From Paraflavitalea soli (lineage in GTDB: Bacteria; Bacteroidota; Bacteroidia; Chitinophagales; Chitinophagaceae): DNA of 64,000 bases. Within the stretch, counting starts at the first letter, position 1. Every line of letters begins with the position of its first letter. Positions 1 to 64,000 of this stretch are shown in pieces. The notes beneath the pieces were generated by a model. The model searched no databases. It saw only the letters and a list, made by a program, of their open reading frames with translations, and had not been told where the DNA came from. The stretch covers positions 1,368,546-1,432,545 of the forward strand of contig NZ_CP032157.1 of the NCBI RefSeq assembly GCF_003555545.1. The letters run 5' to 3'. Position numbers and translations under genes: made by a program.

Positions 1-878
1 CCCAGCATCTTTTCATTAAGGGCGGCAATACCTGTTTGGAGCCATTCCTTATCGGCCAGCAGGCCGAAGGAATGTTCCAGCGAATTGCCCATCTTATTGA
101 GTGCTACACCCAGGCTGCCCAGTCCGTCTTCTCCTTTGTCCTGAACGCGTACGCTGTAATCGCCGGCAGATATCTTGTTGGCTACATCCTGGATGATATT
201 GATGCGGCGGGTAATGTCTTTGTCTTTTTCCGCCAATGCCATCTGAAGGCGGGTGGTCTTCTCAAAATCGCTGTTGACCCGCATAAAGGAAATAACGGTG
301 ATGATGAGGGAAAGGGCAGCGGCTATTACAATGAGAAGGGGAGTGTAGGTAGAGAACCGATTCATTCGTGCTGTGCGCATGGCCAGCAACTGCTCTTCTG
401 TTTTTATCATTTCGTTGACTACCTGTCTTGCCTCATCCATATGTTTTTTGCCTTCCAGCAATTGTTCTGTAGTGACCTCTTCGCCACCGCGCTTTTGAAC
501 GATGCGACGTTCCAGGTTCGATAAGCGCAATACCACTATTTCCTGTAGCCTGTTGGTACGCATTTCCTGTTGGCGGTTATCAGCTGTCAATGTTTTTAGC
601 TGAACCACGTATGCCTTGGCGCTGTCAATAGAACCATTATACGGAGTCAGGAAGCGATCATCGCCGGTAAGGAGGTACCCCCGCTGACCCGTTTCCGCAT
701 CTTTGAGGGTAGACATGATCTTTTCTACCAGTTGCTTCACTTCGTTGGTATGTTCTACCTCGCCGGCACTTTTCAGCAGGTTGCTGATGCTTACGTAAGA
801 GGCTACAGAGCTTATGATCAACAGGAATAATGAAACACCAAAGCCAATTAACAGGTTCCGTTTAAAAGTCGATTTCAT
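1..878 (-). CDS. Membrane sensor with CHASE3 and HAMP regions (partial, probable histidine kinase)
   Basis: The reading frame starts at the ATG complementary to 876-878 and runs off the left edge without a stop, so only about 292 N-terminal residues are visible. A first membrane segment (about residues 8-29) is followed by a periplasmic helical region with the CHASE3 signature around 'KDAETGQRGYLLTGD', a second membrane segment (about residues 180-200), and a HAMP-like linker with 'KISAGDYSVRVQDKGEDGLGSL'. In the family such proteins are histidine kinases or chemoreceptors; the catalytic part lies outside the window. The gene sits 115 bases downstream of another kinase on the same strand, and the two may form one signalling unit. 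The input signal cannot be told from sequence. Confidence 0.85.
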   Translation of the reverse strand, partial: MKSTFKRNLLIGFGVSLFLLIISSVASYVSISNLLKSAGEVEHTNEVKQLVEKIMSTLKDAETGQRGYLLTGDDRFLTPYNGSIDSAKAYVVQLKTLTADNRQQEMRTNRLQEIVVLRLSNLERRIVQKRGGEEVTTEQLLEGKKHMDEARQVVNEMIKTEEQLLAMRTARMNRFSTYTPLLIVIAAALSLIITVISFMRVNSDFEKTTRLQMALAEKDKDITRRINIIQDVANKISAGDYSVRVQDKGEDGLGSLGVALNKMGNSLEHSFGLLADKEWLQTGIAALNEKML

Positions 879-993
879 TGAAAGATTTATTAGGTACCTT
901 TTTACAATGTTTGTATTCGATTTAGCACTTGTCGGCGAGATGGCAGCATTCGCATGCGTCGCAGGGGAAAGCTGTCACCTCTCCTTATTGACC

Positions 994-2562
994 TCATTGT
1001 TGCTTCACAGGAAGTATCATGATAAATGTACTGCCCTTGCCTTCTTTACTTTCGGCAGTAATCAGTCCATTATGGGTATCCATGATCTTTTTTACAATGG
1101 CCAGCCCAATGCCGGTGCCTTCATATTCCTCTCTCGAGTGCAGGCGCTGGAAAATAGAAAATATCTTATTGAGGTAGATCTCATTAAATCCAATGCCATT
1201 ATCTGTTACGGTAATACGGCAATACTTTCCGGCCGGTGAAGGGATGCTGTAAGGATCTTTCTCCGTCACCAGTACCGATCGGATATGGATAACGGGTTTG
1301 TCCCGTTTGTTGGAAAACTTGAGGGCGTTGCTCAGTATGTTTTGAAATACCTGCCTGATCTGGGCTGGTATCACCTCCAGGGCTGGGATATTATCGGTGT
1401 GAATGATGGCCTCTTTTTCCTGTATCAGCAGTTCCATGTCCACCAGTATTTCCTGGATCACGAGGTTGATATTGGTCGTCTCAAAAACACCGGATATGGA
1501 GAGCCGGCTATAATTGAGGACATCGGTGATCAGGTTATTCATGCGCTCGGAGGAATGGATCAGCCGGTTAATATAGCCTACGGCGTCGGAATTATTGGAC
1601 AGGAACCTGTCCCTGATGAGGTGACTGAATACCTGGATCTTGCGTAAAGGTTCTTTGAGGTCATGGGAAGCAACATAAGCAAACTGTTGGAGCTCATGAT
1701 TGCTCATCTCCAATTCCTTATTGGCCTGGACCAATTCCTGGGTGCGTTCATTTACCCGTTGTTCCAGCAGCTGGTTTACCATTTTCTGTTCATGAATATC
1801 AGTAAAGATGCCTACCCATTTCAGGATATTGTTTTCCTTTTTTACAGGTGTAAGGGTGAGGAGATGAATGCGGTATTCTTCCGACTTCAGTGGTCTGATC
1901 CTTAGTTCTGTTTCCAGCTGCAGACCGGCTCTTATAGCTTCTTCAATGCATTTTGCAATGGAGATAGCGCCGGGCGGCGTTTGCGGGAACATATCCTTAC
2001 CAAAAGAATATTGGTACCAGTATTTATTTACAAACTCAATGGTGCCGGCAGGGTCGGACGTAAAAGCGATCTGTGGAATAGACTCCAACGCGGAGCGTAG
2101 TTCTTCTACACTCTGGTGCAGGGCTTCCTGGGCATGTTTTCTTACTTCTACTTCTTCCTGCAGTGTTTTCTGTGCTGCACTCAATTCCCTGGTTTGCTGG
2201 TGCAGCCGGTAAAAGGTTTTCACTTTCAACAACAGGATATCCGGATCGAATGGCTTGGTGATATAATCGATGGCGCCTGAGGTGTATCCTTTGGTGATGA
2301 ATCGCTTTTCTGTATTGACAGCGGAGAGGAAGATGATGGGAATATCTTTCGATTTGCTGTAGCCACTGATGGCCTCTGCTACTTCAAAACCATCCATGCC
2401 GGGCATTTGTACATCCAGTATGATGAGAAAGTAGGCGTTCTTCAAAACCTTGCGCAGGGCCTCTTCGCCGGAGGCTGCAGTGTCTACCCTGAAATGGTTG
2501 ACCTCAAGGAGTTTTTGTAAAGAAAAAAGGTTTTCAGGTCTGTCATCTACAATGAGTATCAT
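994..2562 (-). CDS. Receiver-PAS-histidine kinase hybrid protein
   Basis: This 522-residue soluble protein has an N-terminal receiver domain (residues 1-120) with the phospho-acceptor Asp50 in 'LIILDVQMPGMDG' and a conserved 'TKPFDPD' Lys. A coiled-coil linker leads to a PAS/PAC-like domain (about 155-260). The HisKA dimerisation domain carries His300 in 'ASHDLKEPLRK', followed by an HATPase_c domain with an N-box near 'QNILSNALKFS' and a 'DNGIGF' G1 box. No membrane segment is visible, so it acts in the cytoplasm, presumably taking phosphate from a partner kinase or being a sensor itself. The next gene on the strand encodes a CHASE3 sensor. A receiver at the N-terminus of the kinase is typical of two-component relays in Bacteroidota. 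Confidence 0.93.
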   Translation of the reverse strand: MILIVDDRPENLFSLQKLLEVNHFRVDTAASGEEALRKVLKNAYFLIILDVQMPGMDGFEVAEAISGYSKSKDIPIIFLSAVNTEKRFITKGYTSGAIDYITKPFDPDILLLKVKTFYRLHQQTRELSAAQKTLQEEVEVRKHAQEALHQSVEELRSALESIPQIAFTSDPAGTIEFVNKYWYQYSFGKDMFPQTPPGAISIAKCIEEAIRAGLQLETELRIRPLKSEEYRIHLLTLTPVKKENNILKWVGIFTDIHEQKMVNQLLEQRVNERTQELVQANKELEMSNHELQQFAYVASHDLKEPLRKIQVFSHLIRDRFLSNNSDAVGYINRLIHSSERMNNLITDVLNYSRLSISGVFETTNINLVIQEILVDMELLIQEKEAIIHTDNIPALEVIPAQIRQVFQNILSNALKFSNKRDKPVIHIRSVLVTEKDPYSIPSPAGKYCRITVTDNGIGFNEIYLNKIFSIFQRLHSREEYEGTGIGLAIVKKIMDTHNGLITAESKEGKGSTFIMILPVKQQ

Positions 2563-2721
2563 AAAGAGCTAAGTAAGAATAATTTGGCCAGATTATAACA
2601 GCTGGGACAAAAAAATGGCTGTAGATTTATGTCTACACAGAATGGGAGAATTGGCACTAAAAAATCATGCCATCAAAAGATGTAGAATTAGTGAAGAAGA
2701 AGGAGAAAAGTAAAAGTAGTA

Positions 2722-2964
2722 TTATCCGCCGATGGGAACTTCGTTGACTTCCATGTAGGTGTTCATGAAAAACATTTCGTGGAGGTTCTGGATGGCTGCT
2801 GATCCTGCCTGGCTGTCCATTTCGATATAACCACAACCCAGAGAATAACCTGTTTGATTGTCCCGAAGGATACGTACGGAGATCACTTTGCCAAACTGAA
2901 GAAAGAGTTGAAAAAGGTGGTTGGCAGTCGTTTTTTTGTTGAGGTTACCAACAAATATGTTCAT
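2722..2964 (-). CDS. Small RRM-type RNA-binding protein
   Basis: The 80-residue product is a single RNA recognition motif. RNP2 is 'IFVGNL' at residues 3-8 and RNP1 is the degenerate 'LGCGYIEM' around residue 43; the aromatic position normally filled by Phe in the middle of RNP1 is Cys here, which could weaken stacking on RNA. Single-RRM proteins of 80-120 residues are common in Bacteroidota and cyanobacteria and are thought to bind RNA, with roles in post-transcriptional control; the target here is unknown. It lacks the Gly-rich tail seen in many homologues. A weak -7-like element (TACCATTG on the minus strand, 2985-2992) lies 20 bases upstream. Confidence 0.9.
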   Translation of the reverse strand: MNIFVGNLNKKTTANHLFQLFLQFGKVISVRILRDNQTGYSLGCGYIEMDSQAGSAAIQNLHEMFFMNTYMEVNEVPIGG

Positions 2965-3135
2965 AAGAGTGGTTTTAATGTGTACAATGGTACGGCGGGA
3001 AGGAAGTTTGGGGGGATATAAACTGAAGATAACTAATTACTATTCATTGGCCTAATTTGTTTTTGAGGCAATAATGGGATTGGCAGGGCTATGGGCGCTG
3101 ATAACTAATCAGTTAACTATTAAAATTAAAAATCG

Positions 3136-3143
3136 TACCTTTG
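3136..3143 (+). promoter_or_regulatory. Promoter -7 box (TACCTTTG) with a structured leader
   Basis: TACCTTTG matches the Bacteroidota -7 consensus TAnnTTTG exactly. A clear TTTG -33 element is not seen. The predicted transcript starts near 3150 and has a leader of about 115 bases before the ATG at 3267; it opens with a small hairpin (GGATT / AATCC, 3146-3160) and contains a second one (CCGGC / GCCGG, about 3220-3236). Confidence 0.55.
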
Positions 3144-3266
3144 CAGGATTAAAAAAATCCCAGCCTGTTATTCCGGTGGTTACATTGGGTAAGGGTTGGG
3201 CAGATTGGTCAAGGTTTTCCGGCAGGAACAGCCGGTTATTATGTTCTTTAAAATTTTTAACAGCAG

Positions 3267-3536
3267 ATGACAAACGATCAGATTGAAAAGTTTCTCACGG
3301 ACAAGAATCCTGACAACGCTCCTGTAAGGATCGGATTTAAGACCCGCAAGCCTTTTATTGGCATTTTTATTAAAACGCCTGACTATGCGGAGTTGAAATC
3401 AAAGAATTTCTGGGCTATTGTTTGGGAATCAAATATCGAGACTTATCAGAAGTCAAAAGATGCCAAATTATCCCGTATATTCAATGGTTCAGAAATAACC
3501 AAGCTATCGCCTTTTAAGAAGGGAAGCGAAGAATAG
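3267..3536 (+). CDS. Small protein of unknown function (89 aa)
   Basis: I do not recognise the family. The product is soluble with no signal peptide or membrane segment, is rich in Lys (over 15 percent), and has a predicted mixed fold with the central hydrophobic strands 'RIGFKTRKPFIGIFI' and 'FWAIVWES'. The ending 'GSEITKLSPFKKGSEE' is charged. The ATG start is supported by a well-placed -7 box about 125 bases upstream and by in-frame coding up to a TAG at 3534. It is a stand-alone gene between the RRM gene and the FabH-like gene. A role in nucleic-acid binding is possible given its basic character, but nothing in the sequence proves it. Confidence 0.7.
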   Translation: MTNDQIEKFLTDKNPDNAPVRIGFKTRKPFIGIFIKTPDYAELKSKNFWAIVWESNIETYQKSKDAKLSRIFNGSEITKLSPFKKGSEE

Positions 3537-3660
3537 GGCTTTATCTTTTTTGCAGTTCCGGAGATAATAATTGTAGATCATATTCCAGCTATGTTGAATA
3601 TGGTGTATTTATTAGCGCGGTAGTATTTTGTCGTATCTATTTAACCATGCTGTTGCACTA

Positions 3661-4731
3661 ATGCAAAGATCAATCATTACGGGTACCGGAAGTTATATTC
3701 CTTCTGTTATCAAAAAGAACAGTGATTTTATTTCCAATAGCTTTTTTACAGAAGACAAACATTCTATAGACCGTCCTCAGAAGGAAATTGTAGAGAAATT
3801 CAAGCAGATCACCGGCATTGAAGAAAGGCGTTATGCGCCCGAAAATATGACGGCTTCCGATATGGCCATCCAGGCTGCTCTCCTGGCCATTAAAGACAGT
3901 GGCGTGGATCCTGAAACGCTGGACCAGCTCATTGTGGCGCACAATTATGGCGATGTGCTCGCTAATACCGTTCAGATGGATGGGGTACCTTCCCTGGCAT
4001 CTCGTGTGAAACAAGGCCTGGGCATCAAAAATCCTTCCTGTATACCTTACGATATCTTATTTGGCTGTCCTGGCTGGCTTCAGGGTCTCATACAGGCTGA
4101 CTTGTACTGCCGGGCCGGCGCCGCCAAAAAGTGTCTGGTAATAGGTACCGAAACCTTATCGAGGGTGGTTGATGATTACGACCGTGACAGTATGATCTTT
4201 TCTGATGGTGCGGGCGCTTGTGTAATGGAATACCAGGAGGTTACCGCCGGACAGGCCGGCATACTGAGCACCAGTACCCGGTCTGATTGTGTAGAAGAAG
4301 CCGGGTATATTTATTTTGGCGAATCCAATGCTCCGGACGCCGACGCTCATACACGTTATATTAAAATGAAGGGCCGTAAGGTATACGAGTATGCCGTTAA
4401 ATATGTGCCGGCTGCTATGAAAGAATGCCTCGACAAAAGCGGTATAGGTCTGCATGAACTGAAAAAGATCTTCATCCACCAGGCCAATGAAAAAATGGAT
4501 GAAAGTATAGTGCGTGCTTTTTACCAATTGTATGGCGCACAAACTCCACGCGATATTATGCCAATGTGCATTCATTGGCTGGGCAATAGTTCTGTTGCCA
4601 CCATTCCCACTTTATACGACCTGGTACGCAGGAACCAGCTTCCTGAACATTCGCTGCAACCCGGCGATGTGATCCTGTTTGCATCAGTAGGCGCCGGCAT
4701 GAATATCAACGCCGTGTGCTACCGTTATTGA
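3661..4731 (+). CDS. 3-oxoacyl-ACP synthase III-like protein (FabH/KAS III family)
   Basis: The 356-residue product has the thiolase-fold signature of KAS III. The catalytic triad is visible: Cys136 in 'LFGCPGW', His273 in 'FIHQAN' and Asn309 in 'HWLGNSS'. N-terminal 'IITGTGSYIPS' is the usual strand/loop start. The family condenses an acyl-CoA with malonyl-ACP; the Cys context differs from housekeeping FabH (usually a Cys followed by Ser/Ala), so a divergent paralogue with another acyl substrate is likely. I chose the ATG at 3661 over an upstream TTG because the family begins just before the first strand. It has no fatty-acid gene neighbours. Confidence 0.9.
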   Translation: MQRSIITGTGSYIPSVIKKNSDFISNSFFTEDKHSIDRPQKEIVEKFKQITGIEERRYAPENMTASDMAIQAALLAIKDSGVDPETLDQLIVAHNYGDVLANTVQMDGVPSLASRVKQGLGIKNPSCIPYDILFGCPGWLQGLIQADLYCRAGAAKKCLVIGTETLSRVVDDYDRDSMIFSDGAGACVMEYQEVTAGQAGILSTSTRSDCVEEAGYIYFGESNAPDADAHTRYIKMKGRKVYEYAVKYVPAAMKECLDKSGIGLHELKKIFIHQANEKMDESIVRAFYQLYGAQTPRDIMPMCIHWLGNSSVATIPTLYDLVRRNQLPEHSLQPGDVILFASVGAGMNINAVCYRY

Positions 4732-5152
4732 GAATGATGCTATCCATTACTGTTAGGCTGCTTTGTGCTAATAGAGCTTAGTATTCGGTTAATTGAGGTC
4801 ATTCAAGCGAACAGGTAATAACGTTACTTCATGGTGCTAACTTTTTATTAACAAAACTGCCTGTTATATGAAGAAATGTCTCAAAGACTATTCGTAAGGG
4901 TTTACCCTGACCTGACCTTGATTATTACGTATTCCTGCTGTATTCTGTACCAACTCTCCACACAAACAATCTACTTACTGTTTTTATCCCCTAAACGGCT
5001 ACCTGCAGGAATCCCGTAAGTTTTGCTATAAGTGAATAAGACGCAACGGGCCATGCTATGCCCGTTACACAAATGCTATGGCGCCTGGGAGCATTGCCCC
5101 TGGGGGTGCCTTCTATTGTCATGCCGTATTATTCATTTATTAAAACCTTATT
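4732..5152 (+). other. Intergenic region, no gene seen
   Basis: These 421 bases hold no convincing coding frame. A possible -7-like element TAAGTTTTG lies at 5017-5025, and two hairpins follow it in the presumed leader of the next gene: AACGGGC / GCCCGTT (5045-5051 and 5060-5066) and a GC-rich one around 5080-5112. The leader may be structured, but no known riboswitch was recognised. Confidence 0.5.
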
Positions 5153-7210
5153 ATGAAACAGCTGTATGCTCTTTTTACTTTCCTGTTGATCATTACTACC
5201 CTGCATGCCCAGGTAAAATTAAGCGCCGACGGGCCAGGTGATACCTATGAACTGATCGAATCGAAAGGCTTCGGTGTAGAAAGTCCTGATTGCCGTCATA
5301 CTTCTTTTGGGCGACATGTAACAGAAATATTCGATAATACCCTTGGTAAAAATGTATTTGTATTTCACAGTCATCCGGTAGAAGATGATGACCGTTGTGG
5401 TGCAGATGACCGGGTGCGTATGGAGATCAAAGGAGGCAATGGTTCTTCTGACGAAATGCAACATACGCAAGGGCAAACAGCTTATTACCGCTGGAAGTTT
5501 AAACTGGATGCCAACTTTATTCCTTCCAGCCGGTTTACGCATATTTTCCAGATCAAGGCCATTGATGGCGATGCAGGGGCACCTTTAATGACGATTACGC
5601 CCCGGGCAGGCAATCCACAAAAGATGCAGATCATTCACAGTGCGGGGGAAGGCAGTGGCAGCCTCGGTACTGTACACCAGGTAGACCTGGCGCCTTTTAA
5701 AGGCACCTGGGTGGAGGCGTATGTTAAATACAAGAGCAGTGAAGGCAGTGCCGGCACCTTTGAAATTACCATTAAGAGGGTCAGTGATGGGGCTACCTTG
5801 CTATCGTATACCAACAACTCATTGGATATGTGGCGTACGGGCGCCAGTTATAACCGGGGCAAATGGGGCGTATACCGTGGTAAAGATGCTGTGTTGCGGG
5901 ATGAGCAGGTACGTTTTGCCGATTTCTGTATTTCAGAAAGCAGTGCCAGCTTATGCCCCTCCGATATTGGAAGTGAGCCGCCACCTATCTGTCAGCCGGT
6001 AGTGGCCAGTGGAGATGATGGCAATGTGGCGGCCAATGTACTGGACAATAACCTCAGTACGCGGTGGTCGGCCACGGGGGATGGGCAATGGATACAGTTT
6101 TGCCTCAGCTCCCCGGCTTCCATAACGGGTGTACAGATCGCTTTTTATAGTGGCAATACGCGCACATCGACCTTTGATGTACTGGTGGGTGATGATGGCA
6201 TTAACTGGACCACCGCCTCGGCGGGCCGGGTAAGCAGCGGCACCTCACTCAACCTGGAAACATTTTCCTTTAGCGCTATCACGGGTAAATATGTACGCAT
6301 TGTAGGGCATGGCAATAGTGTAAATGCCTGGAACAGTTATACGGAGGTAAAGATACAAACAGGTTCAGGGAGCGGACAAACCATTACGCTTGCACCACAG
6401 CATGATGCGTATGTGCGCAATGGTACGGCTGCCGGCACCACGCATGGTACTACGGATGCCAATATACTGGTCACCAAACTCAACTCCACAGCTTCAGCCG
6501 GTAATGATCGTCATACCTACCTGCGCTTTGATGCAGGCAGTGCGGGCAGTACCATCACATCGGCTGTTTTACGCCTGTATGGAAAGATCGATGACGACCG
6601 GAGCACCAATGTGCCCATCAATGTTTATGGTGTATCCAATACCACCTGGACTGAATCGACCATCACCTGGAACAATAAACCCGCTACAGGCGCCAGTGCT
6701 TTGCAAACTGCTACGGTAACGGATGCTACAGCGCGTTACTATAGCTGGGATATTACGGCTTATGTGCAAAGTGAACTGGCAGCAGGGCGCACGCTGATAT
6801 CGCTGGCCTTGCTTAGTACTGTGGCCACTGATCCACGTATTACCTGGAATTCCAAAGAAACCGGCAGCAATGGGCCTCAACTGGTGATCACTACCAGTAC
6901 GACGCTGCAATCGCAAAGGCAGTTGCTGGTGGCAAAAGCTGAAGAAGAAGCCAGTGAGCTGCGGTTGTCATCTTTCCCCAATCCTTTCAGGGGCAGTAAT
7001 ACGGTGGTGGTAAACCTGGCGAAAGAAGGATATACGCAACTGGCAGCGTATGATATGACCGGCAGGCAGGTGGCTGTATTGGTGAACGCGCGGTTAGCAG
7101 CCGGGGCACACCGCATTCCATTCAGGCCTGAAGCATTGCCCGCTGGTATCTACCTGCTGCGGCTTTCCAATAACGGACAAACAATTACCCAAAAACTGGT
7201 AAAAGAATAG
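5153..7210 (+). CDS. Secreted polysaccharide lyase candidate with F5/8C, CBM96-like and T9SS domains
   Basis: The 685-residue protein begins with a signal peptide (residues 1-20, cut near 'LHA-QVK'). Residues about 22-265 look like a concanavalin-type jelly-roll lyase domain ('DRVRMEIK', 'YYRWKFKLD', 'FTHIFQIKAIDG', 'KGTWVEAYVKY'), resembling the PF14099/PL13/PL20 group that cleaves uronic-acid polymers; the exact family is uncertain. Then come an F5/8C discoidin-like domain (275-405), a CBM96-like DNRLRE-type domain (410-580, 'HDAYVRNGT', 'TWNNKPATG', 'ITWNSKETGSN'), and a T9SS type A sorting domain (about 605-685, 'SFPNPFRGSN', ending 'KLVKE'). It is the first of four neighbouring genes with the same tail. 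Export to the outer surface by the type IX system is expected. Confidence 0.85.
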   Translation: MKQLYALFTFLLIITTLHAQVKLSADGPGDTYELIESKGFGVESPDCRHTSFGRHVTEIFDNTLGKNVFVFHSHPVEDDDRCGADDRVRMEIKGGNGSSDEMQHTQGQTAYYRWKFKLDANFIPSSRFTHIFQIKAIDGDAGAPLMTITPRAGNPQKMQIIHSAGEGSGSLGTVHQVDLAPFKGTWVEAYVKYKSSEGSAGTFEITIKRVSDGATLLSYTNNSLDMWRTGASYNRGKWGVYRGKDAVLRDEQVRFADFCISESSASLCPSDIGSEPPPICQPVVASGDDGNVAANVLDNNLSTRWSATGDGQWIQFCLSSPASITGVQIAFYSGNTRTSTFDVLVGDDGINWTTASAGRVSSGTSLNLETFSFSAITGKYVRIVGHGNSVNAWNSYTEVKIQTGSGSGQTITLAPQHDAYVRNGTAAGTTHGTTDANILVTKLNSTASAGNDRHTYLRFDAGSAGSTITSAVLRLYGKIDDDRSTNVPINVYGVSNTTWTESTITWNNKPATGASALQTATVTDATARYYSWDITAYVQSELAAGRTLISLALLSTVATDPRITWNSKETGSNGPQLVITTSTTLQSQRQLLVAKAEEEASELRLSSFPNPFRGSNTVVVNLAKEGYTQLAAYDMTGRQVAVLVNARLAAGAHRIPFRPEALPAGIYLLRLSNNGQTITQKLVKE

Positions 7211-7222
7211 AGCATCCTGACA

Positions 7223-7285
7223 CAAAAGAAGGTGAGCCGCCCTTCCGGGGCTGCATTGCCGGACCGCAGGGCGACGCACCTTTTG
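7223..7285. repeat. REP-like palindrome, divergent copy with extended arms
   Basis: CAAAAGAAGGTGAGCCGCCCT is answered by AGGGCGACGCACCTTTTG around a GC-rich loop. It is a variant of the GGTGAGCCGCCCTT / AAGGGCGACCCACC element found at five other sites in the window. Lying 12 bases after a stop codon, it could also act as a transcript-stabilising or terminating stem-loop. Confidence 0.75.
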
Positions 7286-7345
7286 TTTGGACCTGTTAGG
7301 GTCTTATATCATAGATACCATTAACACTTATCAAAACCAATCAGT

Positions 7346-10300
7346 ATGAAAAAAAACAATTGCCTGACGAAAGCATGGCAGCTATTGCTGTATAGCTGTC
7401 TTTTTCTCTTTCTGCTACAACCGGCCCGGGGGCAAACACTGCCAACCAACTTTCAGCGGGTGTTGGTAACAGGTAGCATAACAGGGCCTACGGCCATGGC
7501 CTTTACACCCGATGGCCGGGTGCTGGTATGCCAGCAGAATGGCCAGTTGCGGGTGGTTAAAAATGGTAGTTTGCTGACTACGCCTGCCATTACTTTATCG
7601 GTCAATACCAGTGGAGAACGAGGATTGATCGGGGTGGCAGTCGATCCTAATTTTGCCAGCAACCAGTATATTTATCTCTACTATACACATACTTCAGGGC
7701 CGCATAACCGCTTAAGCCGGTTTACGATGACAGGCGATGTCGCAGGATCTGAGTTGGCCCTGTTGGATTTTCCAACGCTGAGTGGCATTTATCACAATGG
7801 TGGTGGCCTTGTATTTGGTAATGACGGCAAGTTGTATGTGTCTATCGGGGAAAACCAGGTAGGTTCTAATGCGCAGAACCTGGATACTTACCTGGGCAAG
7901 CTGTTGCGGATCAATTCGGATGGTACTGCGCCGGCTGGTAATCCCTTTACCGGCAATGCAGTGCGCAGCCGTATATGGGCTTATGGATTACGAAATCCTT
8001 TTACCCTCGCTTCTGATCCGGTGAGTGGTAAGATCTTTGTGAATGATGTGGGCAATGCTACCTGGGAGGAGATCAACGATGCTACTACGGGGGGCAAGAA
8101 TTTTGGCTGGCCTGATAAGGAAGGTATGTGTACCAGTGGCTGCACAGGGTATACCAATCCTATTTACGTATATGCTACCAACCGCACAGACCCTCCGCCA
8201 AACGGACAAGGCTGTGCTATTAACGGCGGTACCTTTTTCAATGGCGGTATCAGCAATTGGCCGGCCACCTATGGCGGCAAATATTTCTTCCTGGATTATT
8301 GTGGTTCCTGGATCGATTATATCAATCCTACCTCTCCTTCCAGGGTATCGTTTGCCACCGGGCTGAGTGGTGGGAATGTATACATGAAGCAAGGTACGGA
8401 TGGCAACCTGTATTACCTGCGTCGTGATAACAGTTCTCTTTACCGCATTGTATATACGGGCAACCAGGCGCCCACCATTACTACCCAACCGCAAAATACG
8501 TCGGTGGTGATTGGTGGTACGGCCACTTTCACGGTAGCAGCTACCGGTAGCCCGGCGCCTACTTACCAATGGCGCAAAGGCACTACCAATATTTCAGGTG
8601 CTACGGGTACCACTTATAGCATCACCAACGTACAACCCTCGCATGCGGGACAATACAATGTGGTGGTGACCAATAGTTCGGGTACGGTAACCAGCAGTAA
8701 TGCCACGCTTACGGTAACGCAGCCCAATACTTTGCCGGTAGCTACGATCAATAGTCCCACGAATGGCGTCTTGTTCAGGTCGGGTGATGTGATCAGCTTT
8801 AGCGGTGCCGGTACTGATGCGGAAGACGGAACGCTTACAGGCAGTACGTTTGAATGGTGGGTTGATTTTCACCATGCCACGCATATACATCCGGGGCCAC
8901 AGCTTACGGATGGGGTGAGCAGTGGCTCATTTGTAGCGGACCTGTCGGATCACAATGAGACGAATGTGTGGTACCGTATTTACCTGGCTGTACAGGATTC
9001 ACAGGGCGGGCGTGATACTTCTTATGTAGAAGTATTTCCGGTTACTTCACAACTTACGTTGCAAACACAACCGGCTGGATTGCTGGTAAGGCTGGATGCG
9101 GTACCCTTTACAGCGCCATATACTACGGAAGCTGTTTCGGGTGCATCGCGGCCTATTGTAGCCATCTCACCGCAAACCCTGAATGGGGTAACCTATATTT
9201 TTGATCATTGGAGCCAGGGTGGCGCTGCTGCGCAGAACATCGTGATCACGGATAATGATATTACTTATACGGCGCATTACCGGGTGGCCCCCACACCGAT
9301 AAACTTCACTGCCCAACAGGATGCCTATGTACGGGATGGCACGAATGCAGGGATCACACATGGTACTACGGACTCCACCTTGCTTATCACCAAGCTATCG
9401 CCTTCGGGGCAATTGAATAATGCCAGGGAATCTTACCTGCTGTTTGACCTCACACCGGTCAATGGCAATGTATCTGCCGTAACGCTGAAAGTATATGGTA
9501 AGGTAGACCTTACTACGGTGCCATCGGTACTGGTGGGAGCCTATTCGGTAGCCAACACTACCTGGACAGAAAATACACTTACCTGGAACAATAAACCGGC
9601 TACCAGCGCCACAGAACTAAGTTCGGCTACGGTAACGAATTCGGCTTATGCTTATATAAACTGGGATGTGACGAATTATGTGAGAAGTGAGTTGCTTGCC
9701 GGGCGTAAGAAAATATCGCTGGCGCTGAAGAGCATGATAGCGCATGATCCACGCATTTTCTGGAATTCATCAGAGTTTGGTTCCAACCCGCCACAACTGT
9801 CGGTGATTGTTGACGGTGCGGCCAGTAATGTACCGCCAACGGTAAGCGTCACTTCTCCGGCTAATAATACCAGTTTCACAGCGCCTGCATCCATAACGAT
9901 CAATGCTACGGCTGCTGATAGTGATGGTACGGTTACGGGAGTGGAATTCTTCAACGGTACCACCAGCCTGGGTGTTGATAATGTAGCGCCATATTCCATT
10001 GTTTGGAACAATGTGCCGGTGGGTGCTTATACGATCACGGCCAAAGCAACGGACGATAGTAGTGCTGTGACTACTTCTGCCCCTGTTAATATCTCTGTCA
10101 ATGCAGCGCCTTCCTGTACGCCGGTAACGGCCAGTGCCGATGATGGCAATGTGCCTGCCAATGTACTGGACAATGACCTCAATACACGATGGTCGGCCAA
10201 TGGTGACGGACAGTGGATACAATTGTGCCTGAATGATACCTTTACCATTACCGGGGTGCAGATCGCTTTCTATAGTGGCAATACGCGCACCTCTACTTTT

Positions 10301-11338
10301 GATGTACTGGTAGGAAATGATGGAGTGAACTGGACCAACGCTGCTACCGGAAGGGTAAGCAGTGGTACTTCGCTGAACCTGGAAACTTTTACGTTTGCCG
10401 CTCAAACCGGTAAATATGTACGGATAGTAGGGCATGGTAACAGTGTGAACCTGTGGAACAGCTATTCGGAAGTGAAAGTGCAAACGAGCCAGGGCAGTCA
10501 GCAGTTTACCTTAGCGCCATTACATGATGCTTATGTACGCAATGGTACATCTGCCGATATTACGCATGGCAGTACCGATGCGGCGATCCTGATCTCCAAG
10601 CTCAACTCCAACCCGGCTGCGGGTAATGACCGGCAAACTTACCTGCGCTTTGACGCCAGTGGAGCCACGGGTACAATTACTTCGGCCATACTGCGGGTAT
10701 ATGGCAAACTGGATGATAACCGCAATACCAATGTACCGGTGAATGCTCATGCGGTATCCAATACTACCTGGACGGAATCGGCTATTACCTGGAACAATAA
10801 GCCTGCTACCGGCGCCTCCCAGGGCAGTGCTACGGTAACAGATTCTATTGGCCGTTATTATACCTGGGATGTTACATCCTATGTGCAGGCTGAAAGAGCA
10901 GCTGGCCGAAACAATATATCGCTGGCTTTATTGGCTACGGTCGCTACCAATCCGCGCATTACCTGGAATTCGAAAGAAACAGGCAGCAATCCACCACAAC
11001 TGGTGATCACAGCGGGAACGCAACTCACGGCGGGTCCATCTTCCCGGATGACGCAACTGTTGGGTGAGGACAACACTGCTATGGGTATGACGCTTAACAG
11101 TTATCCCAACCCATTTGGTGACAACAATACGATCACCTTCTCGCTGGAGAAGAGTGGTTATACCACATTGAGTGTATTTGACCTGCAAGGCAGGCAGGTG
11201 GCTATGCTGGTACAGGGCCGCTTACAGGCGGGTGGCCACCGTACAAGGTTCGTGGCTGGTAAACTGGCGGCCGGGGTGTACGTATTGAAACTGGTACAGG
11301 ATGGAAAAGTAGTAACGAAGAAGTTACTGAAAGAGTAA
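7346..11338 (+). CDS. Secreted PQQ-type sugar (sorbosone) dehydrogenase with two CBM96-like domains and T9SS tail
   Basis: The 1330-residue protein has a signal peptide (about 1-29) and a GSDH beta-propeller (about 30-370) with family motifs 'RGLIGVAVDPNFASN', 'GGGLVFGNDGKLYVSIGEN' and 'WAYGLRNPF'. Members oxidise aldoses using PQQ; related AA12 enzymes can feed electrons to polysaccharide oxygenases. There follow an Ig domain (378-460), a PKD-like stretch with a His-rich 'FHHATHIHPG' (465-575), a first CBM96-like domain (652-825), an Ig-like domain (831-915), F5/8C (920-1050), a second CBM96-like domain (1052-1225) and a T9SS domain (about 1250-1330). The last three modules are close copies of those in the neighbouring genes; the first CBM96-like domain is more divergent. 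Substrate and cofactor use are inferred from family only. Confidence 0.87.
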   Translation: MKKNNCLTKAWQLLLYSCLFLFLLQPARGQTLPTNFQRVLVTGSITGPTAMAFTPDGRVLVCQQNGQLRVVKNGSLLTTPAITLSVNTSGERGLIGVAVDPNFASNQYIYLYYTHTSGPHNRLSRFTMTGDVAGSELALLDFPTLSGIYHNGGGLVFGNDGKLYVSIGENQVGSNAQNLDTYLGKLLRINSDGTAPAGNPFTGNAVRSRIWAYGLRNPFTLASDPVSGKIFVNDVGNATWEEINDATTGGKNFGWPDKEGMCTSGCTGYTNPIYVYATNRTDPPPNGQGCAINGGTFFNGGISNWPATYGGKYFFLDYCGSWIDYINPTSPSRVSFATGLSGGNVYMKQGTDGNLYYLRRDNSSLYRIVYTGNQAPTITTQPQNTSVVIGGTATFTVAATGSPAPTYQWRKGTTNISGATGTTYSITNVQPSHAGQYNVVVTNSSGTVTSSNATLTVTQPNTLPVATINSPTNGVLFRSGDVISFSGAGTDAEDGTLTGSTFEWWVDFHHATHIHPGPQLTDGVSSGSFVADLSDHNETNVWYRIYLAVQDSQGGRDTSYVEVFPVTSQLTLQTQPAGLLVRLDAVPFTAPYTTEAVSGASRPIVAISPQTLNGVTYIFDHWSQGGAAAQNIVITDNDITYTAHYRVAPTPINFTAQQDAYVRDGTNAGITHGTTDSTLLITKLSPSGQLNNARESYLLFDLTPVNGNVSAVTLKVYGKVDLTTVPSVLVGAYSVANTTWTENTLTWNNKPATSATELSSATVTNSAYAYINWDVTNYVRSELLAGRKKISLALKSMIAHDPRIFWNSSEFGSNPPQLSVIVDGAASNVPPTVSVTSPANNTSFTAPASITINATAADSDGTVTGVEFFNGTTSLGVDNVAPYSIVWNNVPVGAYTITAKATDDSSAVTTSAPVNISVNAAPSCTPVTASADDGNVPANVLDNDLNTRWSANGDGQWIQLCLNDTFTITGVQIAFYSGNTRTSTFDVLVGNDGVNWTNAATGRVSSGTSLNLETFTFAAQTGKYVRIVGHGNSVNLWNSYSEVKVQTSQGSQQFTLAPLHDAYVRNGTSADITHGSTDAAILISKLNSNPAAGNDRQTYLRFDASGATGTITSAILRVYGKLDDNRNTNVPVNAHAVSNTTWTESAITWNNKPATGASQGSATVTDSIGRYYTWDVTSYVQAERAAGRNNISLALLATVATNPRITWNSKETGSNPPQLVITAGTQLTAGPSSRMTQLLGEDNTAMGMTLNSYPNPFGDNNTITFSLEKSGYTTLSVFDLQGRQVAMLVQGRLQAGGHRTRFVAGKLAAGVYVLKLVQDGKVVTKKLLKE

Positions 11339-11347
11339 GTATTCCTG

Positions 11348-11427
11348 CACTAAGAGGTGACACCTTCGGTTGTCAGAGGTGACACCTTTCGTCTGCTACG
11401 CAAGCGAAAAGGTGTCACCTCTTAGTG
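11348..11427. repeat. Nested palindromes: 19-bp outer arms around a 48-bp AGGTGACACCT element
   Basis: The arms CACTAAGAGGTGACACCTT (11348-11366) and AAGGTGTCACCTCTTAGTG (11409-11427) are perfect inverted repeats. Inside, 11375-11422 is a 48-bp element beginning AGAGGTGACACCTTTCG and ending AAAGGTGTCACCTCT. The same 48-bp element recurs in opposite orientation at 14185-14232, on the other side of the next gene. Confidence 0.9.
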
Positions 11428-11463
11428 CTTATGTTTTTTCTTTTAACCATCAATATATCAACT

Positions 11464-14121
11464 ATGAGTAAAAATTCTATTTATGCTTCTTTAATTGGAA
11501 AAGCAGAATGCCTGAAGGCGGGCTTGCTGCTTTTATTCTTTTCCGTGGCAGGTGTATTATCTTCCCGGGCAGCTACTGTTACGGTCACTTCCTTATCGGC
11601 GCTGCAGACGGCCATTAATAATGCTGCGCCGGGCGATATCATTATCCTTGCCAATGGGGTGTATACGGCTTCTACGGATATCACCATCGATAAGCAGGGT
11701 ACAGCTGCGCAGCCAATCACCATTAAAGCGGCCTCCATAGGCGGCGCCGAAGTGAAAGGCACGGCTGGCTTTAATATTGTAAGTCCTGCGAAGTACATCA
11801 TTATACAGGGATTTAAATTTACGCACAATGCTTCGCAGGCTACCATGGCCAGCGGTACCAGCTTTTGCCGGTGGACGCGGAATATTTTTGAAACACCGGG
11901 AGCAGGGGAGAACTTATTGCTGAATGGCAATGACCATGAAGTGGACTATAATACGTTCCAACACAAGAATGCGCTTGGCCGCTTTATTGCTGTGCGTGGC
12001 TCGGGCAGCCAGATCGCCCAACGATTGTATATCCACCACAATTATTTTTTTGATCAACAACCACAAACGGGCAATGGCGCGGAAACGGTACAATTTGGCC
12101 TGAGTGGTTACAGTCTTTCTTCCAGCAACAGTATCATGGAGTACAACCTGTTTGAAGAATGCCAGGGTGAAAATGAAATGATCTCCATTAAGTCATCGGC
12201 TGTTACGGTTCGCTACAATACGATCCGTGATTGTGGTGCCCAGTTTACCTTACGCCATGGCAATTTCTGTGTGGTGTATGGCAACTACTTTATCAATACG
12301 CCGGGTATCCGCATTTTTGGAGATGACCATAAGATATTCAGCAACCATTTTGAGAATTGCAATCCGGCCATCAATATCGGTAATGGGGATGGGGAGGTAG
12401 CGGATGGCGACCCGTTGACGGCGCATGACCGGCCGGACCGGGTATTGATCGCTTACAATACGCTGGTCAATAATACGGCCAATATCACGCAGAGCGGCCG
12501 CACCAATGGCCTGGGGGCTACTGCTATTACGGTGGCCAACAATATTGTACAAGGTGGGGGAGCCGCTGCTTCCATTGCAGGACCTTATACGGGGGCTGTA
12601 TGGAGCGGTAATATGATCTATAATACGAATGGGGCAGGTTCTATGCCGGCGGCGGGTTATACTACTGCCAACCCCTTACTGGCCAGGGACGCTACCGGTA
12701 CTTTTCACCTGCAGCCGGGCAGTCCGGCCATTAATGCCGGTACGGGTTCTTATCCCTCGGTAACCTTTGATATGGATGGACAGGCGCGTACTTCACCGCT
12801 GGATAAGGGGGCTGATGAAGTATCGGGTGCTGCCGTTACTGCGCAGATCCTTACTACTGCCATGGTAGGATACAATGGCAATTATACACCACCTGCACCC
12901 AGCTGTGAACCGGTGAGCGCCAGTGCCGACGATGGTAATGTGCCCGCCAATGTGCTGGACAATGACCTCAATACGCGCTGGTCGGCCAATGGTGATGGCC
13001 AGTGGATACAGTTTTGCCTGGGCGATACGCTTTCCGTTACAGGGGTGCAGATCGCTTTCTACAGTGGCAATACCCGCACTTCCACTTTTGATGTGCTGAC
13101 AGGCAATGACGGCACCAACTGGACAACTGCCAGCGCCGGCCGTGTAAGCAGTGGTACTTCGGTAAACCTGGAAACATTTTCCTTTACACCGCGGAATGCA
13201 AAATATGTACGGATTGTAGGGCATGGCAACAGTGTAAACCTGTGGAACAGCTATTCGGAAGTTAAGATACAAACACAAACAGGAGGCGGAGGTACTACTA
13301 CGCTGACACCAACGCATGATGCTTATGTACGTAATGGTACGAATGCAGGGGTGACGCATGGCACTACCGATCCTGGTATACTGCTCACCAAACTCAATGC
13401 TACGGCCTCTGCCGGTAATGACCGGCATACCTACCTGCAGTTTGATGCCAGCAGTGTGAGCGGCACGATCAGCTCGGTAACGCTGCGGCTGTATGGCGGA
13501 CTGGATGATAACCGCGATAACAATATACCGGTGAATGTGTATGCGGTGAGCAATACTACCTGGACGGAATCGACCATTACCTGGAACAACAAGCCTGCTA
13601 CGGGCGATTCGCTGAAGCGGGTGGTGGTGACAGATTCAATCAAGCGGTATTATACCTGGGACCTTACTGCTTATGTGCAGGCTGAAAAAGCAGCAGGCAG
13701 GAATATCATTTCGCTGGCTTTATTGGCCAGGATCGCCACGGATCCACGCATTGCCTGGAATTCGAAGGAAACGGGCAGCAATCCGCCTCAGCTGGTGATC
13801 ACTACTTCTTCGGGGGCAAGAACTGTCTCTACGGTGAGCAGCCCTGCTGTAAAGAAAGAAGTGTTGCTCAAATCATTCAGCACCTATCCCAATCCATTTG
13901 GCAGAACGAATACCATCAGCTTTACTGTTGAAAAAGCCGGACATACCAACCTGGCGGTATATGACATCAGCGGCAGGCTGGTGAAGGTATTGGTGAATGC
14001 TCGCCTGGCTGCCGGTCATTATCGTCGAGACTTTGATGGAACGGGTGCTCCGGCAGGAATATATGTAGTGAAACTGGTACAAGGAGGTAAGACAGTAATA
14101 CAAAAAATAGTGAAGGAGTAA
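11464..14121 (+). CDS. Secreted PL6 (alginate lyase / chondroitinase B family) lyase with F5/8C, CBM96-like and T9SS domains
   Basis: The 885-residue protein has a signal peptide (about 1-35) and a PL6 right-handed beta-helix (about 37-420). Family motifs are 'NGNDHEVDYNTFQHKN', 'IHHNYFFDQQPQTGNGAE', 'EYNLFEECQGENEMISIKSS' and 'TLRHGN'. Lys243 and Arg264 lie 21 residues apart, the same spacing as the catalytic Lys250/Arg271 pair of chondroitinase B, and acidic residues for calcium precede the Lys. PL6 enzymes cleave alginate or dermatan-type chains by beta-elimination. The tail is F5/8C (480-610), CBM96-like (615-790) and T9SS (about 805-885). I chose ATG 11464 because it begins the signal peptide; earlier GTG/ATG starts would overlap the upstream palindrome. 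Confidence 0.93.
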   Translation: MSKNSIYASLIGKAECLKAGLLLLFFSVAGVLSSRAATVTVTSLSALQTAINNAAPGDIIILANGVYTASTDITIDKQGTAAQPITIKAASIGGAEVKGTAGFNIVSPAKYIIIQGFKFTHNASQATMASGTSFCRWTRNIFETPGAGENLLLNGNDHEVDYNTFQHKNALGRFIAVRGSGSQIAQRLYIHHNYFFDQQPQTGNGAETVQFGLSGYSLSSSNSIMEYNLFEECQGENEMISIKSSAVTVRYNTIRDCGAQFTLRHGNFCVVYGNYFINTPGIRIFGDDHKIFSNHFENCNPAINIGNGDGEVADGDPLTAHDRPDRVLIAYNTLVNNTANITQSGRTNGLGATAITVANNIVQGGGAAASIAGPYTGAVWSGNMIYNTNGAGSMPAAGYTTANPLLARDATGTFHLQPGSPAINAGTGSYPSVTFDMDGQARTSPLDKGADEVSGAAVTAQILTTAMVGYNGNYTPPAPSCEPVSASADDGNVPANVLDNDLNTRWSANGDGQWIQFCLGDTLSVTGVQIAFYSGNTRTSTFDVLTGNDGTNWTTASAGRVSSGTSVNLETFSFTPRNAKYVRIVGHGNSVNLWNSYSEVKIQTQTGGGGTTTLTPTHDAYVRNGTNAGVTHGTTDPGILLTKLNATASAGNDRHTYLQFDASSVSGTISSVTLRLYGGLDDNRDNNIPVNVYAVSNTTWTESTITWNNKPATGDSLKRVVVTDSIKRYYTWDLTAYVQAEKAAGRNIISLALLARIATDPRIAWNSKETGSNPPQLVITTSSGARTVSTVSSPAVKKEVLLKSFSTYPNPFGRTNTISFTVEKAGHTNLAVYDISGRLVKVLVNARLAAGHYRRDFDGTGAPAGIYVVKLVQGGKTVIQKIVKE

Positions 14122-14160
14122 CGAGGCAACGAGGCAACAGGGCAGCGAGGCAACGAGTTG
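14121..14160. repeat. Octamer tandem repeat (ACGAGGCA x5)
   Basis: Five 8-base units (ACGAGGCA, ACGAGGCA, ACAGGGCA, GCGAGGCA, ACGAGTTG) start on the last base of the stop codon of the PL6 gene. Confidence 0.85.
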
Positions 14161-14184
14161 GGCTTTGATAGGCTCTCATGGATC

Positions 14185-14232
14185 AGAGGTGACACCTTTA
14201 CCCTTGCGTAGCAGACGAAAGGTGTCACCTCT
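14185..14232. repeat. 48-bp AGGTGACACCT palindrome, inverted copy
   Basis: AGAGGTGACACCTTT and AAAGGTGTCACCTCT flank a core containing TTGCGTAGCAGACGA. The reverse complement matches 11375-11422 except for a few loop bases, so the two copies bracket the PL6 gene as inverted repeats. Confidence 0.92.
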
Positions 14233-14290
14233 CTTTGTACTCCATTAAACCTTTTGACATAATCAACCTTTCATCATTAAATGAATCCTC

Positions 14291-16552
14291 ATGAAAAAAA
14301 GTATCTATCGTTTTTTGCAGGTGGTGAGCCTGGTATGGCTTAGCCTGCTGATGGCCCCGCACAGCAGGGCACAAACACCGGTGGCCAAAAATGGCCAGTT
14401 GAAAGTGATCGGACTGAAGCTTTGCAACCAGTATGGCAATCCCATCCAATTGCGGGGCATGAGTACGCATGGCCTTCAATGGTATGGATGGGGGAGTTGC
14501 TTAACAGAAGCTTCCCTGGATGCGCTGGCGAATGACTGGGGCTCTGATATTTTGCGCATATCGCTCTATGTGCAGGAGGGCGGCTATGACACGGATCCTG
14601 CAGGTTATACGGCCCAGGTGAGCCGCCTGATCGATGAAGCCACTGAACGCGGTATGTATGCGCTGGTGGATTGGCACCAGCTGGATCCGGGTGATCCCAA
14701 CGTGAACCTGGCCAAGGCCAAGACCTTCTTTACGGCTATTGCCAATGCGCATAAGGACAAAGTAAATATCATTTACGATGTATGCAATGAACCCAATGGG
14801 GTGACCTGGGCGAGGATCAAGACGTATGCAGACCAGATCATCCCGGTGATCCGGGCTATCGACGCGGATGCGCCCATCCTGGTGGGTACGCATGGCTGGG
14901 GTTCTTTTGGTATATCAGATGGCCGCTCGGCCCAGGATATTGTGAGCAATCCGTTGACCTTTTCCAATATCATGTATACGTTCCATTTCTATGCGGCTTC
15001 GCATGGACAGGAATACCTGGATGAGCTGGACTGGGGTTCTGACAGGCTGCCGGTATTCGTTACGGAGTTTGGTACGCAAACGGCTTCGGGTGATGGCACC
15101 AACAATTTTACCAGGAGCCAGCAATACCTGGACCTGATGCGTACGAAGAAGATCAGCTGGACTAACTGGAACTACTCAGATGATTTCAGGAGTGGTGCGG
15201 TATGGAAGACGGGTACCTGCCCGGCTGGTCCCTGGACGGTAGCCAACCTTAAACCTGCCGGTGTATGGATCAGGGAACGTATGCTGAGCCCGGCAGATGA
15301 TTTTCCCGGCGGTGTTGTTACACCTACCTGTGATCCTGTAATAGCCAGTGGTGATGATGGAAATGTACCAGCCAATGTACTGGACAATAATTTAAGCACG
15401 CGGTGGTCGGCCAGTGGCAATGGACAGTGGATACAGTTTTGCCTGAGTGATACGGTATCGGTAACGGGCGTACAAATTGCTTTCTACAGTGGCAATACGC
15501 GCACATCTTCTTTTGATGTACTGGTAGGTAATGATGGTGTTAACTGGACTACGGCTTCTGCCGGCCGTGTGAGCAGCGGCACTTCGCTCAACCTGGAAAC
15601 CTTCACCTTTACGCCACGCGATGCCAAATATGTGCGCATTGTAGGGCATGGGAACAGTGTGAACCTGTGGAACAGTTATACAGAAGTGAAGATACAAACA
15701 GGTAGTACTGGGGGTGGTCAGCAATTAACGCTCGCCCCGCAACACGATGCCTATGTACGTAATGGCACGTATGCTGCAGTTACACATGGCACCACTGATC
15801 CGGCCATCCTGATCTCGAAGCTCAATTCCAACCCGGCCACCGGCAATGACAGGCATACTTACCTGCGCTTTGATGCCAGTGGAGCCACCGGTACGGTTAC
15901 TTCGGCCATTCTGCGGGTATATGGTAAGCTGGACGATAACCGCAACAGTAATATACCGGTCAATGTTCATGCAGTATCGAATACTACGTGGACAGAATCG
16001 ACTATTACCTGGAATAATAAACCGGCTACGGGAGCTTCGCTGGGCAGTGCTACGGTAACGGACTCTATTGGCCGTTATTATACCTGGGATATTACGGCTT
16101 ATGTACAGGCTGAAAAAGCAGCAGGCCGCAATACTATTTCGCTGGCTTTACTGAGTACGATTGCTACCAATCCGCGTATTACGTGGAATTCCAAAGAAAC
16201 GGGCAGCAATGGACCTCAGCTGGTGGTTACCACCACGCAGGCCCTGAACGCGGGCATTGTTCAGAACGGTAAGGCGGGAGAAGACGAGGTTGCCGGAAAA
16301 GTAACCCTGCTTAGTTTCCCCAACCCTTTTAAAGAAAGCAATACCATTCAGTTTACCCTGCAAAAGGCTGGATTTGCCAACCTGTCGGTGTATGATATGA
16401 CAGGCAAGCAGGTAGCTGTATTGGTCAATGGAAATTTACCCGCAGGGCAGCACCGGGCTGTATTTAAGCCGGCAGGTACTGCGCCAGGTATTTATACGAT
16501 CCGGCTCATGTACGACCGAAAGGTGGTCACGCAAAAGCTGGTGAGGGAGTAG
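14291..16552 (+). CDS. Secreted GH5 family glycoside hydrolase with F5/8C, CBM96-like and T9SS domains
   Basis: The 753-residue protein has a signal peptide (1-27) and a GH5 TIM barrel (about 30-325). The acid/base is Glu167 in 'DVCNEPNG' and the nucleophile is Glu259 in 'VTEFGTQ'; 'RGMSTHGLQWYGW' and 'DWHQLDPGDPN' are also typical of GH5 cellulases (subfamily 2-like). The family hydrolyses beta-1,4-glucans and related chains. The tail is F5/8C (338-468), CBM96-like (473-650) and a T9SS sorting domain ending 'QKLVRE'. It is the last of four secreted proteins sharing the tail. A cellulase-type enzyme beside uronate lyases suggests a mixed polymer such as a glucuronic-acid-containing exopolysaccharide, though this is inference. 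Confidence 0.93.
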   Translation: MKKSIYRFLQVVSLVWLSLLMAPHSRAQTPVAKNGQLKVIGLKLCNQYGNPIQLRGMSTHGLQWYGWGSCLTEASLDALANDWGSDILRISLYVQEGGYDTDPAGYTAQVSRLIDEATERGMYALVDWHQLDPGDPNVNLAKAKTFFTAIANAHKDKVNIIYDVCNEPNGVTWARIKTYADQIIPVIRAIDADAPILVGTHGWGSFGISDGRSAQDIVSNPLTFSNIMYTFHFYAASHGQEYLDELDWGSDRLPVFVTEFGTQTASGDGTNNFTRSQQYLDLMRTKKISWTNWNYSDDFRSGAVWKTGTCPAGPWTVANLKPAGVWIRERMLSPADDFPGGVVTPTCDPVIASGDDGNVPANVLDNNLSTRWSASGNGQWIQFCLSDTVSVTGVQIAFYSGNTRTSSFDVLVGNDGVNWTTASAGRVSSGTSLNLETFTFTPRDAKYVRIVGHGNSVNLWNSYTEVKIQTGSTGGGQQLTLAPQHDAYVRNGTYAAVTHGTTDPAILISKLNSNPATGNDRHTYLRFDASGATGTVTSAILRVYGKLDDNRNSNIPVNVHAVSNTTWTESTITWNNKPATGASLGSATVTDSIGRYYTWDITAYVQAEKAAGRNTISLALLSTIATNPRITWNSKETGSNGPQLVVTTTQALNAGIVQNGKAGEDEVAGKVTLLSFPNPFKESNTIQFTLQKAGFANLSVYDMTGKQVAVLVNGNLPAGQHRAVFKPAGTAPGIYTIRLMYDRKVVTQKLVRE

Positions 16553-16580
16553 GCGTTCTTATTTTCATATAGCAATTAAC

Positions 16581-16606
16581 AAGCCGGGTACGTCTGTACC
16601 TGGCTT
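16581..16606 (+). terminator. Rho-independent terminator candidate after the GH5 gene
   Basis: AAGCC-G-GGTAC pairs with GTACC-T-GGCTT across a 4-base loop (one G/U wobble), followed by TTGTTTT. It lies 28 bases after the GH5 stop. Confidence 0.7.
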
Positions 16607-16618
16607 CGTTGTTTTGGC

Positions 16619-16626
16619 TATCTTTG
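16619..16626 (+). promoter_or_regulatory. Promoter -7 box for the FKBP gene (TATCTTTG)
   Basis: TATCTTTG fits TAnnTTTG exactly and sits 16 bases before the ATG at 16643, giving a very short leader. No clear TTTG -33 box is present; the upstream terminator hairpin occupies that region. Confidence 0.6.
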
Positions 16627-16642
16627 CCGAAAATATACCATT

Positions 16643-17077
16643 ATGGGAATTGCAGATAAATTGTTCCAGATGAAGAATGAAAAGGCCGCCGCTAACCTGA
16701 AAGCGGGGGAAGAATTTTTGGCAGCCAACAAGCAAAAGCCAGGTATTGTAAGTCTGCCCAGCGGACTGCAATATGAGATCATCACGGAAGGCACGGGGGC
16801 CAAGCCAACTGCCTCCAATAAAGTGACCTGCCATTACCATGGTACGCTGATCGATGGTACGGTATTCGACAGCTCGGTAAAGCGTGGTCAACCTGCTACT
16901 TTCCCGCTGAACCAGGTGATCAAGGGCTGGACAGAAGGGGTGCAATTAATGCCCCTGGGCAGCAAATGGCGTTTTTTCCTTCCTGCTAACCTGGCGTATG
17001 GCGACAGGCAGGTAGGTACACATATCGGTCCCAATAGCGCCCTTGTTTTTGAAGTAGAACTGCTGGGTATTTCTTAA
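16643..17077 (+). CDS. FKBP-type peptidyl-prolyl cis-trans isomerase
   Basis: The 144-residue protein has a helical N-terminal segment (1-45, 'KAAANLKAGEEFLAANK') like the dimerisation arm of FkpA/Mip proteins, followed by an FKBP domain (about 50-143). Typical positions are visible: 'VTCHYHGTLIDGTVFDSS', 'VIKGWTEGVQLMPLGSKWRFFLP', 'LAYG' and 'LVFEVELLGI'. It speeds proline isomerisation during protein folding. No signal peptide is seen, so the cytoplasm is the expected place, unlike periplasmic FkpA. It forms its own transcription unit between a -7 box and a perfect terminator hairpin. Confidence 0.95.
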   Translation: MGIADKLFQMKNEKAAANLKAGEEFLAANKQKPGIVSLPSGLQYEIITEGTGAKPTASNKVTCHYHGTLIDGTVFDSSVKRGQPATFPLNQVIKGWTEGVQLMPLGSKWRFFLPANLAYGDRQVGTHIGPNSALVFEVELLGIS

Positions 17078-17114
17078 GCTTTATCTCCGGATCATAAAAT
17101 AGCTATTCAACGAG

Positions 17115-17145
17115 TCGCATAAGTTCTTATGCGATTTGTTGTTTT
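17115..17145 (+). terminator. Rho-independent terminator of the FKBP gene
   Basis: A perfect 9-bp stem TCGCATAAG / CTTATGCGA with a TT loop (17115-17134) is followed by TTTGTTGTTTT. It lies 38 bases after the FKBP stop and ahead of the regulator gene. Confidence 0.85.
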
Positions 17146-17183
17146 AGGTAACTATTCACCAGTTAATCAACAGCTACTTACTT

Positions 17184-17765
17184 ATGTTTGATCAAATAGA
17201 TGCATCGGTGGCTAAATATGTGCAGCTGACTGAAGTAGAAAAGGAAATATTCCATGGTTTGCTGAAGCATAAGAAAGTAAAGAAGAAACAGTTCCTATTG
17301 CAGGAAGGGGAGGTATGTGCTTTTGAAAACTTTATTATTAAAGGTTGTATCCGGCTTTATTTTATTGACAAGGAGGGCGTGGAAACCATTCTTTATTTCG
17401 CTGTGGAGAACTGGTGGGTGAGTGATCTGGCCAGCTTTATGGATCAGACGCCTTCGAATCAGTTTATAGAAACGCTGGAGGATTGTGAGCTGTTACAGCT
17501 TGATTACCGCTCCAAGAATGAGCTGCTGGAAAAGGTGCCTAAAATGGAAAAGTATTATCGCATACTCTTACAACGTTCAATGGGTGTGCTGCAACAGCGA
17601 TTCTATGCCAATGTTTCTCAAACAGCGGAGGAGCGCTACCTGGCCTTCCTGGAAAAATACCCGCAAGTGGTGCAGCGGGTTCCGCAGCACCAGATTGCAC
17701 GGTATATTGGTGTATCCCCGGAATTTCTTAGTAAAGTGAAAAGTACTTTGTATAAGAAGCACTGA
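17184..17765 (+). CDS. Crp/Fnr family transcriptional regulator
   Basis: The 193-residue protein has an N-terminal cyclic-nucleotide-binding-like beta-roll (about 20-125, 'FLLQEGEVCAFENFIIKGCIRLYFIDKEG') and a C-terminal HTH (about 150-190, 'VPQHQIARYIGVSPEFLSKVKS'). The phosphate-binding cassette of true CAP (with the key Arg and Ser) is not evident, so the effector is probably not cAMP. Similar Bacteroidota regulators often lie beside genes for pirin, nitroreductase and short-chain dehydrogenases. Here the convergent nitroreductase gene and the pirin gene further on carry an identical upstream motif, which makes them candidate targets. Confidence 0.93.
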   Translation: MFDQIDASVAKYVQLTEVEKEIFHGLLKHKKVKKKQFLLQEGEVCAFENFIIKGCIRLYFIDKEGVETILYFAVENWWVSDLASFMDQTPSNQFIETLEDCELLQLDYRSKNELLEKVPKMEKYYRILLQRSMGVLQQRFYANVSQTAEERYLAFLEKYPQVVQRVPQHQIARYIGVSPEFLSKVKSTLYKKH

Positions 17766-17771
17766 CAGGCA

Positions 17772-18089
17772 CTATGCCTTCTGTGGCGCCAGCGCCGCCA
17801 ATATCTCATTCTCCAATAAGCCGCTGCCTCCACCATAATGCCGGATCACAATGATTGCGGGGTCTATTTGCTGCAATGCTTCCTTTAATATATTTTCTTC
17901 TTCGGTATTAATGCCGGCACATAACAAAGCCAGGTCAAATGATGCTTTGCGGGCGGTTGCTATAGCTTCTTCGTTGGTAAGGACAGCTGTACCAGTCCAT
18001 TTACCCGGCACATTGATGAGCCTTTGCATTACCTGCATGATCTCTGCATTGCGGCCAATGGCCAGGATATTGAGTAATTTCTTTTCCAT
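17772..18089 (-). CDS. Receiver-like protein lacking the phospho-acceptor Asp
   Basis: The 105-residue product resembles a degenerate response-regulator receiver: strand 1 'LLNILAIGRN', and strand 3 'FDLALLCAGI', where the phosphorylated Asp of true receivers is Cys. 'PAIIVIRHYGGGSGLL' near the end has a conserved-looking Gly-rich turn. With no output domain it may act as a protein-binding module. The gene starts 11 bases after the nitroreductase stop on the same strand and is probably cotranscribed with it. Its ATG is complementary to 18087-18089. Function is otherwise unknown. Confidence 0.75.
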   Translation of the reverse strand: MEKKLLNILAIGRNAEIMQVMQRLINVPGKWTGTAVLTNEEAIATARKASFDLALLCAGINTEEENILKEALQQIDPAIIVIRHYGGGSGLLENEILAALAPQKA

Positions 18090-18100
18090 ACCAGCACTGT

Positions 18101-18679
18101 TTAATTGAGTAAGGAAGTAAATTCAGTTAATGCCTTACGGGTGCGAGGGCTTGTTTCCCTTGTTTTGTAAGGCTCCTGTAGTTTCTCGGCCACATCGGAA
18201 TAACCGAGGGCCATCACACTTACCACTTCTTCGGTTACGGGCAGATCAAGCAGGTCGGCTAACTTGTGTTTATCAAAGCCAGCCATCAGGTGACCGGAAA
18301 TATCCATGGATTGGGCCTGCAACAGCATGAAGGAATGGAACATACCGGCATCGTGCATGTAATAGGCATTCTTTTGTTGGGAGTCGGGCATCTCTTTGAT
18401 GCCAATGCTCACTACCAGGGCGGCTGCATGTTTTGTCCAGGGTTGATTGCCGGGCAGCAGGGTACTCCATATTTTCTCAAATCCTTCGGTGCCATGGAAG
18501 GCATATACCTGTCGCCAAGGTTGGGTATTGTTGGCGCTGGGCGCCCAGGAACCTGCTTCCAGAATAGTGAGCAAGTCTTTTTCAGCTATTGCTTTATCGG
18601 AAAAGGAGCGTGGGCTCCAACGTTTTTTGATGAGGTCTATGACGGGGAATTGTGTGTTGGCTGTTTTAACTGTGTTCAT
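18101..18679 (-). CDS. Nitroreductase family protein
   Basis: The 192-residue protein has family motifs 'IKKRWSPRSFSDKAI' (Arg residues for FMN phosphate), 'LEAGSWAPSANNTQPW' (FMN/substrate pocket) and a C-terminal 'VVSVMALGYSD'. Nitroreductases are FMN-dependent, NAD(P)H-using homodimers that reduce nitro-compounds, quinones or enones; the physiological substrate is unknown. Length fits the short group (180-200 residues). A -7-like box TAACTTTA (minus strand, 18705-18712) lies 25 bases before the ATG, with the conserved 24-base motif 20 bases further upstream, the same arrangement as at the pirin gene. Confidence 0.93.
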   Translation of the reverse strand: MNTVKTANTQFPVIDLIKKRWSPRSFSDKAIAEKDLLTILEAGSWAPSANNTQPWRQVYAFHGTEGFEKIWSTLLPGNQPWTKHAAALVVSIGIKEMPDSQQKNAYYMHDAGMFHSFMLLQAQSMDISGHLMAGFDKHKLADLLDLPVTEEVVSVMALGYSDVAEKLQEPYKTRETSPRTRKALTEFTSLLN

Positions 18680-18704
18680 AGCTTGTTGTTTTATTATTCT
18701 TATG

Positions 18705-18756
18705 TAAAGTTACCACGAAGGGTAGGGGTGTTCCATTAAGGTAGATTAAGAAATGC
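18705..18756 (-). promoter_or_regulatory. Promoter and shared operator-like motif of the nitroreductase gene
   Basis: Read on the minus strand, a 24-base motif GCATTTCTTAA-N-CTAC-N-TTAATGG (18733-18756) is followed after exactly 20 bases by the -7-like TAACTTTA (18705-18712). The motif contains TTAA-N6-TTAA, a near-palindromic arrangement suitable for a dimeric regulator. The pirin promoter has the same motif at the same spacing. Confidence 0.75.
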
Positions 18757-18790
18757 GGCATTCGGCAATCGAAAATCGGCAATCGGGAAA
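18756..18790. repeat. Heptad tandem repeat (CGGCAAT type, 5 units)
   Basis: Units CGGCATT, CGGCAAT, CGAAAAT, CGGCAAT, CGGGAAA with exact 7-base period. The same unit recurs at 26412-26467 and 48780-48807. Confidence 0.85.
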
Positions 18791-18830
18791 GCCCGGCTTC
18801 GACAGCCCTTCGACAAGCTCCTTTAGATCA

Positions 18831-18861
18831 GGGTGAGCCGCCCTTAGAGGGCGACCCACCC
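18831..18861. repeat. REP-like palindrome
   Basis: GGGTGAGCCGCCCTTA followed by GAGGGCGACCCACCC. Flanking bases (TTCGACAAGCTCCTTTAGA upstream and GACAAGCTCAGCC downstream) are shared with the copy near 52.3 kb, so the repeated unit is larger than the palindrome. Confidence 0.85.
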
Positions 18862-18917
18862 TTCGACAAGGGTGACAAGCTCAGCCCCGCCAAGGCGGGG
18901 TAAACTCTGACAATCAG

Positions 18918-19637
18918 TTATGGATTCATGGGTACATCAATGATGAGGAGCTGCGCGTTGTCTGTTTCAGCTATCAGGTTCACCGAAGCAGCGTTCTCGA
19001 TGGCTAGGGCATCGCGTTGTTGCAGTTGATGGCCATCTATTGTGAATGACCCATTGATAACGAAAGCATAGACGCCATTGCCATTTTGTTGAATATTATA
19101 TAGGGTTTGCTGCGCTTTATTGAAAATACCCATGCTAAACCAGGCATTTTGTTGAATAGATGTGCCTTCGTTGTTGGGAGCCGGTGCTATGAATGGCAGG
19201 AGCTTGTTCTGCATTTTCTCTTTGGAAAGTGTGATCTGGTCATAGCGGGGCGTAACGTTCAGCTGATTGGGGAATACCCATATCTGCAGAAATTGAGCCT
19301 GCCTGTCGGGATAATGATTGTATTCACTGTGAAATACACCGGTACCGGTGCTCATGACCTGTACTTCTCCCTCGCTGATCACCCTGGTATTACCCAGGTT
19401 GTCCTTGTGTTCCAAGGCACCGCTAAGGGGAATGCTGATGATCTCCATATTGTCGTGCGGATGTAATCCAAAACCTTTTCCTCCTTCTACCACATCATCA
19501 TTTAAGACGCGTAAGGCGCCAAAATGAACTCTTTCAGGATTGTAATAGCCGGCAAAACTAAAACTCTGGTAACTGTTGAGCCAGCCATGATTGGCATGGC
19601 CACGGGTGTGTGCTTTGTGTTCGGTATATGTTGTCAT
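18918..19637 (-). CDS. Pirin family protein
   Basis: The 239-residue product is a bicupin. The first cupin has the metal-binding motif set 'GFGLHPHDNMEIISIPLSG' with 'GVFHSEYNH', giving His/His/Glu-type ligands; 'RVHFGALRVLNDD' is a pirin hallmark. Pirins such as YhaK/YhhW act as redox sensors or quercetin 2,3-dioxygenases; the role here is not known. I chose the ATG complementary to 19635-19637 (protein start 'MTTYTEHKAHTRGH'), because the upstream extension would include the promoter at 19678-19729. It probably shares a regulator with the nitroreductase gene. Confidence 0.94.
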   Translation of the reverse strand: MTTYTEHKAHTRGHANHGWLNSYQSFSFAGYYNPERVHFGALRVLNDDVVEGGKGFGLHPHDNMEIISIPLSGALEHKDNLGNTRVISEGEVQVMSTGTGVFHSEYNHYPDRQAQFLQIWVFPNQLNVTPRYDQITLSKEKMQNKLLPFIAPAPNNEGTSIQQNAWFSMGIFNKAQQTLYNIQQNGNGVYAFVINGSFTIDGHQLQQRDALAIENAASVNLIAETDNAQLLIIDVPMNP

Positions 19638-19677
19638 AGTCTGATCTTTAGTTGATTGTGTGCCTATTTTCACTACA

Positions 19678-19729
19678 CAAAAGTAGCTCCGGTTGTTATG
19701 GACAACCATTAATGTAGTTTAAGAAATGC
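19678..19729 (-). promoter_or_regulatory. Promoter and shared operator-like motif of the pirin gene
   Basis: On the minus strand GCATTTCTTAA-N-CTAC-N-TTAATGG (19706-19729) lies exactly 20 bases before TACTTTTG (19678-19685), a full match to TAnnTTTG. The predicted start is about 40 bases before the ATG. Confidence 0.8.
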
Positions 19730-19834
19730 TGTTGATCTGTGTTAAAAAGCGGTGAGCGTGTTTGACCGCGGAAACGAAAGTGGCAAGTAGTTGATTGTTG
19801 CTGACGGGGTTGATCCGGCCCGGGAAGGGCTTAC

Positions 19835-19892
19835 GAAAACGTATCCGAAAACGTTTCAGTAAATAAATAGTCTGTTTCTGAAAACGATTTCA
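19835..19892 (+). promoter_or_regulatory. Cluster of three LacI-type operators before susC of locus 1
   Basis: GAAAACGTATC (19835-19845), GAAAACGTTTC (19847-19857) and TGAAAACGATTTCA (19879-19892) are CG-centred near-palindromes of the kind bound by LacI/GalR proteins. They lie 55-112 bases before the SusC ATG. From 19846 onward the sequence matches 47268 onward, in front of a lacI gene, including the AGTAAATAAAT spacer and ATCAAGTTTG. The locus is therefore probably controlled by one of the LacI proteins in this window. Confidence 0.8.
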
Positions 19893-19946
19893 GCTTTTTT
19901 TATCAAGTTTGAGTTAGCTATATTCTAACATATAAACTGATTGCTT

Positions 19947-22900
19947 ATGCCACAGACTCTCTATCTGCGGACAAAGGTCTCTTTGTCCGTAATTCAGCTT
20001 CTTTTGGTTATCTTATTATTCCCCCTTTTTTCACAAGCACAACTGAAAACGATTTCAGGTACGGTAAAAGATGAAACAGGCGCTCCTTTGCCTGATATTT
20101 CTGTTACAGTGCGTGGTGGATCTGCAGGGACTAAAACAGATGAAAAAGGCAGCTTCTCTATCAGTGCCGCCAAGGGGGCAACGTTACTTTTTTCTTCTAC
20201 GACCCATGAATCTTTCACACTTACTGTAGATGACCGCAATGAGTACAGCATTGCGCTGAAACTAAAAGTGACCTCCATGAGCGACGTGGTGGTGGTAGGT
20301 TATGGCCGGCAAAAGAAAGTAAACCTGGTAGGAGCGGTATCTACGGTAACGGTAGATGAAAAACTTACAGGCAGGGCGGTGCCCAACGTATCGTCAGGAC
20401 TGAGCGGCCTGGTGCCTGGGCTGGCTGCCACGCAGTCAACCGGTATGGCTGGCCGTAACGGCGCGGAGCTGCTGATCCGCGGTCTTGGTACGGTCAACAA
20501 TTCCAGTCCGCTGGTAGTAGTGGATGGTATGCCTGATGTGGATATTAACCGGGTAAATGTGAATGATATTGAAACGATCTCGATCCTGAAGGATGCTACT
20601 TCGGCTTCGGTGTATGGATCAAGGGCTGCCAATGGGGTAATACTGATCACCACCAAATCCGGCAAGGGAGGTAAAAAGACCTCGATCAATTTTACGAGTA
20701 ATATGGCACTGAACAAGCCGGTGAAGGCTTATGATTTCATGGCTGATTATCCAAGGGCGCTCACGCTGCAACGTCAAAGGACGGCTACGAACACGCTTCC
20801 CGGCAACCAGCTCTTTAAATTGGGCACTATCGACCAATGGATGGCGATGGGTATGATCGATCCACTGCGCTTTCCGAATACAGATTGGTGGGATGTGATC
20901 ACGCGCGACGGGGCTTTCCAGAACTATAACCTGAGTGCTTCGGGCGGCGGCGATAAATCAAACTTCTTTGTATCGGTAGGTATGCGTGATGAAAAGGGCC
21001 TTCAGATCAACAATGATTACAAGCAATACAATGCGCGCTTCAACTTTGATTATAAGGTGAAGAACAATATGAATACGGGTGTAAAGTTCAATGGCAACTG
21101 GAGCAACCTGTCGTATGCGCTGGAAGAAGGATTTACGGATTCTGATCCAGCCAACACAGCGGGTACGGATATGCAATATGCGATTGCGGGTATTACACCC
21201 TATGATCCTGTGTTAAACCGGTATGGTGGTGTAATGGCTTATGGTGAAGATCCCCAGGCCTACAACCCTTATACGGTGTATCAGAATATGCAGAACCGTC
21301 AGAACCGGCAGGAAGCGAATGCGATGATGTATTGGGACTGGACGCCGATCACGGGGTTGACAGCTACGATCGACTATGCACTGAACTATTATAATCAATT
21401 CAGCTGGCAGGCCAATATGCCCAACCAGGCATTTAACTTTCAAACGAACAGTTATGGCAGCCGGGTATATGTAGGTCCCAATGCGCCGATTGTTAATAAT
21501 ACCAATACGGGTTATAAAACGATGCTGAATGGCCGGTTGAATTATCATACGACGATCGCTACGAATCATGATATCAGTGCTTTGTTTGTATACAGTGAAG
21601 AGTATTGGTATAACCGCTACCAGGGCAGCAGCCGGAATGACCGGCTGAACCCGGGACTGCATGAGATCGATGCGGCGCTTACCACACTGCAATCCACTGG
21701 TGGTAATTCCAACACGGAAGGTCTGCGCTCTTATATTGGCCGGGTGAATTATACGGCTTACAACAAGTACCTGCTGGAAGCCAATTTCCGGGTGGATGGT
21801 TCTTCCAAATTCCTGCCGGGCAGCCAGTATGGTTTCTTCCCTTCCGTGGCGCTGGGCTGGAGGTTCTCGGAAGAAGCGTTCATCAACAAGGTGACGGGTA
21901 ATTTCCTGACCAATGGTAAGTTGCGTGTGTCATATGGATCGCTGGGTAATAACAGCGGTGTAGGACGTTACGAGCAACAATCTACGCTGGCTGCCAACCA
22001 TTATGTGCTGAACAGTGATGTACAACGCGGTTTGGTGAACAGTAAGCTGTTGAACAGCGATCTTACCTGGGAAGAAACGGCTGTGTTGAACGTAGGCCTG
22101 GAGCTTGGTTTCCTGGATAACCGTTTAACAGCAGAACTGGATTATTATGACCGGCTGACGACGGGCATGAACCGTCCTTCTGAATTGTCGATCATGCTGG
22201 ATGGCGCCTATAACGCTCCGCGCAGAAATATCGGCAACCTGCGCAACCGGGGTATTGAAGCAACGATCGGCTGGAAAGACAGGTTGGGCAGTATAAGTTA
22301 CGGTGTAAGCCTCAATGCATCGTACAACAGGACGAAGCTGGAAAAATGGAATGAGTTCCTTACCAGGGGCTGGGTATTCCTTGATATGCCTTATCACTTT
22401 GTGTATACCTATGAAGATAAAGGGATCGCTCAAACCTGGCAGGATATATACAATAATACTCCGCAGGGAGCAGTGCCCGGTGATCTGATCCGTAAGGACC
22501 TGAATGGCGACGGACGTATAGATGGCAATGATATGAAGGCTGATGTGAACAGTCAGCGGGACAGGCCTTCTGCTTTCTACAACCTGAATGCGTATGTATC
22601 CTGGAAGGGATTTGATCTGGGGGTTTTACTGCAGGCAGCCACAGGCCGTAAGGATTTCTGGCTGAATGCATTCAATAATACTAATTTCAGTGCATCACGT
22701 TATGCTGCTACCTGGGACCATTGGAGCAATCCATGGACACTGGACAACCGGGGTGGTCTGTGGCCACGGCTGGGTGGAAGTGGCAATAACAGGGCAGAAA
22801 CTACTTTCTGGCTGGACAATTTGAATTACATGCGGTTGAAAAATGTGCAGCTTGGGTATTCGATACCCGGCACTATGCTGCGCAAGTTGCACGTAAACAG

Positions 22901-23039
22901 CTTGCGCATAGCAGGGTCTGCTGAGAACCTGGCAACTGTAACGAATTTCCGTGGACTTGATCCTGAAAAGGGAGGATCGGTCAATAATATGTACCCGCTT
23001 GTAAAATCCTATAACCTGTCTGTTCAACTGGGTTTCTAA
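19947..23039 (+). CDS. SusC/RagA family TonB-dependent outer-membrane transporter (locus 1)
   Basis: The product, about 1030 residues, has a signal peptide, a carboxypeptidase-regulatory-like domain (about 35-110, 'ISGTVKDETGAPLPDISVTV'), a TonB box-like segment 'SDVVVVGYG', and a plug with 'IETISILKDATSASVYGSRAANGVILITT'. The rest is a 22-strand barrel ending in 'LSVQLGF'. With SusD it imports oligosaccharides across the outer membrane by TonB energy. There is no STN domain, so control is by the LacI-type operators rather than by FecR. I start at ATG 19947; a TTG just upstream is not needed. An exact operator copy (TGAAAACGATTTCA) lies inside the coding region at 20044-20057. Confidence 0.96.
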   Translation: MPQTLYLRTKVSLSVIQLLLVILLFPLFSQAQLKTISGTVKDETGAPLPDISVTVRGGSAGTKTDEKGSFSISAAKGATLLFSSTTHESFTLTVDDRNEYSIALKLKVTSMSDVVVVGYGRQKKVNLVGAVSTVTVDEKLTGRAVPNVSSGLSGLVPGLAATQSTGMAGRNGAELLIRGLGTVNNSSPLVVVDGMPDVDINRVNVNDIETISILKDATSASVYGSRAANGVILITTKSGKGGKKTSINFTSNMALNKPVKAYDFMADYPRALTLQRQRTATNTLPGNQLFKLGTIDQWMAMGMIDPLRFPNTDWWDVITRDGAFQNYNLSASGGGDKSNFFVSVGMRDEKGLQINNDYKQYNARFNFDYKVKNNMNTGVKFNGNWSNLSYALEEGFTDSDPANTAGTDMQYAIAGITPYDPVLNRYGGVMAYGEDPQAYNPYTVYQNMQNRQNRQEANAMMYWDWTPITGLTATIDYALNYYNQFSWQANMPNQAFNFQTNSYGSRVYVGPNAPIVNNTNTGYKTMLNGRLNYHTTIATNHDISALFVYSEEYWYNRYQGSSRNDRLNPGLHEIDAALTTLQSTGGNSNTEGLRSYIGRVNYTAYNKYLLEANFRVDGSSKFLPGSQYGFFPSVALGWRFSEEAFINKVTGNFLTNGKLRVSYGSLGNNSGVGRYEQQSTLAANHYVLNSDVQRGLVNSKLLNSDLTWEETAVLNVGLELGFLDNRLTAELDYYDRLTTGMNRPSELSIMLDGAYNAPRRNIGNLRNRGIEATIGWKDRLGSISYGVSLNASYNRTKLEKWNEFLTRGWVFLDMPYHFVYTYEDKGIAQTWQDIYNNTPQGAVPGDLIRKDLNGDGRIDGNDMKADVNSQRDRPSAFYNLNAYVSWKGFDLGVLLQAATGRKDFWLNAFNNTNFSASRYAATWDHWSNPWTLDNRGGLWPRLGGSGNNRAETTFWLDNLNYMRLKNVQLGYSIPGTMLRKLHVNSLRIAGSAENLATVTNFRGLDPEKGGSVNNMYPLVKSYNLSVQLGF

Positions 23040-23050
23040 ATTGCTGTAAT

Positions 23051-24913
23051 ATGAAAAAGATAACATCTCCAACAATTATAACGACGATACTTATAGTATC
23101 CGGCCTGCTGACGATGGTAGCTGGCTGCCGGAAAGACCTGTTGAAGCAGGACCCTACTACGGAAGTGCTGGGTGCTGAATTCTGGCAAACGGAAAGTGAC
23201 GCGATGGTAGCATTGATGGGCGCCTATGCCTCTACAAGGCCTTGCTTTGACCGGGATTATTATTTTGATGGCCAGGCAGAATATGTGCGCACCAGGGGGA
23301 CCAGCACCACCAGTGGTAACTTAAGGCTGGGTGATGCGTACAATGGCGGCAACTATAGCCCATCGGGTTATGCTTCCAGCTTTGATAAGATGTACCGTTA
23401 CCTGTATGGTGCTGTAAACCGGGCCAATTATGTGATCGATAACGTGAATACGATGATCGCTTCGAATATTGGTAACAGGGAAACACTGGAGCTGATAATT
23501 GCAGAAGCAAAGGTGCTGCGTGGCCTGTCTTATTTTAAACTGATCAGTATGTGGGGTGATGTGCCCTTCTTCACGAAGACGGTGAGCAATGTGTCTACAG
23601 AGGCCAATGCTGAGATGCTGCGTCTTTCCCGTCTTCCGATCGGGCAAGTGAAGGACTCTATCCTGGTTGATCTTAATTATGCAATTGATAGATTGCCGGT
23701 GAAAGCCGCTGCCCTTGGCCGGATGACCAAACCAGCTGCGCTCGCACTGCGGGGTAAAGTACAGTTGTACTGGGCCTCCTGGAAAAAGAATGGCTGGCCT
23801 GAGCTGGAAGGATTTACGCAGGATGTTTCTGCAGCGAATGCGGCTTACCTGGCTGCTTCGGCAGACTTCAAATCGGTGATCAATGACTTTGGTCTTACGC
23901 TCTACCTGGGCGGCGATCCTGGTTATATCAGTGTATTGGGAAGGGCGGATACGCTCCCCAACTATTATCATTTGTTCACGCCGAAGGCGAATGGTAATCC
24001 TGAAATGCTGCTGGTGTTTACGCATGGCGGCAATAGCACCAGTCAGGGTGAGGAACTGATGCGTGATTTTGCAGGCCGCTCTCATGAGGGTTCGCAGTGC
24101 TGGGTTTCTCCGAGGTATGAAATTGGTGACCGGTATCAACTGCTGACCACGGGTGATTTTGGTCCGAAGATGGTGCAGCTCAATCCTACCACGAATGCGA
24201 ATGCGCGAACGACGTTGAACTCGGCTGTAAACCCTGCGACGTATGCGAACCGGGATTATCGTATGAAAGCTACGATCCAGTGGGATTACGAACAGAGTGT
24301 AGGTATGGTATCGCTGCAATCAACCGGTATGTGTCCCTTTATTTACCAGACCTGGGGGGCTAATATTACGCTCAACGGTGTAAACTATATCACGTACAAT
24401 ACGGATGGTGTGAACTCGGGTTATGTATTCCGCAAGTTTGTTCGCAACTATGCGGGACAAGGCCGTAGTGATGGTGATTTTGCCTGGCCTGTAATACGGC
24501 TGGCAGATGTGTACCTGATGTATGCAGAAGCTACCAATGAAACGGGTGGTCCGCAGGCTGATGCGATCGACCTGGTGAATAAGGTGCGTCGTCGCGGTAA
24601 CCTGCCCGCATTGGACGGCAGCAAAACGGGTACGTATGCTGATTTCTTCGCTGCCATTGAGCAGGAGCGTATCGTAGAACTGATTGGCGAGGGGCAGAGG
24701 AGCTTTGACCTGCGTCGCTGGAGGGCCATTGAAAGAGTATGGGGGGCGCCCGGAAGCGCCGGTGTATGGAGGCGTGATACCTGGGGAGCTGACAAAGACA
24801 GGTACTACCAGAATACGGCCGACAGGACCTATGAACAGAACTACATCTTCAGGATACCACCTTCTGAACGTGACCTGAACCCCAACCTTACGCAAAATAA
24901 GCCCTGGCGGTAA
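23051..24913 (+). CDS. SusD/RagB family surface glycan-binding lipoprotein (locus 1)
   Basis: The 620-residue lipoprotein has a signal peptide with a lipobox at 'TMVAGCRKD' and the SusD helical (TPR-like) fold: 'FWQTESDAMVALMGAYAS', 'AEAKVLRGLSYFKLISMWGDVPFF' and the C-terminal 'IVELIGEGQRSFDLRRWR'. SusD caps the SusC barrel and binds the glycan. The gene starts 11 bases after the SusC stop, so they are cotranscribed. The sequence does not reveal ligand specificity. Confidence 0.96.
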   Translation: MKKITSPTIITTILIVSGLLTMVAGCRKDLLKQDPTTEVLGAEFWQTESDAMVALMGAYASTRPCFDRDYYFDGQAEYVRTRGTSTTSGNLRLGDAYNGGNYSPSGYASSFDKMYRYLYGAVNRANYVIDNVNTMIASNIGNRETLELIIAEAKVLRGLSYFKLISMWGDVPFFTKTVSNVSTEANAEMLRLSRLPIGQVKDSILVDLNYAIDRLPVKAAALGRMTKPAALALRGKVQLYWASWKKNGWPELEGFTQDVSAANAAYLAASADFKSVINDFGLTLYLGGDPGYISVLGRADTLPNYYHLFTPKANGNPEMLLVFTHGGNSTSQGEELMRDFAGRSHEGSQCWVSPRYEIGDRYQLLTTGDFGPKMVQLNPTTNANARTTLNSAVNPATYANRDYRMKATIQWDYEQSVGMVSLQSTGMCPFIYQTWGANITLNGVNYITYNTDGVNSGYVFRKFVRNYAGQGRSDGDFAWPVIRLADVYLMYAEATNETGGPQADAIDLVNKVRRRGNLPALDGSKTGTYADFFAAIEQERIVELIGEGQRSFDLRRWRAIERVWGAPGSAGVWRRDTWGADKDRYYQNTADRTYEQNYIFRIPPSERDLNPNLTQNKPWR

Positions 24914-24980
24914 TGCTAATTTGAAAATTAGTCAATCCCGCAGAGCGGGACAAGTTTTGAAAATTTGAAAATGGAATACA

Positions 24981-25385
24981 ATGAAATCAATTAATGTAAT
25001 ATATGCGCTCTTGATAATAGTACTTGCAGGGAGTGCCTGCAAGAAAGATAATCCTGTAGATGAGGATGGGTTGCTGATCACTTCCCGGGCTGAATGTGCG
25101 GTAACCAATTTTGAATTGCTGGGAACGGATTTCGTAACGGTGAGAACAAAGGCAGCCGCCATCGATACGACTGCACAAACTATTGCCGTGACGGTGATGT
25201 TTGGTACGGACCTGAAAAACCTGTATCCGCAGTTTACGCTGTCGCAGGATTGCAAGCTGGATCCCAAGATCACGGGAAGGACAGACTTTTCTGATCTGGC
25301 CAATCCACGTGTGTATACGGTGGTATCGGGCAACAGGCAGGTGAGGAAACCCTATAAAGTGCTGATCACTGTTCAGCCGCGCTAA
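24981..25385 (+). CDS. Small surface lipoprotein, DUF5018-like
   Basis: The 134-residue product has a signal peptide and lipobox ('VLAGSACKKD'), followed by a single beta-rich domain ('TIAVTVMFGTDLKNLYPQFTLSQDCKLDP', 'VYTVVSGNRQVRKPYKVLI') typical of DUF5018/Ig-like modules next to SusD genes. Such proteins are thought to sit on the outer surface and help capture glycan or space other proteins. It lies 67 bases after SusD and 29 before the next lipoprotein gene. The 67-base gap holds a CCCGC-AGA-GCGGG hairpin. The function is inferred from position only. Confidence 0.8.
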   Translation: MKSINVIYALLIIVLAGSACKKDNPVDEDGLLITSRAECAVTNFELLGTDFVTVRTKAAAIDTTAQTIAVTVMFGTDLKNLYPQFTLSQDCKLDPKITGRTDFSDLANPRVYTVVSGNRQVRKPYKVLITVQPR

Positions 25386-25414
25386 TCCATTTTATTATTA
25401 TTAAATGAGCAATC

Positions 25415-26407
25415 ATGAAACAAACATCAATATATAATTATCCTATGGCGCTGCTGGCCATCCTGGTGGTGGTTATGGCAAGTTGTGATAAAAAGGATTA
25501 TGCACTGCCTACGGCCAAGGACAAGTTGCAGAACGATGCCATCAAGCGTTCGCTGGGGCCTAATATTGTGAATGATACGATCGAATTTGTATATGCGATG
25601 GGGATTCTGCCTTCCAAGGGCAAACTGGTTTCGGCCGAAGTAGAAGCTTCCATTGAAGGAGCAGCGGGTACTTTCCTGGAGCACCGGTCGTACTATACGA
25701 ATACGAGTGGAGTGGATGTGGGGGTACAGATTGGTGATCCATCTGTAACGGTGAAAGAAAAAACAACGGTGACCTTTACCAGGGATACTTCTGCCGCTGC
25801 GCTTCGTTATACGTATATCGTGCCGGAAGCGGCGCGCGGGAAAACGGTCTCTTTCACTTTCACTGCCCGGAGCAGCAATGGTGAAACGGCTACTTATAAG
25901 CTGGGGCCTTACAATGTATCTAAAATGGATATGAAGCGGCTGCTTACGGTGGTAAATGGTGGCAATGCCTATATCTCCATTGAGGATATGGCTGTGTACA
26001 ATGATGCAGGCGCTGCGGCGAATGCGAACAAGATCGACCTGGTCTATCTGTACCGTACGTATACTACCAGCACTTTTACGCATGCATTGGTAGCGCCGGC
26101 AGCGGATGCGCAATACCTGCCGGATATTACTTTGCCTGCGGGTGTTAACAGGAATACCAAGATACAAAGGGTATTCAGTCTGCAGGATTATGACCTGGCC
26201 TTCTCTGCAGTAGGTGTGTATATTGATGACAGGGACTTCCAGGAGCTGGATATTTCCAATGCGCCCAATTTTGCCATTAACCTGAAGGCTGAAGCGGGCA
26301 TTTGGGTAGAGACGGCGGATAAGAAGTACCGTGCGTATGTATATGTGAATTCGATCAATAACAATGCGAAGAGTGCGGTGATCAGCATGAAGCGATATGC
26401 ATTGTAG
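25415..26407 (+). CDS. Surface lipoprotein, DUF4466-like
   Basis: The 330-residue lipoprotein (lipobox 'VVVMASCDKKD') has an N-terminal beta-sandwich-like part ('DTIEFVYAMGILPSKGKLVSAEVEASIEGAAG') and a C-terminal jelly-roll-like part ending 'SAVISMKRYAL'. The pattern agrees with the DUF4466 family found in Bacteroidetes utilisation loci, where the role is presumed to be glycan binding. It is the last gene of the SusC operon: a strong terminator hairpin follows at 26538. Family assignment is from memory of motifs. Confidence 0.75.
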   Translation: MKQTSIYNYPMALLAILVVVMASCDKKDYALPTAKDKLQNDAIKRSLGPNIVNDTIEFVYAMGILPSKGKLVSAEVEASIEGAAGTFLEHRSYYTNTSGVDVGVQIGDPSVTVKEKTTVTFTRDTSAAALRYTYIVPEAARGKTVSFTFTARSSNGETATYKLGPYNVSKMDMKRLLTVVNGGNAYISIEDMAVYNDAGAAANANKIDLVYLYRTYTTSTFTHALVAPAADAQYLPDITLPAGVNRNTKIQRVFSLQDYDLAFSAVGVYIDDRDFQELDISNAPNFAINLKAEAGIWVETADKKYRAYVYVNSINNNAKSAVISMKRYAL

Positions 26408-26411
26408 GGGA

Positions 26412-26467
26412 CGGCAATCGGCAATCGGCAGTCGGCAATCGGCAATCGATAATCGGCAGCCGGCAAA
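26412..26467. repeat. Heptad tandem repeat (CGGCAAT type, 8 units)
   Basis: Eight consecutive 7-base units (mostly CGGCAAT, variants CGGCAGT, CGATAAT, CGGCAGC, CGGCAAA) start five bases after a stop codon, ahead of the operon terminator. Confidence 0.92.
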
Positions 26468-26537
26468 TGCTTTCGCTTCGCAGTTGATGAGATAACAAAG
26501 GCAGCAGTTAGTTATTCTATAGCGTGTATTTCAAGGG

Positions 26538-26565
26538 TAGCCCCGGCAGGGGCTATTCCTTTTTG
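26538..26565 (+). terminator. Rho-independent terminator of the SusC operon
   Basis: TAGCCCC / GGGGCTA (7-bp stem, 4-base loop GGCA) followed by TTCCTTTTTG. It separates the SusC-to-lipoprotein genes from the following lyase gene, which suggests that the lyase has its own promoter. Confidence 0.85.
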
Positions 26566-26614
26566 TTGTAATTTATAAATTCCCGCCCTTTGAAAGGGCA
26601 CTCATCCGAATAAT

Positions 26615-28675
26615 ATGAACAACATGAATCGTAAGCTCAGCATTATAAGTTTCCTGTTATTGGTGGTTTTAATTCCCTTGTGTTCGTTGGCCCAGCCTTT
26701 TGTTCATCCGGGTGTTGACCAGTCGGCGAAGGACCTGGCTTATATGAAAGGGCAGGTATTAAAGGGTGCGCAGCCCTGGAAGGGGGCTTTTGACCGGTTG
26801 AAAGCTGCTACGGATACGGCTTTTACAGCAGTGCCTTTTGCCCATGTGTTGCGGGGGCCATATGGTAAACCTAATATAGGCGGCAATGACCTGTCGAAGA
26901 GTGCTGCCATGGCTTATAACTATGCGATTGTGTGGTATATAACCGGTGATAAAACTTATGCTAATAGGGCTATTGGGATACTGGATGCGTGGACGCCGGT
27001 ATTGTGGCATTTTGATTACAATGATGCTAAATTATTGGCTGCCTGGACAGGCCATGCGTTGTGCAATGCGGCCGAGATATTGCGTTATACGAATGCCGGC
27101 TGGAAACAGGAAAGTGTTGGCCGATTCAAGTCGATGCTCATGGATGTGTATTATCCGCTGCTGCGTTTTTATTATCCGCAGGCGAATGGCAATTGGGATG
27201 GGGCGATCATTCATTCCATTATGGCCATGGGCATTTTCCTGGATAACCGGGCGATGTTTGATAATGCGGTCGATCATTTTCTGCATGCGCCAGTGAATGG
27301 CAGTTTGTTTAAATATATTTATCCCAGTGGTCAGTGCCAGGAGAGCACGCGTGATCAGGGGCATGTGCAACTGGGCCTGGGGGAATTTGCCGGTGCGGCG
27401 CAGATCGCTTTTACGCAGGGAGTTGATCTGTTTTCTATTGGTGGTTACCGGCTGGCGATGGGTTATGAATATACTGCGCGTTTTTTATTGGGGGAGAAGC
27501 CGCACTGTTATGGTGTTATTTCAGAACGGGCCAAAGAATTACGGGATGATTATGAATATGTATACCAGCATCACAAAGCCATAAATATTTCGCTGCCTTA
27601 TACGGAGCGTGCGGCGGACAGCGTGCGTTCCAAAGCTTCCAGAAGTGTATTGACAGCTGTACGGGCGCCCAATGGTGTGACACCCACCAAGGGTAAGACA
27701 CCTATACCTGATAAGACAGGTTATATAGCGGGCGCTACAAAGGCTCCTGTTATTCCTGCTGATGCGGTGCTGGTGGCTCCGGGGCAATCCATTCAGCAGG
27801 CATTGGATGAGGCTGCAGGCAGTGGCCGTTGGGTGGTGGCAAAGGCGGGTATCCATACCTTGCCTGCGACCTTAAAGATACCCAGTGGTGTTGTATTGGC
27901 AGGTGAGGGCATTGCCACGGTGCTTTTCCTGGACCCTGCTTCGGGTGCCCGGGAGACGATGGTAAACGGGAGTGATGACCTGCACGATGTTACTATCCGT
28001 GACCTGGTAATAGAAGGGGCAGCTTCCACTACCGTGCCCAGCGATCCCAATAGCGGGCGTTCTTACCGCGGCGGTTATAATCGCGGTGGTATCCTGTTCA
28101 GGGCGCAGCGGGAGGGGCAAATGAAGCATATCAGGCTGGAAAACCTGACGGTGCGCAATTGTACTTACAATGGGGTATTCATCAACGGGGCCGCAGGTAT
28201 AGACATCATTAGCTGTGATCTGAATGAGAATGGGGTGAGTGTGCCGCCGGGACAAAAGTTATTGCATAACCTGTTGTTGACGCATTGTTCGCAGGTGACT
28301 GTTCAGAATTGCCGTCTGGCTACTTCTCCTCTGGGCGCTGGTGTGGCGCTGGAGGCCTGTGACAGTGCCCTGATCAGTGGCTGTGAGATCGCCCGCAATG
28401 GTTATTATGGGGTGCTGATCACGGAAAGCCGTGGTGTGACGGTGAGCAGTAACCTGGTGGAGGCCAATGACCGCAGTGGGGTGATGGTAGAATTTTTATA
28501 CAAAGGGTCTTCTGCTATTACTATCACGGATAACCGGGTACAGTTCAATGCAGGCTATGGTGTGGAAAGTTATGGCGCCACCAATTGCCTGTCAACTCAA
28601 AACAGGTATAGTCATAACGGCCATGGCAAGGAGCAACAAAAGATCAGTGCAGCTAAAACTATTTTGATGGAGTAG
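26615..28675 (+). CDS. Bimodular lyase: alginate-lyase-type alpha/alpha toroid fused to a right-handed beta-helix
   Basis: The 686-residue protein has a signal peptide (about 1-26). Residues about 30-345 match the alginate lyase (PF05426, PL5/PL38-like) helical toroid: 'AMAYNYAIVWYITGDKTYANRAIGILDAW', 'NGNWDGAIIHSIMAMGIFLDN' and 'CQESTRDQGHVQLGLGEFAGAAQ', which supply the Asn, His and Arg typical of the catalytic groove. Residues about 385-670 form a beta-helix ('IRDLVIEGAAS', 'IRLENLTVRNCTYNGVFINGAAGIDI', 'ITDNRVQFNAGYGVESYGATNC') like polysaccharide lyases or epimerases. No T9SS tail or lipobox is visible, so a periplasmic place is likely. Two lyase-type folds in one chain is unusual. It probably shortens imported uronate chains. 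Confidence 0.85.
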   Translation: MNNMNRKLSIISFLLLVVLIPLCSLAQPFVHPGVDQSAKDLAYMKGQVLKGAQPWKGAFDRLKAATDTAFTAVPFAHVLRGPYGKPNIGGNDLSKSAAMAYNYAIVWYITGDKTYANRAIGILDAWTPVLWHFDYNDAKLLAAWTGHALCNAAEILRYTNAGWKQESVGRFKSMLMDVYYPLLRFYYPQANGNWDGAIIHSIMAMGIFLDNRAMFDNAVDHFLHAPVNGSLFKYIYPSGQCQESTRDQGHVQLGLGEFAGAAQIAFTQGVDLFSIGGYRLAMGYEYTARFLLGEKPHCYGVISERAKELRDDYEYVYQHHKAINISLPYTERAADSVRSKASRSVLTAVRAPNGVTPTKGKTPIPDKTGYIAGATKAPVIPADAVLVAPGQSIQQALDEAAGSGRWVVAKAGIHTLPATLKIPSGVVLAGEGIATVLFLDPASGARETMVNGSDDLHDVTIRDLVIEGAASTTVPSDPNSGRSYRGGYNRGGILFRAQREGQMKHIRLENLTVRNCTYNGVFINGAAGIDIISCDLNENGVSVPPGQKLLHNLLLTHCSQVTVQNCRLATSPLGAGVALEACDSALISGCEIARNGYYGVLITESRGVTVSSNLVEANDRSGVMVEFLYKGSSAITITDNRVQFNAGYGVESYGATNCLSTQNRYSHNGHGKEQQKISAAKTILME

Positions 28676-28771
28676 GGGTAGGATGGGGTGTGGGCGGGAC
28701 TCTATGGCTTAGCCTGTGAAGCTCCCCATTGTAAGCCCAGAGAAGTCCCAGGAGAATACTACTACCATGGC

Positions 28772-28823
28772 CTCTATAAGAGCTCTATAACTGCTCTATA
28801 ACAGCTCTATAAGAGCTCTATAA
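28772..28823. repeat. 11-bp periodic repeat (CTCTATAA x5)
   Basis: CTCTATAA occurs at 28772, 28783, 28794, 28805 and 28816, exactly 11 bases apart, separated by the trinucleotides GAG, CTG, CAG, GAG. It lies 90-140 bases before the next start codon, in phase with the DNA helix. Confidence 0.93.
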
Positions 28824-28914
28824 CTTTTTGAGATATATTGAAAACTTTGTATATTGTAGTACAAGGGGATTTTCTGGCAGTAGTACCTTATTGCTTACTG
28901 TAAACTATTGGCGC

Positions 28915-29610
28915 ATGCCGAAAAAAAGAAAATTCAATTCTACTATCCCTCCCTGTCCTGACCCGGACAAATACGTGCTGGTACGCGGTAAATATCGTTA
29001 TTTCTGGCGAAGAAACAGGGGTACGGTGAAACCTGCGGTACTGAATGAGGTGCTGGCGCGGAGCGCCGCCATTACCGTCCAAACCAATAATGCTGCCAAG
29101 CAAATGATGGCGCTGCTTTCTGTATTCACCCAAAAGATGGACCTTGGTATGACGACCACGCGGGTGGCCGGGGCTTTTAAGAAGGCTTACCTGGAAAGCG
29201 GTAAAATGGATTTCCGCCATATGGATAAGGTCGTCTTTCAGGAAGATTATCCCATTTATAAGCTATTTACGGGGCATATTCACCAGCAGATGGTGCGGGG
29301 GAGTCTGCAACTGAGCGTTGGTGTGGGAAGCCTTAATGTGCACCGGCCAAGTACCAAAGCGGAAAGCTATCAGCTGCATGCCATCCTACTGTCTGGAGAT
29401 CCTTCCAAGGCCCGGGGCATCCGGATAGAGACGGATGAATCAAGGACGTATTCCTATAAAGAACAGGGACAGATCGAATGCAAGCTGTCATTGGTATTGC
29501 CAGCGAAGAACCGCCCCTGGATGGTATTGCTGTATCTTGGTACCAAACTGAATGTACCACTTAATGCCGGTCCCAGGTACCAGGCGATGATGGTGGTGCG
29601 GACGGGGTAA
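28915..29610 (+). CDS. Conserved-looking protein of unknown function (231 aa)
   Basis: I do not recognise the family. The protein has a basic N-terminus ('MPKKRKFNS'), a middle part with helices ('VLARSAAITVQTNNAAKQMMALLSVFTQKM') and a C-terminal beta-rich part ('YQLHAILLSGDPSKARGIRIETDES', 'IECKLSLVLPAKNRPWMVLLYLGTKLNV') that looks like a small beta-sandwich. No signal peptide or membrane span is present. ATG 28915 is the first good start; the in-frame TTG upstream falls within the promoter region. The gene stands alone after the lyase, flanked by the 11-bp repeat before it and a heptad array immediately after its stop. Confidence 0.75.
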   Translation: MPKKRKFNSTIPPCPDPDKYVLVRGKYRYFWRRNRGTVKPAVLNEVLARSAAITVQTNNAAKQMMALLSVFTQKMDLGMTTTRVAGAFKKAYLESGKMDFRHMDKVVFQEDYPIYKLFTGHIHQQMVRGSLQLSVGVGSLNVHRPSTKAESYQLHAILLSGDPSKARGIRIETDESRTYSYKEQGQIECKLSLVLPAKNRPWMVLLYLGTKLNVPLNAGPRYQAMMVVRTG

Positions 29611-29616
29611 GGGGGG

Positions 29617-29665
29617 AGAATACAGAATACAGAATACAGAATGCAGAATGCAGAATGCAGAATAC
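29617..29665. repeat. Heptad tandem repeat (AGAATAC type, 7 units)
   Basis: Seven exact 7-base units (AGAATAC x3, AGAATGC x3, AGAATAC) begin six bases after the stop codon of the unknown gene. The same unit is found after the stops of lacI (48566) and GH88 (50037). Confidence 0.93.
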
Positions 29666-29802
29666 TCCGTGTTTTGTACTCCTTACGCTTATTGGTAGCT
29701 TGCCTCTGTCATACTGGGTTCAAATAGCTCTGGCAAACATACAACATAGGACGTGCCAAATCCAAATGCGACATGGCCGGTTTGGTTAATTTTGTAATTT
29801 TT

Positions 29803-29837
29803 GTAAAAAATCGACGTCATTGTAGTCGATTTTTTAC
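29803..29837. other. Perfect 13-bp inverted repeat (possible bidirectional terminator)
   Basis: GTAAAAAATCGAC (29803-29815) and GTCGATTTTTTAC (29825-29837) with a 9-base loop. The A/T runs at the stem base would allow termination in both directions, although the GC part of the stem is weak. Confidence 0.7.
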
Positions 29838-29873
29838 ATTTTATACAAAATAGACGAAATCGACAATCGGACA

Positions 29874-29906
29874 TTTGGAAACGGGTATCTGAATGTCGTA
29901 CGTTTG
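29874..29906 (+). promoter_or_regulatory. Bacteroidota-type promoter without an obvious gene
   Basis: TTTG at 29874-29877 and TACGTTTG at 29899-29906, separated by 21 bases, fit the TTTG-N19-21-TAnnTTTG consensus. No normal-length gene follows for 1.8 kb; a terminator lies at 30368. Confidence 0.6.
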
Positions 29907-30004
29907 TATGGAACAGTTACCAAAGCAATCGACTATGTGGATGGGGCCCCTAAGCATGGACGATGGAAACTACTAAGTGTTGTGCAACACTTGCGGATGA
30001 AAAG

Positions 30005-30046
30005 CTACGAGCCACGAGCTTCGAGCTACGAGCCTTAAGCTTCGAA
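30005..30046. repeat. Heptad tandem repeat (CTACGAG type, 6 units)
   Basis: Units CTACGAG, CCACGAG, CTTCGAG, CTACGAG, CCTTAAG, CTTCGAA with exact 7-base period. This is a third unit type with the same period. Confidence 0.8.
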
Positions 30047-30173
30047 TCTTTTGAAGGCGCATTCGCTGTTAAGCGATAGCGATTGGCGGTTGACTGATTG
30101 GTTTTTAGCTGTCAACTGAGGGCTATTGCCACTGGTATTGATCCTTTGTTTCCCGGATCTGAATCTATGCTGA

Positions 30174-30335
30174 ATGGCTGCGGAACATTTACGAGAGGAA
30201 GAACGGGACAAAAACAGGGAGGCAGAAGCCAGGATTTGGTTGCTGGTTATAAACGATCATCGCCTGGCCGGAAAGCGGCGGCATCGTTGCGGGCAGTTCT
30301 GTCTGCGCGGCAGCTGCCGGGTATCCGGAGGGTAA
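30174..30335 (+). CDS. Possible small protein (53 aa), low confidence
   Basis: ATG 30174 follows an in-frame stop directly. The predicted peptide has a charged helical start ('AAEHLREEERDKNREAEAR') and a short hydrophobic stretch 'IWLLVIN', then a Cys/Arg-rich end. It ends 33 bases before a strong terminator hairpin and lies downstream of the promoter at 29874, which is the only support for expression. It could equally be a decayed gene fragment. Confidence 0.25.
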   Translation: MAAEHLREEERDKNREAEARIWLLVINDHRLAGKRRHRCGQFCLRGSCRVSGG

Positions 30336-30367
30336 ATAAAAACTGTTTCTCTTATCAGAGATATGAT

Positions 30368-30398
30368 AAAGCCCTGCTCTTTGGAGCGGGGCTTTTTG
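30368..30398 (+). terminator. Strong rho-independent terminator
   Basis: AAAGCCC-T-GCTC pairs with GAGC-G-GGGCTTT (12-bp stem with one wobble, TTTG-type loop) followed by a run of Ts. It must end a transcript from the left; the only candidates are the promoter at 29874 and the small frame at 30174. Confidence 0.85.
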
Positions 30399-30519
30399 TG
30401 TCTGAACTGGGATGGGTGTGATTTATGGGATAGATGGGATGGAATCACGGGCCTGCAGGACTGAATATATTTCGCTGATGGAATCGCTGATTGATGGATT
30501 ATAGGGATTTCGTGGATGA

Positions 30520-30670
30520 CGGTTGGGATTTGTTTGTATTTGTGGCTGTTTGTATCTGTCCTGATTTTTTATTTGCGCCTGTGTTTGTATTTGTGCTTGT
30601 GGTGCGACTGTGCTGTTTTTGTGTATTGGTGTTTGTATTTTGTAATTGTGTTTTCAACTGTGTTTGTGTT
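30520..30670. repeat. T/G-rich low-complexity block (TTTGTATTTGTG-like)
   Basis: Repeated TTTGT, CTGT and GTGTTTGTATT words in a strand-biased T/G composition. Any open frames here give low-complexity Asn/Thr or Val/Cys strings and are not credible proteins. Confidence 0.7.
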
Positions 30671-31506
30671 ATTGAAAGCGGCTGGTACAAGTGAAAAGGC
30701 CCGGAGGCCTTTTCATATGTGACGACGGGAGCGGCCGGCAATGCCTGGGCAGTAGCGGCAACGAGGAGGATGTAACCGGCAAAGGCCCTTTCAAAAGCCG
30801 CGCACTGGGACCTGCGGACAACGAAAATGCGGCACTGCTCAATGCCAACCATACAGGAGATAGTACGTGCAACGAGATAATACTTCATACTAAAAAATTA
30901 AAAATGAAAAATAACAGCAAAAGCTGCGGAGCAGTGCCATGGCGGCATGGGCGCAAGGCCAAATGGAACGCGGAATAAATGCGCGGAATTCATCAGCTGC
31001 CCTACTGGTGACAGCTGGTGCGGTATGTGTCGATGAGGGGGTGTACTAAAGCTTTATGCCGAACCATTTGGCGGCATTGACGCCAAGGGTTTGTGGGCAG
31101 GTGTGGGCTGGCTTGCCGCCATAACTTTGTATAGCGGTTTTTTCTGTTTTTTTAGTATGAGGTATTGTTGCTGCCACCGGAGAGGTGGGTATTGCAGTGA
31201 GGGATTTGGAGGCAGGAAGTGTGCGGAATGGATGAGGGTATGCTTCGGTGACGGCATATGCGGTAGGCGATATGATAATGGTCAAATGATGCCTTATGCG
31301 AATGGAATTATTTTCTGCAATTTAATCCCTTCTCTTTGCCTGAGAATTCAAAACTTCCTAACCTTGTACTGCACCATCCCACAGCATTTTCTGCAATGAT
31401 GAGTCTTTCAATTCCGTAACTAATGATCATGACTGTTGACAAGGCACTATCAAATTATAGCTGCTACGGATAAATTATACACAGAATGGTTAAACGGGGG
31501 TGACAG

Positions 31507-31538
31507 TTTGAAATACAGGATAAAGATCATTAATCTTG
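31507..31538 (+). promoter_or_regulatory. Promoter of the RHS gene
   Basis: TTTG at 31507-31510 and TAATCTTG at 31531-31538 (one mismatch to TAnnTTTG) with a 20-base spacer. The start codon at 31696 leaves a leader of about 150 bases. Confidence 0.65.
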
Positions 31539-31695
31539 TATGGCAGATGGGCCACCGCCCATCACCACACTTCGGTTATTCGTCCTCCGGTTAGTGATCA
31601 AAGAAAAGCACAGGTTTACAACAGTAGTCATTTATTGCAACGGTTACGGCTTTTGCCGGTAGCCTGGGTACTTTCTTTTATTAAACCAACTGCTT

Positions 31696-34600
31696 ATGCG
31701 AGCTTCTCATGCCCTGCTCACCGTAATCATTTTTCTATTGCCTGCCAGCTGGCTTTTTGCCCAGGACCCCACTGTGGTAACGCCACCGGCTTATACAGGG
31801 GTGAGCAACAACAAAGTGATCACCTGGACGGCTATGAAGCCTGATACGAGCGATGCCAATTTCACTTTAAGCAGTCCCCTGCGGCAGGCGCGTATCACCA
31901 TCCAATACTACGACGGGCTGGGCCGGCCGGTGCAAACGGTGCAGAAGCAGGGGTCTTACCCTACAGGCGGCAGTGCTGTGGACCTGGTAAGCCCTGTGGT
32001 CTATGATGAATGGGGACGCATCCAGCGGCAATACCTGCCCTTCGCCGCTAACAGTACGGGCGGCAATACCTCGATCAGCGATGGCGGCTTTAAGACCAAT
32101 CCCTTCCAGCAGCAGAACTCGTTTTACAGCAATCCGGGCAGCCCTGTCTATGGACAGGGAGAAACATTCTATTATGGTAAAACGGAATTTGAAGCTTCTC
32201 CGCTCAACCGTGTGCAGCGCAGCTATGCGCCCGGCAACAGCTGGGTGAATGCAGGCCGGGGCATAGAGCATAAATACTGGGGCAATACAGTTACTGATAG
32301 TGTACGCGTCTGGAAGGTGACGAACAGCGGCAGCATGGGGGTATTTGGCAGCTATAATTGCGACAGCTTGTATAAGCCGGGTGAATTATTTAAAAACGTA
32401 ACCGTCGATGAGAACGGCAAACAGGTGATCGAGTTCATCGACCTGGAAGGAAAGACCGTGCTCAAGAAAGTACAGTTCTCCGCCACTGTCGATACTGGTA
32501 GCGGAAAGGGCCACTATGGCTGGTACTGTACTTATTACGTGTATGATCTCCTGAACCTGCTGCGGGCGGTGATCCAGCCCCGCGGGGTGGAACTGCTGCA
32601 GGCGAATAGCTGGAACATCAACTGGAGCAGTGGGGTGATCCTGGCTGAGCAATGTTTCCGCTATGAGTATGATGGCAAGCGGAGGCCCCTGATTAAAAAG
32701 ATACCCGGCGCTGGCCCTGTATACATGATCCATGATGCGCGCGATAGGCTGGTGCTGCTGCAGGATTCCAATATGCGGGCAGGCAGTCCTGTTAAATGGC
32801 TGTATACCCAGTATGATTCCATCAATCGGCCTATCGCGACCGGCCTTTGGAACAACAACAGCAGTTTGTCTACGCATTACCCGGCAGCCTATCCCAGCAT
32901 CGATTATCCCAACCTGGCCGGGCAGACCTATGAGGAGCTGACCACTACTTACTATGATAATTATAACTGGCTGGGTGGGTACCCTTCGATGAGTACGGGT
33001 CATGATCTGTATCTGGAGCCGGCCAGTAATAGTACCTTCCCCTATCCCCAGGCGGTCACCCAATGCACCTCACTCCAGCTGAAAGGCATGGTGACGGGCA
33101 CCCGGACGAGGATACCGGGTACGGGGACTTTTCTATCCTCTATCAGTTTTTACGATGCTGACAGCCGGCTGATCCAGCACCAGCAGGAGGATATAGGAGG
33201 CTACGAGGTAACTACCATGCAATATATCTGGATAGGTCAACCCTATATCACCGTAACAGAAGTGGTTAAAACGGGTACCGGTGGTCAGAGTACCATCCTG
33301 GTTGCCCGCAACAGTTTTGACAGCCTGGGGCGCATAGTCAAAACTGAAAAGAAGATCAGCAATACGGATGTCAATAGTGCAGCGATGAGCAGCTATAAAA
33401 CGATATCAGAGCTGCAATACGATGCAATCGGGCAACTGGTGAAAAAGAAACTGGGCACCAAACCCGGTGCAGGTACCGAACTAGCAAAGGTCGACTATAC
33501 CTACAATATCCGCGGCTGGCTGACGGCGATCAATAAGAACTACCTTACCAATGCCAACAGTGACCAGTACTTCGGCTTGGAGCTGGGCTATGATAAAAAC
33601 GGGAGCCTGGGTACTTTCACGCCCCAGTACAATGGCAATATCAGCGGGGCTTTGTGGAAAAGTGAAGGGGATCAGCAAAGACGTAAGCAGGATTTTACCT
33701 ATGATGCAGTGAACAGGCTTACTGCAGCCGACTTCAACCAGTACGTGAGCGGCAGCGGCGCCTCGGCGGTATTCAACAAGAGTGCGGGCATGGACTTCAG
33801 TACCACCGGGCTTAGCTATGATGCCAATGGCAATATCCTCACCCAAAAGCAGCGGGGCTGGAAACTCAGCGGCTCTACTACTATCGACAGTCTTGCTTAC
33901 AATTATATTCCCAACAGCAACCGGCTGCTCAATGTAATTGACGGAGTAAATGATGTGAACACCCGGCTGGGGGACTTCCGTACCTCTTCCCTGCACCCCA
34001 ATGCAGGCAGCAAAAATAGTAATACAGTCGACTACAGCTATGACGGCAATGGCAATATGGTCAAAGACCTCAATAAGGACATCGTAACTTTTGCAGGCGG
34101 CAATGGAGTGGACTACAATTATCTGAACCTACCGGCGAAGGTGACGCTGAAAAAGGATGGCAGCAATAATAAGGGCTATGTGGAATATGTATATGACGCC
34201 GGTGGCAGGAAACTGAAAAAAACGGTGTATGAACCGGGGGTGGATACGATAGTAACGCTCTACCTGGGCGGGGCGGTATACCAGAACGATACCTTGCAGT
34301 TCTTCGCCCATGAGGAGGGGCGTATCCGTTTTGCAGGGGTGGATAGCGGGGTGTGTACGCCGCAGCCCAAACGACTCTTGTTTGATTACTCGCTCAAAGA
34401 TCACCTGGGCAGTGTACGTGCGGTGCTCACCGAACATAAGGAAAACATTTGCTACCCGACTGCCTCGGTGGAAGATGCGCGGTACCAGAAAGAAGACGAC
34501 TATTACAATATCGTTGACGCCCGGCGCATCACCAAGGCTACTACGGCGGCTACGCAGGCCAGTTTTGAAAACAAATTGTACCGGGTGCATGGCGGGCTGA

Positions 34601-36012
34601 CGAATGAGAAAACAGGCCTTGGAGTTGTGCTGAAGGTGATGGCGGGTGACCAGGTGAAGATCGCGGCAGAATCCTTCTACACCCTGCCCGGAGGCGGTGC
34701 GGGCAGTCCGCTTACACTGGCGGTGACAGAATTGCTAACTGCCTTTACAGGCAGTAGCACAGTAATAGCGGGTAAAGGGGTGCTGACACCGGCACAGGTG
34801 AGCGGGATTGGAAACAACAATACGGATCTGGCAAACTTTATCAGTAATAATAACCCTGGGGCAAGTAATGCCCGGGCCTTTGTTAATTATATACTCTTTG
34901 ATGAGCAATTGAAGTACATTAGCGGCGGTGCGGACCCGGTACTGGCGGGCGGGGGATATAAGCTGCACAATACGTATATCAACAATCCTGTTACGGTCGT
35001 TAAGTCAGGCTATATGTACGTTTATGTGAGCAACGAGAGTAACCTGCCTGTTTATTTTGACAACCTGGTCCTGACCCACACCCCCGGACCGATACTGGAA
35101 GAAACACACTATTATCCTTTTGGATTGGTGATGCAAGGCATTAGCAGCAAGGCCCTTACGACGCCACTTAGAAACAGGTTTAAGTTTAATGGTAAGGAAG
35201 AGCAGGGCCGAGAGTTCTCCGACGGCCGTGGGTTGGAGTGGATTGATTATATCGGCCGGATGTATGATCAGCAGATTGGAAGATGGCATGTACAAGATCG
35301 TTTGTCAGAAAAGTACACAACATTGAGTTCCTATTGCTATGTGGCTAACAATCCTATTTTAAATATTGATGTAAATGGAGATTCGATCATTGTGACGAGT
35401 GATCTAAAAAATGAACCAGTAGTTTGGGGCGCATTAAATACAATGAATCGAACAAGTCTAGGTAGGCAAGAGTATAATAATTATGCAGGCAGTGAAACAC
35501 ATGATGTTTATATAGGGAAAGGGAGTAGACCCGGTTCTGCAGGGTATACGCTTACTGGACTTAGGGAAAACAGGATAGTGACAGATGATAATACCTTGGA
35601 TTTTGGTTCAAATAACATAAATAAGCCAGGGGTTAGTAAATTTCAGGGAAAAGATGTAAGCAAATCTGAAGGTCGTGAAATCAGTATTTTAGGGGTTAAT
35701 GGACAGAGCTTGAATCAATTGGATAAATATGATCTTGCCTTTGTATTTTTTCATGAAATGAATGCTCATATATCCAATTCTAGTGGTGATGAGGAAAAAG
35801 AACATAATCGATTTGGAAATTCCTCAGTCACACCAGGATTGCCATTAAAGAATAATGGTGTCCTAAATGTAAAATTTCAATCAACTGCATGGAGCTATAT
35901 GAAAGACTTATTAGAACTTAAGGTTAAGGACGGAAATGCAACAAAAGAGAATATTCGCGATTTAGCATTAATGAAAAAAATGGAAGAAGATGCTCGAAAA
36001 AATTCTAAGTAA
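31696..36012 (+). CDS. RHS repeat protein (DUF6443 class) with toxin-like C-terminal tip
   Basis: The 1438-residue protein has a signal peptide (1-22) and a DUF6443-type N-terminal region ('ARITIQYYDGLGRPVQTVQKQGS'). RHS/YD repeats follow ('YSYDGNGNMVKD', 'YDANGNILTQK', 'DHLGSVRAVL'), then the Bacteroidota core 'ETHYYPFGLVMQGISSKAL', 'FKFNGKEEQ' (about residue 1161) and 'GRWHVQDRLSEKY..LSSYCYVANNP'. The RHS barrel of such proteins encloses a C-terminal toxin. After about residue 1230 the sequence turns AT-rich and unrelated to the shell; it carries 'FFHEMNAHI' (His1353, Glu1354, His1358) and 'EHNRFGN', suggesting a metal-dependent peptidase-like tip. The next gene overlaps its end by 23 bases and is the candidate immunity gene. 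Confidence 0.92.
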   Translation: MRASHALLTVIIFLLPASWLFAQDPTVVTPPAYTGVSNNKVITWTAMKPDTSDANFTLSSPLRQARITIQYYDGLGRPVQTVQKQGSYPTGGSAVDLVSPVVYDEWGRIQRQYLPFAANSTGGNTSISDGGFKTNPFQQQNSFYSNPGSPVYGQGETFYYGKTEFEASPLNRVQRSYAPGNSWVNAGRGIEHKYWGNTVTDSVRVWKVTNSGSMGVFGSYNCDSLYKPGELFKNVTVDENGKQVIEFIDLEGKTVLKKVQFSATVDTGSGKGHYGWYCTYYVYDLLNLLRAVIQPRGVELLQANSWNINWSSGVILAEQCFRYEYDGKRRPLIKKIPGAGPVYMIHDARDRLVLLQDSNMRAGSPVKWLYTQYDSINRPIATGLWNNNSSLSTHYPAAYPSIDYPNLAGQTYEELTTTYYDNYNWLGGYPSMSTGHDLYLEPASNSTFPYPQAVTQCTSLQLKGMVTGTRTRIPGTGTFLSSISFYDADSRLIQHQQEDIGGYEVTTMQYIWIGQPYITVTEVVKTGTGGQSTILVARNSFDSLGRIVKTEKKISNTDVNSAAMSSYKTISELQYDAIGQLVKKKLGTKPGAGTELAKVDYTYNIRGWLTAINKNYLTNANSDQYFGLELGYDKNGSLGTFTPQYNGNISGALWKSEGDQQRRKQDFTYDAVNRLTAADFNQYVSGSGASAVFNKSAGMDFSTTGLSYDANGNILTQKQRGWKLSGSTTIDSLAYNYIPNSNRLLNVIDGVNDVNTRLGDFRTSSLHPNAGSKNSNTVDYSYDGNGNMVKDLNKDIVTFAGGNGVDYNYLNLPAKVTLKKDGSNNKGYVEYVYDAGGRKLKKTVYEPGVDTIVTLYLGGAVYQNDTLQFFAHEEGRIRFAGVDSGVCTPQPKRLLFDYSLKDHLGSVRAVLTEHKENICYPTASVEDARYQKEDDYYNIVDARRITKATTAATQASFENKLYRVHGGLTNEKTGLGVVLKVMAGDQVKIAAESFYTLPGGGAGSPLTLAVTELLTAFTGSSTVIAGKGVLTPAQVSGIGNNNTDLANFISNNNPGASNARAFVNYILFDEQLKYISGGADPVLAGGGYKLHNTYINNPVTVVKSGYMYVYVSNESNLPVYFDNLVLTHTPGPILEETHYYPFGLVMQGISSKALTTPLRNRFKFNGKEEQGREFSDGRGLEWIDYIGRMYDQQIGRWHVQDRLSEKYTTLSSYCYVANNPILNIDVNGDSIIVTSDLKNEPVVWGALNTMNRTSLGRQEYNNYAGSETHDVYIGKGSRPGSAGYTLTGLRENRIVTDDNTLDFGSNNINKPGVSKFQGKDVSKSEGREISILGVNGQSLNQLDKYDLAFVFFHEMNAHISNSSGDEEKEHNRFGNSSVTPGLPLKNNGVLNVKFQSTAWSYMKDLLELKVKDGNATKENIRDLALMKKMEEDARKNSK

Positions 36013-36637
36013 TACTTTTTTTATTGGCTTTTGGTTCTTGGTATGTTGTCAAAATAAAACAAAGCCAGAGGTTTTTCAACAAATGAGAACCAAATATCAA
36101 GATCTTAAAATAGATGATTCAAACTATTTTTTAAAGGATTTTGGATGGTCAGATAATTCGATCAAAATGTCGGGCAAAAATTACCAGAAACTTAAATGTA
36201 GCCCGGATTCTTATTTTTTTATTGGCGGTTATTGCAGAATGCAAAATGGGAGCTTGTTATTAATTCCCTTTGATTATAAAAACGCCACCGGCTTCAATGA
36301 AGATACTCTCTTTAGTTTTAATGTACCCGAACAAGCTTCCTGGAATGCTCGATTCGATAACGACAGAAAAATGTCTTCAGGAGATTCGATTGTGTTTACT
36401 GGGAAGACTTTAGCCCAAAACGATACGCTTTTTAATTTCACTTTGCATCCTTTTTATTTTTATCCCGCTTCAGGAAATAAACATTATCAAGCCCATCGTT
36501 TCGATGTTGAAGTAAGTAAGTCACGTGGAATCATTCGGGTTTTTACTATTATTGGAAATAGGGATACTCTTTATGAAGCCACATTACTCCCCCAAGAGAA
36601 ATTTATCAATAGAATGGGCAATAAGCTGATAATATAA
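35990..36637 (+). CDS. Candidate immunity protein for the RHS toxin tip (membrane-anchored or lipoprotein)
   Basis: The 215-residue product is not a family I recognise. A hydrophobic N-terminal segment 'TFFIGFWFLVCCQNK' is either a signal anchor or a poor lipobox, placing the rest in the periplasm. The body is beta-rich and aromatic ('YFFIGGYCRMQNGSLLLIPFDYKN', 'FNFTLHPFYFYPASG'). It overlaps the end of the RHS frame by 23 bases and shares its low GC content, as RHS immunity genes usually do; translational coupling is likely. Toxin inhibition is inferred from position. Confidence 0.65.
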   Translation: MLEKILSNTFFIGFWFLVCCQNKTKPEVFQQMRTKYQDLKIDDSNYFLKDFGWSDNSIKMSGKNYQKLKCSPDSYFFIGGYCRMQNGSLLLIPFDYKNATGFNEDTLFSFNVPEQASWNARFDNDRKMSSGDSIVFTGKTLAQNDTLFNFTLHPFYFYPASGNKHYQAHRFDVEVSKSRGIIRVFTIIGNRDTLYEATLLPQEKFINRMGNKLII

Positions 36638-36683
36638 AATCTTTCTACTCCTGACTAAACAGGATAAATGCACAATCGCTGGC

Positions 36684-36808
36684 ATGTTCTTCGATAACCA
36701 CGTCGTGGCCCCATCTTGAAAGAAACGTACTGTTATCCTTTTGAATTGGTTATGGTTGGTATTAGTAGTCGAACATTGACATCTCTGATCCGTAACAAAT
36801 GGAAAAAG
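36684..36808 (+). pseudogene. Frameshifted RHS core remnant
   Basis: Two frames together resemble the RHS core of the upstream gene: 'FFDNHVVAPS' ends in a stop at 36719, and the +1 frame continues 'ILKETYCYPFELVMVGISS' and 'LIRNK'. The matching part of the intact protein reads 'YFDNLVLTHTPGPILEE', 'THYYPFGLVMQGISS' and 'LRNRF'. The 'FKFNGKE' continuation is lost. This is a displaced RHS C-terminal cassette. Confidence 0.75.
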
Positions 36809-36970
36809 ATGCTAAAAACAAACAGAACAAGTAGTGCGTTAATAATTACAGTCCTTCTTTGGTGTGCCTCTTGTCGGCCACATATGAAAAGAGATTTTTT
36901 CCAATCAGTATCAAATGATGGCATTACTCTTAGTGATAGTATTGTTCGATTTATGAAAAACTTTAAGTAG
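36809..36970 (+). CDS. Small lipoprotein-like fragment after the RHS remnant (53 aa)
   Basis: Starting at ATG 36809, the peptide has a signal sequence with a good lipobox ('VLLWCASCRPH'), then only about 30 residues ('RDFFQSVSNDGITLSDSIVRFMKNF') before a stop. It reads in the same frame as the second half of the RHS remnant. It may be the start of a former immunity lipoprotein, now truncated. Confidence 0.4.
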   Translation: MLKTNRTSSALIITVLLWCASCRPHMKRDFFQSVSNDGITLSDSIVRFMKNFK

Positions 36971-36981
36971 CAAATTGTTGA

Positions 36982-37128
36982 ATGTATTATTGGCTGGGTT
37001 TATGGACGGATCTAGCTATCCCCTTTATAACTTTCATCGACAATACTAAAAAGGCCGCAACAATTAATGATGAAATTGATAGGAATGATCGGTTGATAAA
37101 GTTCAGTATAAGATGTGTAAATCAATAA
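36982..37128 (+). CDS. Possible small protein (48 aa) or fragment
   Basis: An ATG at 36982 opens a 48-residue frame with 'WLGLWTDLAIPFITF' and 'NTKKAATINDEIDRNDRLIKF', which has protein-like character. It lies between the RHS remnant and the convergent AlbA_2 gene. No family recognised; it may be another cassette fragment. Confidence 0.3.
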   Translation: MYYWLGLWTDLAIPFITFIDNTKKAATINDEIDRNDRLIKFSIRCVNQ

Positions 37129-37170
37129 AGCCAGTCTTTACTTCGTGAAAGCTGTCATTATTGAATAGGG

Positions 37171-38145
37171 TTACCAAACATCTGTGGCATTCGAGAGTAA
37201 TTTTGAAATCGCGATTTCTCCAATACCGGGTTCTGCGTTGTCTGCAAAAACCTTCCAATATATGTTGTAACTCTCATTCCTAAGGTTCCTTTTTAGCCTT
37301 ATAACCTCTGAGCGGCTCGTCGTTCCTGGCAAAATTGGATCGTATCTTGATGGACCGTAGCTGTTATAAGGTTCTCCAGCGGCACTAATTTTGATGTCAA
37401 TAATATCGCGATAAGTATTGTCTCCGTAAAATACCCTAAATCGTCTTCTCTCTAAACTTTCTTTATATTCTTCTCCATTCTCTAAAATTTCCTGAGGAAG
37501 TTCGATAGAATAGTTCACATATTTAGCATAAATCTTCCCTAGGTTTCTGATTGCAAATTTAAGATTATAATCTAGGTATGAACTACCGTTAGGTTTTATC
37601 CTTCCGCTAATCGAATCTTTCTCTTGAACTATTATCCTCTCTATTAGAAATTCTAATTCAACTTTTGGGTGCTTCAATCTACTCATAATGTCGCGAATCT
37701 CATAGTCCTCCATTGCCACACAGACAAAATTATGACGTTTGTAATACCGAAAGTCGCTTGCTTGATGCGCGGTATCACTTTGAGGAACTTCGACAACGTA
37801 GACAACGCTTTCGGCGTTAACAGGTATTGGGATGATTAGGACATTCTCAATTTTGGGTTGTATGTTTGAGTTTATTACCTGCTCAAGCCATTCTTTTGAA
37901 ATTTCCTCCCTTTTAACCGCATCGATGATTTCTGGCAAATGCTCTTTTCCTTTAGTTTGAAACTCTCTTATTCCATAGATAATTGTCCCCCCTGCTGAAT
38001 TGGCCATAGCAGAAACATCTTTCGCAATATCGCCCTTTTTTTTATCATTTTTTTGCAACGCATCTCCAGCTTTATACTCTAGAACTAAATTCTCCTCAAT
38101 GCCATCTGAAATGTAAGACTGTAGGGTTTCTAAACTCCATTTCAT
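37171..38145 (-). CDS. AlbA_2 (Schlafen-like) domain protein
   Basis: The 324-residue protein starts with an AlbA_2/Schlafen-type domain (about 10-160): 'EENLVLEYKAGDAL', 'DIAKDVSAMANSAGGTIIYGI' and 'VYVVEVPQSDTAHQA..FRYYKR'. In this family the Glu/Lys cluster and the conserved Asn-Ser/Ala-Gly-Gly turn are involved in nucleotide or nucleic-acid binding, and several members are RNases or parts of anti-phage systems. The C-terminal half (165-324) is beta-rich and unassigned. The gene starts 5 bases after the stop of the upstream gene on the same strand. The AT-rich composition differs from the lyase genes on both sides, which suggests horizontal acquisition. Confidence 0.85.
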   Translation of the reverse strand: MKWSLETLQSYISDGIEENLVLEYKAGDALQKNDKKKGDIAKDVSAMANSAGGTIIYGIREFQTKGKEHLPEIIDAVKREEISKEWLEQVINSNIQPKIENVLIIPIPVNAESVVYVVEVPQSDTAHQASDFRYYKRHNFVCVAMEDYEIRDIMSRLKHPKVELEFLIERIIVQEKDSISGRIKPNGSSYLDYNLKFAIRNLGKIYAKYVNYSIELPQEILENGEEYKESLERRRFRVFYGDNTYRDIIDIKISAAGEPYNSYGPSRYDPILPGTTSRSEVIRLKRNLRNESYNIYWKVFADNAEPGIGEIAISKLLSNATDVW

Positions 38146-38150
38146 AATTG

Positions 38151-39362
38151 TTATCGTATCCCTTTTTTTAGAATGTGTTTTTCGTATTCCGCATTTGACT
38201 GAGTTATAGCAAAAGTTGTTGCAGAAAAATTGTCATGTCCTGATTTCGACGAAATCCTTGATTCTATGATACTCAAGGCAGCTATAATTTTATTTCGCAT
38301 CCTTTCAGCGTTCATTTTCATGCGATTTCGATACTCATCCGTTGGATCAATCGCATTTTCTGGATTAATAAAGGCATTGTACAATTGTTCCTTCCAACTC
38401 ATTAAGTTTCTCTTAATTTGATTTAGGCGATCAAGGTTGGTTTTCATGTCTTGATAAACATAGTCGTTGATATATTTCTCGAGCTTTGAGAAGCCATTGT
38501 TCAGATTTTGGTTTGAAGAAATAGTCTGCTTTTCTAAAAAATCTCCCCAATCCCATTCCTTTTCAGATAGTTCCTGCAAGGCTGACTTTAAAAAGTCATA
38601 GAACAAGAAAAATCTTCCATAGACCATTGCTTCAACGTTGCCTATAGATGAAATCCAAGGATACTTTTCGATCTCTAAAAATTCATAGAATCCAGCCTTT
38701 AAGCGTTTGTACACAAATTCAGTCGAATCTTCCGAATGTTTTGCGTATGCTTTGCTAGCTTGTGAAAGACTTATATTTTCGACTGTGGAGATGAAACGTT
38801 CTATCTCAGAAATTTCCGCCATTATAGTATCTGAGTTAACTACCTTATAAGTTTGTTTAAATGTGCTCTTCTCAAGTTCAAGGTAGCACCTTGCGTAATA
38901 TTCTGTCAAAAGAATATAGGCCTCTTTGCTGGTCTTATATTCAGGCTCAAAAGAAATTACGTCTCCTTCTTTCAGTCTTGGCATTTGCTCACAGTCAAAT
39001 TTAGTTGCTCTGCGTTTGACTCGAAATTTGCTTCTAAGAGCATTGTGTTGAATCATAAATTCGCTAAAAGCTTCTTCATCACTAATGCTCGATAGGAATT
39101 TTTCTACGCCAACTTCTTGAGATTCAAAATTTAGATATTCTTTAAGAGTATTTATATTCAAAAAACTAAGATAATGTTCTATATCATTAAGGTCGCAGTT
39201 TTTATGGTTGCATAGCCAGGAATTGAACTGATAATGGTATAATATTTCAGAGGTAATCATATTATTAGAACTATCTATTACTCCTAATTGAATAGCAGCT
39301 TCAAATAATTCTCCAAAATCCTTAAAGTTCATAATTTCCTTAATGTGGGACATTCTCTCCAT
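38151..39362 (-). CDS. Unknown protein (403 aa), partner of the AlbA_2 protein
   Basis: I do not recognise the family. The product is soluble, acidic, largely helical, and rich in Glu, Lys, Asn and Ser. Notable parts are 'EAAIQLGVIDSSNNMITSEILYHYQ', 'FEPEYKTSKEAYILLTEYYARCYLELEKS' and 'RFFLFYDFLKSALQELSEKEWDWGDFLEKQ'. No nuclease, ATPase or membrane motif is visible. The gene is followed after 5 bases by the AlbA_2 gene, so the pair is one operon. A start at the second ATG ('MSHIKEIM', 39353) is also possible. Position beside an RHS island and low GC content suggest a defence or mobile accessory role, which is inference. Confidence 0.75.
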   Translation of the reverse strand: MERMSHIKEIMNFKDFGELFEAAIQLGVIDSSNNMITSEILYHYQFNSWLCNHKNCDLNDIEHYLSFLNINTLKEYLNFESQEVGVEKFLSSISDEEAFSEFMIQHNALRSKFRVKRRATKFDCEQMPRLKEGDVISFEPEYKTSKEAYILLTEYYARCYLELEKSTFKQTYKVVNSDTIMAEISEIERFISTVENISLSQASKAYAKHSEDSTEFVYKRLKAGFYEFLEIEKYPWISSIGNVEAMVYGRFFLFYDFLKSALQELSEKEWDWGDFLEKQTISSNQNLNNGFSKLEKYINDYVYQDMKTNLDRLNQIKRNLMSWKEQLYNAFINPENAIDPTDEYRNRMKMNAERMRNKIIAALSIIESRISSKSGHDNFSATTFAITQSNAEYEKHILKKGIR

Positions 39363-39387
39363 TTAGGCTGTGATAACTAATTGGCTT

Positions 39388-39409
39388 CTTTTACTAATGT
39401 ACGTAAAAG
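39388..39409. other. Inverted repeat upstream of the two-gene AlbA_2 operon
   Basis: CTTTTAC (39388-39394) and GTAAAAG (39403-39409) around 8 bases, 26 bases before the ATG. It could be an operator for a dimeric repressor or part of the promoter. The rest of 39410-39643 is AT-rich with nothing recognised. Confidence 0.4.
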
Positions 39410-39643
39410 TTGCTTATTTAATTATGCCAAGCCTTAAATTGATGGGTTTGTAGGTCCCCCTGATCTTGAAATTGATACATGAATAATATACCAATAATGT
39501 AAGAGAAGTCAGCAGAAGGACGTTTATTTTGTTGAGGTATTCTCTTTTTTAATTATTCATATTATTCATTGAGTTTTTTGAAATAATGCTCGACTAATAT
39601 TGATTATCACGCAGTTCGAATGACGCTCAGGTTGCGCCTTTTC

Positions 39644-41734
39644 TTATTGTTCTATAATTGTACTACCAGCTTTACCGTCTGTGGGTAATGATACTTGAAT
39701 GGTTCGTTCATTCACCTTTAATTGCAGGAAGCTTAATTTTTGAGTAGGGTCTGATATTGCTATAGCCATAGCCGAAACGGTGGCACCTTTCGCTTTGATC
39801 ATCACGATGCAAGGCTGAGTAGTGGCAACAGTTAATTTATCACTGACCTTAATACTGCCTGCCTTGTAAAAAACGATCCCCGTTCTTTGTAGCCCAGTAT
39901 ACTCCACGGCTTGCAGTTCGGGCGTATTGGCCAGTATCCTGATGGGTGATTTCTTACTGTACTTTGACGCCGTAACAGCATCCACATTGGGCAAAGCTAT
40001 CCAAGCATATGTGGCGTTCTTAGGCTGTATACCATGATCGAGCCAGAGGGTAAATACATTTTTCTTGACGGTTTCTTCGGTGGCCCAGGCCTGGTGGTTG
40101 ATCTGCCGCCAGTTGCCGGTAGCTTCTCCGTTGCTGATCTGCACGGTAGTGGGCTGCGGGAAGAAATAAGCGATGCTGTCGTGATATACCCAGGAAACAT
40201 TGGGCAGGGTATGTTTGCCGCTTTGGAGGGTAGTATTCTTGCTCTGCTTGTTGACGACTACCTCGCCTTTCAATAAACATTGATTGAGGGTAGTGGCTAT
40301 ATCAACGGCTGTATCGATCTGGATGCCAGCGCCCAGGCATACGATCTCGTTATCAAAAAAGAACCATGATTTACGGGCTCTGAGGGGATCATGTACACTG
40401 GCAAAATCAAAAGCCGCTACGCCATACTTCCCATCGCTTACGCCACCGGCAAAATCAGTGAGGCCCTTTTTCGCCAATTGTTTCCAATGGGGAAAGTCAG
40501 CTTTTTGTACAATGGTAGCGCCAGGTACCTTACGCCAGTCCCACACAGGAAAAATATTGGAGAATTCACGACCGGTACGGGATAAGAAGAAGGAGCCATC
40601 ACCGTAGTAATGATTTTTGATGCCTTCTTCATTGTGTGGCTCTTCCATATTGTTGGCCCGGGCGGAATGCATGCGCACGGAAGCGTAATAATCCGGACGT
40701 TGGTGAGTATAATAATGGGAATGCCAGAAGTACCGGTCTTTGGTTATAACGGGTTTCGTTTTTCCTTCCCTGATAGCGATGATGGTTTCCAGTTCTTTGG
40801 CGCGGTAGTCAGATGCCTGGCGTAGGTTCCGGGGCAAAGAAACATCTTCAGCATCCAGGGCATTCTTACGACTGATATCACGGTTCATAGCTCCGGGATC
40901 GGGATAAGTGGCATAGACCAATGACTGGCAAATGCCATCCAGGAAATAATCGGTGACAAGTCTGATGGATGAATCCGGAAAGGAAAAACCTGCACCACGG
41001 ATCTTAGCAGCCCAGTAGGCAAAGGAACTGGCATAATTGGAACCATAGGTAAGGGTGGAGATCACATTGTCGGTGCGGTGATGAAAGCTCATGTCGGGCT
41101 GCAGGCCCCGTTCATTACTGATCTTGATATCGGCGGCCATGGCCTTCAATGCTTTCCGAAGGGTATCGGCATTTTCCATGAATAAACCCTGTTTGGCAAA
41201 CATGCCGGCAATGGGCATCAGGTCGCCGCCTGGGCGCGCGCCAAAGGTCTCCATATTGGCGCGGTGGGCAATGGCCAAGCCTTCCTTCTTTTGCTTCTCT
41301 GTGAGGGCATCGTCCATTACCAGTAAGGTATTGATCATGAGGTTGGGGGTACCCATTTCATTCCACCACCAATTGTCGCACCTGAAATCATGGGCGAGCC
41401 AATAATCAAGGGCCAGGGAAAAAGCAGCTTTAACAGGAGGGGCTGTAAAGGAGGCGGCGCCCTTCTTTTTATAAGCCCTCGCCAATTCGAGCATATTATC
41501 GAGGTGCTGCTTGTGCTGGAAGCCGGTGCGGGAAACATCCTTATAGTCGATACCAGGCCAGGTGCCGTCGGGCTGAATGGTTTTTATGAGTTGGTCTATT
41601 TCCTCTTTGTTGACGGATGGCGCCAGGAGATCGTCCACCACACGTTTCTTTATAGTAGAAATATCCTGGGCTTGTGCGGCGGCTGATGCGAAGAGGAATA
41701 ATATAATTGACCAAAAAGAAGTACGCTGTTGCAT
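39644..41734 (-). CDS. Polysaccharide lyase family 8 (hyaluronate/chondroitin AC/xanthan lyase type)
   Basis: The 696-residue protein has a signal peptide (about 1-23), an alpha/alpha toroid (25-345) and a beta-sandwich C-terminal half. The PL8 catalytic set is visible: Asn125 in 'WWWNEMGTP', His218/219 and nearby Tyr in 'SFHHRTDN..TYGSNYA', and Arg284/Arg288 in 'MNRDISRK', four apart as in chondroitin AC lyase. PL8 enzymes cleave hyaluronan, chondroitin or xanthan chains by beta-elimination, leaving unsaturated uronic acid. No T9SS tail, so periplasmic. I start at the ATG complementary to 41732-41734. It is the last of four genes in a tight operon (29-base gap upstream). Confidence 0.93.
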   Translation of the reverse strand: MQQRTSFWSIILFLFASAAAQAQDISTIKKRVVDDLLAPSVNKEEIDQLIKTIQPDGTWPGIDYKDVSRTGFQHKQHLDNMLELARAYKKKGAASFTAPPVKAAFSLALDYWLAHDFRCDNWWWNEMGTPNLMINTLLVMDDALTEKQKKEGLAIAHRANMETFGARPGGDLMPIAGMFAKQGLFMENADTLRKALKAMAADIKISNERGLQPDMSFHHRTDNVISTLTYGSNYASSFAYWAAKIRGAGFSFPDSSIRLVTDYFLDGICQSLVYATYPDPGAMNRDISRKNALDAEDVSLPRNLRQASDYRAKELETIIAIREGKTKPVITKDRYFWHSHYYTHQRPDYYASVRMHSARANNMEEPHNEEGIKNHYYGDGSFFLSRTGREFSNIFPVWDWRKVPGATIVQKADFPHWKQLAKKGLTDFAGGVSDGKYGVAAFDFASVHDPLRARKSWFFFDNEIVCLGAGIQIDTAVDIATTLNQCLLKGEVVVNKQSKNTTLQSGKHTLPNVSWVYHDSIAYFFPQPTTVQISNGEATGNWRQINHQAWATEETVKKNVFTLWLDHGIQPKNATYAWIALPNVDAVTASKYSKKSPIRILANTPELQAVEYTGLQRTGIVFYKAGSIKVSDKLTVATTQPCIVMIKAKGATVSAMAIAISDPTQKLSFLQLKVNERTIQVSLPTDGKAGSTIIEQ

Positions 41735-41763
41735 ATGGCTTGTATTATGGCTCGGGCTCAATA

Positions 41764-43710
41764 TTATTTGGGTGCAATGACAAAGTTGATCTTGTCTTTG
41801 GTTTTGGGTGCAATAAGCTTGAAGGTGATCCGGTAAATGCTATCACCCCACCTGTCGCGGACGCCTTTGTCTTCTTCGGTGGTAAGGGGCACTTTTTCAA
41901 CGGCCACCCCCAATTGCTTAGGGTTGTACCTGATGACAAAGTCTTTGGGGGCGCCCTGTTTAGGTGCATAGTGAATGGTCAACTCACCGGGTGATGTGAT
42001 GGCGGCGGGGTAACAGGTCATGAGGTTTTCCACGATGCTATCGGCCTTGCTGAGGGCCAGGACGTCTTTCACTTCCACATTCTTACCGCGGTTGAGGCGG
42101 ATGGATCGCTGCCAGGTGTTGATGCCTGCCTGCCGGGGGTAGGACTTTGCAATATCCAGGGACAGCTCTGCAAATGTCTTGTCCTCTTTATAGGCTACAT
42201 TGGTTGCCTTGAAGGTGGCGCCGGGGGACTGATTGACGCCATTGACGGTAGGGGTATTGTGGTATTCAGAACAATTGTACCATATATCATAACGCCGGCT
42301 ACTGAATGTTTTGCGGGTGTAGGTACCGCTGCCCACATCGATCAACAGGGGCAGTCCATTGTAGTATACCATATAATTGCCAATATCGTTGTGGTTGTGG
42401 CTTTCATCATTGTGCCCGCCTTTGGCAGCTACAAAGAGGCCATCGGTGGTGCCTTGTTTATCGCGGGCAATCATCACTTGTATATCGGGCAGCCATACGC
42501 TGGCGGGCAGAGGAAGGCCTTGTGGCGCATTTTGGAACTCCTCCTGCATGAACAGGGAATAGAAATTCCGGAAGAAGTGATAGGTGCCTGAATTGGCTGA
42601 GGCGGGCTTGCGGTAGTAAGCGCCAAATTTAACCATGGCGCTGTCTTTAATATCCTTTCCAAACCGGTAGATCATATCGGCAGCCATGCCAGGGGTAGGA
42701 GAGGCATCGGCAAAGTTGACAAAATATTCGGGCCCGATCTGCGCACGGTAAATAAAACGGCCCATATTCCTGATCTTCCCGTCTTCAAATACATATTGGA
42801 AGGCATTGTTGGAAGCGAGGTTGAGCATGGAAACATTATCATACAGGGAAGCGGCGGCTGCACCCCAATAACCCGGGCCTTCATCACAACCACCATCCTG
42901 GGGATAAGGATTAACAAACTCATCCAGTACGGTCAATAACTTAGCTACGGCTGCGGTCCTTTTGGTATCATCCTTCTCTAACAGCAACACTGTATTGAGC
43001 CAGTTGGAGCAGATCCAGGGATTCCAGTTGTTGGGTGGCCTTCCATTGGCAGTCTTTGTCATCCAGCCATGTTTTTTGGTCATGAGTGGTGTGAGGAGGC
43101 GGTAGTTGGTTTCATAATAAATGCGTTTTCTTATTTGGGGGGATACGGCATCGAGTTTGTCGCCTACAAAGTAATCCACCCAGGCCAGGAGGGTACCTGT
43201 TTCTGCACTGAAGAGTTCCACAAAAGGCTGTGATACGTCCATCAGGCCGGAATACTCTTTGGTTTGGGGAAGATGGGCGGAGGCGCCCCAGAAGGATTCC
43301 TCACAAATGGACCATACGCCATCGATGATGGGATCAATAAAGCGGCCTTTGTTCTCATAGATCTCGGCCAGCAACAAGGCTGCCAATGCGCTGCGTTTTT
43401 CATTGGCGATGGCCTGGTATTCGGTGCGGTTGCCGGTACGCTCTATCAGTAATGATTTGGTGGCAGGGATGGAAGGCCAGGTATAATTGATAAGGGTATT
43501 GGCCCTGGCAAGAATGGCTTTCATCGTAGCTGCATCTGCTTTGGCCCATGCTGCGCGGTCGCTGGTCCTGGGAAAGGGCACCCACTGTGCCTGCGGGATC
43601 AATACGGTTTTTAACTGGACGGCAGTATACTTTCCGCTCAACAGGTTTTGCCGGGCAGGAAGTTGCCAGCAGCAGAGGGTGATCAACAGGGTCCAGATCG
43701 TTTTTTTCAT
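41764..43710 (-). CDS. Heparinase II/III family protein (first paralogue)
   Basis: The 648-residue protein has a signal peptide (about 1-20), a helical toroid (about 60-380; 'NNWNPWICSNWLNTVLLLEKDD', 'DEGPGYWGAAAASLYD') and a heparinase II/III beta-sandwich with the hallmark 'DESHNHNDIGNYMVYYNGLPLLIDVGSGTYT', whose His residues and Asn/Asp belong to the active site or metal site. The family (PL12, PL15, PL17, PL21 and others) eliminates across uronic-acid linkages in heparan-type chains or alginate oligomers. The exact PL number is not clear. It lies 32 bases after the BNR_4 gene in the same operon. Confidence 0.9.
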   Translation of the reverse strand: MKKTIWTLLITLCCWQLPARQNLLSGKYTAVQLKTVLIPQAQWVPFPRTSDRAAWAKADAATMKAILARANTLINYTWPSIPATKSLLIERTGNRTEYQAIANEKRSALAALLLAEIYENKGRFIDPIIDGVWSICEESFWGASAHLPQTKEYSGLMDVSQPFVELFSAETGTLLAWVDYFVGDKLDAVSPQIRKRIYYETNYRLLTPLMTKKHGWMTKTANGRPPNNWNPWICSNWLNTVLLLEKDDTKRTAAVAKLLTVLDEFVNPYPQDGGCDEGPGYWGAAAASLYDNVSMLNLASNNAFQYVFEDGKIRNMGRFIYRAQIGPEYFVNFADASPTPGMAADMIYRFGKDIKDSAMVKFGAYYRKPASANSGTYHFFRNFYSLFMQEEFQNAPQGLPLPASVWLPDIQVMIARDKQGTTDGLFVAAKGGHNDESHNHNDIGNYMVYYNGLPLLIDVGSGTYTRKTFSSRRYDIWYNCSEYHNTPTVNGVNQSPGATFKATNVAYKEDKTFAELSLDIAKSYPRQAGINTWQRSIRLNRGKNVEVKDVLALSKADSIVENLMTCYPAAITSPGELTIHYAPKQGAPKDFVIRYNPKQLGVAVEKVPLTTEEDKGVRDRWGDSIYRITFKLIAPKTKDKINFVIAPK

Positions 43711-43742
43711 ACAGTTGTTATTGAGTAGATCAGGTATATAGT

Positions 43743-45107
43743 TTATGGTAAAGATGCAGGTTTGGCTGTTTCGCTATCCATGGTGTAGGGTAGCACAAAT
43801 ACCTTTCCTTTATCGTTGGTAAAATACAACACAGAAGGGGATAATTTATCAGCATCCCCATCGGCCCAGAAAGCATAAAAATCAGGTTGGGCATTTAATG
43901 GGCGGCGTACATAGGAATGGTTGCGGGCGCTGTGCTGTGTAAGCTGTTTCGTCTTTTTCCAGGTTTTGCCCTCGTCCTGGCTTTCCCACCACGCTATTTC
44001 TCCACCGGCGCCCCATTGTTGCGGCCCGGTTTCTGTGGGACCAATGATCTGCCAGTGATCTCCGTTAATGTACAGGGAGCCCATATCATAATTGTGGGTA
44101 GAAGTGCAAACTTTGGTCATATTCCACTGGCCGTTCTTCCAGTGGATGGTCATCCATTCGCGCGGATTGCCTTTGGGACCGGGTGCAAAATCATTGCTCA
44201 CCACGGCCAGGATAACGGGATTGCCTGCTGCATCGACATTGAGGTCGTTGAGGTAAACAAGCTTTCCTTCGGCCTCGTAGTCTTTTACCAATGCGGTGCT
44301 GTGTTTGTCTGCCAACGGAGGGGATACGGGTTTGCCATCGATGGTAGTCCAGGTTTTGCCCATATCGGTTGTTTGCAGCAGGTAGCAGTTGGTCCGTTTA
44401 TCTACATTGCCGCCGGGGTGATAGTTAAATACGGTGACGAGTTTTCCTGCGGGCATATTGGATACCTGGTAATGACCTCCCATGCCCGCGAGTTTCTGGT
44501 CGGGGGACCACTGACGACCATCGGGGCTCGTGGACCAATACAATTCCCTGCCTTTGGTGTATTTGGTAAACAGGTGTATAAACCCTTTACCGGGTACCCA
44601 CCAGGGTTGAGGGTACGTTATTTCGGTTTCTTTGATCTGTTCAAAGTCGTTGATATTATAGGGCGCTTTGCTTTTGAAGATAAGTCCCAGGCGGCTGGTG
44701 TTCCTGCCACTTACAAATACCCACAGATAACCCTGCTCATCGATGGAGAGGGAAGCATTGTCGTGTGGATCATCAACGCCCTGTTTGTCGTATACGATCA
44801 CGGGTTTGGGTACTTCCTTTTTCTGGTGATCGTAGTAAGACAACATAATGAGGAGGTGCCGGTCTTTTGCGCCGGCAGTGCCTCCGTAAACGAAGAAGGT
44901 TTTGTTGACCTGCTTTGCATAGATGGCGATGGGCACATGGCTGGAAGTATAGGTGCCTAAGCCGCCGGAATATTTATCGCCATAGGTAGAAAACTGACCC
45001 AGGGTAAACCAGATGCCTTTGTACCCATCGGCACGAGGCAGTTGTGCGAGTGCAGTGACCTGGAATATCAAGAGCAGTAAAGGCGGCGATAGTAGTTTAT
45101 AACGCAT
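43743..45107 (-). CDS. BNR_4 repeat beta-propeller protein
   Basis: The 454-residue secreted protein (signal peptide 1-22) has a seven-bladed propeller with BNR-type blades ('LYWSTSPDGRQWSP', 'TTDMGKTWTTIDG', 'SQDEGKTWKKTKQ') and conserved-looking 'DDPHDNASLSIDEQGYLWVFVSG', 'THNYDMGSLYINGDHW' and 'SARNHSYVRRP'. PF15892 (BNR_4) proteins occur in many uronate loci; ulvan lyases of PL24/PL25 share the fold and use His/Tyr/Arg, so a lyase role is possible, but a sialidase-like or sugar-binding role cannot be excluded. It lies 9 bases after the upstream heparinase gene. Confidence 0.82.
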   Translation of the reverse strand: MRYKLLSPPLLLLIFQVTALAQLPRADGYKGIWFTLGQFSTYGDKYSGGLGTYTSSHVPIAIYAKQVNKTFFVYGGTAGAKDRHLLIMLSYYDHQKKEVPKPVIVYDKQGVDDPHDNASLSIDEQGYLWVFVSGRNTSRLGLIFKSKAPYNINDFEQIKETEITYPQPWWVPGKGFIHLFTKYTKGRELYWSTSPDGRQWSPDQKLAGMGGHYQVSNMPAGKLVTVFNYHPGGNVDKRTNCYLLQTTDMGKTWTTIDGKPVSPPLADKHSTALVKDYEAEGKLVYLNDLNVDAAGNPVILAVVSNDFAPGPKGNPREWMTIHWKNGQWNMTKVCTSTHNYDMGSLYINGDHWQIIGPTETGPQQWGAGGEIAWWESQDEGKTWKKTKQLTQHSARNHSYVRRPLNAQPDFYAFWADGDADKLSPSVLYFTNDKGKVFVLPYTMDSETAKPASLP

Positions 45108-45116
45108 AGGTCGGTG

Positions 45117-47006
45117 TTAATCGTTTTTCCAATTGCTGAGTGGCGGCAGTTTGTCCGTTGGTTTATCAGCTGCATTTCCGGGTTTGAGGGCTACGGTGAT
45201 GGTGGCTTTTGTATTGGCCGGTATCGTTACTTCGAAGCCGGTAAGGATAGTGCCCGGATTGGGCGCATCGTAGGTGTTGGGCGGATCGGTGGACCAGGTT
45301 TTCATGGTCAGTTTGCCCGGTGCTGCCACTTCCAATAGGAGCTTCTTACCATCTTTGGTGAGTGTTGCCTGGTTGTTGCCGGTAATGGTGACGTTGGCGG
45401 GTGTTAACAGTGTCCAGCGGATAGTAGTTTCTTCGTTGAGGGTTTCCACTTCGTCCTGCACCACTACATAGGCTTTGTTGACGATGGCAATTCCACGGTT
45501 GGCTTTTGCCAGCGCTCCTTTATAGACTGCAGATATATCGGTGACGGCATGCATGAAAGAAGGGGCTGCTGAAGAGGCTGTAATGGGGGCATACCCTTCC
45601 ACGCGCTGGTGCTGGTTATTAACGGTAAGGGTATTGTGCACGAGGTTGGTGTAGCGGAATACGGTCCAGCGTTGTGCATCCTGGGTCCGTCCGAATAGTT
45701 TAATGCCTTTTGATTCGAGGGATTCATAGTCCTGCATGCCAAAGTCCATGGCCCAGCGTACGCCATCGGCTTCCATGACGAAAGAGCCAATATCCATATG
45801 GGCATGGTTGACGGATACGGAACCACCTTTCATACCCACGAATATGGCTGCCGGATCGGTCCAGGAGGTACGCATGAGGGCAACGGGGTTTTTGCCCTTA
45901 CCAACCCACATGGCTGATGTGGGTGCAGTTATTTTTTCCATATGGGTACCGGCACTCCACAACATAATGGCTGGCAGCAGGCGATCACCTACGAGTGATG
46001 GGGGCTGGCTATTGAGCAGGCGGCTTTTTTCTACCCAAAGAAGGGAAGGATCTTTTTGTTTGTTGGCAAACCAGAACATGGCGGGCTGCAGACCGCCGCC
46101 GCCACCGGCATCGGAATAGTTGAAAGGTTTGCCGGAAGGGCCGGTCATGTTTTCGAGGTAACCTGCGGTTTGCAGAAAACCCGGTTTTTGGGAGAGGCCA
46201 AAATCTTTTCCAAACAGCTTGTCAAGGGCACTGATGAACATAACGTTGAAACTGGTGCCATAACCCCAATAGCCATAACCTTCCGGGTAAGCGCCGTTGG
46301 GGGCATAGTCGGCCATGGGCAATACAATGGTCTCTATAGCACGGTTAATGACCTGTTTGGCCAGTTCAGGCAGGTCTTCATAAATAGCCATGGCGCCATA
46401 GGTCATACCTGCGTTGCAAACCTGGTTCCAATTGTGCTCGGCTTTGAGCCAGCTATTGTATTTGGGATCGAGGGATGGTTCAATTCCTTTTTTCAGGATG
46501 GCTTCTTTGATAGCGGTGCGGGCGGCCGGGGATAGCTGGTCATACAGCCAATCGTACCCAATGGCCATGGCCATGGTCATTTCTGCCACATCGAGGAAGT
46601 GGGAGGGGTTCCAATCGCTGAAAGCGGCAATAGCCAGCATTTCCTTTTCGGCCCGTTGCTGGTAGACTGATTGCCCGGTAGTGCGGTATGCATAGGAGAG
46701 GAAGAAGATCCTGCGGATGGCTTCGCGTGATTTATCCAGGAGCCGCCGGCCTATTTGTATGCGTTCTATAGGTGGTTTATTGACGATAGCATCTGATTCG
46801 GTAAGTATGGCCTGGTGTACTTTGCGCCAGTTGTTGTCGGCGGCGATGGTCTTTTGGATGGCTTTTTCTTCGCCTTTGAGCAACAGTATGCGGGGATGTG
46901 CGGGCACTTTTGCTGCGGTGCCGATATAATCTGTTTGGGCGTTGGCCGGTTCAGTAAAAGACAGGCAAAGGGCCAATAGCCCGGATAGCAGGTGTTTTAT
47001 TTGCAT
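45117..47006 (-). CDS. Heparinase II/III family protein (second paralogue, operon start)
   Basis: The 629-residue protein has a signal peptide (about 1-23), a helical toroid ('SDWNPSHFLDVAEMTMAMAIGYDWLYD', 'EHNWNQVCNAGMTYGAMAIYED', 'YPEGYGYWGYGTSFNVMFI') and a heparinase II/III domain with 'VGMKGGSVSVNHAHMDIGSFVMEADGVRWAMD', including the active-site His-x-His-x-Asp pattern. It is only distantly like the other heparinase-type gene of the operon, so they likely act on different linkages. The gene heads the operon; the upstream 260 bases contain REP-derived tandem repeats and LacI operators shared with the divergent regulator gene. Confidence 0.9.
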   Translation of the reverse strand: MQIKHLLSGLLALCLSFTEPANAQTDYIGTAAKVPAHPRILLLKGEEKAIQKTIAADNNWRKVHQAILTESDAIVNKPPIERIQIGRRLLDKSREAIRRIFFLSYAYRTTGQSVYQQRAEKEMLAIAAFSDWNPSHFLDVAEMTMAMAIGYDWLYDQLSPAARTAIKEAILKKGIEPSLDPKYNSWLKAEHNWNQVCNAGMTYGAMAIYEDLPELAKQVINRAIETIVLPMADYAPNGAYPEGYGYWGYGTSFNVMFISALDKLFGKDFGLSQKPGFLQTAGYLENMTGPSGKPFNYSDAGGGGGLQPAMFWFANKQKDPSLLWVEKSRLLNSQPPSLVGDRLLPAIMLWSAGTHMEKITAPTSAMWVGKGKNPVALMRTSWTDPAAIFVGMKGGSVSVNHAHMDIGSFVMEADGVRWAMDFGMQDYESLESKGIKLFGRTQDAQRWTVFRYTNLVHNTLTVNNQHQRVEGYAPITASSAAPSFMHAVTDISAVYKGALAKANRGIAIVNKAYVVVQDEVETLNEETTIRWTLLTPANVTITGNNQATLTKDGKKLLLEVAAPGKLTMKTWSTDPPNTYDAPNPGTILTGFEVTIPANTKATITVALKPGNAADKPTDKLPPLSNWKND

Positions 47007-47066
47007 ATGGCGTGCGGTTTCGCTGATAATATCAATATTAGTGAGCTGCTCCCGAGGTTGTTCACG

Positions 47067-47217
47067 GTATACGGTGAGCCGCCCTTAAAGGGCGACCCAC
47101 CGTATACCAAAGTAAGGGCGACCCACCGTATACCAAAGTAAGGGCGACCCACCGTATACCAAAGTAAGGACGACCCACCGTATACTAAAGTAAGGGCAAC
47201 CCACTATATACCAAGGA
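47067..47217. repeat. REP-like palindrome whose right half is expanded into a 26-bp tandem array (5 copies)
   Basis: A full palindrome with long arms GGTATACGGTG / CACCGTATACC (47067-47109) is followed by repeats of a 26-base unit starting AAGGGCGACCCACC and ending CCAAAGT. Units start at 47088, 47114, 47140, 47166 and 47192. The first three are identical, the fourth and fifth degenerate, consistent with recent expansion from the left. The array fills the region just upstream of the lyase operon. Confidence 0.95.
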
Positions 47218-47267
47218 AATTAGACATCTCTGTCATAAGAATCCTGTGCGGGAAGGGTTTATTTCTA

Positions 47268-47472
47268 CGAAAACGTTTCAGTAAATAAATGTATTGAATC
47301 TGAAAACGATTCCAGCTTTTTTCATCAAGTTTGGATAGCTTGTGTTTCTCCACCTAAAACGAATGCTTATGCCAGCCAATTTGCTATGTCCAAACTTTGC
47401 CCTGTTTGCAGGGGCTTCTCCGAAACGTTCTTCTTTTGTTCATCTCCTCTAAGTATACTGGAAACGATTTCA
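47268..47472. promoter_or_regulatory. LacI-type operator cluster between the lyase operon and lacI
   Basis: GAAAACGTTTC (47269-47279), TGAAAACGATTCCA (47301-47314), CGAAACGTTC (47421-47430) and TGGAAACGATTTCA (47459-47472). The first two and their spacer match the operators before susC of locus 1 (19846-19892). The last lies 56 bases before the regulator's start codon, which suggests autoregulation, while the first two face the divergent lyase operon. Confidence 0.8.
47369..47452 (+). pseudogene. Stub of a duplicated susC 5' end (27 codons)
   Basis: After the copied operator block, TGCTTATGCCA occurs as at the real SusC start (TTGCTTATGCCA). The frame from ATG 47369 ('MPANLLCPNFALFAG') stops at 47452. 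It is either the remnant of a second susC gene or a leader peptide. It reads into the lacI promoter region. Confidence 0.45.
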
Positions 47473-47527
47473 GCCCCCTTGCAATAATTGCATGATTGCG
47501 CTGTCTAATCCTGTATACCTGCTATTT

Positions 47528-48559
47528 ATGAACAAAAAAACCAACAAGAAAAACTCTATCCAGGATATTGCAGCTGCTTTGCAATTGTCGCCTGCTACTA
47601 TTTCCCGTGTATTGAACAATCATCCGCACGTGCACGAATCTACGCGCACCAAAGTAATGACGATGGTGGAGCAGGTAGGCTATAAGCGCAACATTATGGC
47701 ATCGGGGTTGCGCACGAATAAGACGAATACCATTGGCCTGATCGTGCCGCGTATTTCGATGTTTGTTCATACGGAGATCATTACTACTATTCAAAACGGG
47801 CTGCATGGGCATGGTTATAACCTGATCATTTGCCAGTCGAACGATTCATTGGAGATTGAAAAAGACCTTGCCATGACCTTGTATGCATCACGGGTGGATG
47901 CGGTGATCGTGGCATGTACATTGTTTACTACCGATTTTAGTCATTTTGATATACTGACGCAGAATAATATACCGGTTGTTTTTTATGACCGTGTTCCGGT
48001 ACGACCTTACCCGGCCTGTATTATTAAAGGAGATGATTTTCGGGGGGCTTACCTGGCCGCTTCTCACCTGATAGAATTGGGAAGCCGGAACATTGCCTAT
48101 ATCTCCGGGCCGATCGGCTGCAATATCTATATCGACCGGTATGCCGGTTTTGAGCAGGCTATGCGCCAGGCCGGGGTGCCGGTGCGCAAAGATTGGGTGA
48201 TGTACCAGGAACTAACGGCAGACAATGCACGGAAAGCCATGCACCGTTTATTTGCCCGTAAGCCTTACCCTGATGCCATACTGGCTGCCAACGATCTTAC
48301 TGCGCTGACGGCGTTGAGCTTTGCCAAGGAAAAAGGTATTGCTATTCCACAGGAATTACGGATCGTGGGTTATTCGAATGATCCCCGTTCTTCGATTGTA
48401 ACGCCTTCGATCACGACGGTAGAGCAATTCCCAGGGCGTATAGGCACGGTGATCGTAACGGAGCTGTTGAAATTGTTGAAGAATGACCGGCAAACGGTAG
48501 CGATCGATGCGGTGCCAATCATAACGCCGGTGGAGCTGATCAGGAGGATGTCGACGTGA
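47528..48559 (+). CDS. LacI/GalR family transcriptional regulator (first)
   Basis: The 343-residue protein has a LacI-type HTH ('SIQDIAAALQLSPATISRVLNN', residues about 8-30), a hinge and a periplasmic-binding-protein-like sensor domain ('TNTIGLIVPRISMFVHTEI', 'VDAVIVACTLF', 'IPVVFYDRVPVRPYPACIIKGDDFRGAYLAASHLIELG', 'DAILAANDLTALTALSFAKEKGIAIPQ'). It binds CG-centred operators; such operators flank the gene on its upstream side and also precede susC of locus 1. The inducer is unknown, presumably a uronate-derived sugar. ATG 47528 is chosen since it starts just before the HTH; an in-frame ATG at 47492 is an alternative. A tandem AGAATAC array follows its stop. Confidence 0.94.
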   Translation: MNKKTNKKNSIQDIAAALQLSPATISRVLNNHPHVHESTRTKVMTMVEQVGYKRNIMASGLRTNKTNTIGLIVPRISMFVHTEIITTIQNGLHGHGYNLIICQSNDSLEIEKDLAMTLYASRVDAVIVACTLFTTDFSHFDILTQNNIPVVFYDRVPVRPYPACIIKGDDFRGAYLAASHLIELGSRNIAYISGPIGCNIYIDRYAGFEQAMRQAGVPVRKDWVMYQELTADNARKAMHRLFARKPYPDAILAANDLTALTALSFAKEKGIAIPQELRIVGYSNDPRSSIVTPSITTVEQFPGRIGTVIVTELLKLLKNDRQTVAIDAVPIITPVELIRRMST

Positions 48560-48565
48560 GGGAAG

Positions 48566-48600
48566 AGAATACAGAATACAGAATACAGGATTCAGAATAA
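48566..48600. repeat. Heptad tandem repeat (AGAATAC type, 5 units) after lacI
   Basis: AGAATAC x3, AGGATTC, AGAATAA with exact 7-base period, six bases after the stop codon. The following 48601-48770 contains TTGCTTCGA-type direct repeats. Confidence 0.9.
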
Positions 48601-48779
48601 TACACTTTTGCTTCGATGGCACAAGTACCCCGCTGCGCGAGGCCGGGCTGCATACTTGCGCCAGGGGAAGGCAACGAGAAAATACACTATTGCTTCGAAG
48701 CGTTTGCTTCGATAGCGGATGTCTCACTTCGCTGCGCTTCGTTCGACATGACAATAAAGGGGGCGAAAGGACAAAGGAA

Positions 48780-48819
48780 CGGCAGTCGGCAATCGTGAAT
48801 CGGCAATGCGATAACTTTG
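48780..48819 (+). promoter_or_regulatory. GH88 promoter: -7 box preceded by a heptad array
   Basis: TAACTTTG at 48812-48819 matches TAnnTTTG exactly and lies 29 bases before the GH88 ATG. Four CGGCAAT-type heptads (48780-48807) fill the place where a TTTG -33 box would be; no such box is seen. The repeat therefore forms part of the promoter. Confidence 0.7.
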
Positions 48820-48848
48820 GCAAAATAGAATACTATATTATAACGTAT

Positions 48849-50036
48849 ATGAGAAAGTTTAATTTTGTACTTTTCTTTTTGATGGTAGCGGGAGCTGCGC
48901 TGGCGCAAAGTGATAAGCAAGCAATGCAACAACTGATTGATGAAGATATGCAGTTTGCTGCGCAGCAATACAAAGTGCTGGCGGGTAAAGTACCAGCCAC
49001 TGAAATGCCCCGCTCTTATATTGCAGCCAAGGATTCGCTGGTAACGAGTAATACGAAATGGTGGTGCAGCGGATTTTATCCCGGTACGCTTTGGCTTATC
49101 TATGGGCATACAAAAGACGCGGCTACAAAAGAAGAAGCGCTAAAAAGACTAGCCATACTGGAAAAGGAGAAAACGTATACAGGCAATCACGACCTGGGTT
49201 TTATGATGTATTGCAGTTTTGGTACAGCTTATGACATCACCAAGGATCCTGCCTATAAAGAAGTGGTATTTACGGCTGCTCGGTCTTTGTCGACCAGGTA
49301 CCGTCCTTCTATCAAAGCGATCCAATCCTGGGATTCGAGCAAAAATTTCAAGTGTCCGGTGATCATAGACAATATGATGAACCTGGAATTGCTGGAGTGG
49401 GTGTCGAAAAATGGCGGCGACAAGAAATATCATGAGATTGCTGTAACGCATTCGAATACCACGCTACAGAACCATTTTCGTGCAGACAATAGTTCGTACC
49501 ATGTGGTGGATTATAACCTGGCTACGGGTGGGGTTTGGGGTAAAAAAACGCACCAGGGATTTGCTGATGAATCGGCCTGGGGGCGCGGGCAGGTGTGGGG
49601 ACTGTATGGCTATACGGTGATGTACCGCTTTACGAAAGATGGGGCTTACCTGAACCAGGCGAATAAAATAGCTGCTTATTTATTGAATCATCCCAACATG
49701 CCTGCTGACAAGATTCCTTACTGGGACTTCGATGCGCCGGATATTCCACGGGCAAAAAGGGATGCTTCGGCAGGCGCCATCATGGCATCGGCCTTGCTGG
49801 AACTGGCGCAATATACGAAGGGCAAACAAAGGACAGATTATATTAGCGCCTCGGAAACGATCCTGAAAGCGCTGTCTTCTCCAGCCTACCGGGCGCCACT
49901 GGGCAGCAATGGCGGTTTCCTCTTATTACACAGTGTAGGGTCGCTGCCGCACCAGTCGGAAGTGGATCAGCCGCTGACGTATGCGGATTACTATTTTATA
50001 GAGGCCTTGAGCCGATACAAGAAGTGGTATCTGTAG
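48849..50036 (+). CDS. GH88 family unsaturated glucuronyl/galacturonyl hydrolase
   Basis: The 395-residue protein has a signal peptide (about 1-20), so it is periplasmic or surface-bound, and an alpha/alpha six-barrel. GH88 motifs include 'TKWWCSGFYPGTLWLIY', 'NHDLGFMMYCSFG' (Asp115) and 'VIIDNMMNLELL' (Asp174), matching the two catalytic Asp residues, plus 'HQGFADESAWGRGQVWGLYGY' and 'PYWDFDAPDIPRAKRDASAGAIMASALLELA'. It adds water to the double bond of unsaturated uronyl sugars produced by polysaccharide lyases, which links it to the PL6, PL8 and heparinase-type enzymes of the window. It has its own promoter. Confidence 0.96.
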   Translation: MRKFNFVLFFLMVAGAALAQSDKQAMQQLIDEDMQFAAQQYKVLAGKVPATEMPRSYIAAKDSLVTSNTKWWCSGFYPGTLWLIYGHTKDAATKEEALKRLAILEKEKTYTGNHDLGFMMYCSFGTAYDITKDPAYKEVVFTAARSLSTRYRPSIKAIQSWDSSKNFKCPVIIDNMMNLELLEWVSKNGGDKKYHEIAVTHSNTTLQNHFRADNSSYHVVDYNLATGGVWGKKTHQGFADESAWGRGQVWGLYGYTVMYRFTKDGAYLNQANKIAAYLLNHPNMPADKIPYWDFDAPDIPRAKRDASAGAIMASALLELAQYTKGKQRTDYISASETILKALSSPAYRAPLGSNGGFLLLHSVGSLPHQSEVDQPLTYADYYFIEALSRYKKWYL

Positions 50037-50081
50037 AGAATCCAGAATCCAGAATATAGAATACAGAATACAGAAGAATAC
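50037..50081. repeat. Heptad tandem repeat (AGAATAC type) abutting the GH88 stop
   Basis: AGAATCC x2, AGAATAT, AGAATAC x2, a 3-base slip (AGA), then AGAATAC. The array starts at the first base after the stop codon. Confidence 0.9.
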
Positions 50082-50121
50082 AGGTTTGCTTCGATGGATT
50101 GCCTCCCGCTGGTGCGGGACA

Positions 50122-50212
50122 AGCTCTAAAGGGGCATGAATACCCTTTGAAATGATCCGAGCAATGCGATTGGCTCCTGCTTGTGGCAGAATTAGCTCTA
50201 AAGGGGCATGAA
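50122..50212. repeat. 19-bp direct repeat pair
   Basis: AGCTCTAAAGGGGCATGAA occurs at 50122-50140 and again, identical, at 50194-50212, between GH88 and the second lacI gene. Confidence 0.85.
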
Positions 50213-50237
50213 AAGATTGATAAACTTTGAGTTGAAA

Positions 50238-51248
50238 CTATTTGGCGGTAGATGTGCGCTGGATGAGGGATGACTTGAAGATGATGTTTTCGTTGGTGAG
50301 GGGTGCATTCTTTTTCTCCAATGTATTTAACAGGCGGGAGGCTGCTTCTTTCCCGATATCAAAAGCGGGTTGGGTAATGGTACTGAGGGAAGGATTCAAA
50401 AAAGCGGCTATGCGCAGGTTGGAAAAGCTGATCACCTTTACATCACGGGGTATTTGCAGGTTGAGGAGCCCACAGACCTCATAGCTTGCCATGGCATAAC
50501 GTTCTACGGCTGCAAAGATGCCATCGGGTTTCTCCCGGATAAACATTTCCCGGATAAGTTCCCCATCTATTTCGTCGTCATTGGTACACTCCACGATCAA
50601 TGATTCGCTGACTGGCATCTGGTGATCGGCCAGGGCCTGCAGGTAACCGCGTTTTCTTTTATTGCCAATGGATAGGTTGCCGGAGATGGCGAGGTGGGCC
50701 ACCTTTTTGCAGCCCTGTTCTATGAGGTGCTGTGTGGCGAGGTAGGAGCTTTCATAATCGTCGGTGGTGACTTTAAGGGTATCAAATTCTTCACACACCC
50801 TGTCGAAGAAAACAATGGGCAGGCCCATTTGCTGTAATTGTTGCAAGTGTGTATAATCGGTGGTAGCTCCGGAAACGGAAATGAGCAAACCATCTACGCG
50901 GCCATTGTAGAGATCTTTAGCCAGTGACACTTCTTTCTGATAATCTTCGTGGGTTATATAAATGAGCACATGGTATCCTTTTTCCTGGGCAACGGTCTCA
51001 ATGCCATTGATGGCGAGTGTAAAGTAATTGTTGGCTATTTCGGGAATAATAACGGCAATGGTTTTGCTTTTGTGCTTCCGCAGGCTGCTGGCATGTGGGT
51101 TGGGCTGGTAATTCAATTCTTTGGCCAGGGCCACTACTTTTTCTTTGGTCTCCTTGCTAATATCGTAGCTGTCGCGCAGTGCTTTTGACACAGTAGCGAT
51201 TGACAAGTTCAGCAGTTGGGCGAGTTTCTTGATATTGACTGACTCCAT
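50238..51248 (-). CDS. LacI/GalR family transcriptional regulator (second)
   Basis: The 336-residue protein has the HTH 'VNIKKLAQLLNLSIATVSKALRD' and a sensor domain with 'TIAVIIPEIANNYFTLAINGIETVAQEKGYHVLIYIT', 'VDGLLISVSG', 'LPIVFFDRV' and 'DGIFAAVERYAMASYEVCGLL'. The start is the ATG complementary to 51246-51248, just before the HTH. It is convergent with GH88 and only moderately like the first LacI protein, mainly in the HTH. Both could recognise the CG-centred operators seen in this window; which one does is not known. Confidence 0.95.
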   Translation of the reverse strand: MESVNIKKLAQLLNLSIATVSKALRDSYDISKETKEKVVALAKELNYQPNPHASSLRKHKSKTIAVIIPEIANNYFTLAINGIETVAQEKGYHVLIYITHEDYQKEVSLAKDLYNGRVDGLLISVSGATTDYTHLQQLQQMGLPIVFFDRVCEEFDTLKVTTDDYESSYLATQHLIEQGCKKVAHLAISGNLSIGNKRKRGYLQALADHQMPVSESLIVECTNDDEIDGELIREMFIREKPDGIFAAVERYAMASYEVCGLLNLQIPRDVKVISFSNLRIAAFLNPSLSTITQPAFDIGKEAASRLLNTLEKKNAPLTNENIIFKSSLIQRTSTAK

Positions 51249-51341
51249 AATAGGTACTACGATGATAGCCACGTAAGCTAAGCATCTTTTCCTTATGTAT
51301 AGTGCCTGGCAGCAGGGATGTGGAAAAGAAATAGTGTTTGT

Positions 51342-52136
51342 TTAACGTTTTAAAAATTCAAGAATTGCTTCGGAAAATTGGGGAGTGGATGCTGCATTGT
51401 TGTGATTGCCGGGTACTGCTGCTAAGGTAGCGTGGGGGAAAAGCTTTGCCAGCGCTGCTGCTGATCCATTGTCGCTGTCTTCTGTACCACAGATCACCAA
51501 TATGGGTTGTTGTACCTTGGCCAGTGCCTCTTTGCTGGTAGAAGGTTGTTCTTTTTGGAGGAGGGCCAGTGCTTTTTGATCGAGGCCAGACTTCTGCACA
51601 TATTCTACCACGCCTTTTAGTTCGGGAATAGAATCGCCGGACAGTGCCCGGTAAAACATGATGCGGCGGGGCCATTCGGGATTGGTGAAATCGGTACCCA
51701 TGCCGCCCAATACGGCTTTTTGAATGCGTTTATCCAACACCAGCAAACGGGCGGTAATGATGGAGCCCCTGGAATAACCAATGACCTGGTATTTATTGAT
51801 GCCGAGGCTGGTGAGGAGGCCCATGATATCTTTTGCTTCTGCATCGTTGGCGTAGGATGCGGCTTCATGTGGTTTATCGGAAAGACCATTGCCGCGCAGG
51901 TCGATGGTGATCACTTTATATCCCGCCTTTTGCAGGTCGCTGTAGAGGGCTGCCTTTTTCCAGGTGGAACTGTTGACAATAAAGCCATGTACCAGGAGCA
52001 CGGGCTGACCAGCGCCTTTTACTTCATACCAGATCTTTGCGCCATCGAAGGAGGTATAATAGCCCGATGTGTCGGTTTGGGCGACAAGCAGGAGGGTGAA
52101 CAGGATGGCAGGGATAAGGAGCAGTAGTTTTTTCAT
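51342..52136 (-). CDS. Alpha/beta hydrolase, secreted
   Basis: The 264-residue protein has a signal peptide (1-19, 'LLLIPAILFTLLLVAQ') and an alpha/beta hydrolase fold. The oxyanion-side motif is 'LLVHGF', the nucleophile elbow is 'GYSRGS' (Ser), an acid is likely in 'GTEDSDNG', and the base is His in 'VPGNHNN'. Such enzymes hydrolyse esters or peroxides; the substrate is unknown. The ATG complementary to 52134-52136 is chosen because the longer frame lacks a signal peptide and overlaps a REP element. It lies downstream of the TlpA-like gene on the same strand, 255 bases away. Confidence 0.92.
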   Translation of the reverse strand: MKKLLLLIPAILFTLLLVAQTDTSGYYTSFDGAKIWYEVKGAGQPVLLVHGFIVNSSTWKKAALYSDLQKAGYKVITIDLRGNGLSDKPHEAASYANDAEAKDIMGLLTSLGINKYQVIGYSRGSIITARLLVLDKRIQKAVLGGMGTDFTNPEWPRRIMFYRALSGDSIPELKGVVEYVQKSGLDQKALALLQKEQPSTSKEALAKVQQPILVICGTEDSDNGSAAALAKLFPHATLAAVPGNHNNAASTPQFSEAILEFLKR

Positions 52137-52322
52137 GTTGGGTGATATTCTCCCTGAAGCTACTGAAAAGGGGGCAGAAATGAAAAGACCGCCTCCTGGC
52201 TTTGCAGACAGGGGCGGCTTTCTTGTTTTCAACGGGAGCGTGATGCGCGGATAACGCATCACGCTTAATGAGATGATGATGATCTTACTGGGGTAGAGGC
52301 TTCGACAAGCTCCTTTAGACCC

Positions 52323-52355
52323 AGGGCGAGCCGCCCTTAAAGGGCGACCCACCCT
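52323..52355. repeat. REP-like palindrome
   Basis: AGGGCGAGCCGCCCTTAA followed by AGGGCGACCCACCCT. It is flanked by TTCGACAAGCTC words shared with the copy at 18.83 kb. It lies between the TlpA-like gene and the hydrolase gene. Confidence 0.88.
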
Positions 52356-52390
52356 TTGAAGACGGCTTCGACAAGCTCAGCCTGACATAC

Positions 52391-54193
52391 TCAGGGTGCC
52401 AACAGTAACTCTATCTGCAGCTTTAATTTCATTTCTACATCGGGACCTTCAAAGCCGATATTGCTGAACTGGATATTGCCTTCCTTGTTGATGACATAGG
52501 TGGCGGGAATCAGGGTGAATTTGAATTTGTCACCCACTTCCGGATCGGTATTGAAGAATACAGGAAAGCCGTATTTTTTATTGCCATTCCAACCCTGGGC
52601 GTCGGCGAGGGTATTGCGGGCGCCGCTGTTTACGATCATGAACTGCACAGCAGGGTTGTCCTTGTATTTTTCATACAACTTCTGGATATAGGGCATCTCC
52701 TGCATACAGGGTACACACCAGGTAGCCCAGAAGTCAATGATCACTACTTTGTTTTTCCATGTTTCCTGCGGCACCGGTTTGCCGGTAAGGTCTACAAAAC
52801 TGAAGACAGGAGCGGGCCTGTTGATGCGCTGGGTTTTTACTTTGTCCAGCATCTTCTTTTCCCGCAGGGCCTGTAGTTGTTGCAGCTTTGCCGTATTACC
52901 GGTTTGCTGGTAAAACAAAGCCACATTGTCGAGGGTCTCTTTGTCGGAGGCCTTTTGCATGGCAGCTTCCATATTGTTGTTGGCATCGTTGGTCCTTCCT
53001 TGTTTCATGGCGATCAATCCCAGCATGGACAAGAGGTTGCCGCTGGCTTTGTCATAGGTTGCCTGGCGGGTACTGTCATCAACGTAAGGGAATATATAAC
53101 CTGTTTCAGGGAAATACCGGATCACACCAACAGGAAACTGGTTTGCGAGGCCAAGGGCCTGCTCTGTATACGCGCGGGCTGAATCCAGGGCCAGGTCATT
53201 GTCGAGCAGGGTTTGGGCAATGCCTTTCAGTGTTACGGGCCAATAGGGATCGTCTGTTTTGCGAGCCGTTTTACGGGCATGGTACAGGGCTTTGGCAGCA
53301 TTCCTGCGGGCTGCATAGATGTTGAACAGGCGATCGTGCATTTCTACGAAAGACTTTTCATTCTTCAAGGTTTCTTTCTTCAGGGCTTTCTCAAACAAGG
53401 CGATCTGCTCTGCGGTGTCTTTTTCTTTCGCAATAAAACTGGTGTACAATTCACGTCCCAGTTCCGTATCGGGATATTTTTCTCTCACCACTTTACGGAT
53501 AGAATCAAGGCGGCTGTTCTCGCCAATGATCAAATAACCCATGGTCACCTTATTCATATTGCCGGGTACGGTAGGGGCCTGGTAGAATTTGGCGGCAATG
53601 ACCTGCAAGGCCTGTTGCCTGATCTTTTCTTTCTCTGTACCGCTGGCCTTGCTCATCTGGTAATTGAGGAGCCTGAGCCGGGCTTCGTAATTATCGGGAT
53701 AGAGGTTGAGCTCTTCCTGAAATTGTTCTGCTTGTTTGGCGCCCAGTTCCGGCGACTTCCCCATCTGGGCACTGAGGCTATATCCTTTGTACAAGTGACC
53801 GTCCCTGATGGGTGTTTTACCGGTATAGACAGCCAGTTCATAATGCCTGTTGGCAGCTGGCTTGTCGATGGCCTCGCCACTTTGCAAATAGAAGGTAGCG
53901 AAGGTGGCATAACGGGCCAGTACAAAACTGGTGGTCCATAGATTGCCTTTCTTTTGCATGTTGACACGATAGGCCACATCGTACAAGTTGGAATAGGAGA
54001 ATACGAGGGTCACGGAAGAAGCATCGACCGGAATGCCGGCGCCCGGCGCCTGGGGATCATAGGTGATGGTGACGGTGGATCCGCGTTCCGGATATTGAGG
54101 TGCGATCGTTACCCTATCCTGCGCCTGCATGCTTATACAGGACAGGATAACGAAGCACAGCATAGCTATAAGGCGGGTTAATGGATTGCTCAT
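52391..54193 (-). CDS. TlpA-like thioredoxin-fold protein with long N-terminal TPR region
   Basis: The 600-residue exported protein (signal peptide about 1-24) has a beta-sandwich-like start ('VTIAPQYPERGSTVTITYDP'), a helical TPR-type middle (about 140-440) and a C-terminal TlpA/thioredoxin domain (about 455-595) with the redox motif 'WATWCVPCMQEMP'. The cis-Pro loop 'TLIPATYVI' is present. It likely reduces or oxidises disulfides in the periplasm. It follows the SusD gene of locus 2 by 75 bases with a REP element between them, a common arrangement in Chitinophagaceae, so it may assist proteins or peptides handled by that SusCD system. Confidence 0.93.
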   Translation of the reverse strand: MSNPLTRLIAMLCFVILSCISMQAQDRVTIAPQYPERGSTVTITYDPQAPGAGIPVDASSVTLVFSYSNLYDVAYRVNMQKKGNLWTTSFVLARYATFATFYLQSGEAIDKPAANRHYELAVYTGKTPIRDGHLYKGYSLSAQMGKSPELGAKQAEQFQEELNLYPDNYEARLRLLNYQMSKASGTEKEKIRQQALQVIAAKFYQAPTVPGNMNKVTMGYLIIGENSRLDSIRKVVREKYPDTELGRELYTSFIAKEKDTAEQIALFEKALKKETLKNEKSFVEMHDRLFNIYAARRNAAKALYHARKTARKTDDPYWPVTLKGIAQTLLDNDLALDSARAYTEQALGLANQFPVGVIRYFPETGYIFPYVDDSTRQATYDKASGNLLSMLGLIAMKQGRTNDANNNMEAAMQKASDKETLDNVALFYQQTGNTAKLQQLQALREKKMLDKVKTQRINRPAPVFSFVDLTGKPVPQETWKNKVVIIDFWATWCVPCMQEMPYIQKLYEKYKDNPAVQFMIVNSGARNTLADAQGWNGNKKYGFPVFFNTDPEVGDKFKFTLIPATYVINKEGNIQFSNIGFEGPDVEMKLKLQIELLLAP

Positions 54194-54218
54194 TGTTGTA
54201 TTACTTAATTGTACTTTG

Positions 54219-54259
54219 AATCAGGGTGAGCCGCCTTTCAAAGGCGACCCACCCTGATT
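54219..54259. repeat. REP-like palindrome, nearly perfect 41-bp copy
   Basis: AATCAGGGTGAGCCGCCTTT and its partner AAAGGCGACCCACCCTGATT around a single C. The arms pair over the outer and inner parts with the usual AGC/GAC mismatch. It lies in the SusD-TlpA gap. Confidence 0.92.
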
Positions 54260-54267
54260 GATATTCA

Positions 54268-55665
54268 TTATTTGTATCCTTCGTTTTGTTCGAGGTAAAT
54301 ATTTGTCTTGATGGCGTTTGTGGGTATTGGATACAGGGTATCGGTAGCCTGCCAGAATGAACCTTTGACAGGGCCTAATACGGCGGTTGCCCGGTTGGTG
54401 CGTTTCAGGTCGAACCAGCGATGGCCCCATTCTACAAACAATTCCAATTTGCGCTCCTTTTCAACAGCGAGCAATAAAGCGGCTTTGTCGAGATTGGTGG
54501 GTAAAGCAGTGAGCCCTGCGCGAAGGCGGATAGAATCAAGATCGGCCCTGCCTTCATTGAGTTTGTCCTGTTGTATCCTTGCTTCGGCGCGGATAAGGAA
54601 TTGCTCGGCCAGGCGCATCACCATGGAATACTCTGTAAGGGTGGTCACGGTAGTGGGGTTGGTACGCACCTTGTATTTGAAGGGAAAATACACGGTGGCA
54701 CCGGTGGTGAGTTTGCGGAAGCCAGTCCAATTGGCCAGGCGGAGATCGCCGGTCTCAAACTTTGCGATGAGGTTGGTGGTATCGAGCCTGAAGGCAGGGC
54801 TGGCTGTAGCTGTAGCCGGGGTAGAGGTAAACCCTTCCCAGGTATTGCGGCCACCAGCCACATTTACAGGCTGCAATTGCCAAATGGCTTCGCGGCTATT
54901 GGCCAGGAATACGCCATTGAGGTCTTTCAGCAAGGAGTAGAGACTGTTGTTCAATACGAGGGATGCTTCTGTTTCGGCAGCTGCCCATTGTTTGGTATAT
55001 AAATATACTCTTGCCAGCAGAGCAGTAGCAGCAGCTTTATTGGGACGTACGCGGTTAGTGGAAGGATAATTATCCGTCATCAGCTTCTTTGCAGTGATAA
55101 GGTCACTAATGATAGTGTCATATACCACGGCCGTTTTTTCGCGGGGCTTTACATTATTGACCAGGTAATTGGTGGTGGTAATGAGGGGCACATCGCCATA
55201 CATATTTACCAGGTAAAAATGCAGGAATGCCCGCATGAAATGAGCTTCACCGAGCAGTTGGTTCTTCACGGCAGGGGTAAGGGCAGCTGCAGCCGTAAGT
55301 CCTTCTATGCAGGCATTGGCATGATAGATATAGGCATACTGGTCCTTCCACATGCTTTGTACATATTGGCTGGAGGGCAGGAGGCTGTTTTGCCGGAATA
55401 CATCGTAATTGGCAAAGGTAGACAGATAATAAAGGTCATCGGCCTGCATGGCAGTGAGGTAGTTCATGAGCACATTGGCATAGTAATAATTGAATGCGTT
55501 CATGTTACTGTACAGGCCTACCATGGCAGCCGTGGCTGTTTTGTCGTCTGTAAACACCAATTCAGATACGAGTTCGTTCTTTGGTAAAGGAGTGTCTACA
55601 TACTTCTTACAGGAAGCGGCAGCGATCAGTGCCAGGCTTAGTGTTAATATATGGATGCGTTTCAT
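54268..55665 (-). CDS. SusD/RagB family lipoprotein (locus 2)
   Basis: The 465-residue lipoprotein has a lipobox at 'LIAAASCKKYVD' and SusD motifs 'LVFTDDKTATAAMVGLYSNM', 'LLGEAHFMRAFLHFYLVNMYGDVPLI' and the C-terminal 'VEKERKLELFVEWGHRWFDLKRT'. It caps the partner SusC encoded 122 bases upstream. The start is the ATG complementary to 55663-55665; the longer frame has no signal peptide. The gap to SusC holds a REP-like palindrome, which may influence mRNA stability between the two. Confidence 0.95.
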   Translation of the reverse strand: MKRIHILTLSLALIAAASCKKYVDTPLPKNELVSELVFTDDKTATAAMVGLYSNMNAFNYYYANVLMNYLTAMQADDLYYLSTFANYDVFRQNSLLPSSQYVQSMWKDQYAYIYHANACIEGLTAAAALTPAVKNQLLGEAHFMRAFLHFYLVNMYGDVPLITTTNYLVNNVKPREKTAVVYDTIISDLITAKKLMTDNYPSTNRVRPNKAAATALLARVYLYTKQWAAAETEASLVLNNSLYSLLKDLNGVFLANSREAIWQLQPVNVAGGRNTWEGFTSTPATATASPAFRLDTTNLIAKFETGDLRLANWTGFRKLTTGATVYFPFKYKVRTNPTTVTTLTEYSMVMRLAEQFLIRAEARIQQDKLNEGRADLDSIRLRAGLTALPTNLDKAALLLAVEKERKLELFVEWGHRWFDLKRTNRATAVLGPVKGSFWQATDTLYPIPTNAIKTNIYLEQNEGYK

Positions 55666-55746
55666 TGTCGTTTTTCTTTTGTCTGTTTTGACACAGTTTT
55701 CAGTTGTTGATCTTTCGGAAAGCCTTCCAGCGGCTCTATTAAACCC

Positions 55747-55777
55747 GGATGAGCCGCCTTTCAAAGGCGACCCACCC
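55747..55777. repeat. REP-like palindrome in the SusC-SusD gap
   Basis: GGATGAGCCGCCTTTC followed by AAAGGCGACCCACC, ten bases after the SusC stop. Confidence 0.88.
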
Positions 55778-55786
55778 CGTTATACC

Positions 55787-58700
55787 TTAGAAAGTGAATT
55801 GAACGCCTGCTGTAATGGTCTTTAATGGTGGCATGACGAGCCCTTGTGTTTCGGGATCGAGGCCATCATAATGGGTAATGGTGAGCAGGTTTTGACCGAG
55901 TACATATACACTGAGGTTATTCAGTTTGTACCTCTTTACAAACTTCGACAGGTCGTAGCGCAGGGCCACATTCTTCAGGCGGATGTAAGAAGCATCACCC
56001 CATACAGCGGAAGACAACCGGTACTGGTCGTACAACACGTTGCCAGATATGGTGGTAGCTTTGGGCACGCCGGCTATATCGCCAGGCTTTTGCCAACGGT
56101 CATTGGCGCTCACATCTTTGTTTTTCAAAGCACCATACAGGGTAGAGAGGTAGCCGTAGTTAATGCCGGGGCCTTCCTGCTTTACGAACTGGAAGAGGAA
56201 ATCGAGTTCAAATCCTTTGTAGCTAAAGGAGTTTTGGAAGCCGCCGTAGAAATCGGGCATTGTTTTGCCCAATACCACATAATCATCATTTTCGGAGATC
56301 GCGGGGTTGTTGTCGATATTCAGGAAGGTAGCTTTGCCTGTTTGTGGATCAACACCTGTAAACTGGTATCCCTTTACGATGGTGAGCGATTTGCCGATCA
56401 CATATGTATTGGCATAGGTAGATGACTCAAAGCCTGGGAATTCCTTCAGCTTGTTTTTGTTGAGGGTCATATTGAACGAAGACTTCCAGCGAAAATCTTT
56501 GTGCTGGATATTGGTGGTGGTCAGCTCAATTTCAATACCGGCATTCAGTACGGTGGCCGGTAAATTGGCGGTATAACTTTCGAAACCTGTTTGCGGGGAG
56601 AGCGCATAATCAACCAATTGGTTGGTGGAAATATTGCGGTAGAAGTTGGTGTTCAGCAATATCCTGTTCTTAAAGAAGCCCAATTCGAGGGCAGCTTCGA
56701 GTTTGCGGTTTTCTTCCCAGTGATAGTCGGCATTGGGCAGCCGGGATACACTTAGCCCTGGCATACCATCATACGGATAGGAGGTTGAAGCCCAGCTATT
56801 GAGGTACTGGTAGTCACCAATAATATCATTACCGGTAGTGCCATAGCTGCCGCGCAGTTTACCAAAACTGATCACCTCTGTAGCCGGGAAAAAGGATTCG
56901 TTGGTGAATACCCAGGCTGCTCCAACAGCGCCAAAGTTTCCAAAGCGGTTGCCCGGACCAAAGCGGGTAGAGCCATCCCGGCGGAAAGTAGCATTGAGGA
57001 TATAGCGTTCATCCCAGTTGTAGTTTACTCTTCCGAATACGGAGGTATAGCGATAGAAGTTATAAGTGGTAGGGCGAGCTGTAAGTTTGCCGGCCGATTT
57101 AATGTCTTCCAGTAATGCATCGCTGGAGAAATTCTCCGCGGTAAAACCTTCTCCTTCCCGCAGGCTTTCCTGCCAGGTAGCACCAGCCATTACAGACAGG
57201 GTTCCATCGGCAATGGTGCGTTTATAATCTACCTGGGGTTCGATCACATAGGAAGAGGCGCTGGCATTACCAAAATAGGTAAAGCTACCGGTTGCAGCGG
57301 TTGGGTTCAGAGAGAGGTTGGGGTATACCTGTGTTTGGTCCATGGTGGTACGGGTATAACCCAGGTTCACTTTTGCATCGAGGCCGGGTAGAATGGTATA
57401 ACGGATAATGCTGTTGGCTACCAGGTTGTTGGTGCGGTTGTTGGAGCGCCTCAGCAGATAAGCGGCCGGATTTTGTTCTGTCAGGAACCAATAGTATTTG
57501 CCATCGGCATCGTATAAGGGATAATTGGGCGCCAGGTTGTAAAAAGAAGTGAGGTCGCTGGCGATGGAATTGTCCTTGGCGCTGGAATAATTAACGGAAG
57601 CGCTGATGTTGAATTTACCGTCGAGGCCGGTATGGTCAACATTCAGGTGCACGGCTCCACGCTTATAGGCCAGGTCGTTGGGCATAACGGTAGTCTCGCG
57701 GCGGTAAGTGCCGCTCAATAAGAAACGTGTTTGTTGATTGCCGCCAGACACAGAGCCCTGTGCTTCCGATACACTGGCTGAATGCCCCATCATATAATCC
57801 TGCCAATCGGTGGTCTTGTTTTGATCCCAGGTGGTGAGGTCGGGTGCATTACCTGCATTGTAAGTGAGGCCGTCATTGGCATATGCTTCTTTGCGCAGCT
57901 GAATGTATTCGGACGTGCTCAACATGTCGAGGGTATTGACGACTTTGCTGGCGCCGGTATACGCGTTGAAATTGAAGCGGGTAGTGCCAGCTTTCCCTTT
58001 TTTGGTGGTGATGAGGATCACGCCGTTGGCGCCTCTGGAACCATAGATGGCGGTAGCATCGGCATCTTTCAATACACTGATGCTTTCAATGTCGGACGGG
58101 TTGATGGCTGCAAGCGGGCTTTGCTTGCCATTGGCGGAGGTGAACTGGTTGAGGGGCTCGGAATAAAAAGGCACTCCGTCAATGATGTACAAGGGTTCAT
58201 TGCCACCGCTGATGGAGTTTTGTCCGCGCAGCATTACTTTAAAACTGGAGCCGGGCAATCCATTGGAAGAGGATACAAAGAAGCCGGGTACCCTGCCTTG
58301 CAGGGCTGCCAGTGGATCCATCACGGGTTGGGAGGCAATATCACGGCTCTTCACGCTGGAAACAGAACCGGTACTGCTGCGGCGTATGGTAGTGCCATAT
58401 CCAATCACTACGGATTCGTCGAGTTCATTGCTGGCGGGGGTCAGTTGTATGTTGATGGAAGTGGTAGTACCTAGTTTCACTTCCTGCGATTGGAATCCGA
58501 TAGAGGAAAATACCAGTATCTGGCCGGGATTGGCTTGCAGGGAATACCGTCCATTGCCATCAGTCGTTGTTCCGATATTCGTTCCTTTTATGGTAACGCT
58601 AATGCCGGGCAGTGGTGTATTATTGGCATCGGTGATGGTACCGGTAATTTCCTGTCTTTCGATAACCGTAGCGGTAGCAAGCGCAGAAGGGTTGGCAGCG

Positions 58701-59140
58701 GGTGTAGTGGAGGCTTCAGGACTGATAATGATCGTTTTTCCCTCTATGGAATAATCCAGGGGCTGGCCTTTCAGTATTTGTTGCAGAAAGGCTTCCAATG
58801 GAAGGTTGATAGCCTGCACGTTTACCGGCTTTAAACTTTCTATGAGTTTGTAATCGTAAAAGACTACATAGCCGGTTTGCTTCTTAATGGCAATAAATGC
58901 CTTTTCCAGCGGGGCCTGCTTGCCGGAAAAGGTGATCGTTTGTGCAGTGCCTTTGGCGCTTACCTGGAGGAAAGCCACTGTGAGTAAAAGAATAGTCAGC
59001 TTCATCACATACAACATTTGTTTGGTGACCAGGCGTTTAACGGGCGTTGCACAAAGTGCTGTCGCTGGGACCTTACTCCGGTGAGCAGGCAGCCATGGGC
59101 TACCTGTTGGAGCCTGATCAAAAAGAGCCTTTAATTGCAT
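55787..59140 (-). CDS. SusC/RagA family TonB-dependent transporter with STN signalling domain (locus 2)
   Basis: The 1117-residue protein has a signal region ('KLTILLLTVAFLQVSAKGTAQ'), an STN domain (about 65-130, 'QAPLEKAFIAIKKQTGYVVFYDYK'), a carboxypeptidase-regulatory-like domain ('ITGTITDANNTPLPGISVTIKGTN'), a TonB-box-like 'ESVVIGYG', the plug motif 'DIESISVLKDADATAIYGSRGANGVILITT' and a barrel ending 'TITAGVQFTF'. The STN domain contacts the FecR anti-sigma factor encoded upstream, so transport of substrate triggers the ECF sigma factor. The substrate is unknown; a TlpA-like partner downstream could point to peptides or proteins rather than glycans. The first residues (ATG complementary to 59138-59140) are uncertain. 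Confidence 0.95.
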   Translation of the reverse strand: MQLKALFDQAPTGSPWLPAHRSKVPATALCATPVKRLVTKQMLYVMKLTILLLTVAFLQVSAKGTAQTITFSGKQAPLEKAFIAIKKQTGYVVFYDYKLIESLKPVNVQAINLPLEAFLQQILKGQPLDYSIEGKTIIISPEASTTPAANPSALATATVIERQEITGTITDANNTPLPGISVTIKGTNIGTTTDGNGRYSLQANPGQILVFSSIGFQSQEVKLGTTTSINIQLTPASNELDESVVIGYGTTIRRSSTGSVSSVKSRDIASQPVMDPLAALQGRVPGFFVSSSNGLPGSSFKVMLRGQNSISGGNEPLYIIDGVPFYSEPLNQFTSANGKQSPLAAINPSDIESISVLKDADATAIYGSRGANGVILITTKKGKAGTTRFNFNAYTGASKVVNTLDMLSTSEYIQLRKEAYANDGLTYNAGNAPDLTTWDQNKTTDWQDYMMGHSASVSEAQGSVSGGNQQTRFLLSGTYRRETTVMPNDLAYKRGAVHLNVDHTGLDGKFNISASVNYSSAKDNSIASDLTSFYNLAPNYPLYDADGKYYWFLTEQNPAAYLLRRSNNRTNNLVANSIIRYTILPGLDAKVNLGYTRTTMDQTQVYPNLSLNPTAATGSFTYFGNASASSYVIEPQVDYKRTIADGTLSVMAGATWQESLREGEGFTAENFSSDALLEDIKSAGKLTARPTTYNFYRYTSVFGRVNYNWDERYILNATFRRDGSTRFGPGNRFGNFGAVGAAWVFTNESFFPATEVISFGKLRGSYGTTGNDIIGDYQYLNSWASTSYPYDGMPGLSVSRLPNADYHWEENRKLEAALELGFFKNRILLNTNFYRNISTNQLVDYALSPQTGFESYTANLPATVLNAGIEIELTTTNIQHKDFRWKSSFNMTLNKNKLKEFPGFESSTYANTYVIGKSLTIVKGYQFTGVDPQTGKATFLNIDNNPAISENDDYVVLGKTMPDFYGGFQNSFSYKGFELDFLFQFVKQEGPGINYGYLSTLYGALKNKDVSANDRWQKPGDIAGVPKATTISGNVLYDQYRLSSAVWGDASYIRLKNVALRYDLSKFVKRYKLNNLSVYVLGQNLLTITHYDGLDPETQGLVMPPLKTITAGVQFTF

Positions 59141-59260
59141 ACTTTCGTTGTGTTTTGGTTTTAACAATAAACAATCCATTACAGTCCCGATTCGCTCGGG
59201 ATAATGTTTAGCCCGCCATTCTTTGGTGTTACAGCGGGTCACTGTTAAACTGAACGATCC

Positions 59261-59294
59261 CCGGAAAGTGCCGCGAACACTTTCCGGTTTTTTT
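59261..59294. other. Perfect 10-bp stem-loop between fecR-like gene and susC
   Basis: CCGGAAAGTG and CACTTTCCGG with a 7-base loop, followed on the plus strand by seven Ts. Read on the plus strand it is a textbook terminator, although no plus-strand gene precedes it. On the minus (coding) strand it lacks a U-run and may be a processing or stability hairpin between the FecR-like and SusC messages. The rest of 59141-59414 shows nothing else. Confidence 0.75.
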
Positions 59295-59414
59295 ATCAGT
59301 CAACTATTTTATGGCATGGTGATCTCATCCCGGGAGCCATACCGGGAACGGCCATGTTGATGAGCTTTCTTAGGATAGTTTGTCAGGCAGTTGATGGCAT
59401 ACGGAACGAAGATC

Positions 59415-60617
59415 TCAGGAAGGTTGTACGATCAGTTTTTTGCCTTCGATGGTACATTGTATGCCCATTTTGCTCAATATCTTAAGCACTTGTGATAAGT
59501 GCAGGTTACGTTCTATTTCTCCTCCAAACAAGCGACCGGGCACAGGGCCCTGGTACACAATTTCCACATCATACCAGCGGGACAACTGTCGCATAACAGC
59601 GGGAAGGTCGGCTTTGTGAAAGTTAAACACGCCATTCTTCCAGGCAACTACGGCCTCTACGTCCAGATTATTAATTATTGATAATTGATTATTGCTTAAT
59701 AGCGCCTGATGGCCAGGGAAAAGCAGCTGGGATCCTGTAACGGCAGTTATTTTGATCTTTCCTTCCAGTAAGGTTGCTTTAATAGCGCCTTCATCCTCGT
59801 AGGCATTTACATTGAAATGGGTGCCCAGCACTTCGATGGTACCGTTGATCTTTCCACCTGCAATGGGACGCATATCAACGAGGAAGGACATTTTCGTTCC
59901 TGATTTGCCAGGCAGGGATGCTACTTCAAAATACGCTTCGCCAGTGAGGGTCACCTTTCTTTCATTGCCTGTAAAGGCGGTAGGGTAGGTAAGGGAGGAG
60001 GCGGCATTGAGCCACACTTTACTGCCATCGGGCAATACCAGTTGGAACTGGCGGCCACGTGGGGTGGAGATGGTGTTATAGGCTGGCGCTTCCTGTCCCT
60101 CTCCGGAGGAGGGGGAATAGGTCAACTTACCATCCTCTGTTTTTATGAGTTTGGAACTTCCTTGTTGCGCCAATGTACCATTAGCGGCACTGTCGAGCAC
60201 AATGGTACTGCCATCAGCTAAGGTAAGCAGTGCGCCATTCTTACCGGGGGCGGCATCATAAACGGGGGAAGGCTGCCGCCCCTTACCGGTAATATCCTGT
60301 TGTTTTTTGAGTCGTATGGTAAGGAGTGCGATCATGGTGGTGAGCAGGAAGAGGGCCGCAGCGGCTATCCACCAATATCGCTTGCCAAAAGGCAATTTAT
60401 GAACAGTCGCAGGTTGGATCTGTTGTCTGATCTGCCGGAGGATGAGCTCTTTTTCTCCGGGCGCAGGCATACCCTGTGGGCCGTGCTGCAAAAGCTCATC
60501 GATCCCGCCTGCCAGGAGATTTTCATCTTCCCTGATCAATTGGAGGAATTCGGCCAGTTCTGCTTCCTGTAACAGTCCTTGCTGGTAACCTTTCCAAAGT
60601 GTTTCAAATCTGTTCAT
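59415..60617 (-). CDS. FecR family anti-sigma factor
   Basis: The 400-residue protein has a short cytoplasmic N-terminal part, a single membrane span (about residues 83-103, 'YWWIAAAALFLLTTMIALL'), a FecR domain with 'ISTPRGRQFQLVLPDGSKVWLNAASSLTYP' and 'GEAYFEVA', and a C-terminal DUF4974-like segment ('FNFHKADLPAVMRQLSRWYDVEIVY'). It keeps the ECF sigma factor inactive until the STN domain of SusC signals. It lies between the sigma factor and susC on the same strand, which is the usual order. Confidence 0.96.
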   Translation of the reverse strand: MNRFETLWKGYQQGLLQEAELAEFLQLIREDENLLAGGIDELLQHGPQGMPAPGEKELILRQIRQQIQPATVHKLPFGKRYWWIAAAALFLLTTMIALLTIRLKKQQDITGKGRQPSPVYDAAPGKNGALLTLADGSTIVLDSAANGTLAQQGSSKLIKTEDGKLTYSPSSGEGQEAPAYNTISTPRGRQFQLVLPDGSKVWLNAASSLTYPTAFTGNERKVTLTGEAYFEVASLPGKSGTKMSFLVDMRPIAGGKINGTIEVLGTHFNVNAYEDEGAIKATLLEGKIKITAVTGSQLLFPGHQALLSNNQLSIINNLDVEAVVAWKNGVFNFHKADLPAVMRQLSRWYDVEIVYQGPVPGRLFGGEIERNLHLSQVLKILSKMGIQCTIEGKKLIVQPS

Positions 60618-60681
60618 ACGATGTGCTGCTTATAAAGACGTGTTTTAAACCAGGTGGTATGACAAGGGATAAAAAATTTTT

Positions 60682-61278
60682 TTAAAGCAGGGCTGATAGC
60701 AGGCTGCTGACCAGCAGGATGCCCTGGATATGGTTGGCCAGGTATTCCCGGATGGCGGTTAAAGCCCGGGCCATATGGGTTTTGACGGTGTTTTTGGATA
60801 CCTGGAGGTGTTGGGCGATCTCTTCCTGGCTCCAGCCGTTTTCGCGGGTGAGCAGGTATACCTGGCGTTGCTGTTCGGGTAAATGGCTGATGGCCTGATG
60901 GATCAGGGCCTGCGATTCGTGGTACAGGAGCTGCTGGTCGGCCTGCAGGGGGCTTTGCCTGAACCAGGCCTGCAATTGACTGGCGAAGGGATCTTCTTTT
61001 ATTTTCCTGCGCAGTTCATCCAATATATGGTTGCGGGAGACAATGAAGAGAAAGTTGCGGAAGTTGTCTTTCTGCGGCAGTTCTTCGCGCAGGAGCCAGA
61101 TCTTTATAAAGATCTCCTGTACGATGTCCCGGGCTGTTTCGCGTGATTTGGTGAGGGTAAAAGCTACCTGGTAAATGGAGTCCCAATAGGCTTCAAAGAG
61201 TTGGGTGAATGCTGGCTCATCTCCGGTAGCAACGCGCCGTAATAATTCCTTTTCATTATGTAATGATGTGACTGGCAC
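60682..61278 (-). CDS. ECF-type RNA polymerase sigma factor (Bacteroidota sigma-70 family)
   Basis: The 198-residue protein has sigma region 2 ('FTQLFEAYWDSIYQVAFTLTKSRETARDIVQEIFIKIW') and region 4 with an HTH ('LPEQQRQVYLLTRENGWSQEEIAQHLQVSKNTVKTHMARAL'). It directs RNA polymerase to the SusC locus when released by the FecR protein encoded 64 bases downstream. The start codon is GTG complementary to 61276-61278; no in-frame ATG is near. The C-terminus has a hydrophobic stretch 'ILLVSSLLSALL' often seen in this group. Confidence 0.95.
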   Translation of the reverse strand: MPVTSLHNEKELLRRVATGDEPAFTQLFEAYWDSIYQVAFTLTKSRETARDIVQEIFIKIWLLREELPQKDNFRNFLFIVSRNHILDELRRKIKEDPFASQLQAWFRQSPLQADQQLLYHESQALIHQAISHLPEQQRQVYLLTRENGWSQEEIAQHLQVSKNTVKTHMARALTAIREYLANHIQGILLVSSLLSALL

Positions 61279-61393
61279 GGTGTTTTGGGGCCGGATTGTT
61301 TATTATGTTTGATTTGCAGGCTGATACAGATAAGGTTTAAGCAAGTGGTAAAGATAGGGAAAACCCGGTTTTCGGTAGATGGGGTGGCGGAGT

Positions 61394-61792
61394 TCATACA
61401 TCCAATTGGCCAATGAAATGGTGGCCCCAGGGAACGCGTGCGATGAGTTGTTGGGGTGAGCTAAGGTCTTGATAACCATCAGGGTTCAGTGCGGCAAGCT
61501 GCTGCACTGAATCAGAACTATAAAAGAGATAAAACCTTATGATATCAAAAAGATCCCTTTTTGAAAAGCCCTGTAAATCCGGAAATTCCGATTTTATATC
61601 TGCAGCTAACTGCTCAATGTATTTGTTTCTTCCTTCAAATAATGCCTGGTTTTGGGCGATCATCTCACCAATATTCCAGTATAATCGAATGACAGCAGAG
61701 TTTACAGATATAGCTGCTTTGAATTGGCTGGTGCGTATATGCTCTTTCACTGCAGTCAGCAGTTCCCTGTAATGGATTTCGTTTGTTAGCAT
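61394..61792 (-). pseudogene. Truncated DUF1016/YhcG-type nuclease gene (N-terminal part only)
   Basis: The 132-residue frame matches the N-terminal DUF1016 domain ('AVIRLYWNIGEMI', 'IEQLAADIKSEFPDLQGFSKRDLFDIIRFY', 'LIARVPWGHHFIGQLDV'). Family members are normally about 330-380 residues with a C-terminal PD-(D/E)XK nuclease; here a stop follows just after the 'PWGHH' motif and no continuation is seen in other frames downstream. The gene is therefore probably truncated and inactive, although a short domain protein cannot be excluded. Such proteins are often carried near mobile or defence elements. Confidence 0.8.
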
Positions 61793-61942
61793 GGTTAGAC
61801 ATAGAATAAAGAATAAATATACTTAAATAATGTAATTCGTGAATCGGTATTCACTATATTAAAAATGGGATGAAAGGTGATGGTATTTGCTTACTGCGCT
61901 GCTTTTTTTGCCTAATTTTAGAGCACTCAAAATGAAAACCTT

Positions 61943-62398
61943 ATGGCCAGTTTTAAGCTAACCATTAATGGAAAACAACAACAGGTAGATGTAGATGCGG
62001 ATACACCTTTGCTATGGGTGCTGCGTGATACATTGCACCTGGTGGGCACTAAGTTTGGATGTGGCATAGCGCAGTGTGGCGCCTGCACGGTGCATATGAA
62101 TGGCGCCGCCGTACGTTCCTGCATCCTGCCGGTATCGGCAGTAAAAGCACCCATTACTACTATCGAAGGCTTGTCGGCCAATGGTGATCACCCGGTACAG
62201 CAGGCCTGGGACGAGGTAGATGTGCCGCAATGTGGCTATTGCCAGGCGGGACAAATGATGACGGCTGCTGCCTTTCTCAAAACCAATCCCCATCCTACGG
62301 ATGAAGAGATAGCGAGCGCCATGCATGGCAATATTTGCCGTTGCGGAGCTTATCACCGTATTCGCGAAGCCGTAAAAGTAGCCAGCAAAAAAATCTAA
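61943..62398 (+). CDS. 2Fe-2S subunit of a molybdenum hydroxylase (IorA/CoxS-like)
   Basis: The 151-residue protein has two 2Fe-2S sites: a plant-ferredoxin-like one ('[20 protein letters not shown]' plus a later Cys in 'RSCILP') and a helical one ('[11 protein letters not shown]' and '[12 protein letters not shown]'). These pass electrons from the molybdopterin site in xanthine-oxidase-type enzymes. It is 3 bases from the gene for the large subunit, so the two are coupled. No signal peptide; the complex is probably exported through the partner's Tat signal. A possible -7-like TAATTTTA lies upstream near 61913. Confidence 0.96.
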
Positions 62399-62401
62399 TT
62401 T

Positions 62402-64000
62402 ATGCAAACAACAACCACTCATACAGGCAGAAGAGATTTCCTGAAATGGTCCGCTTTTACAGCCGGCGGACTGGTACTGGGTTTTAAATGGTCGGATGCG
62501 GATGCGCAAACGGCTACAGTATTTACACAAGCGCTGGCCGATGCCAACGTTGCCATGAACCATTACCTTACGATTGGTACGGATGGTATCGTCACGATAT
62601 TTTCGCCCAACCCGGAACTGGGACAGAATATCATGACCTCTTTTCCGATGATCGTGGCGGATGAGCTGGACGCGGATTGGAAAAAGGTGAAGGTGGTGCA
62701 GGCCCCACTGGATAACCGTTTTGACCGTCAGTTGACGGGCGGCAGTGGTGCAGTGCCGCATTCCTGGCCACTGTTGCGGAAAGCTGGCGCTACAGCGCGG
62801 TTTATGTTGATTGCTGCCGCAGCGCAACGCTGGGGTGTGCCTGCCTCGGAGTGTACGACGGAGGAAGGATTTGTGTTGCACAAAGCCAGTGGTAAGAAAC
62901 TGGGCTATGGTGAACTGGCAGAAGAGGCAGCCAAAATTCCGGTGCCTGCTACGGTGACGCTGAAAGACAAGAAAGATTTTAAGCTGATCGGTACAGCGGT
63001 TAAGAACGTAGCGAATAAAGATATTCTTACGGGTAAGCCATTGTATGGACTTGACTTTTACCGGGAAGGCATGTTGTATGCGATGATCCAGCGACCACCG
63101 GCCTTTGGTACGAAAGTGAAATCATTTGATGCAGCAGCAGCGAAAGCCATACCGGGTATTATAGATGTGGTGCAGGTGAAGAACGGCGTGGCGGTAGTGG
63201 GAAAATCTACCTGGCAGGTGATGAAGGCCAAAAAGGCATTGAAGATCACGTATGAAAACAGTGGTAATATAGAAAGCACGGCTGACCACGATAAAATATT
63301 TGCAGACCTGTTGAATAACGGCAAAGCTACGGTGCGCAGGAAGGATGGAGATGTAGCCACTGCTTTTAAGGATGCCGCCAAGGTGATCAAGGCAGAATAC
63401 CAGTGTCCTTTCATCCCTCACAATCCACTGGAGCCAATGAACTTCTTTGCGCATGTAAAAGGAGATAGTGTGGAGCTGGTGGGGCCTTGCCAGATACCTG
63501 GCGGCGCACGTACGGCGGTCTCCAAAATGCTGAATATCCCTGAAGATAAGATCACACTGGAGCTTACGCGGCTGGGTGGAGGCTTTGGCCGCCGGTTGTA
63601 TAATGATTATGTAACGGAAGCGGCAGAAGTTTCCTCGCTGGTGAAAGCGCCTGTAAAGGTGATCTGGAGCCGGGAAGATGATATGACGGGAGGTACCTAC
63701 CGTCCGGCAGTGCGATACCGGTTTGAAGCGGCGCTGGATGCGGGTGGCAATATGATCGGTTATAAATTGCGCGGCGTAGGCATTAACTCCGGCAATCCTA
63801 CGCGGGAGAGTAATTTCCCGGCTGGGGCTGTCGATAACCTATTAATCGATTCGGTAGAACATCAGTCACCAATCACTACAGGGGCCTGGCGTGCACCGAT
63901 CACTAATTTCCTGGCTTATGCGGAGCAGGCTTTTATAGATGAAGTAGCACAAACTGCGGGCAAAGACCCTATCCAGTTCCGGCTTGAACTCTTTGAAAAA
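62402..64000 (+). CDS. Molybdopterin-binding large subunit of an aldehyde oxidase/xanthine dehydrogenase-type enzyme (partial)
   Basis: The frame opens at ATG 62402 and runs off the right edge (533 codons seen of a usual 700-750). A Tat signal 'GRRDFLKWSAFTAGGLVLG' marks export of the folded protein. Family features include 'NPELGQNIMTSFPMIVADELDADW', 'VPHSWPLLRKAGATARFMLIAAAA', 'VKNVANKDILTGKPLYGLD', 'PFIPHNPLEPMN' and 'RLGGGFGRRLYNDYVTEAAEVS', as in isoquinoline 1-oxidoreductase beta subunits (IorB). It hydroxylates an aldehyde or N-heterocycle at the molybdenum site using electrons passed to the 2Fe-2S subunit; the substrate is unknown. No cofactor-insertion gene is visible before the edge. 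Confidence 0.94.
   Translation, partial: MQTTTTHTGRRDFLKWSAFTAGGLVLGFKWSDADAQTATVFTQALADANVAMNHYLTIGTDGIVTIFSPNPELGQNIMTSFPMIVADELDADWKKVKVVQAPLDNRFDRQLTGGSGAVPHSWPLLRKAGATARFMLIAAAAQRWGVPASECTTEEGFVLHKASGKKLGYGELAEEAAKIPVPATVTLKDKKDFKLIGTAVKNVANKDILTGKPLYGLDFYREGMLYAMIQRPPAFGTKVKSFDAAAAKAIPGIIDVVQVKNGVAVVGKSTWQVMKAKKALKITYENSGNIESTADHDKIFADLLNNGKATVRRKDGDVATAFKDAAKVIKAEYQCPFIPHNPLEPMNFFAHVKGDSVELVGPCQIPGGARTAVSKMLNIPEDKITLELTRLGGGFGRRLYNDYVTEAAEVSSLVKAPVKVIWSREDDMTGGTYRPAVRYRFEAALDAGGNMIGYKLRGVGINSGNPTRESNFPAGAVDNLLIDSVEHQSPITTGAWRAPITNFLAYAEQAFIDEVAQTAGKDPIQFRLELFEK

Follow-up and report, generated by a model that had tools for sequence, protein, structure and literature searches.

The window, the 64,000-nucleotide stretch of Paraflavitalea soli DNA analysed here (contig NZ_CP032157.1, positions 1,368,546 to 1,432,545), carries a small cluster of pirin, nitroreductase-family and receiver-like genes on the minus strand, faced by a convergent Crp/Fnr-family regulator gene, with a 24-base motif in front of both the pirin and the nitroreductase gene:

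17184-17765, plus strand: Crp/Fnr-family regulator gene, the proposed binder of both operators (PF00027; relative of 3dn7; helix SPEFLSKV)
17772-18089, minus strand: small receiver-like protein gene, 11 bp after the nitroreductase gene and its neighbour in relatives too
18101-18679, minus strand: nitroreductase-family gene (Pfam PF00881)
18705-18712, minus strand: -7 box TAACTTTA of the nitroreductase promoter, with five of the six specified bases of TAnnTTTG
18733-18756, minus strand: putative operator of the nitroreductase promoter, an exact match to the 24-base motif, with its core inverted repeat at 18736-18749
18918-19637, minus strand: pirin gene, quercetinase-type, with two cupin domains (Pfam PF02678 and PF17954)
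19678-19685, minus strand: -7 box TACTTTTG of the pirin promoter, fitting TAnnTTTG
19706-19729, minus strand: putative operator of the pirin promoter, an exact match to the 24-base motif, with its core inverted repeat at 19709-19722
19732-19745, minus strand: degraded second operator copy TTAACACAGATCAA at pirin, 23 bp upstream of the pirin operator, start to start

The preliminary description had reported the motif at these two positions on the minus strand, each copy 20 bases before its -7 box in otherwise unrelated sequence, with a Crp/Fnr gene 1 kb away. These observations hold throughout: both copies are exact, the gap from motif to box as read from the sequence is exactly 20 nt at both promoters, the sequences flanking the two copies share no likeness, and the regulator gene lies ~970 bp from the nearer copy. 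At the core of the motif lies TTAA-N6-TTAA, an inverted repeat of 14 bp, with TGG after it. The copy at 19732-19745 reads TTGATCTGTGTTAA on the plus strand, and upstream of the nitroreductase operator in the window no second copy was found. The receiver-like gene is probably carried on the same transcript as the nitroreductase gene; neither Pfam nor NCBIfam gives its product a family above cut-off, and in various genomes it stays next to pirin or nitroreductase. The longest pirin open reading frame begins at 19709, within the operator, adding an extra stretch (19638-19709); the start was taken at 19637 because the proteins of relatives are 239-242 aa long.

The search of the genome and relatives suggested in the preliminary description was carried out. 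No further copy of the motif was found in the window at three or fewer mismatches, and none in 100 dinucleotide-preserving shuffles of it. Across the P. soli genome (8,443,189 bases, one contig), CTTAANCTACNTTAATGG occurs with at most one mismatch at two places only, these two promoters; at up to two mismatches there are eight places, the two and six more, against nine for a reversed control pattern, and the six extra places are at chance level. The complete pattern of site, N20 and box has one further weak match in this genome, at 1196957, 151 bp from the next open reading frame, which we take to be chance.

Conservation of the sites and their linkage to Crp/Fnr genes

The genus was sampled through five genomes, of which G002, G004, G001 and G003 are the congeners. 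G002 and G004 keep the same order of pirin, nitroreductase, receiver-like gene and convergent Crp/Fnr gene, with such a site at each of the two promoters, 20 bases from a -7-like box each time, and with a good second operator copy at pirin, starting 23 bp farther upstream (14 bp plus 9). Several relatives, these two congeners among them, have a second repeat at that distance, at loci read individually. Neither G001 nor G003 has the motif or close orthologues of regulator and pirin: their best matches are 40% and 41% identical to the regulator, compared with 81-82% for G004 and G002, and 28% and 27% identical to pirin. Regulator orthologue, pirin orthologue and motif are all present in three of the five genus genomes and all absent from the other two, a pattern that counts as one gain or loss and not as several because the genes form one cluster. 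Beyond the genus, G019 carries a perfect palindrome, TTAATCTAGATTAA, at pirin, with the same 20-nt spacing before a poor box, CAACTTTA. Pirin is widespread, found in 56 of 60 family genomes, and the nitroreductase is rarer, with any match, mostly a weak one, in 12 of the 60.

Searched across 195 family genomes with at most one mismatch, the arrangement of site, 20-base gap and -7 box gave 29 matches in 24 genomes, compared with seven for the reversed control. A looser search (up to two mismatches, 394 genomes) returned 147 distinct site rows among the matches listed; only the one-mismatch search has a summed reversed control, and many of the 147 rows listed are evidently chance matches, some of them inside genes. 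Among the matches listed, 22 rows have one mismatch or none, and a simple ORF caller places 20 of them in intergenic sequence; a Crp/Fnr gene on the same strand ends no more than 100 bp upstream in at least 26 of the 147.

Linkage of this kind has also been observed in a survey that made no use of the motif, covering 111 Crp/Fnr loci (110 distinct proteins): 22 paralogues from the P. soli genome, a 23rd and weak match being omitted, and 89 family loci (29, with 60 added in score order after passing over six places that were already included), all chosen by likeness to the window regulator. On the downstream side of each gene, all inverted repeats with arms of 5 bp were scored relative to all -7-like boxes. 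Perfect inverted repeats 3' of the gene peak 22 nt before the box (eight at 22 and two at 23, with a mean of 0.65 per offset), and upstream of the same genes there is no peak at that offset. With the operator caller limited to offsets 22 and 23, an operator was called at 35 of the 83 genes with a co-directional neighbour and none at the other 48, where 200 mononucleotide shuffles gave 3.1 on average and never more than nine; Crp/Fnr genes therefore recurrently have their own operator and target next downstream, an arrangement that includes the spacing found in the window. Pairs of repeats at a fixed distance, scored in the same agnostic manner at a loose threshold, did not peak clearly at 23 bp, where 12 were counted (mean 7.2; 15 at 41 bp), so that the claim of a tandem arrangement rests on the loci read individually. 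A tree of 140 Crp/Fnr proteins served for grouping only.

The preliminary description had read the two sites as a Crp/Fnr-controlled promoter pair, and conservation in congeners, the palindromic form of the site, its fixed spacing, the linkage to Crp/Fnr genes and the linkage of regulator orthologues to pirin are all consistent with that reading. On such comparisons, a class II Crp/Fnr activator, most likely the product of 17184-17765, probably uses the motif as its operator, serving pirin at one promoter and the nitroreductase with the receiver-like gene at the other. Confidence in this assignment is slightly reduced by a TTG before the pirin box and by regulator orthologues beside which no site was found, both described below.

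Identity of the regulator and half-site recognition

The N-terminal part of the 17184-17765 protein is a cyclic-nucleotide-binding-type domain (PF00027, 40.9 bits, cut-off 27.5), and its C-terminus matches no Pfam helix-turn-helix model at E ≤ 0.001, the helix region aligning with those of relatives. The closest solved relative by sequence is a cyclic nucleotide binding regulatory protein (PDB 3dn7; E 5.6e-48, residues 9-187). The protein is neither CRP proper (33.7 bits, against an NCBIfam equivalog cut-off of 266) nor FNR proper (24.8 bits, against 228), and it has no FNR-type N-terminal cysteine cluster, its cysteines standing only at 45, 55 and 101.

With some 22 Crp/Fnr-like genes in the P. 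soli genome (22 matches with E no higher than 1.1e-11, among them L230, whose end resembles that of an AraC protein), the identity of the regulator is a point that we infer, and the sites could be real Crp/Fnr operators served mainly by another paralogue, or by several with overlapping specificity. The number of paralogues favours this alternative, as does the paralogue L232 (helix TQVTLSRI), which adjoins an operator of its own, TTAACCTATGTTAA, close to the window motif; the window regulator, moreover, is convergent to the operon and does not lie directly before a site, which counts against it. Among the helices of the P. soli paralogues that were read, however, a PEF..SK helix occurs in the 17184-17765 protein only, and orthologues of this regulator stay with the same pirin cluster in congeners and in other genera and are missing along with it from G001 and G003. 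Elsewhere, they stand directly before pirin: at L242 and L245 (genomes G043 and G109), 66-67 bp separate the end of the orthologue from the gene, with TTGAACTAGTTCAA in that gap. Service by other paralogues is accordingly considered unlikely. Outside the family, at L329-L331, a regulator lies 86-90 bp before a gene with, by our reading, a pirin-like start; the caller found no operator at two of these loci and an unconvincing one at the third. Crp/Fnr genes of the P. soli genome with an operator and target directly downstream comprise L214, L215, L217, L219 and L232 in the agnostic scan, and L220 as read by eye.

Comparison of regulators with adjacent operators suggests that the half-site follows the regulator in part. 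Contacts between CRP and DNA would predict G or C at the operator ends where Arg180 is present. Where an R occupies the position of CRP Arg180, four of five operators have G as their first base or C as their last, compared with none of 30 where it does not, shared ancestry being ignored in these counts. The recognition helix is less informative: orthologues with an identical helix, SPEFLSKV, stand beside TTGAA half-sites in four of four agnostic calls, so the helix hexamer alone does not predict the TTAA of the window, and these sites are a further point in favour of service by other paralogues. At loci where a site was found, QIAR before the helix goes with TTAA-type sites (G000, G002, G004, G005, G010, G019 and G033) and IAS or IAA with TTG-type sites, G038 being mixed; at four QIAR loci (L238, L240, L241 and L247), no site was found in the 1.5-kb flanks.

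A simpler rule, in which a PEF helix would specify A and ETLSR would specify G at the third position of the half-site, was dropped since the agnostic set contradicts it. In the pattern-derived set, the upstream palindromes are TTAA-type beside PEF helices in 14 of 14 cases and carry G beside ETLSR in five of five, these 19 being the rows, out of 36, whose upstream 14-mer has at least four of five arm matches, with the other 17 left out. In the agnostic set, taking all F-type helices, the third base is G in seven, A in seven and C in one.

Promoter geometry and mode of action

Class II activators of the Crp/Fnr type occupy a site near -41.5 or -42.5, 22-23 nt from the -7 box. In Flavobacterium psychrophilum, the TAnnTTTG box is placed at -12 to -5 in the available text of PMC9723704; if that position is carried over from this other species, the operators of the window are centred at about -42.5, and those of relatives with spacing one base shorter at -41.5. 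The preliminary description had envisaged a dimer on TTAA-N6-TTAA at about -33, replacing the -33 box. The inverted-repeat core supports a dimer site, but its centre, as estimated from the Flavobacterium box, lies near -42.5, and the site borders on the -33 region, or overlaps it, instead of standing at it. A role as a mere -33 element was considered, but the perfect inverted repeats of relatives, and their second copy 23 bp upstream, led to its rejection.

On the class II reading, each promoter has a -7 box that can be recognised (TAnnTTTG) and a poor -33 element, and a Crp/Fnr dimer would sit on the 14-bp repeat with its centre at about -42.5, next to RNA polymerase; the activator would drive pirin from one promoter and the nitroreductase with the receiver-like gene from the other, the pirin promoter having a second, degraded operator 23 bp upstream, and the signal would perhaps be quinones or other electrophiles. 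Binding, activation in preference to repression, and the signal are steps that we infer.

Were the neighbouring regulator instead to bind as a repressor, it would cover the -33 region, to which the site extends, and the pirin promoter does contain a possible weak -33 element, a TTG situated 17 nt ahead of the -7 box. In the nitroreductase promoter, though, TTG is absent from the stretch between motif and box, and the tight 22-23 nt spacing with a centre near -42.5 is the geometry of class II activation, making repression quite improbable. Reading by another family of regulators (AraC, or MarR/HxlR type) or by an alternative sigma factor seems very improbable: an AraC-like gene fragment does lie, by our reading of the locus, directly before the G019 pirin site, and TTAA-N6-TTAA also fits a direct repeat at 10 bp, but relatives have better palindromes (TTAATCTAGATTAA, TTGAACTAGTTCAA), the sites are recurrently linked to Crp/Fnr genes, and a sigma element would leave the second copy at 23 bp unexplained. 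Chance or a recent local duplication, which the presence of only two copies in the genome might suggest, is scarcely credible given the unrelated flanks, the empty shuffles and the sites at both places in congeners.

Gene content, signal and comparison with known systems

In Escherichia coli, class II CRP and FNR promoters carry an inverted repeat whose 5-bp arms flank a 4-bp centre, near -41.5 and touching polymerase, sometimes with a second site upstream. The Paraflavitalea sites resemble these in the dimensions of the repeat, which forms perfect palindromes in relatives, and differ in their half-site (TTAAT/TTAAA in the window, as opposed to TGTGA or TTGAT), in a -7 box that is the Bacteroidota TAnnTTTG, and in a regulator without the N-terminal cysteine cluster of FNR or a CRP-level score.

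That the two promoters form a small redox regulon, as first proposed, fits the gene content, and we would narrow it to quinone or electrophile detoxification. The window itself contributes pirin, nitroreductase and receiver-like gene only; the clusters of orthologous regulators add, depending on the genome, YceI, a glyoxalase/dioxygenase-superfamily protein, a phospholipase/carboxylesterase and further pirins, the carboxylesterase of relatives scoring 36 bits against a cut-off of 325 for the MhqD model. In Bacillus and Staphylococcus, nitroreductases, ring-cleavage dioxygenases and a carboxylesterase are placed under MarR-type quinone sensors in the available text of PMC6798810. As far as that text describes them, the MhqR, YodB and CatR regulons of Bacillus subtilis and the QsrR regulon of Staphylococcus aureus share the same broad enzyme families with the clusters of the relatives. 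They are governed by MarR-type repressors, whereas the regulator here is of Crp/Fnr type and a proposed activator, and pirins and YceI are added. By this analogy, quinone sensing by the window regulator is plausible. Cys45 and Cys55 are conserved in all 20 of the closest aligned sequences, the window's included, and in 33 and 31 of 40, respectively, which would be compatible with thiol sensing.

A broader proposal may be offered tentatively: that Bacteroidota have made Crp/Fnr proteins into a large set of local activators, one regulator to one promoter, and that one branch, to which the window regulator belongs, senses quinones or electrophiles, perhaps through Cys45 and Cys55, in place of the MarR-type MhqR and YodB of Gram-positives. 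The regulon was not met in a full-text literature search, judged on titles and the beginnings of abstracts among the matches listed, with most subscription journals outside its coverage. An uncharacterised branch of Bacteroidota Crp/Fnr proteins thereby gains a predicted operator, promoter geometry, target genes and a testable signal. The many paralogues standing beside their own putative operators make up a natural series in which DNA specificity could be compared and a Crp/Fnr recognition code read, and they suggest the use that one genome may make of some 22 Crp/Fnr-like genes.

Two further sets of repeats lie close to the operators. Between pirin and nitroreductase, 18760-18915 is occupied by GC-rich repeats with inverted arms, from which the 18-mer CAGCCCTTCGACAAGCTC recurs at 19 genome places with at most one mismatch (control, 0); this recurrence, with a gap between the two genes of 238 bp in the window compared with 120-126 bp in two congeners, gives the stretch the look of a dispersed repeat. 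Between pirin and a divergent SusC-like gene, 19831-19893 contains palindromic repeats of the GAAAACGTTTTC kind, similar in congeners G002 and G004, which we take to resemble LacI-type operators.
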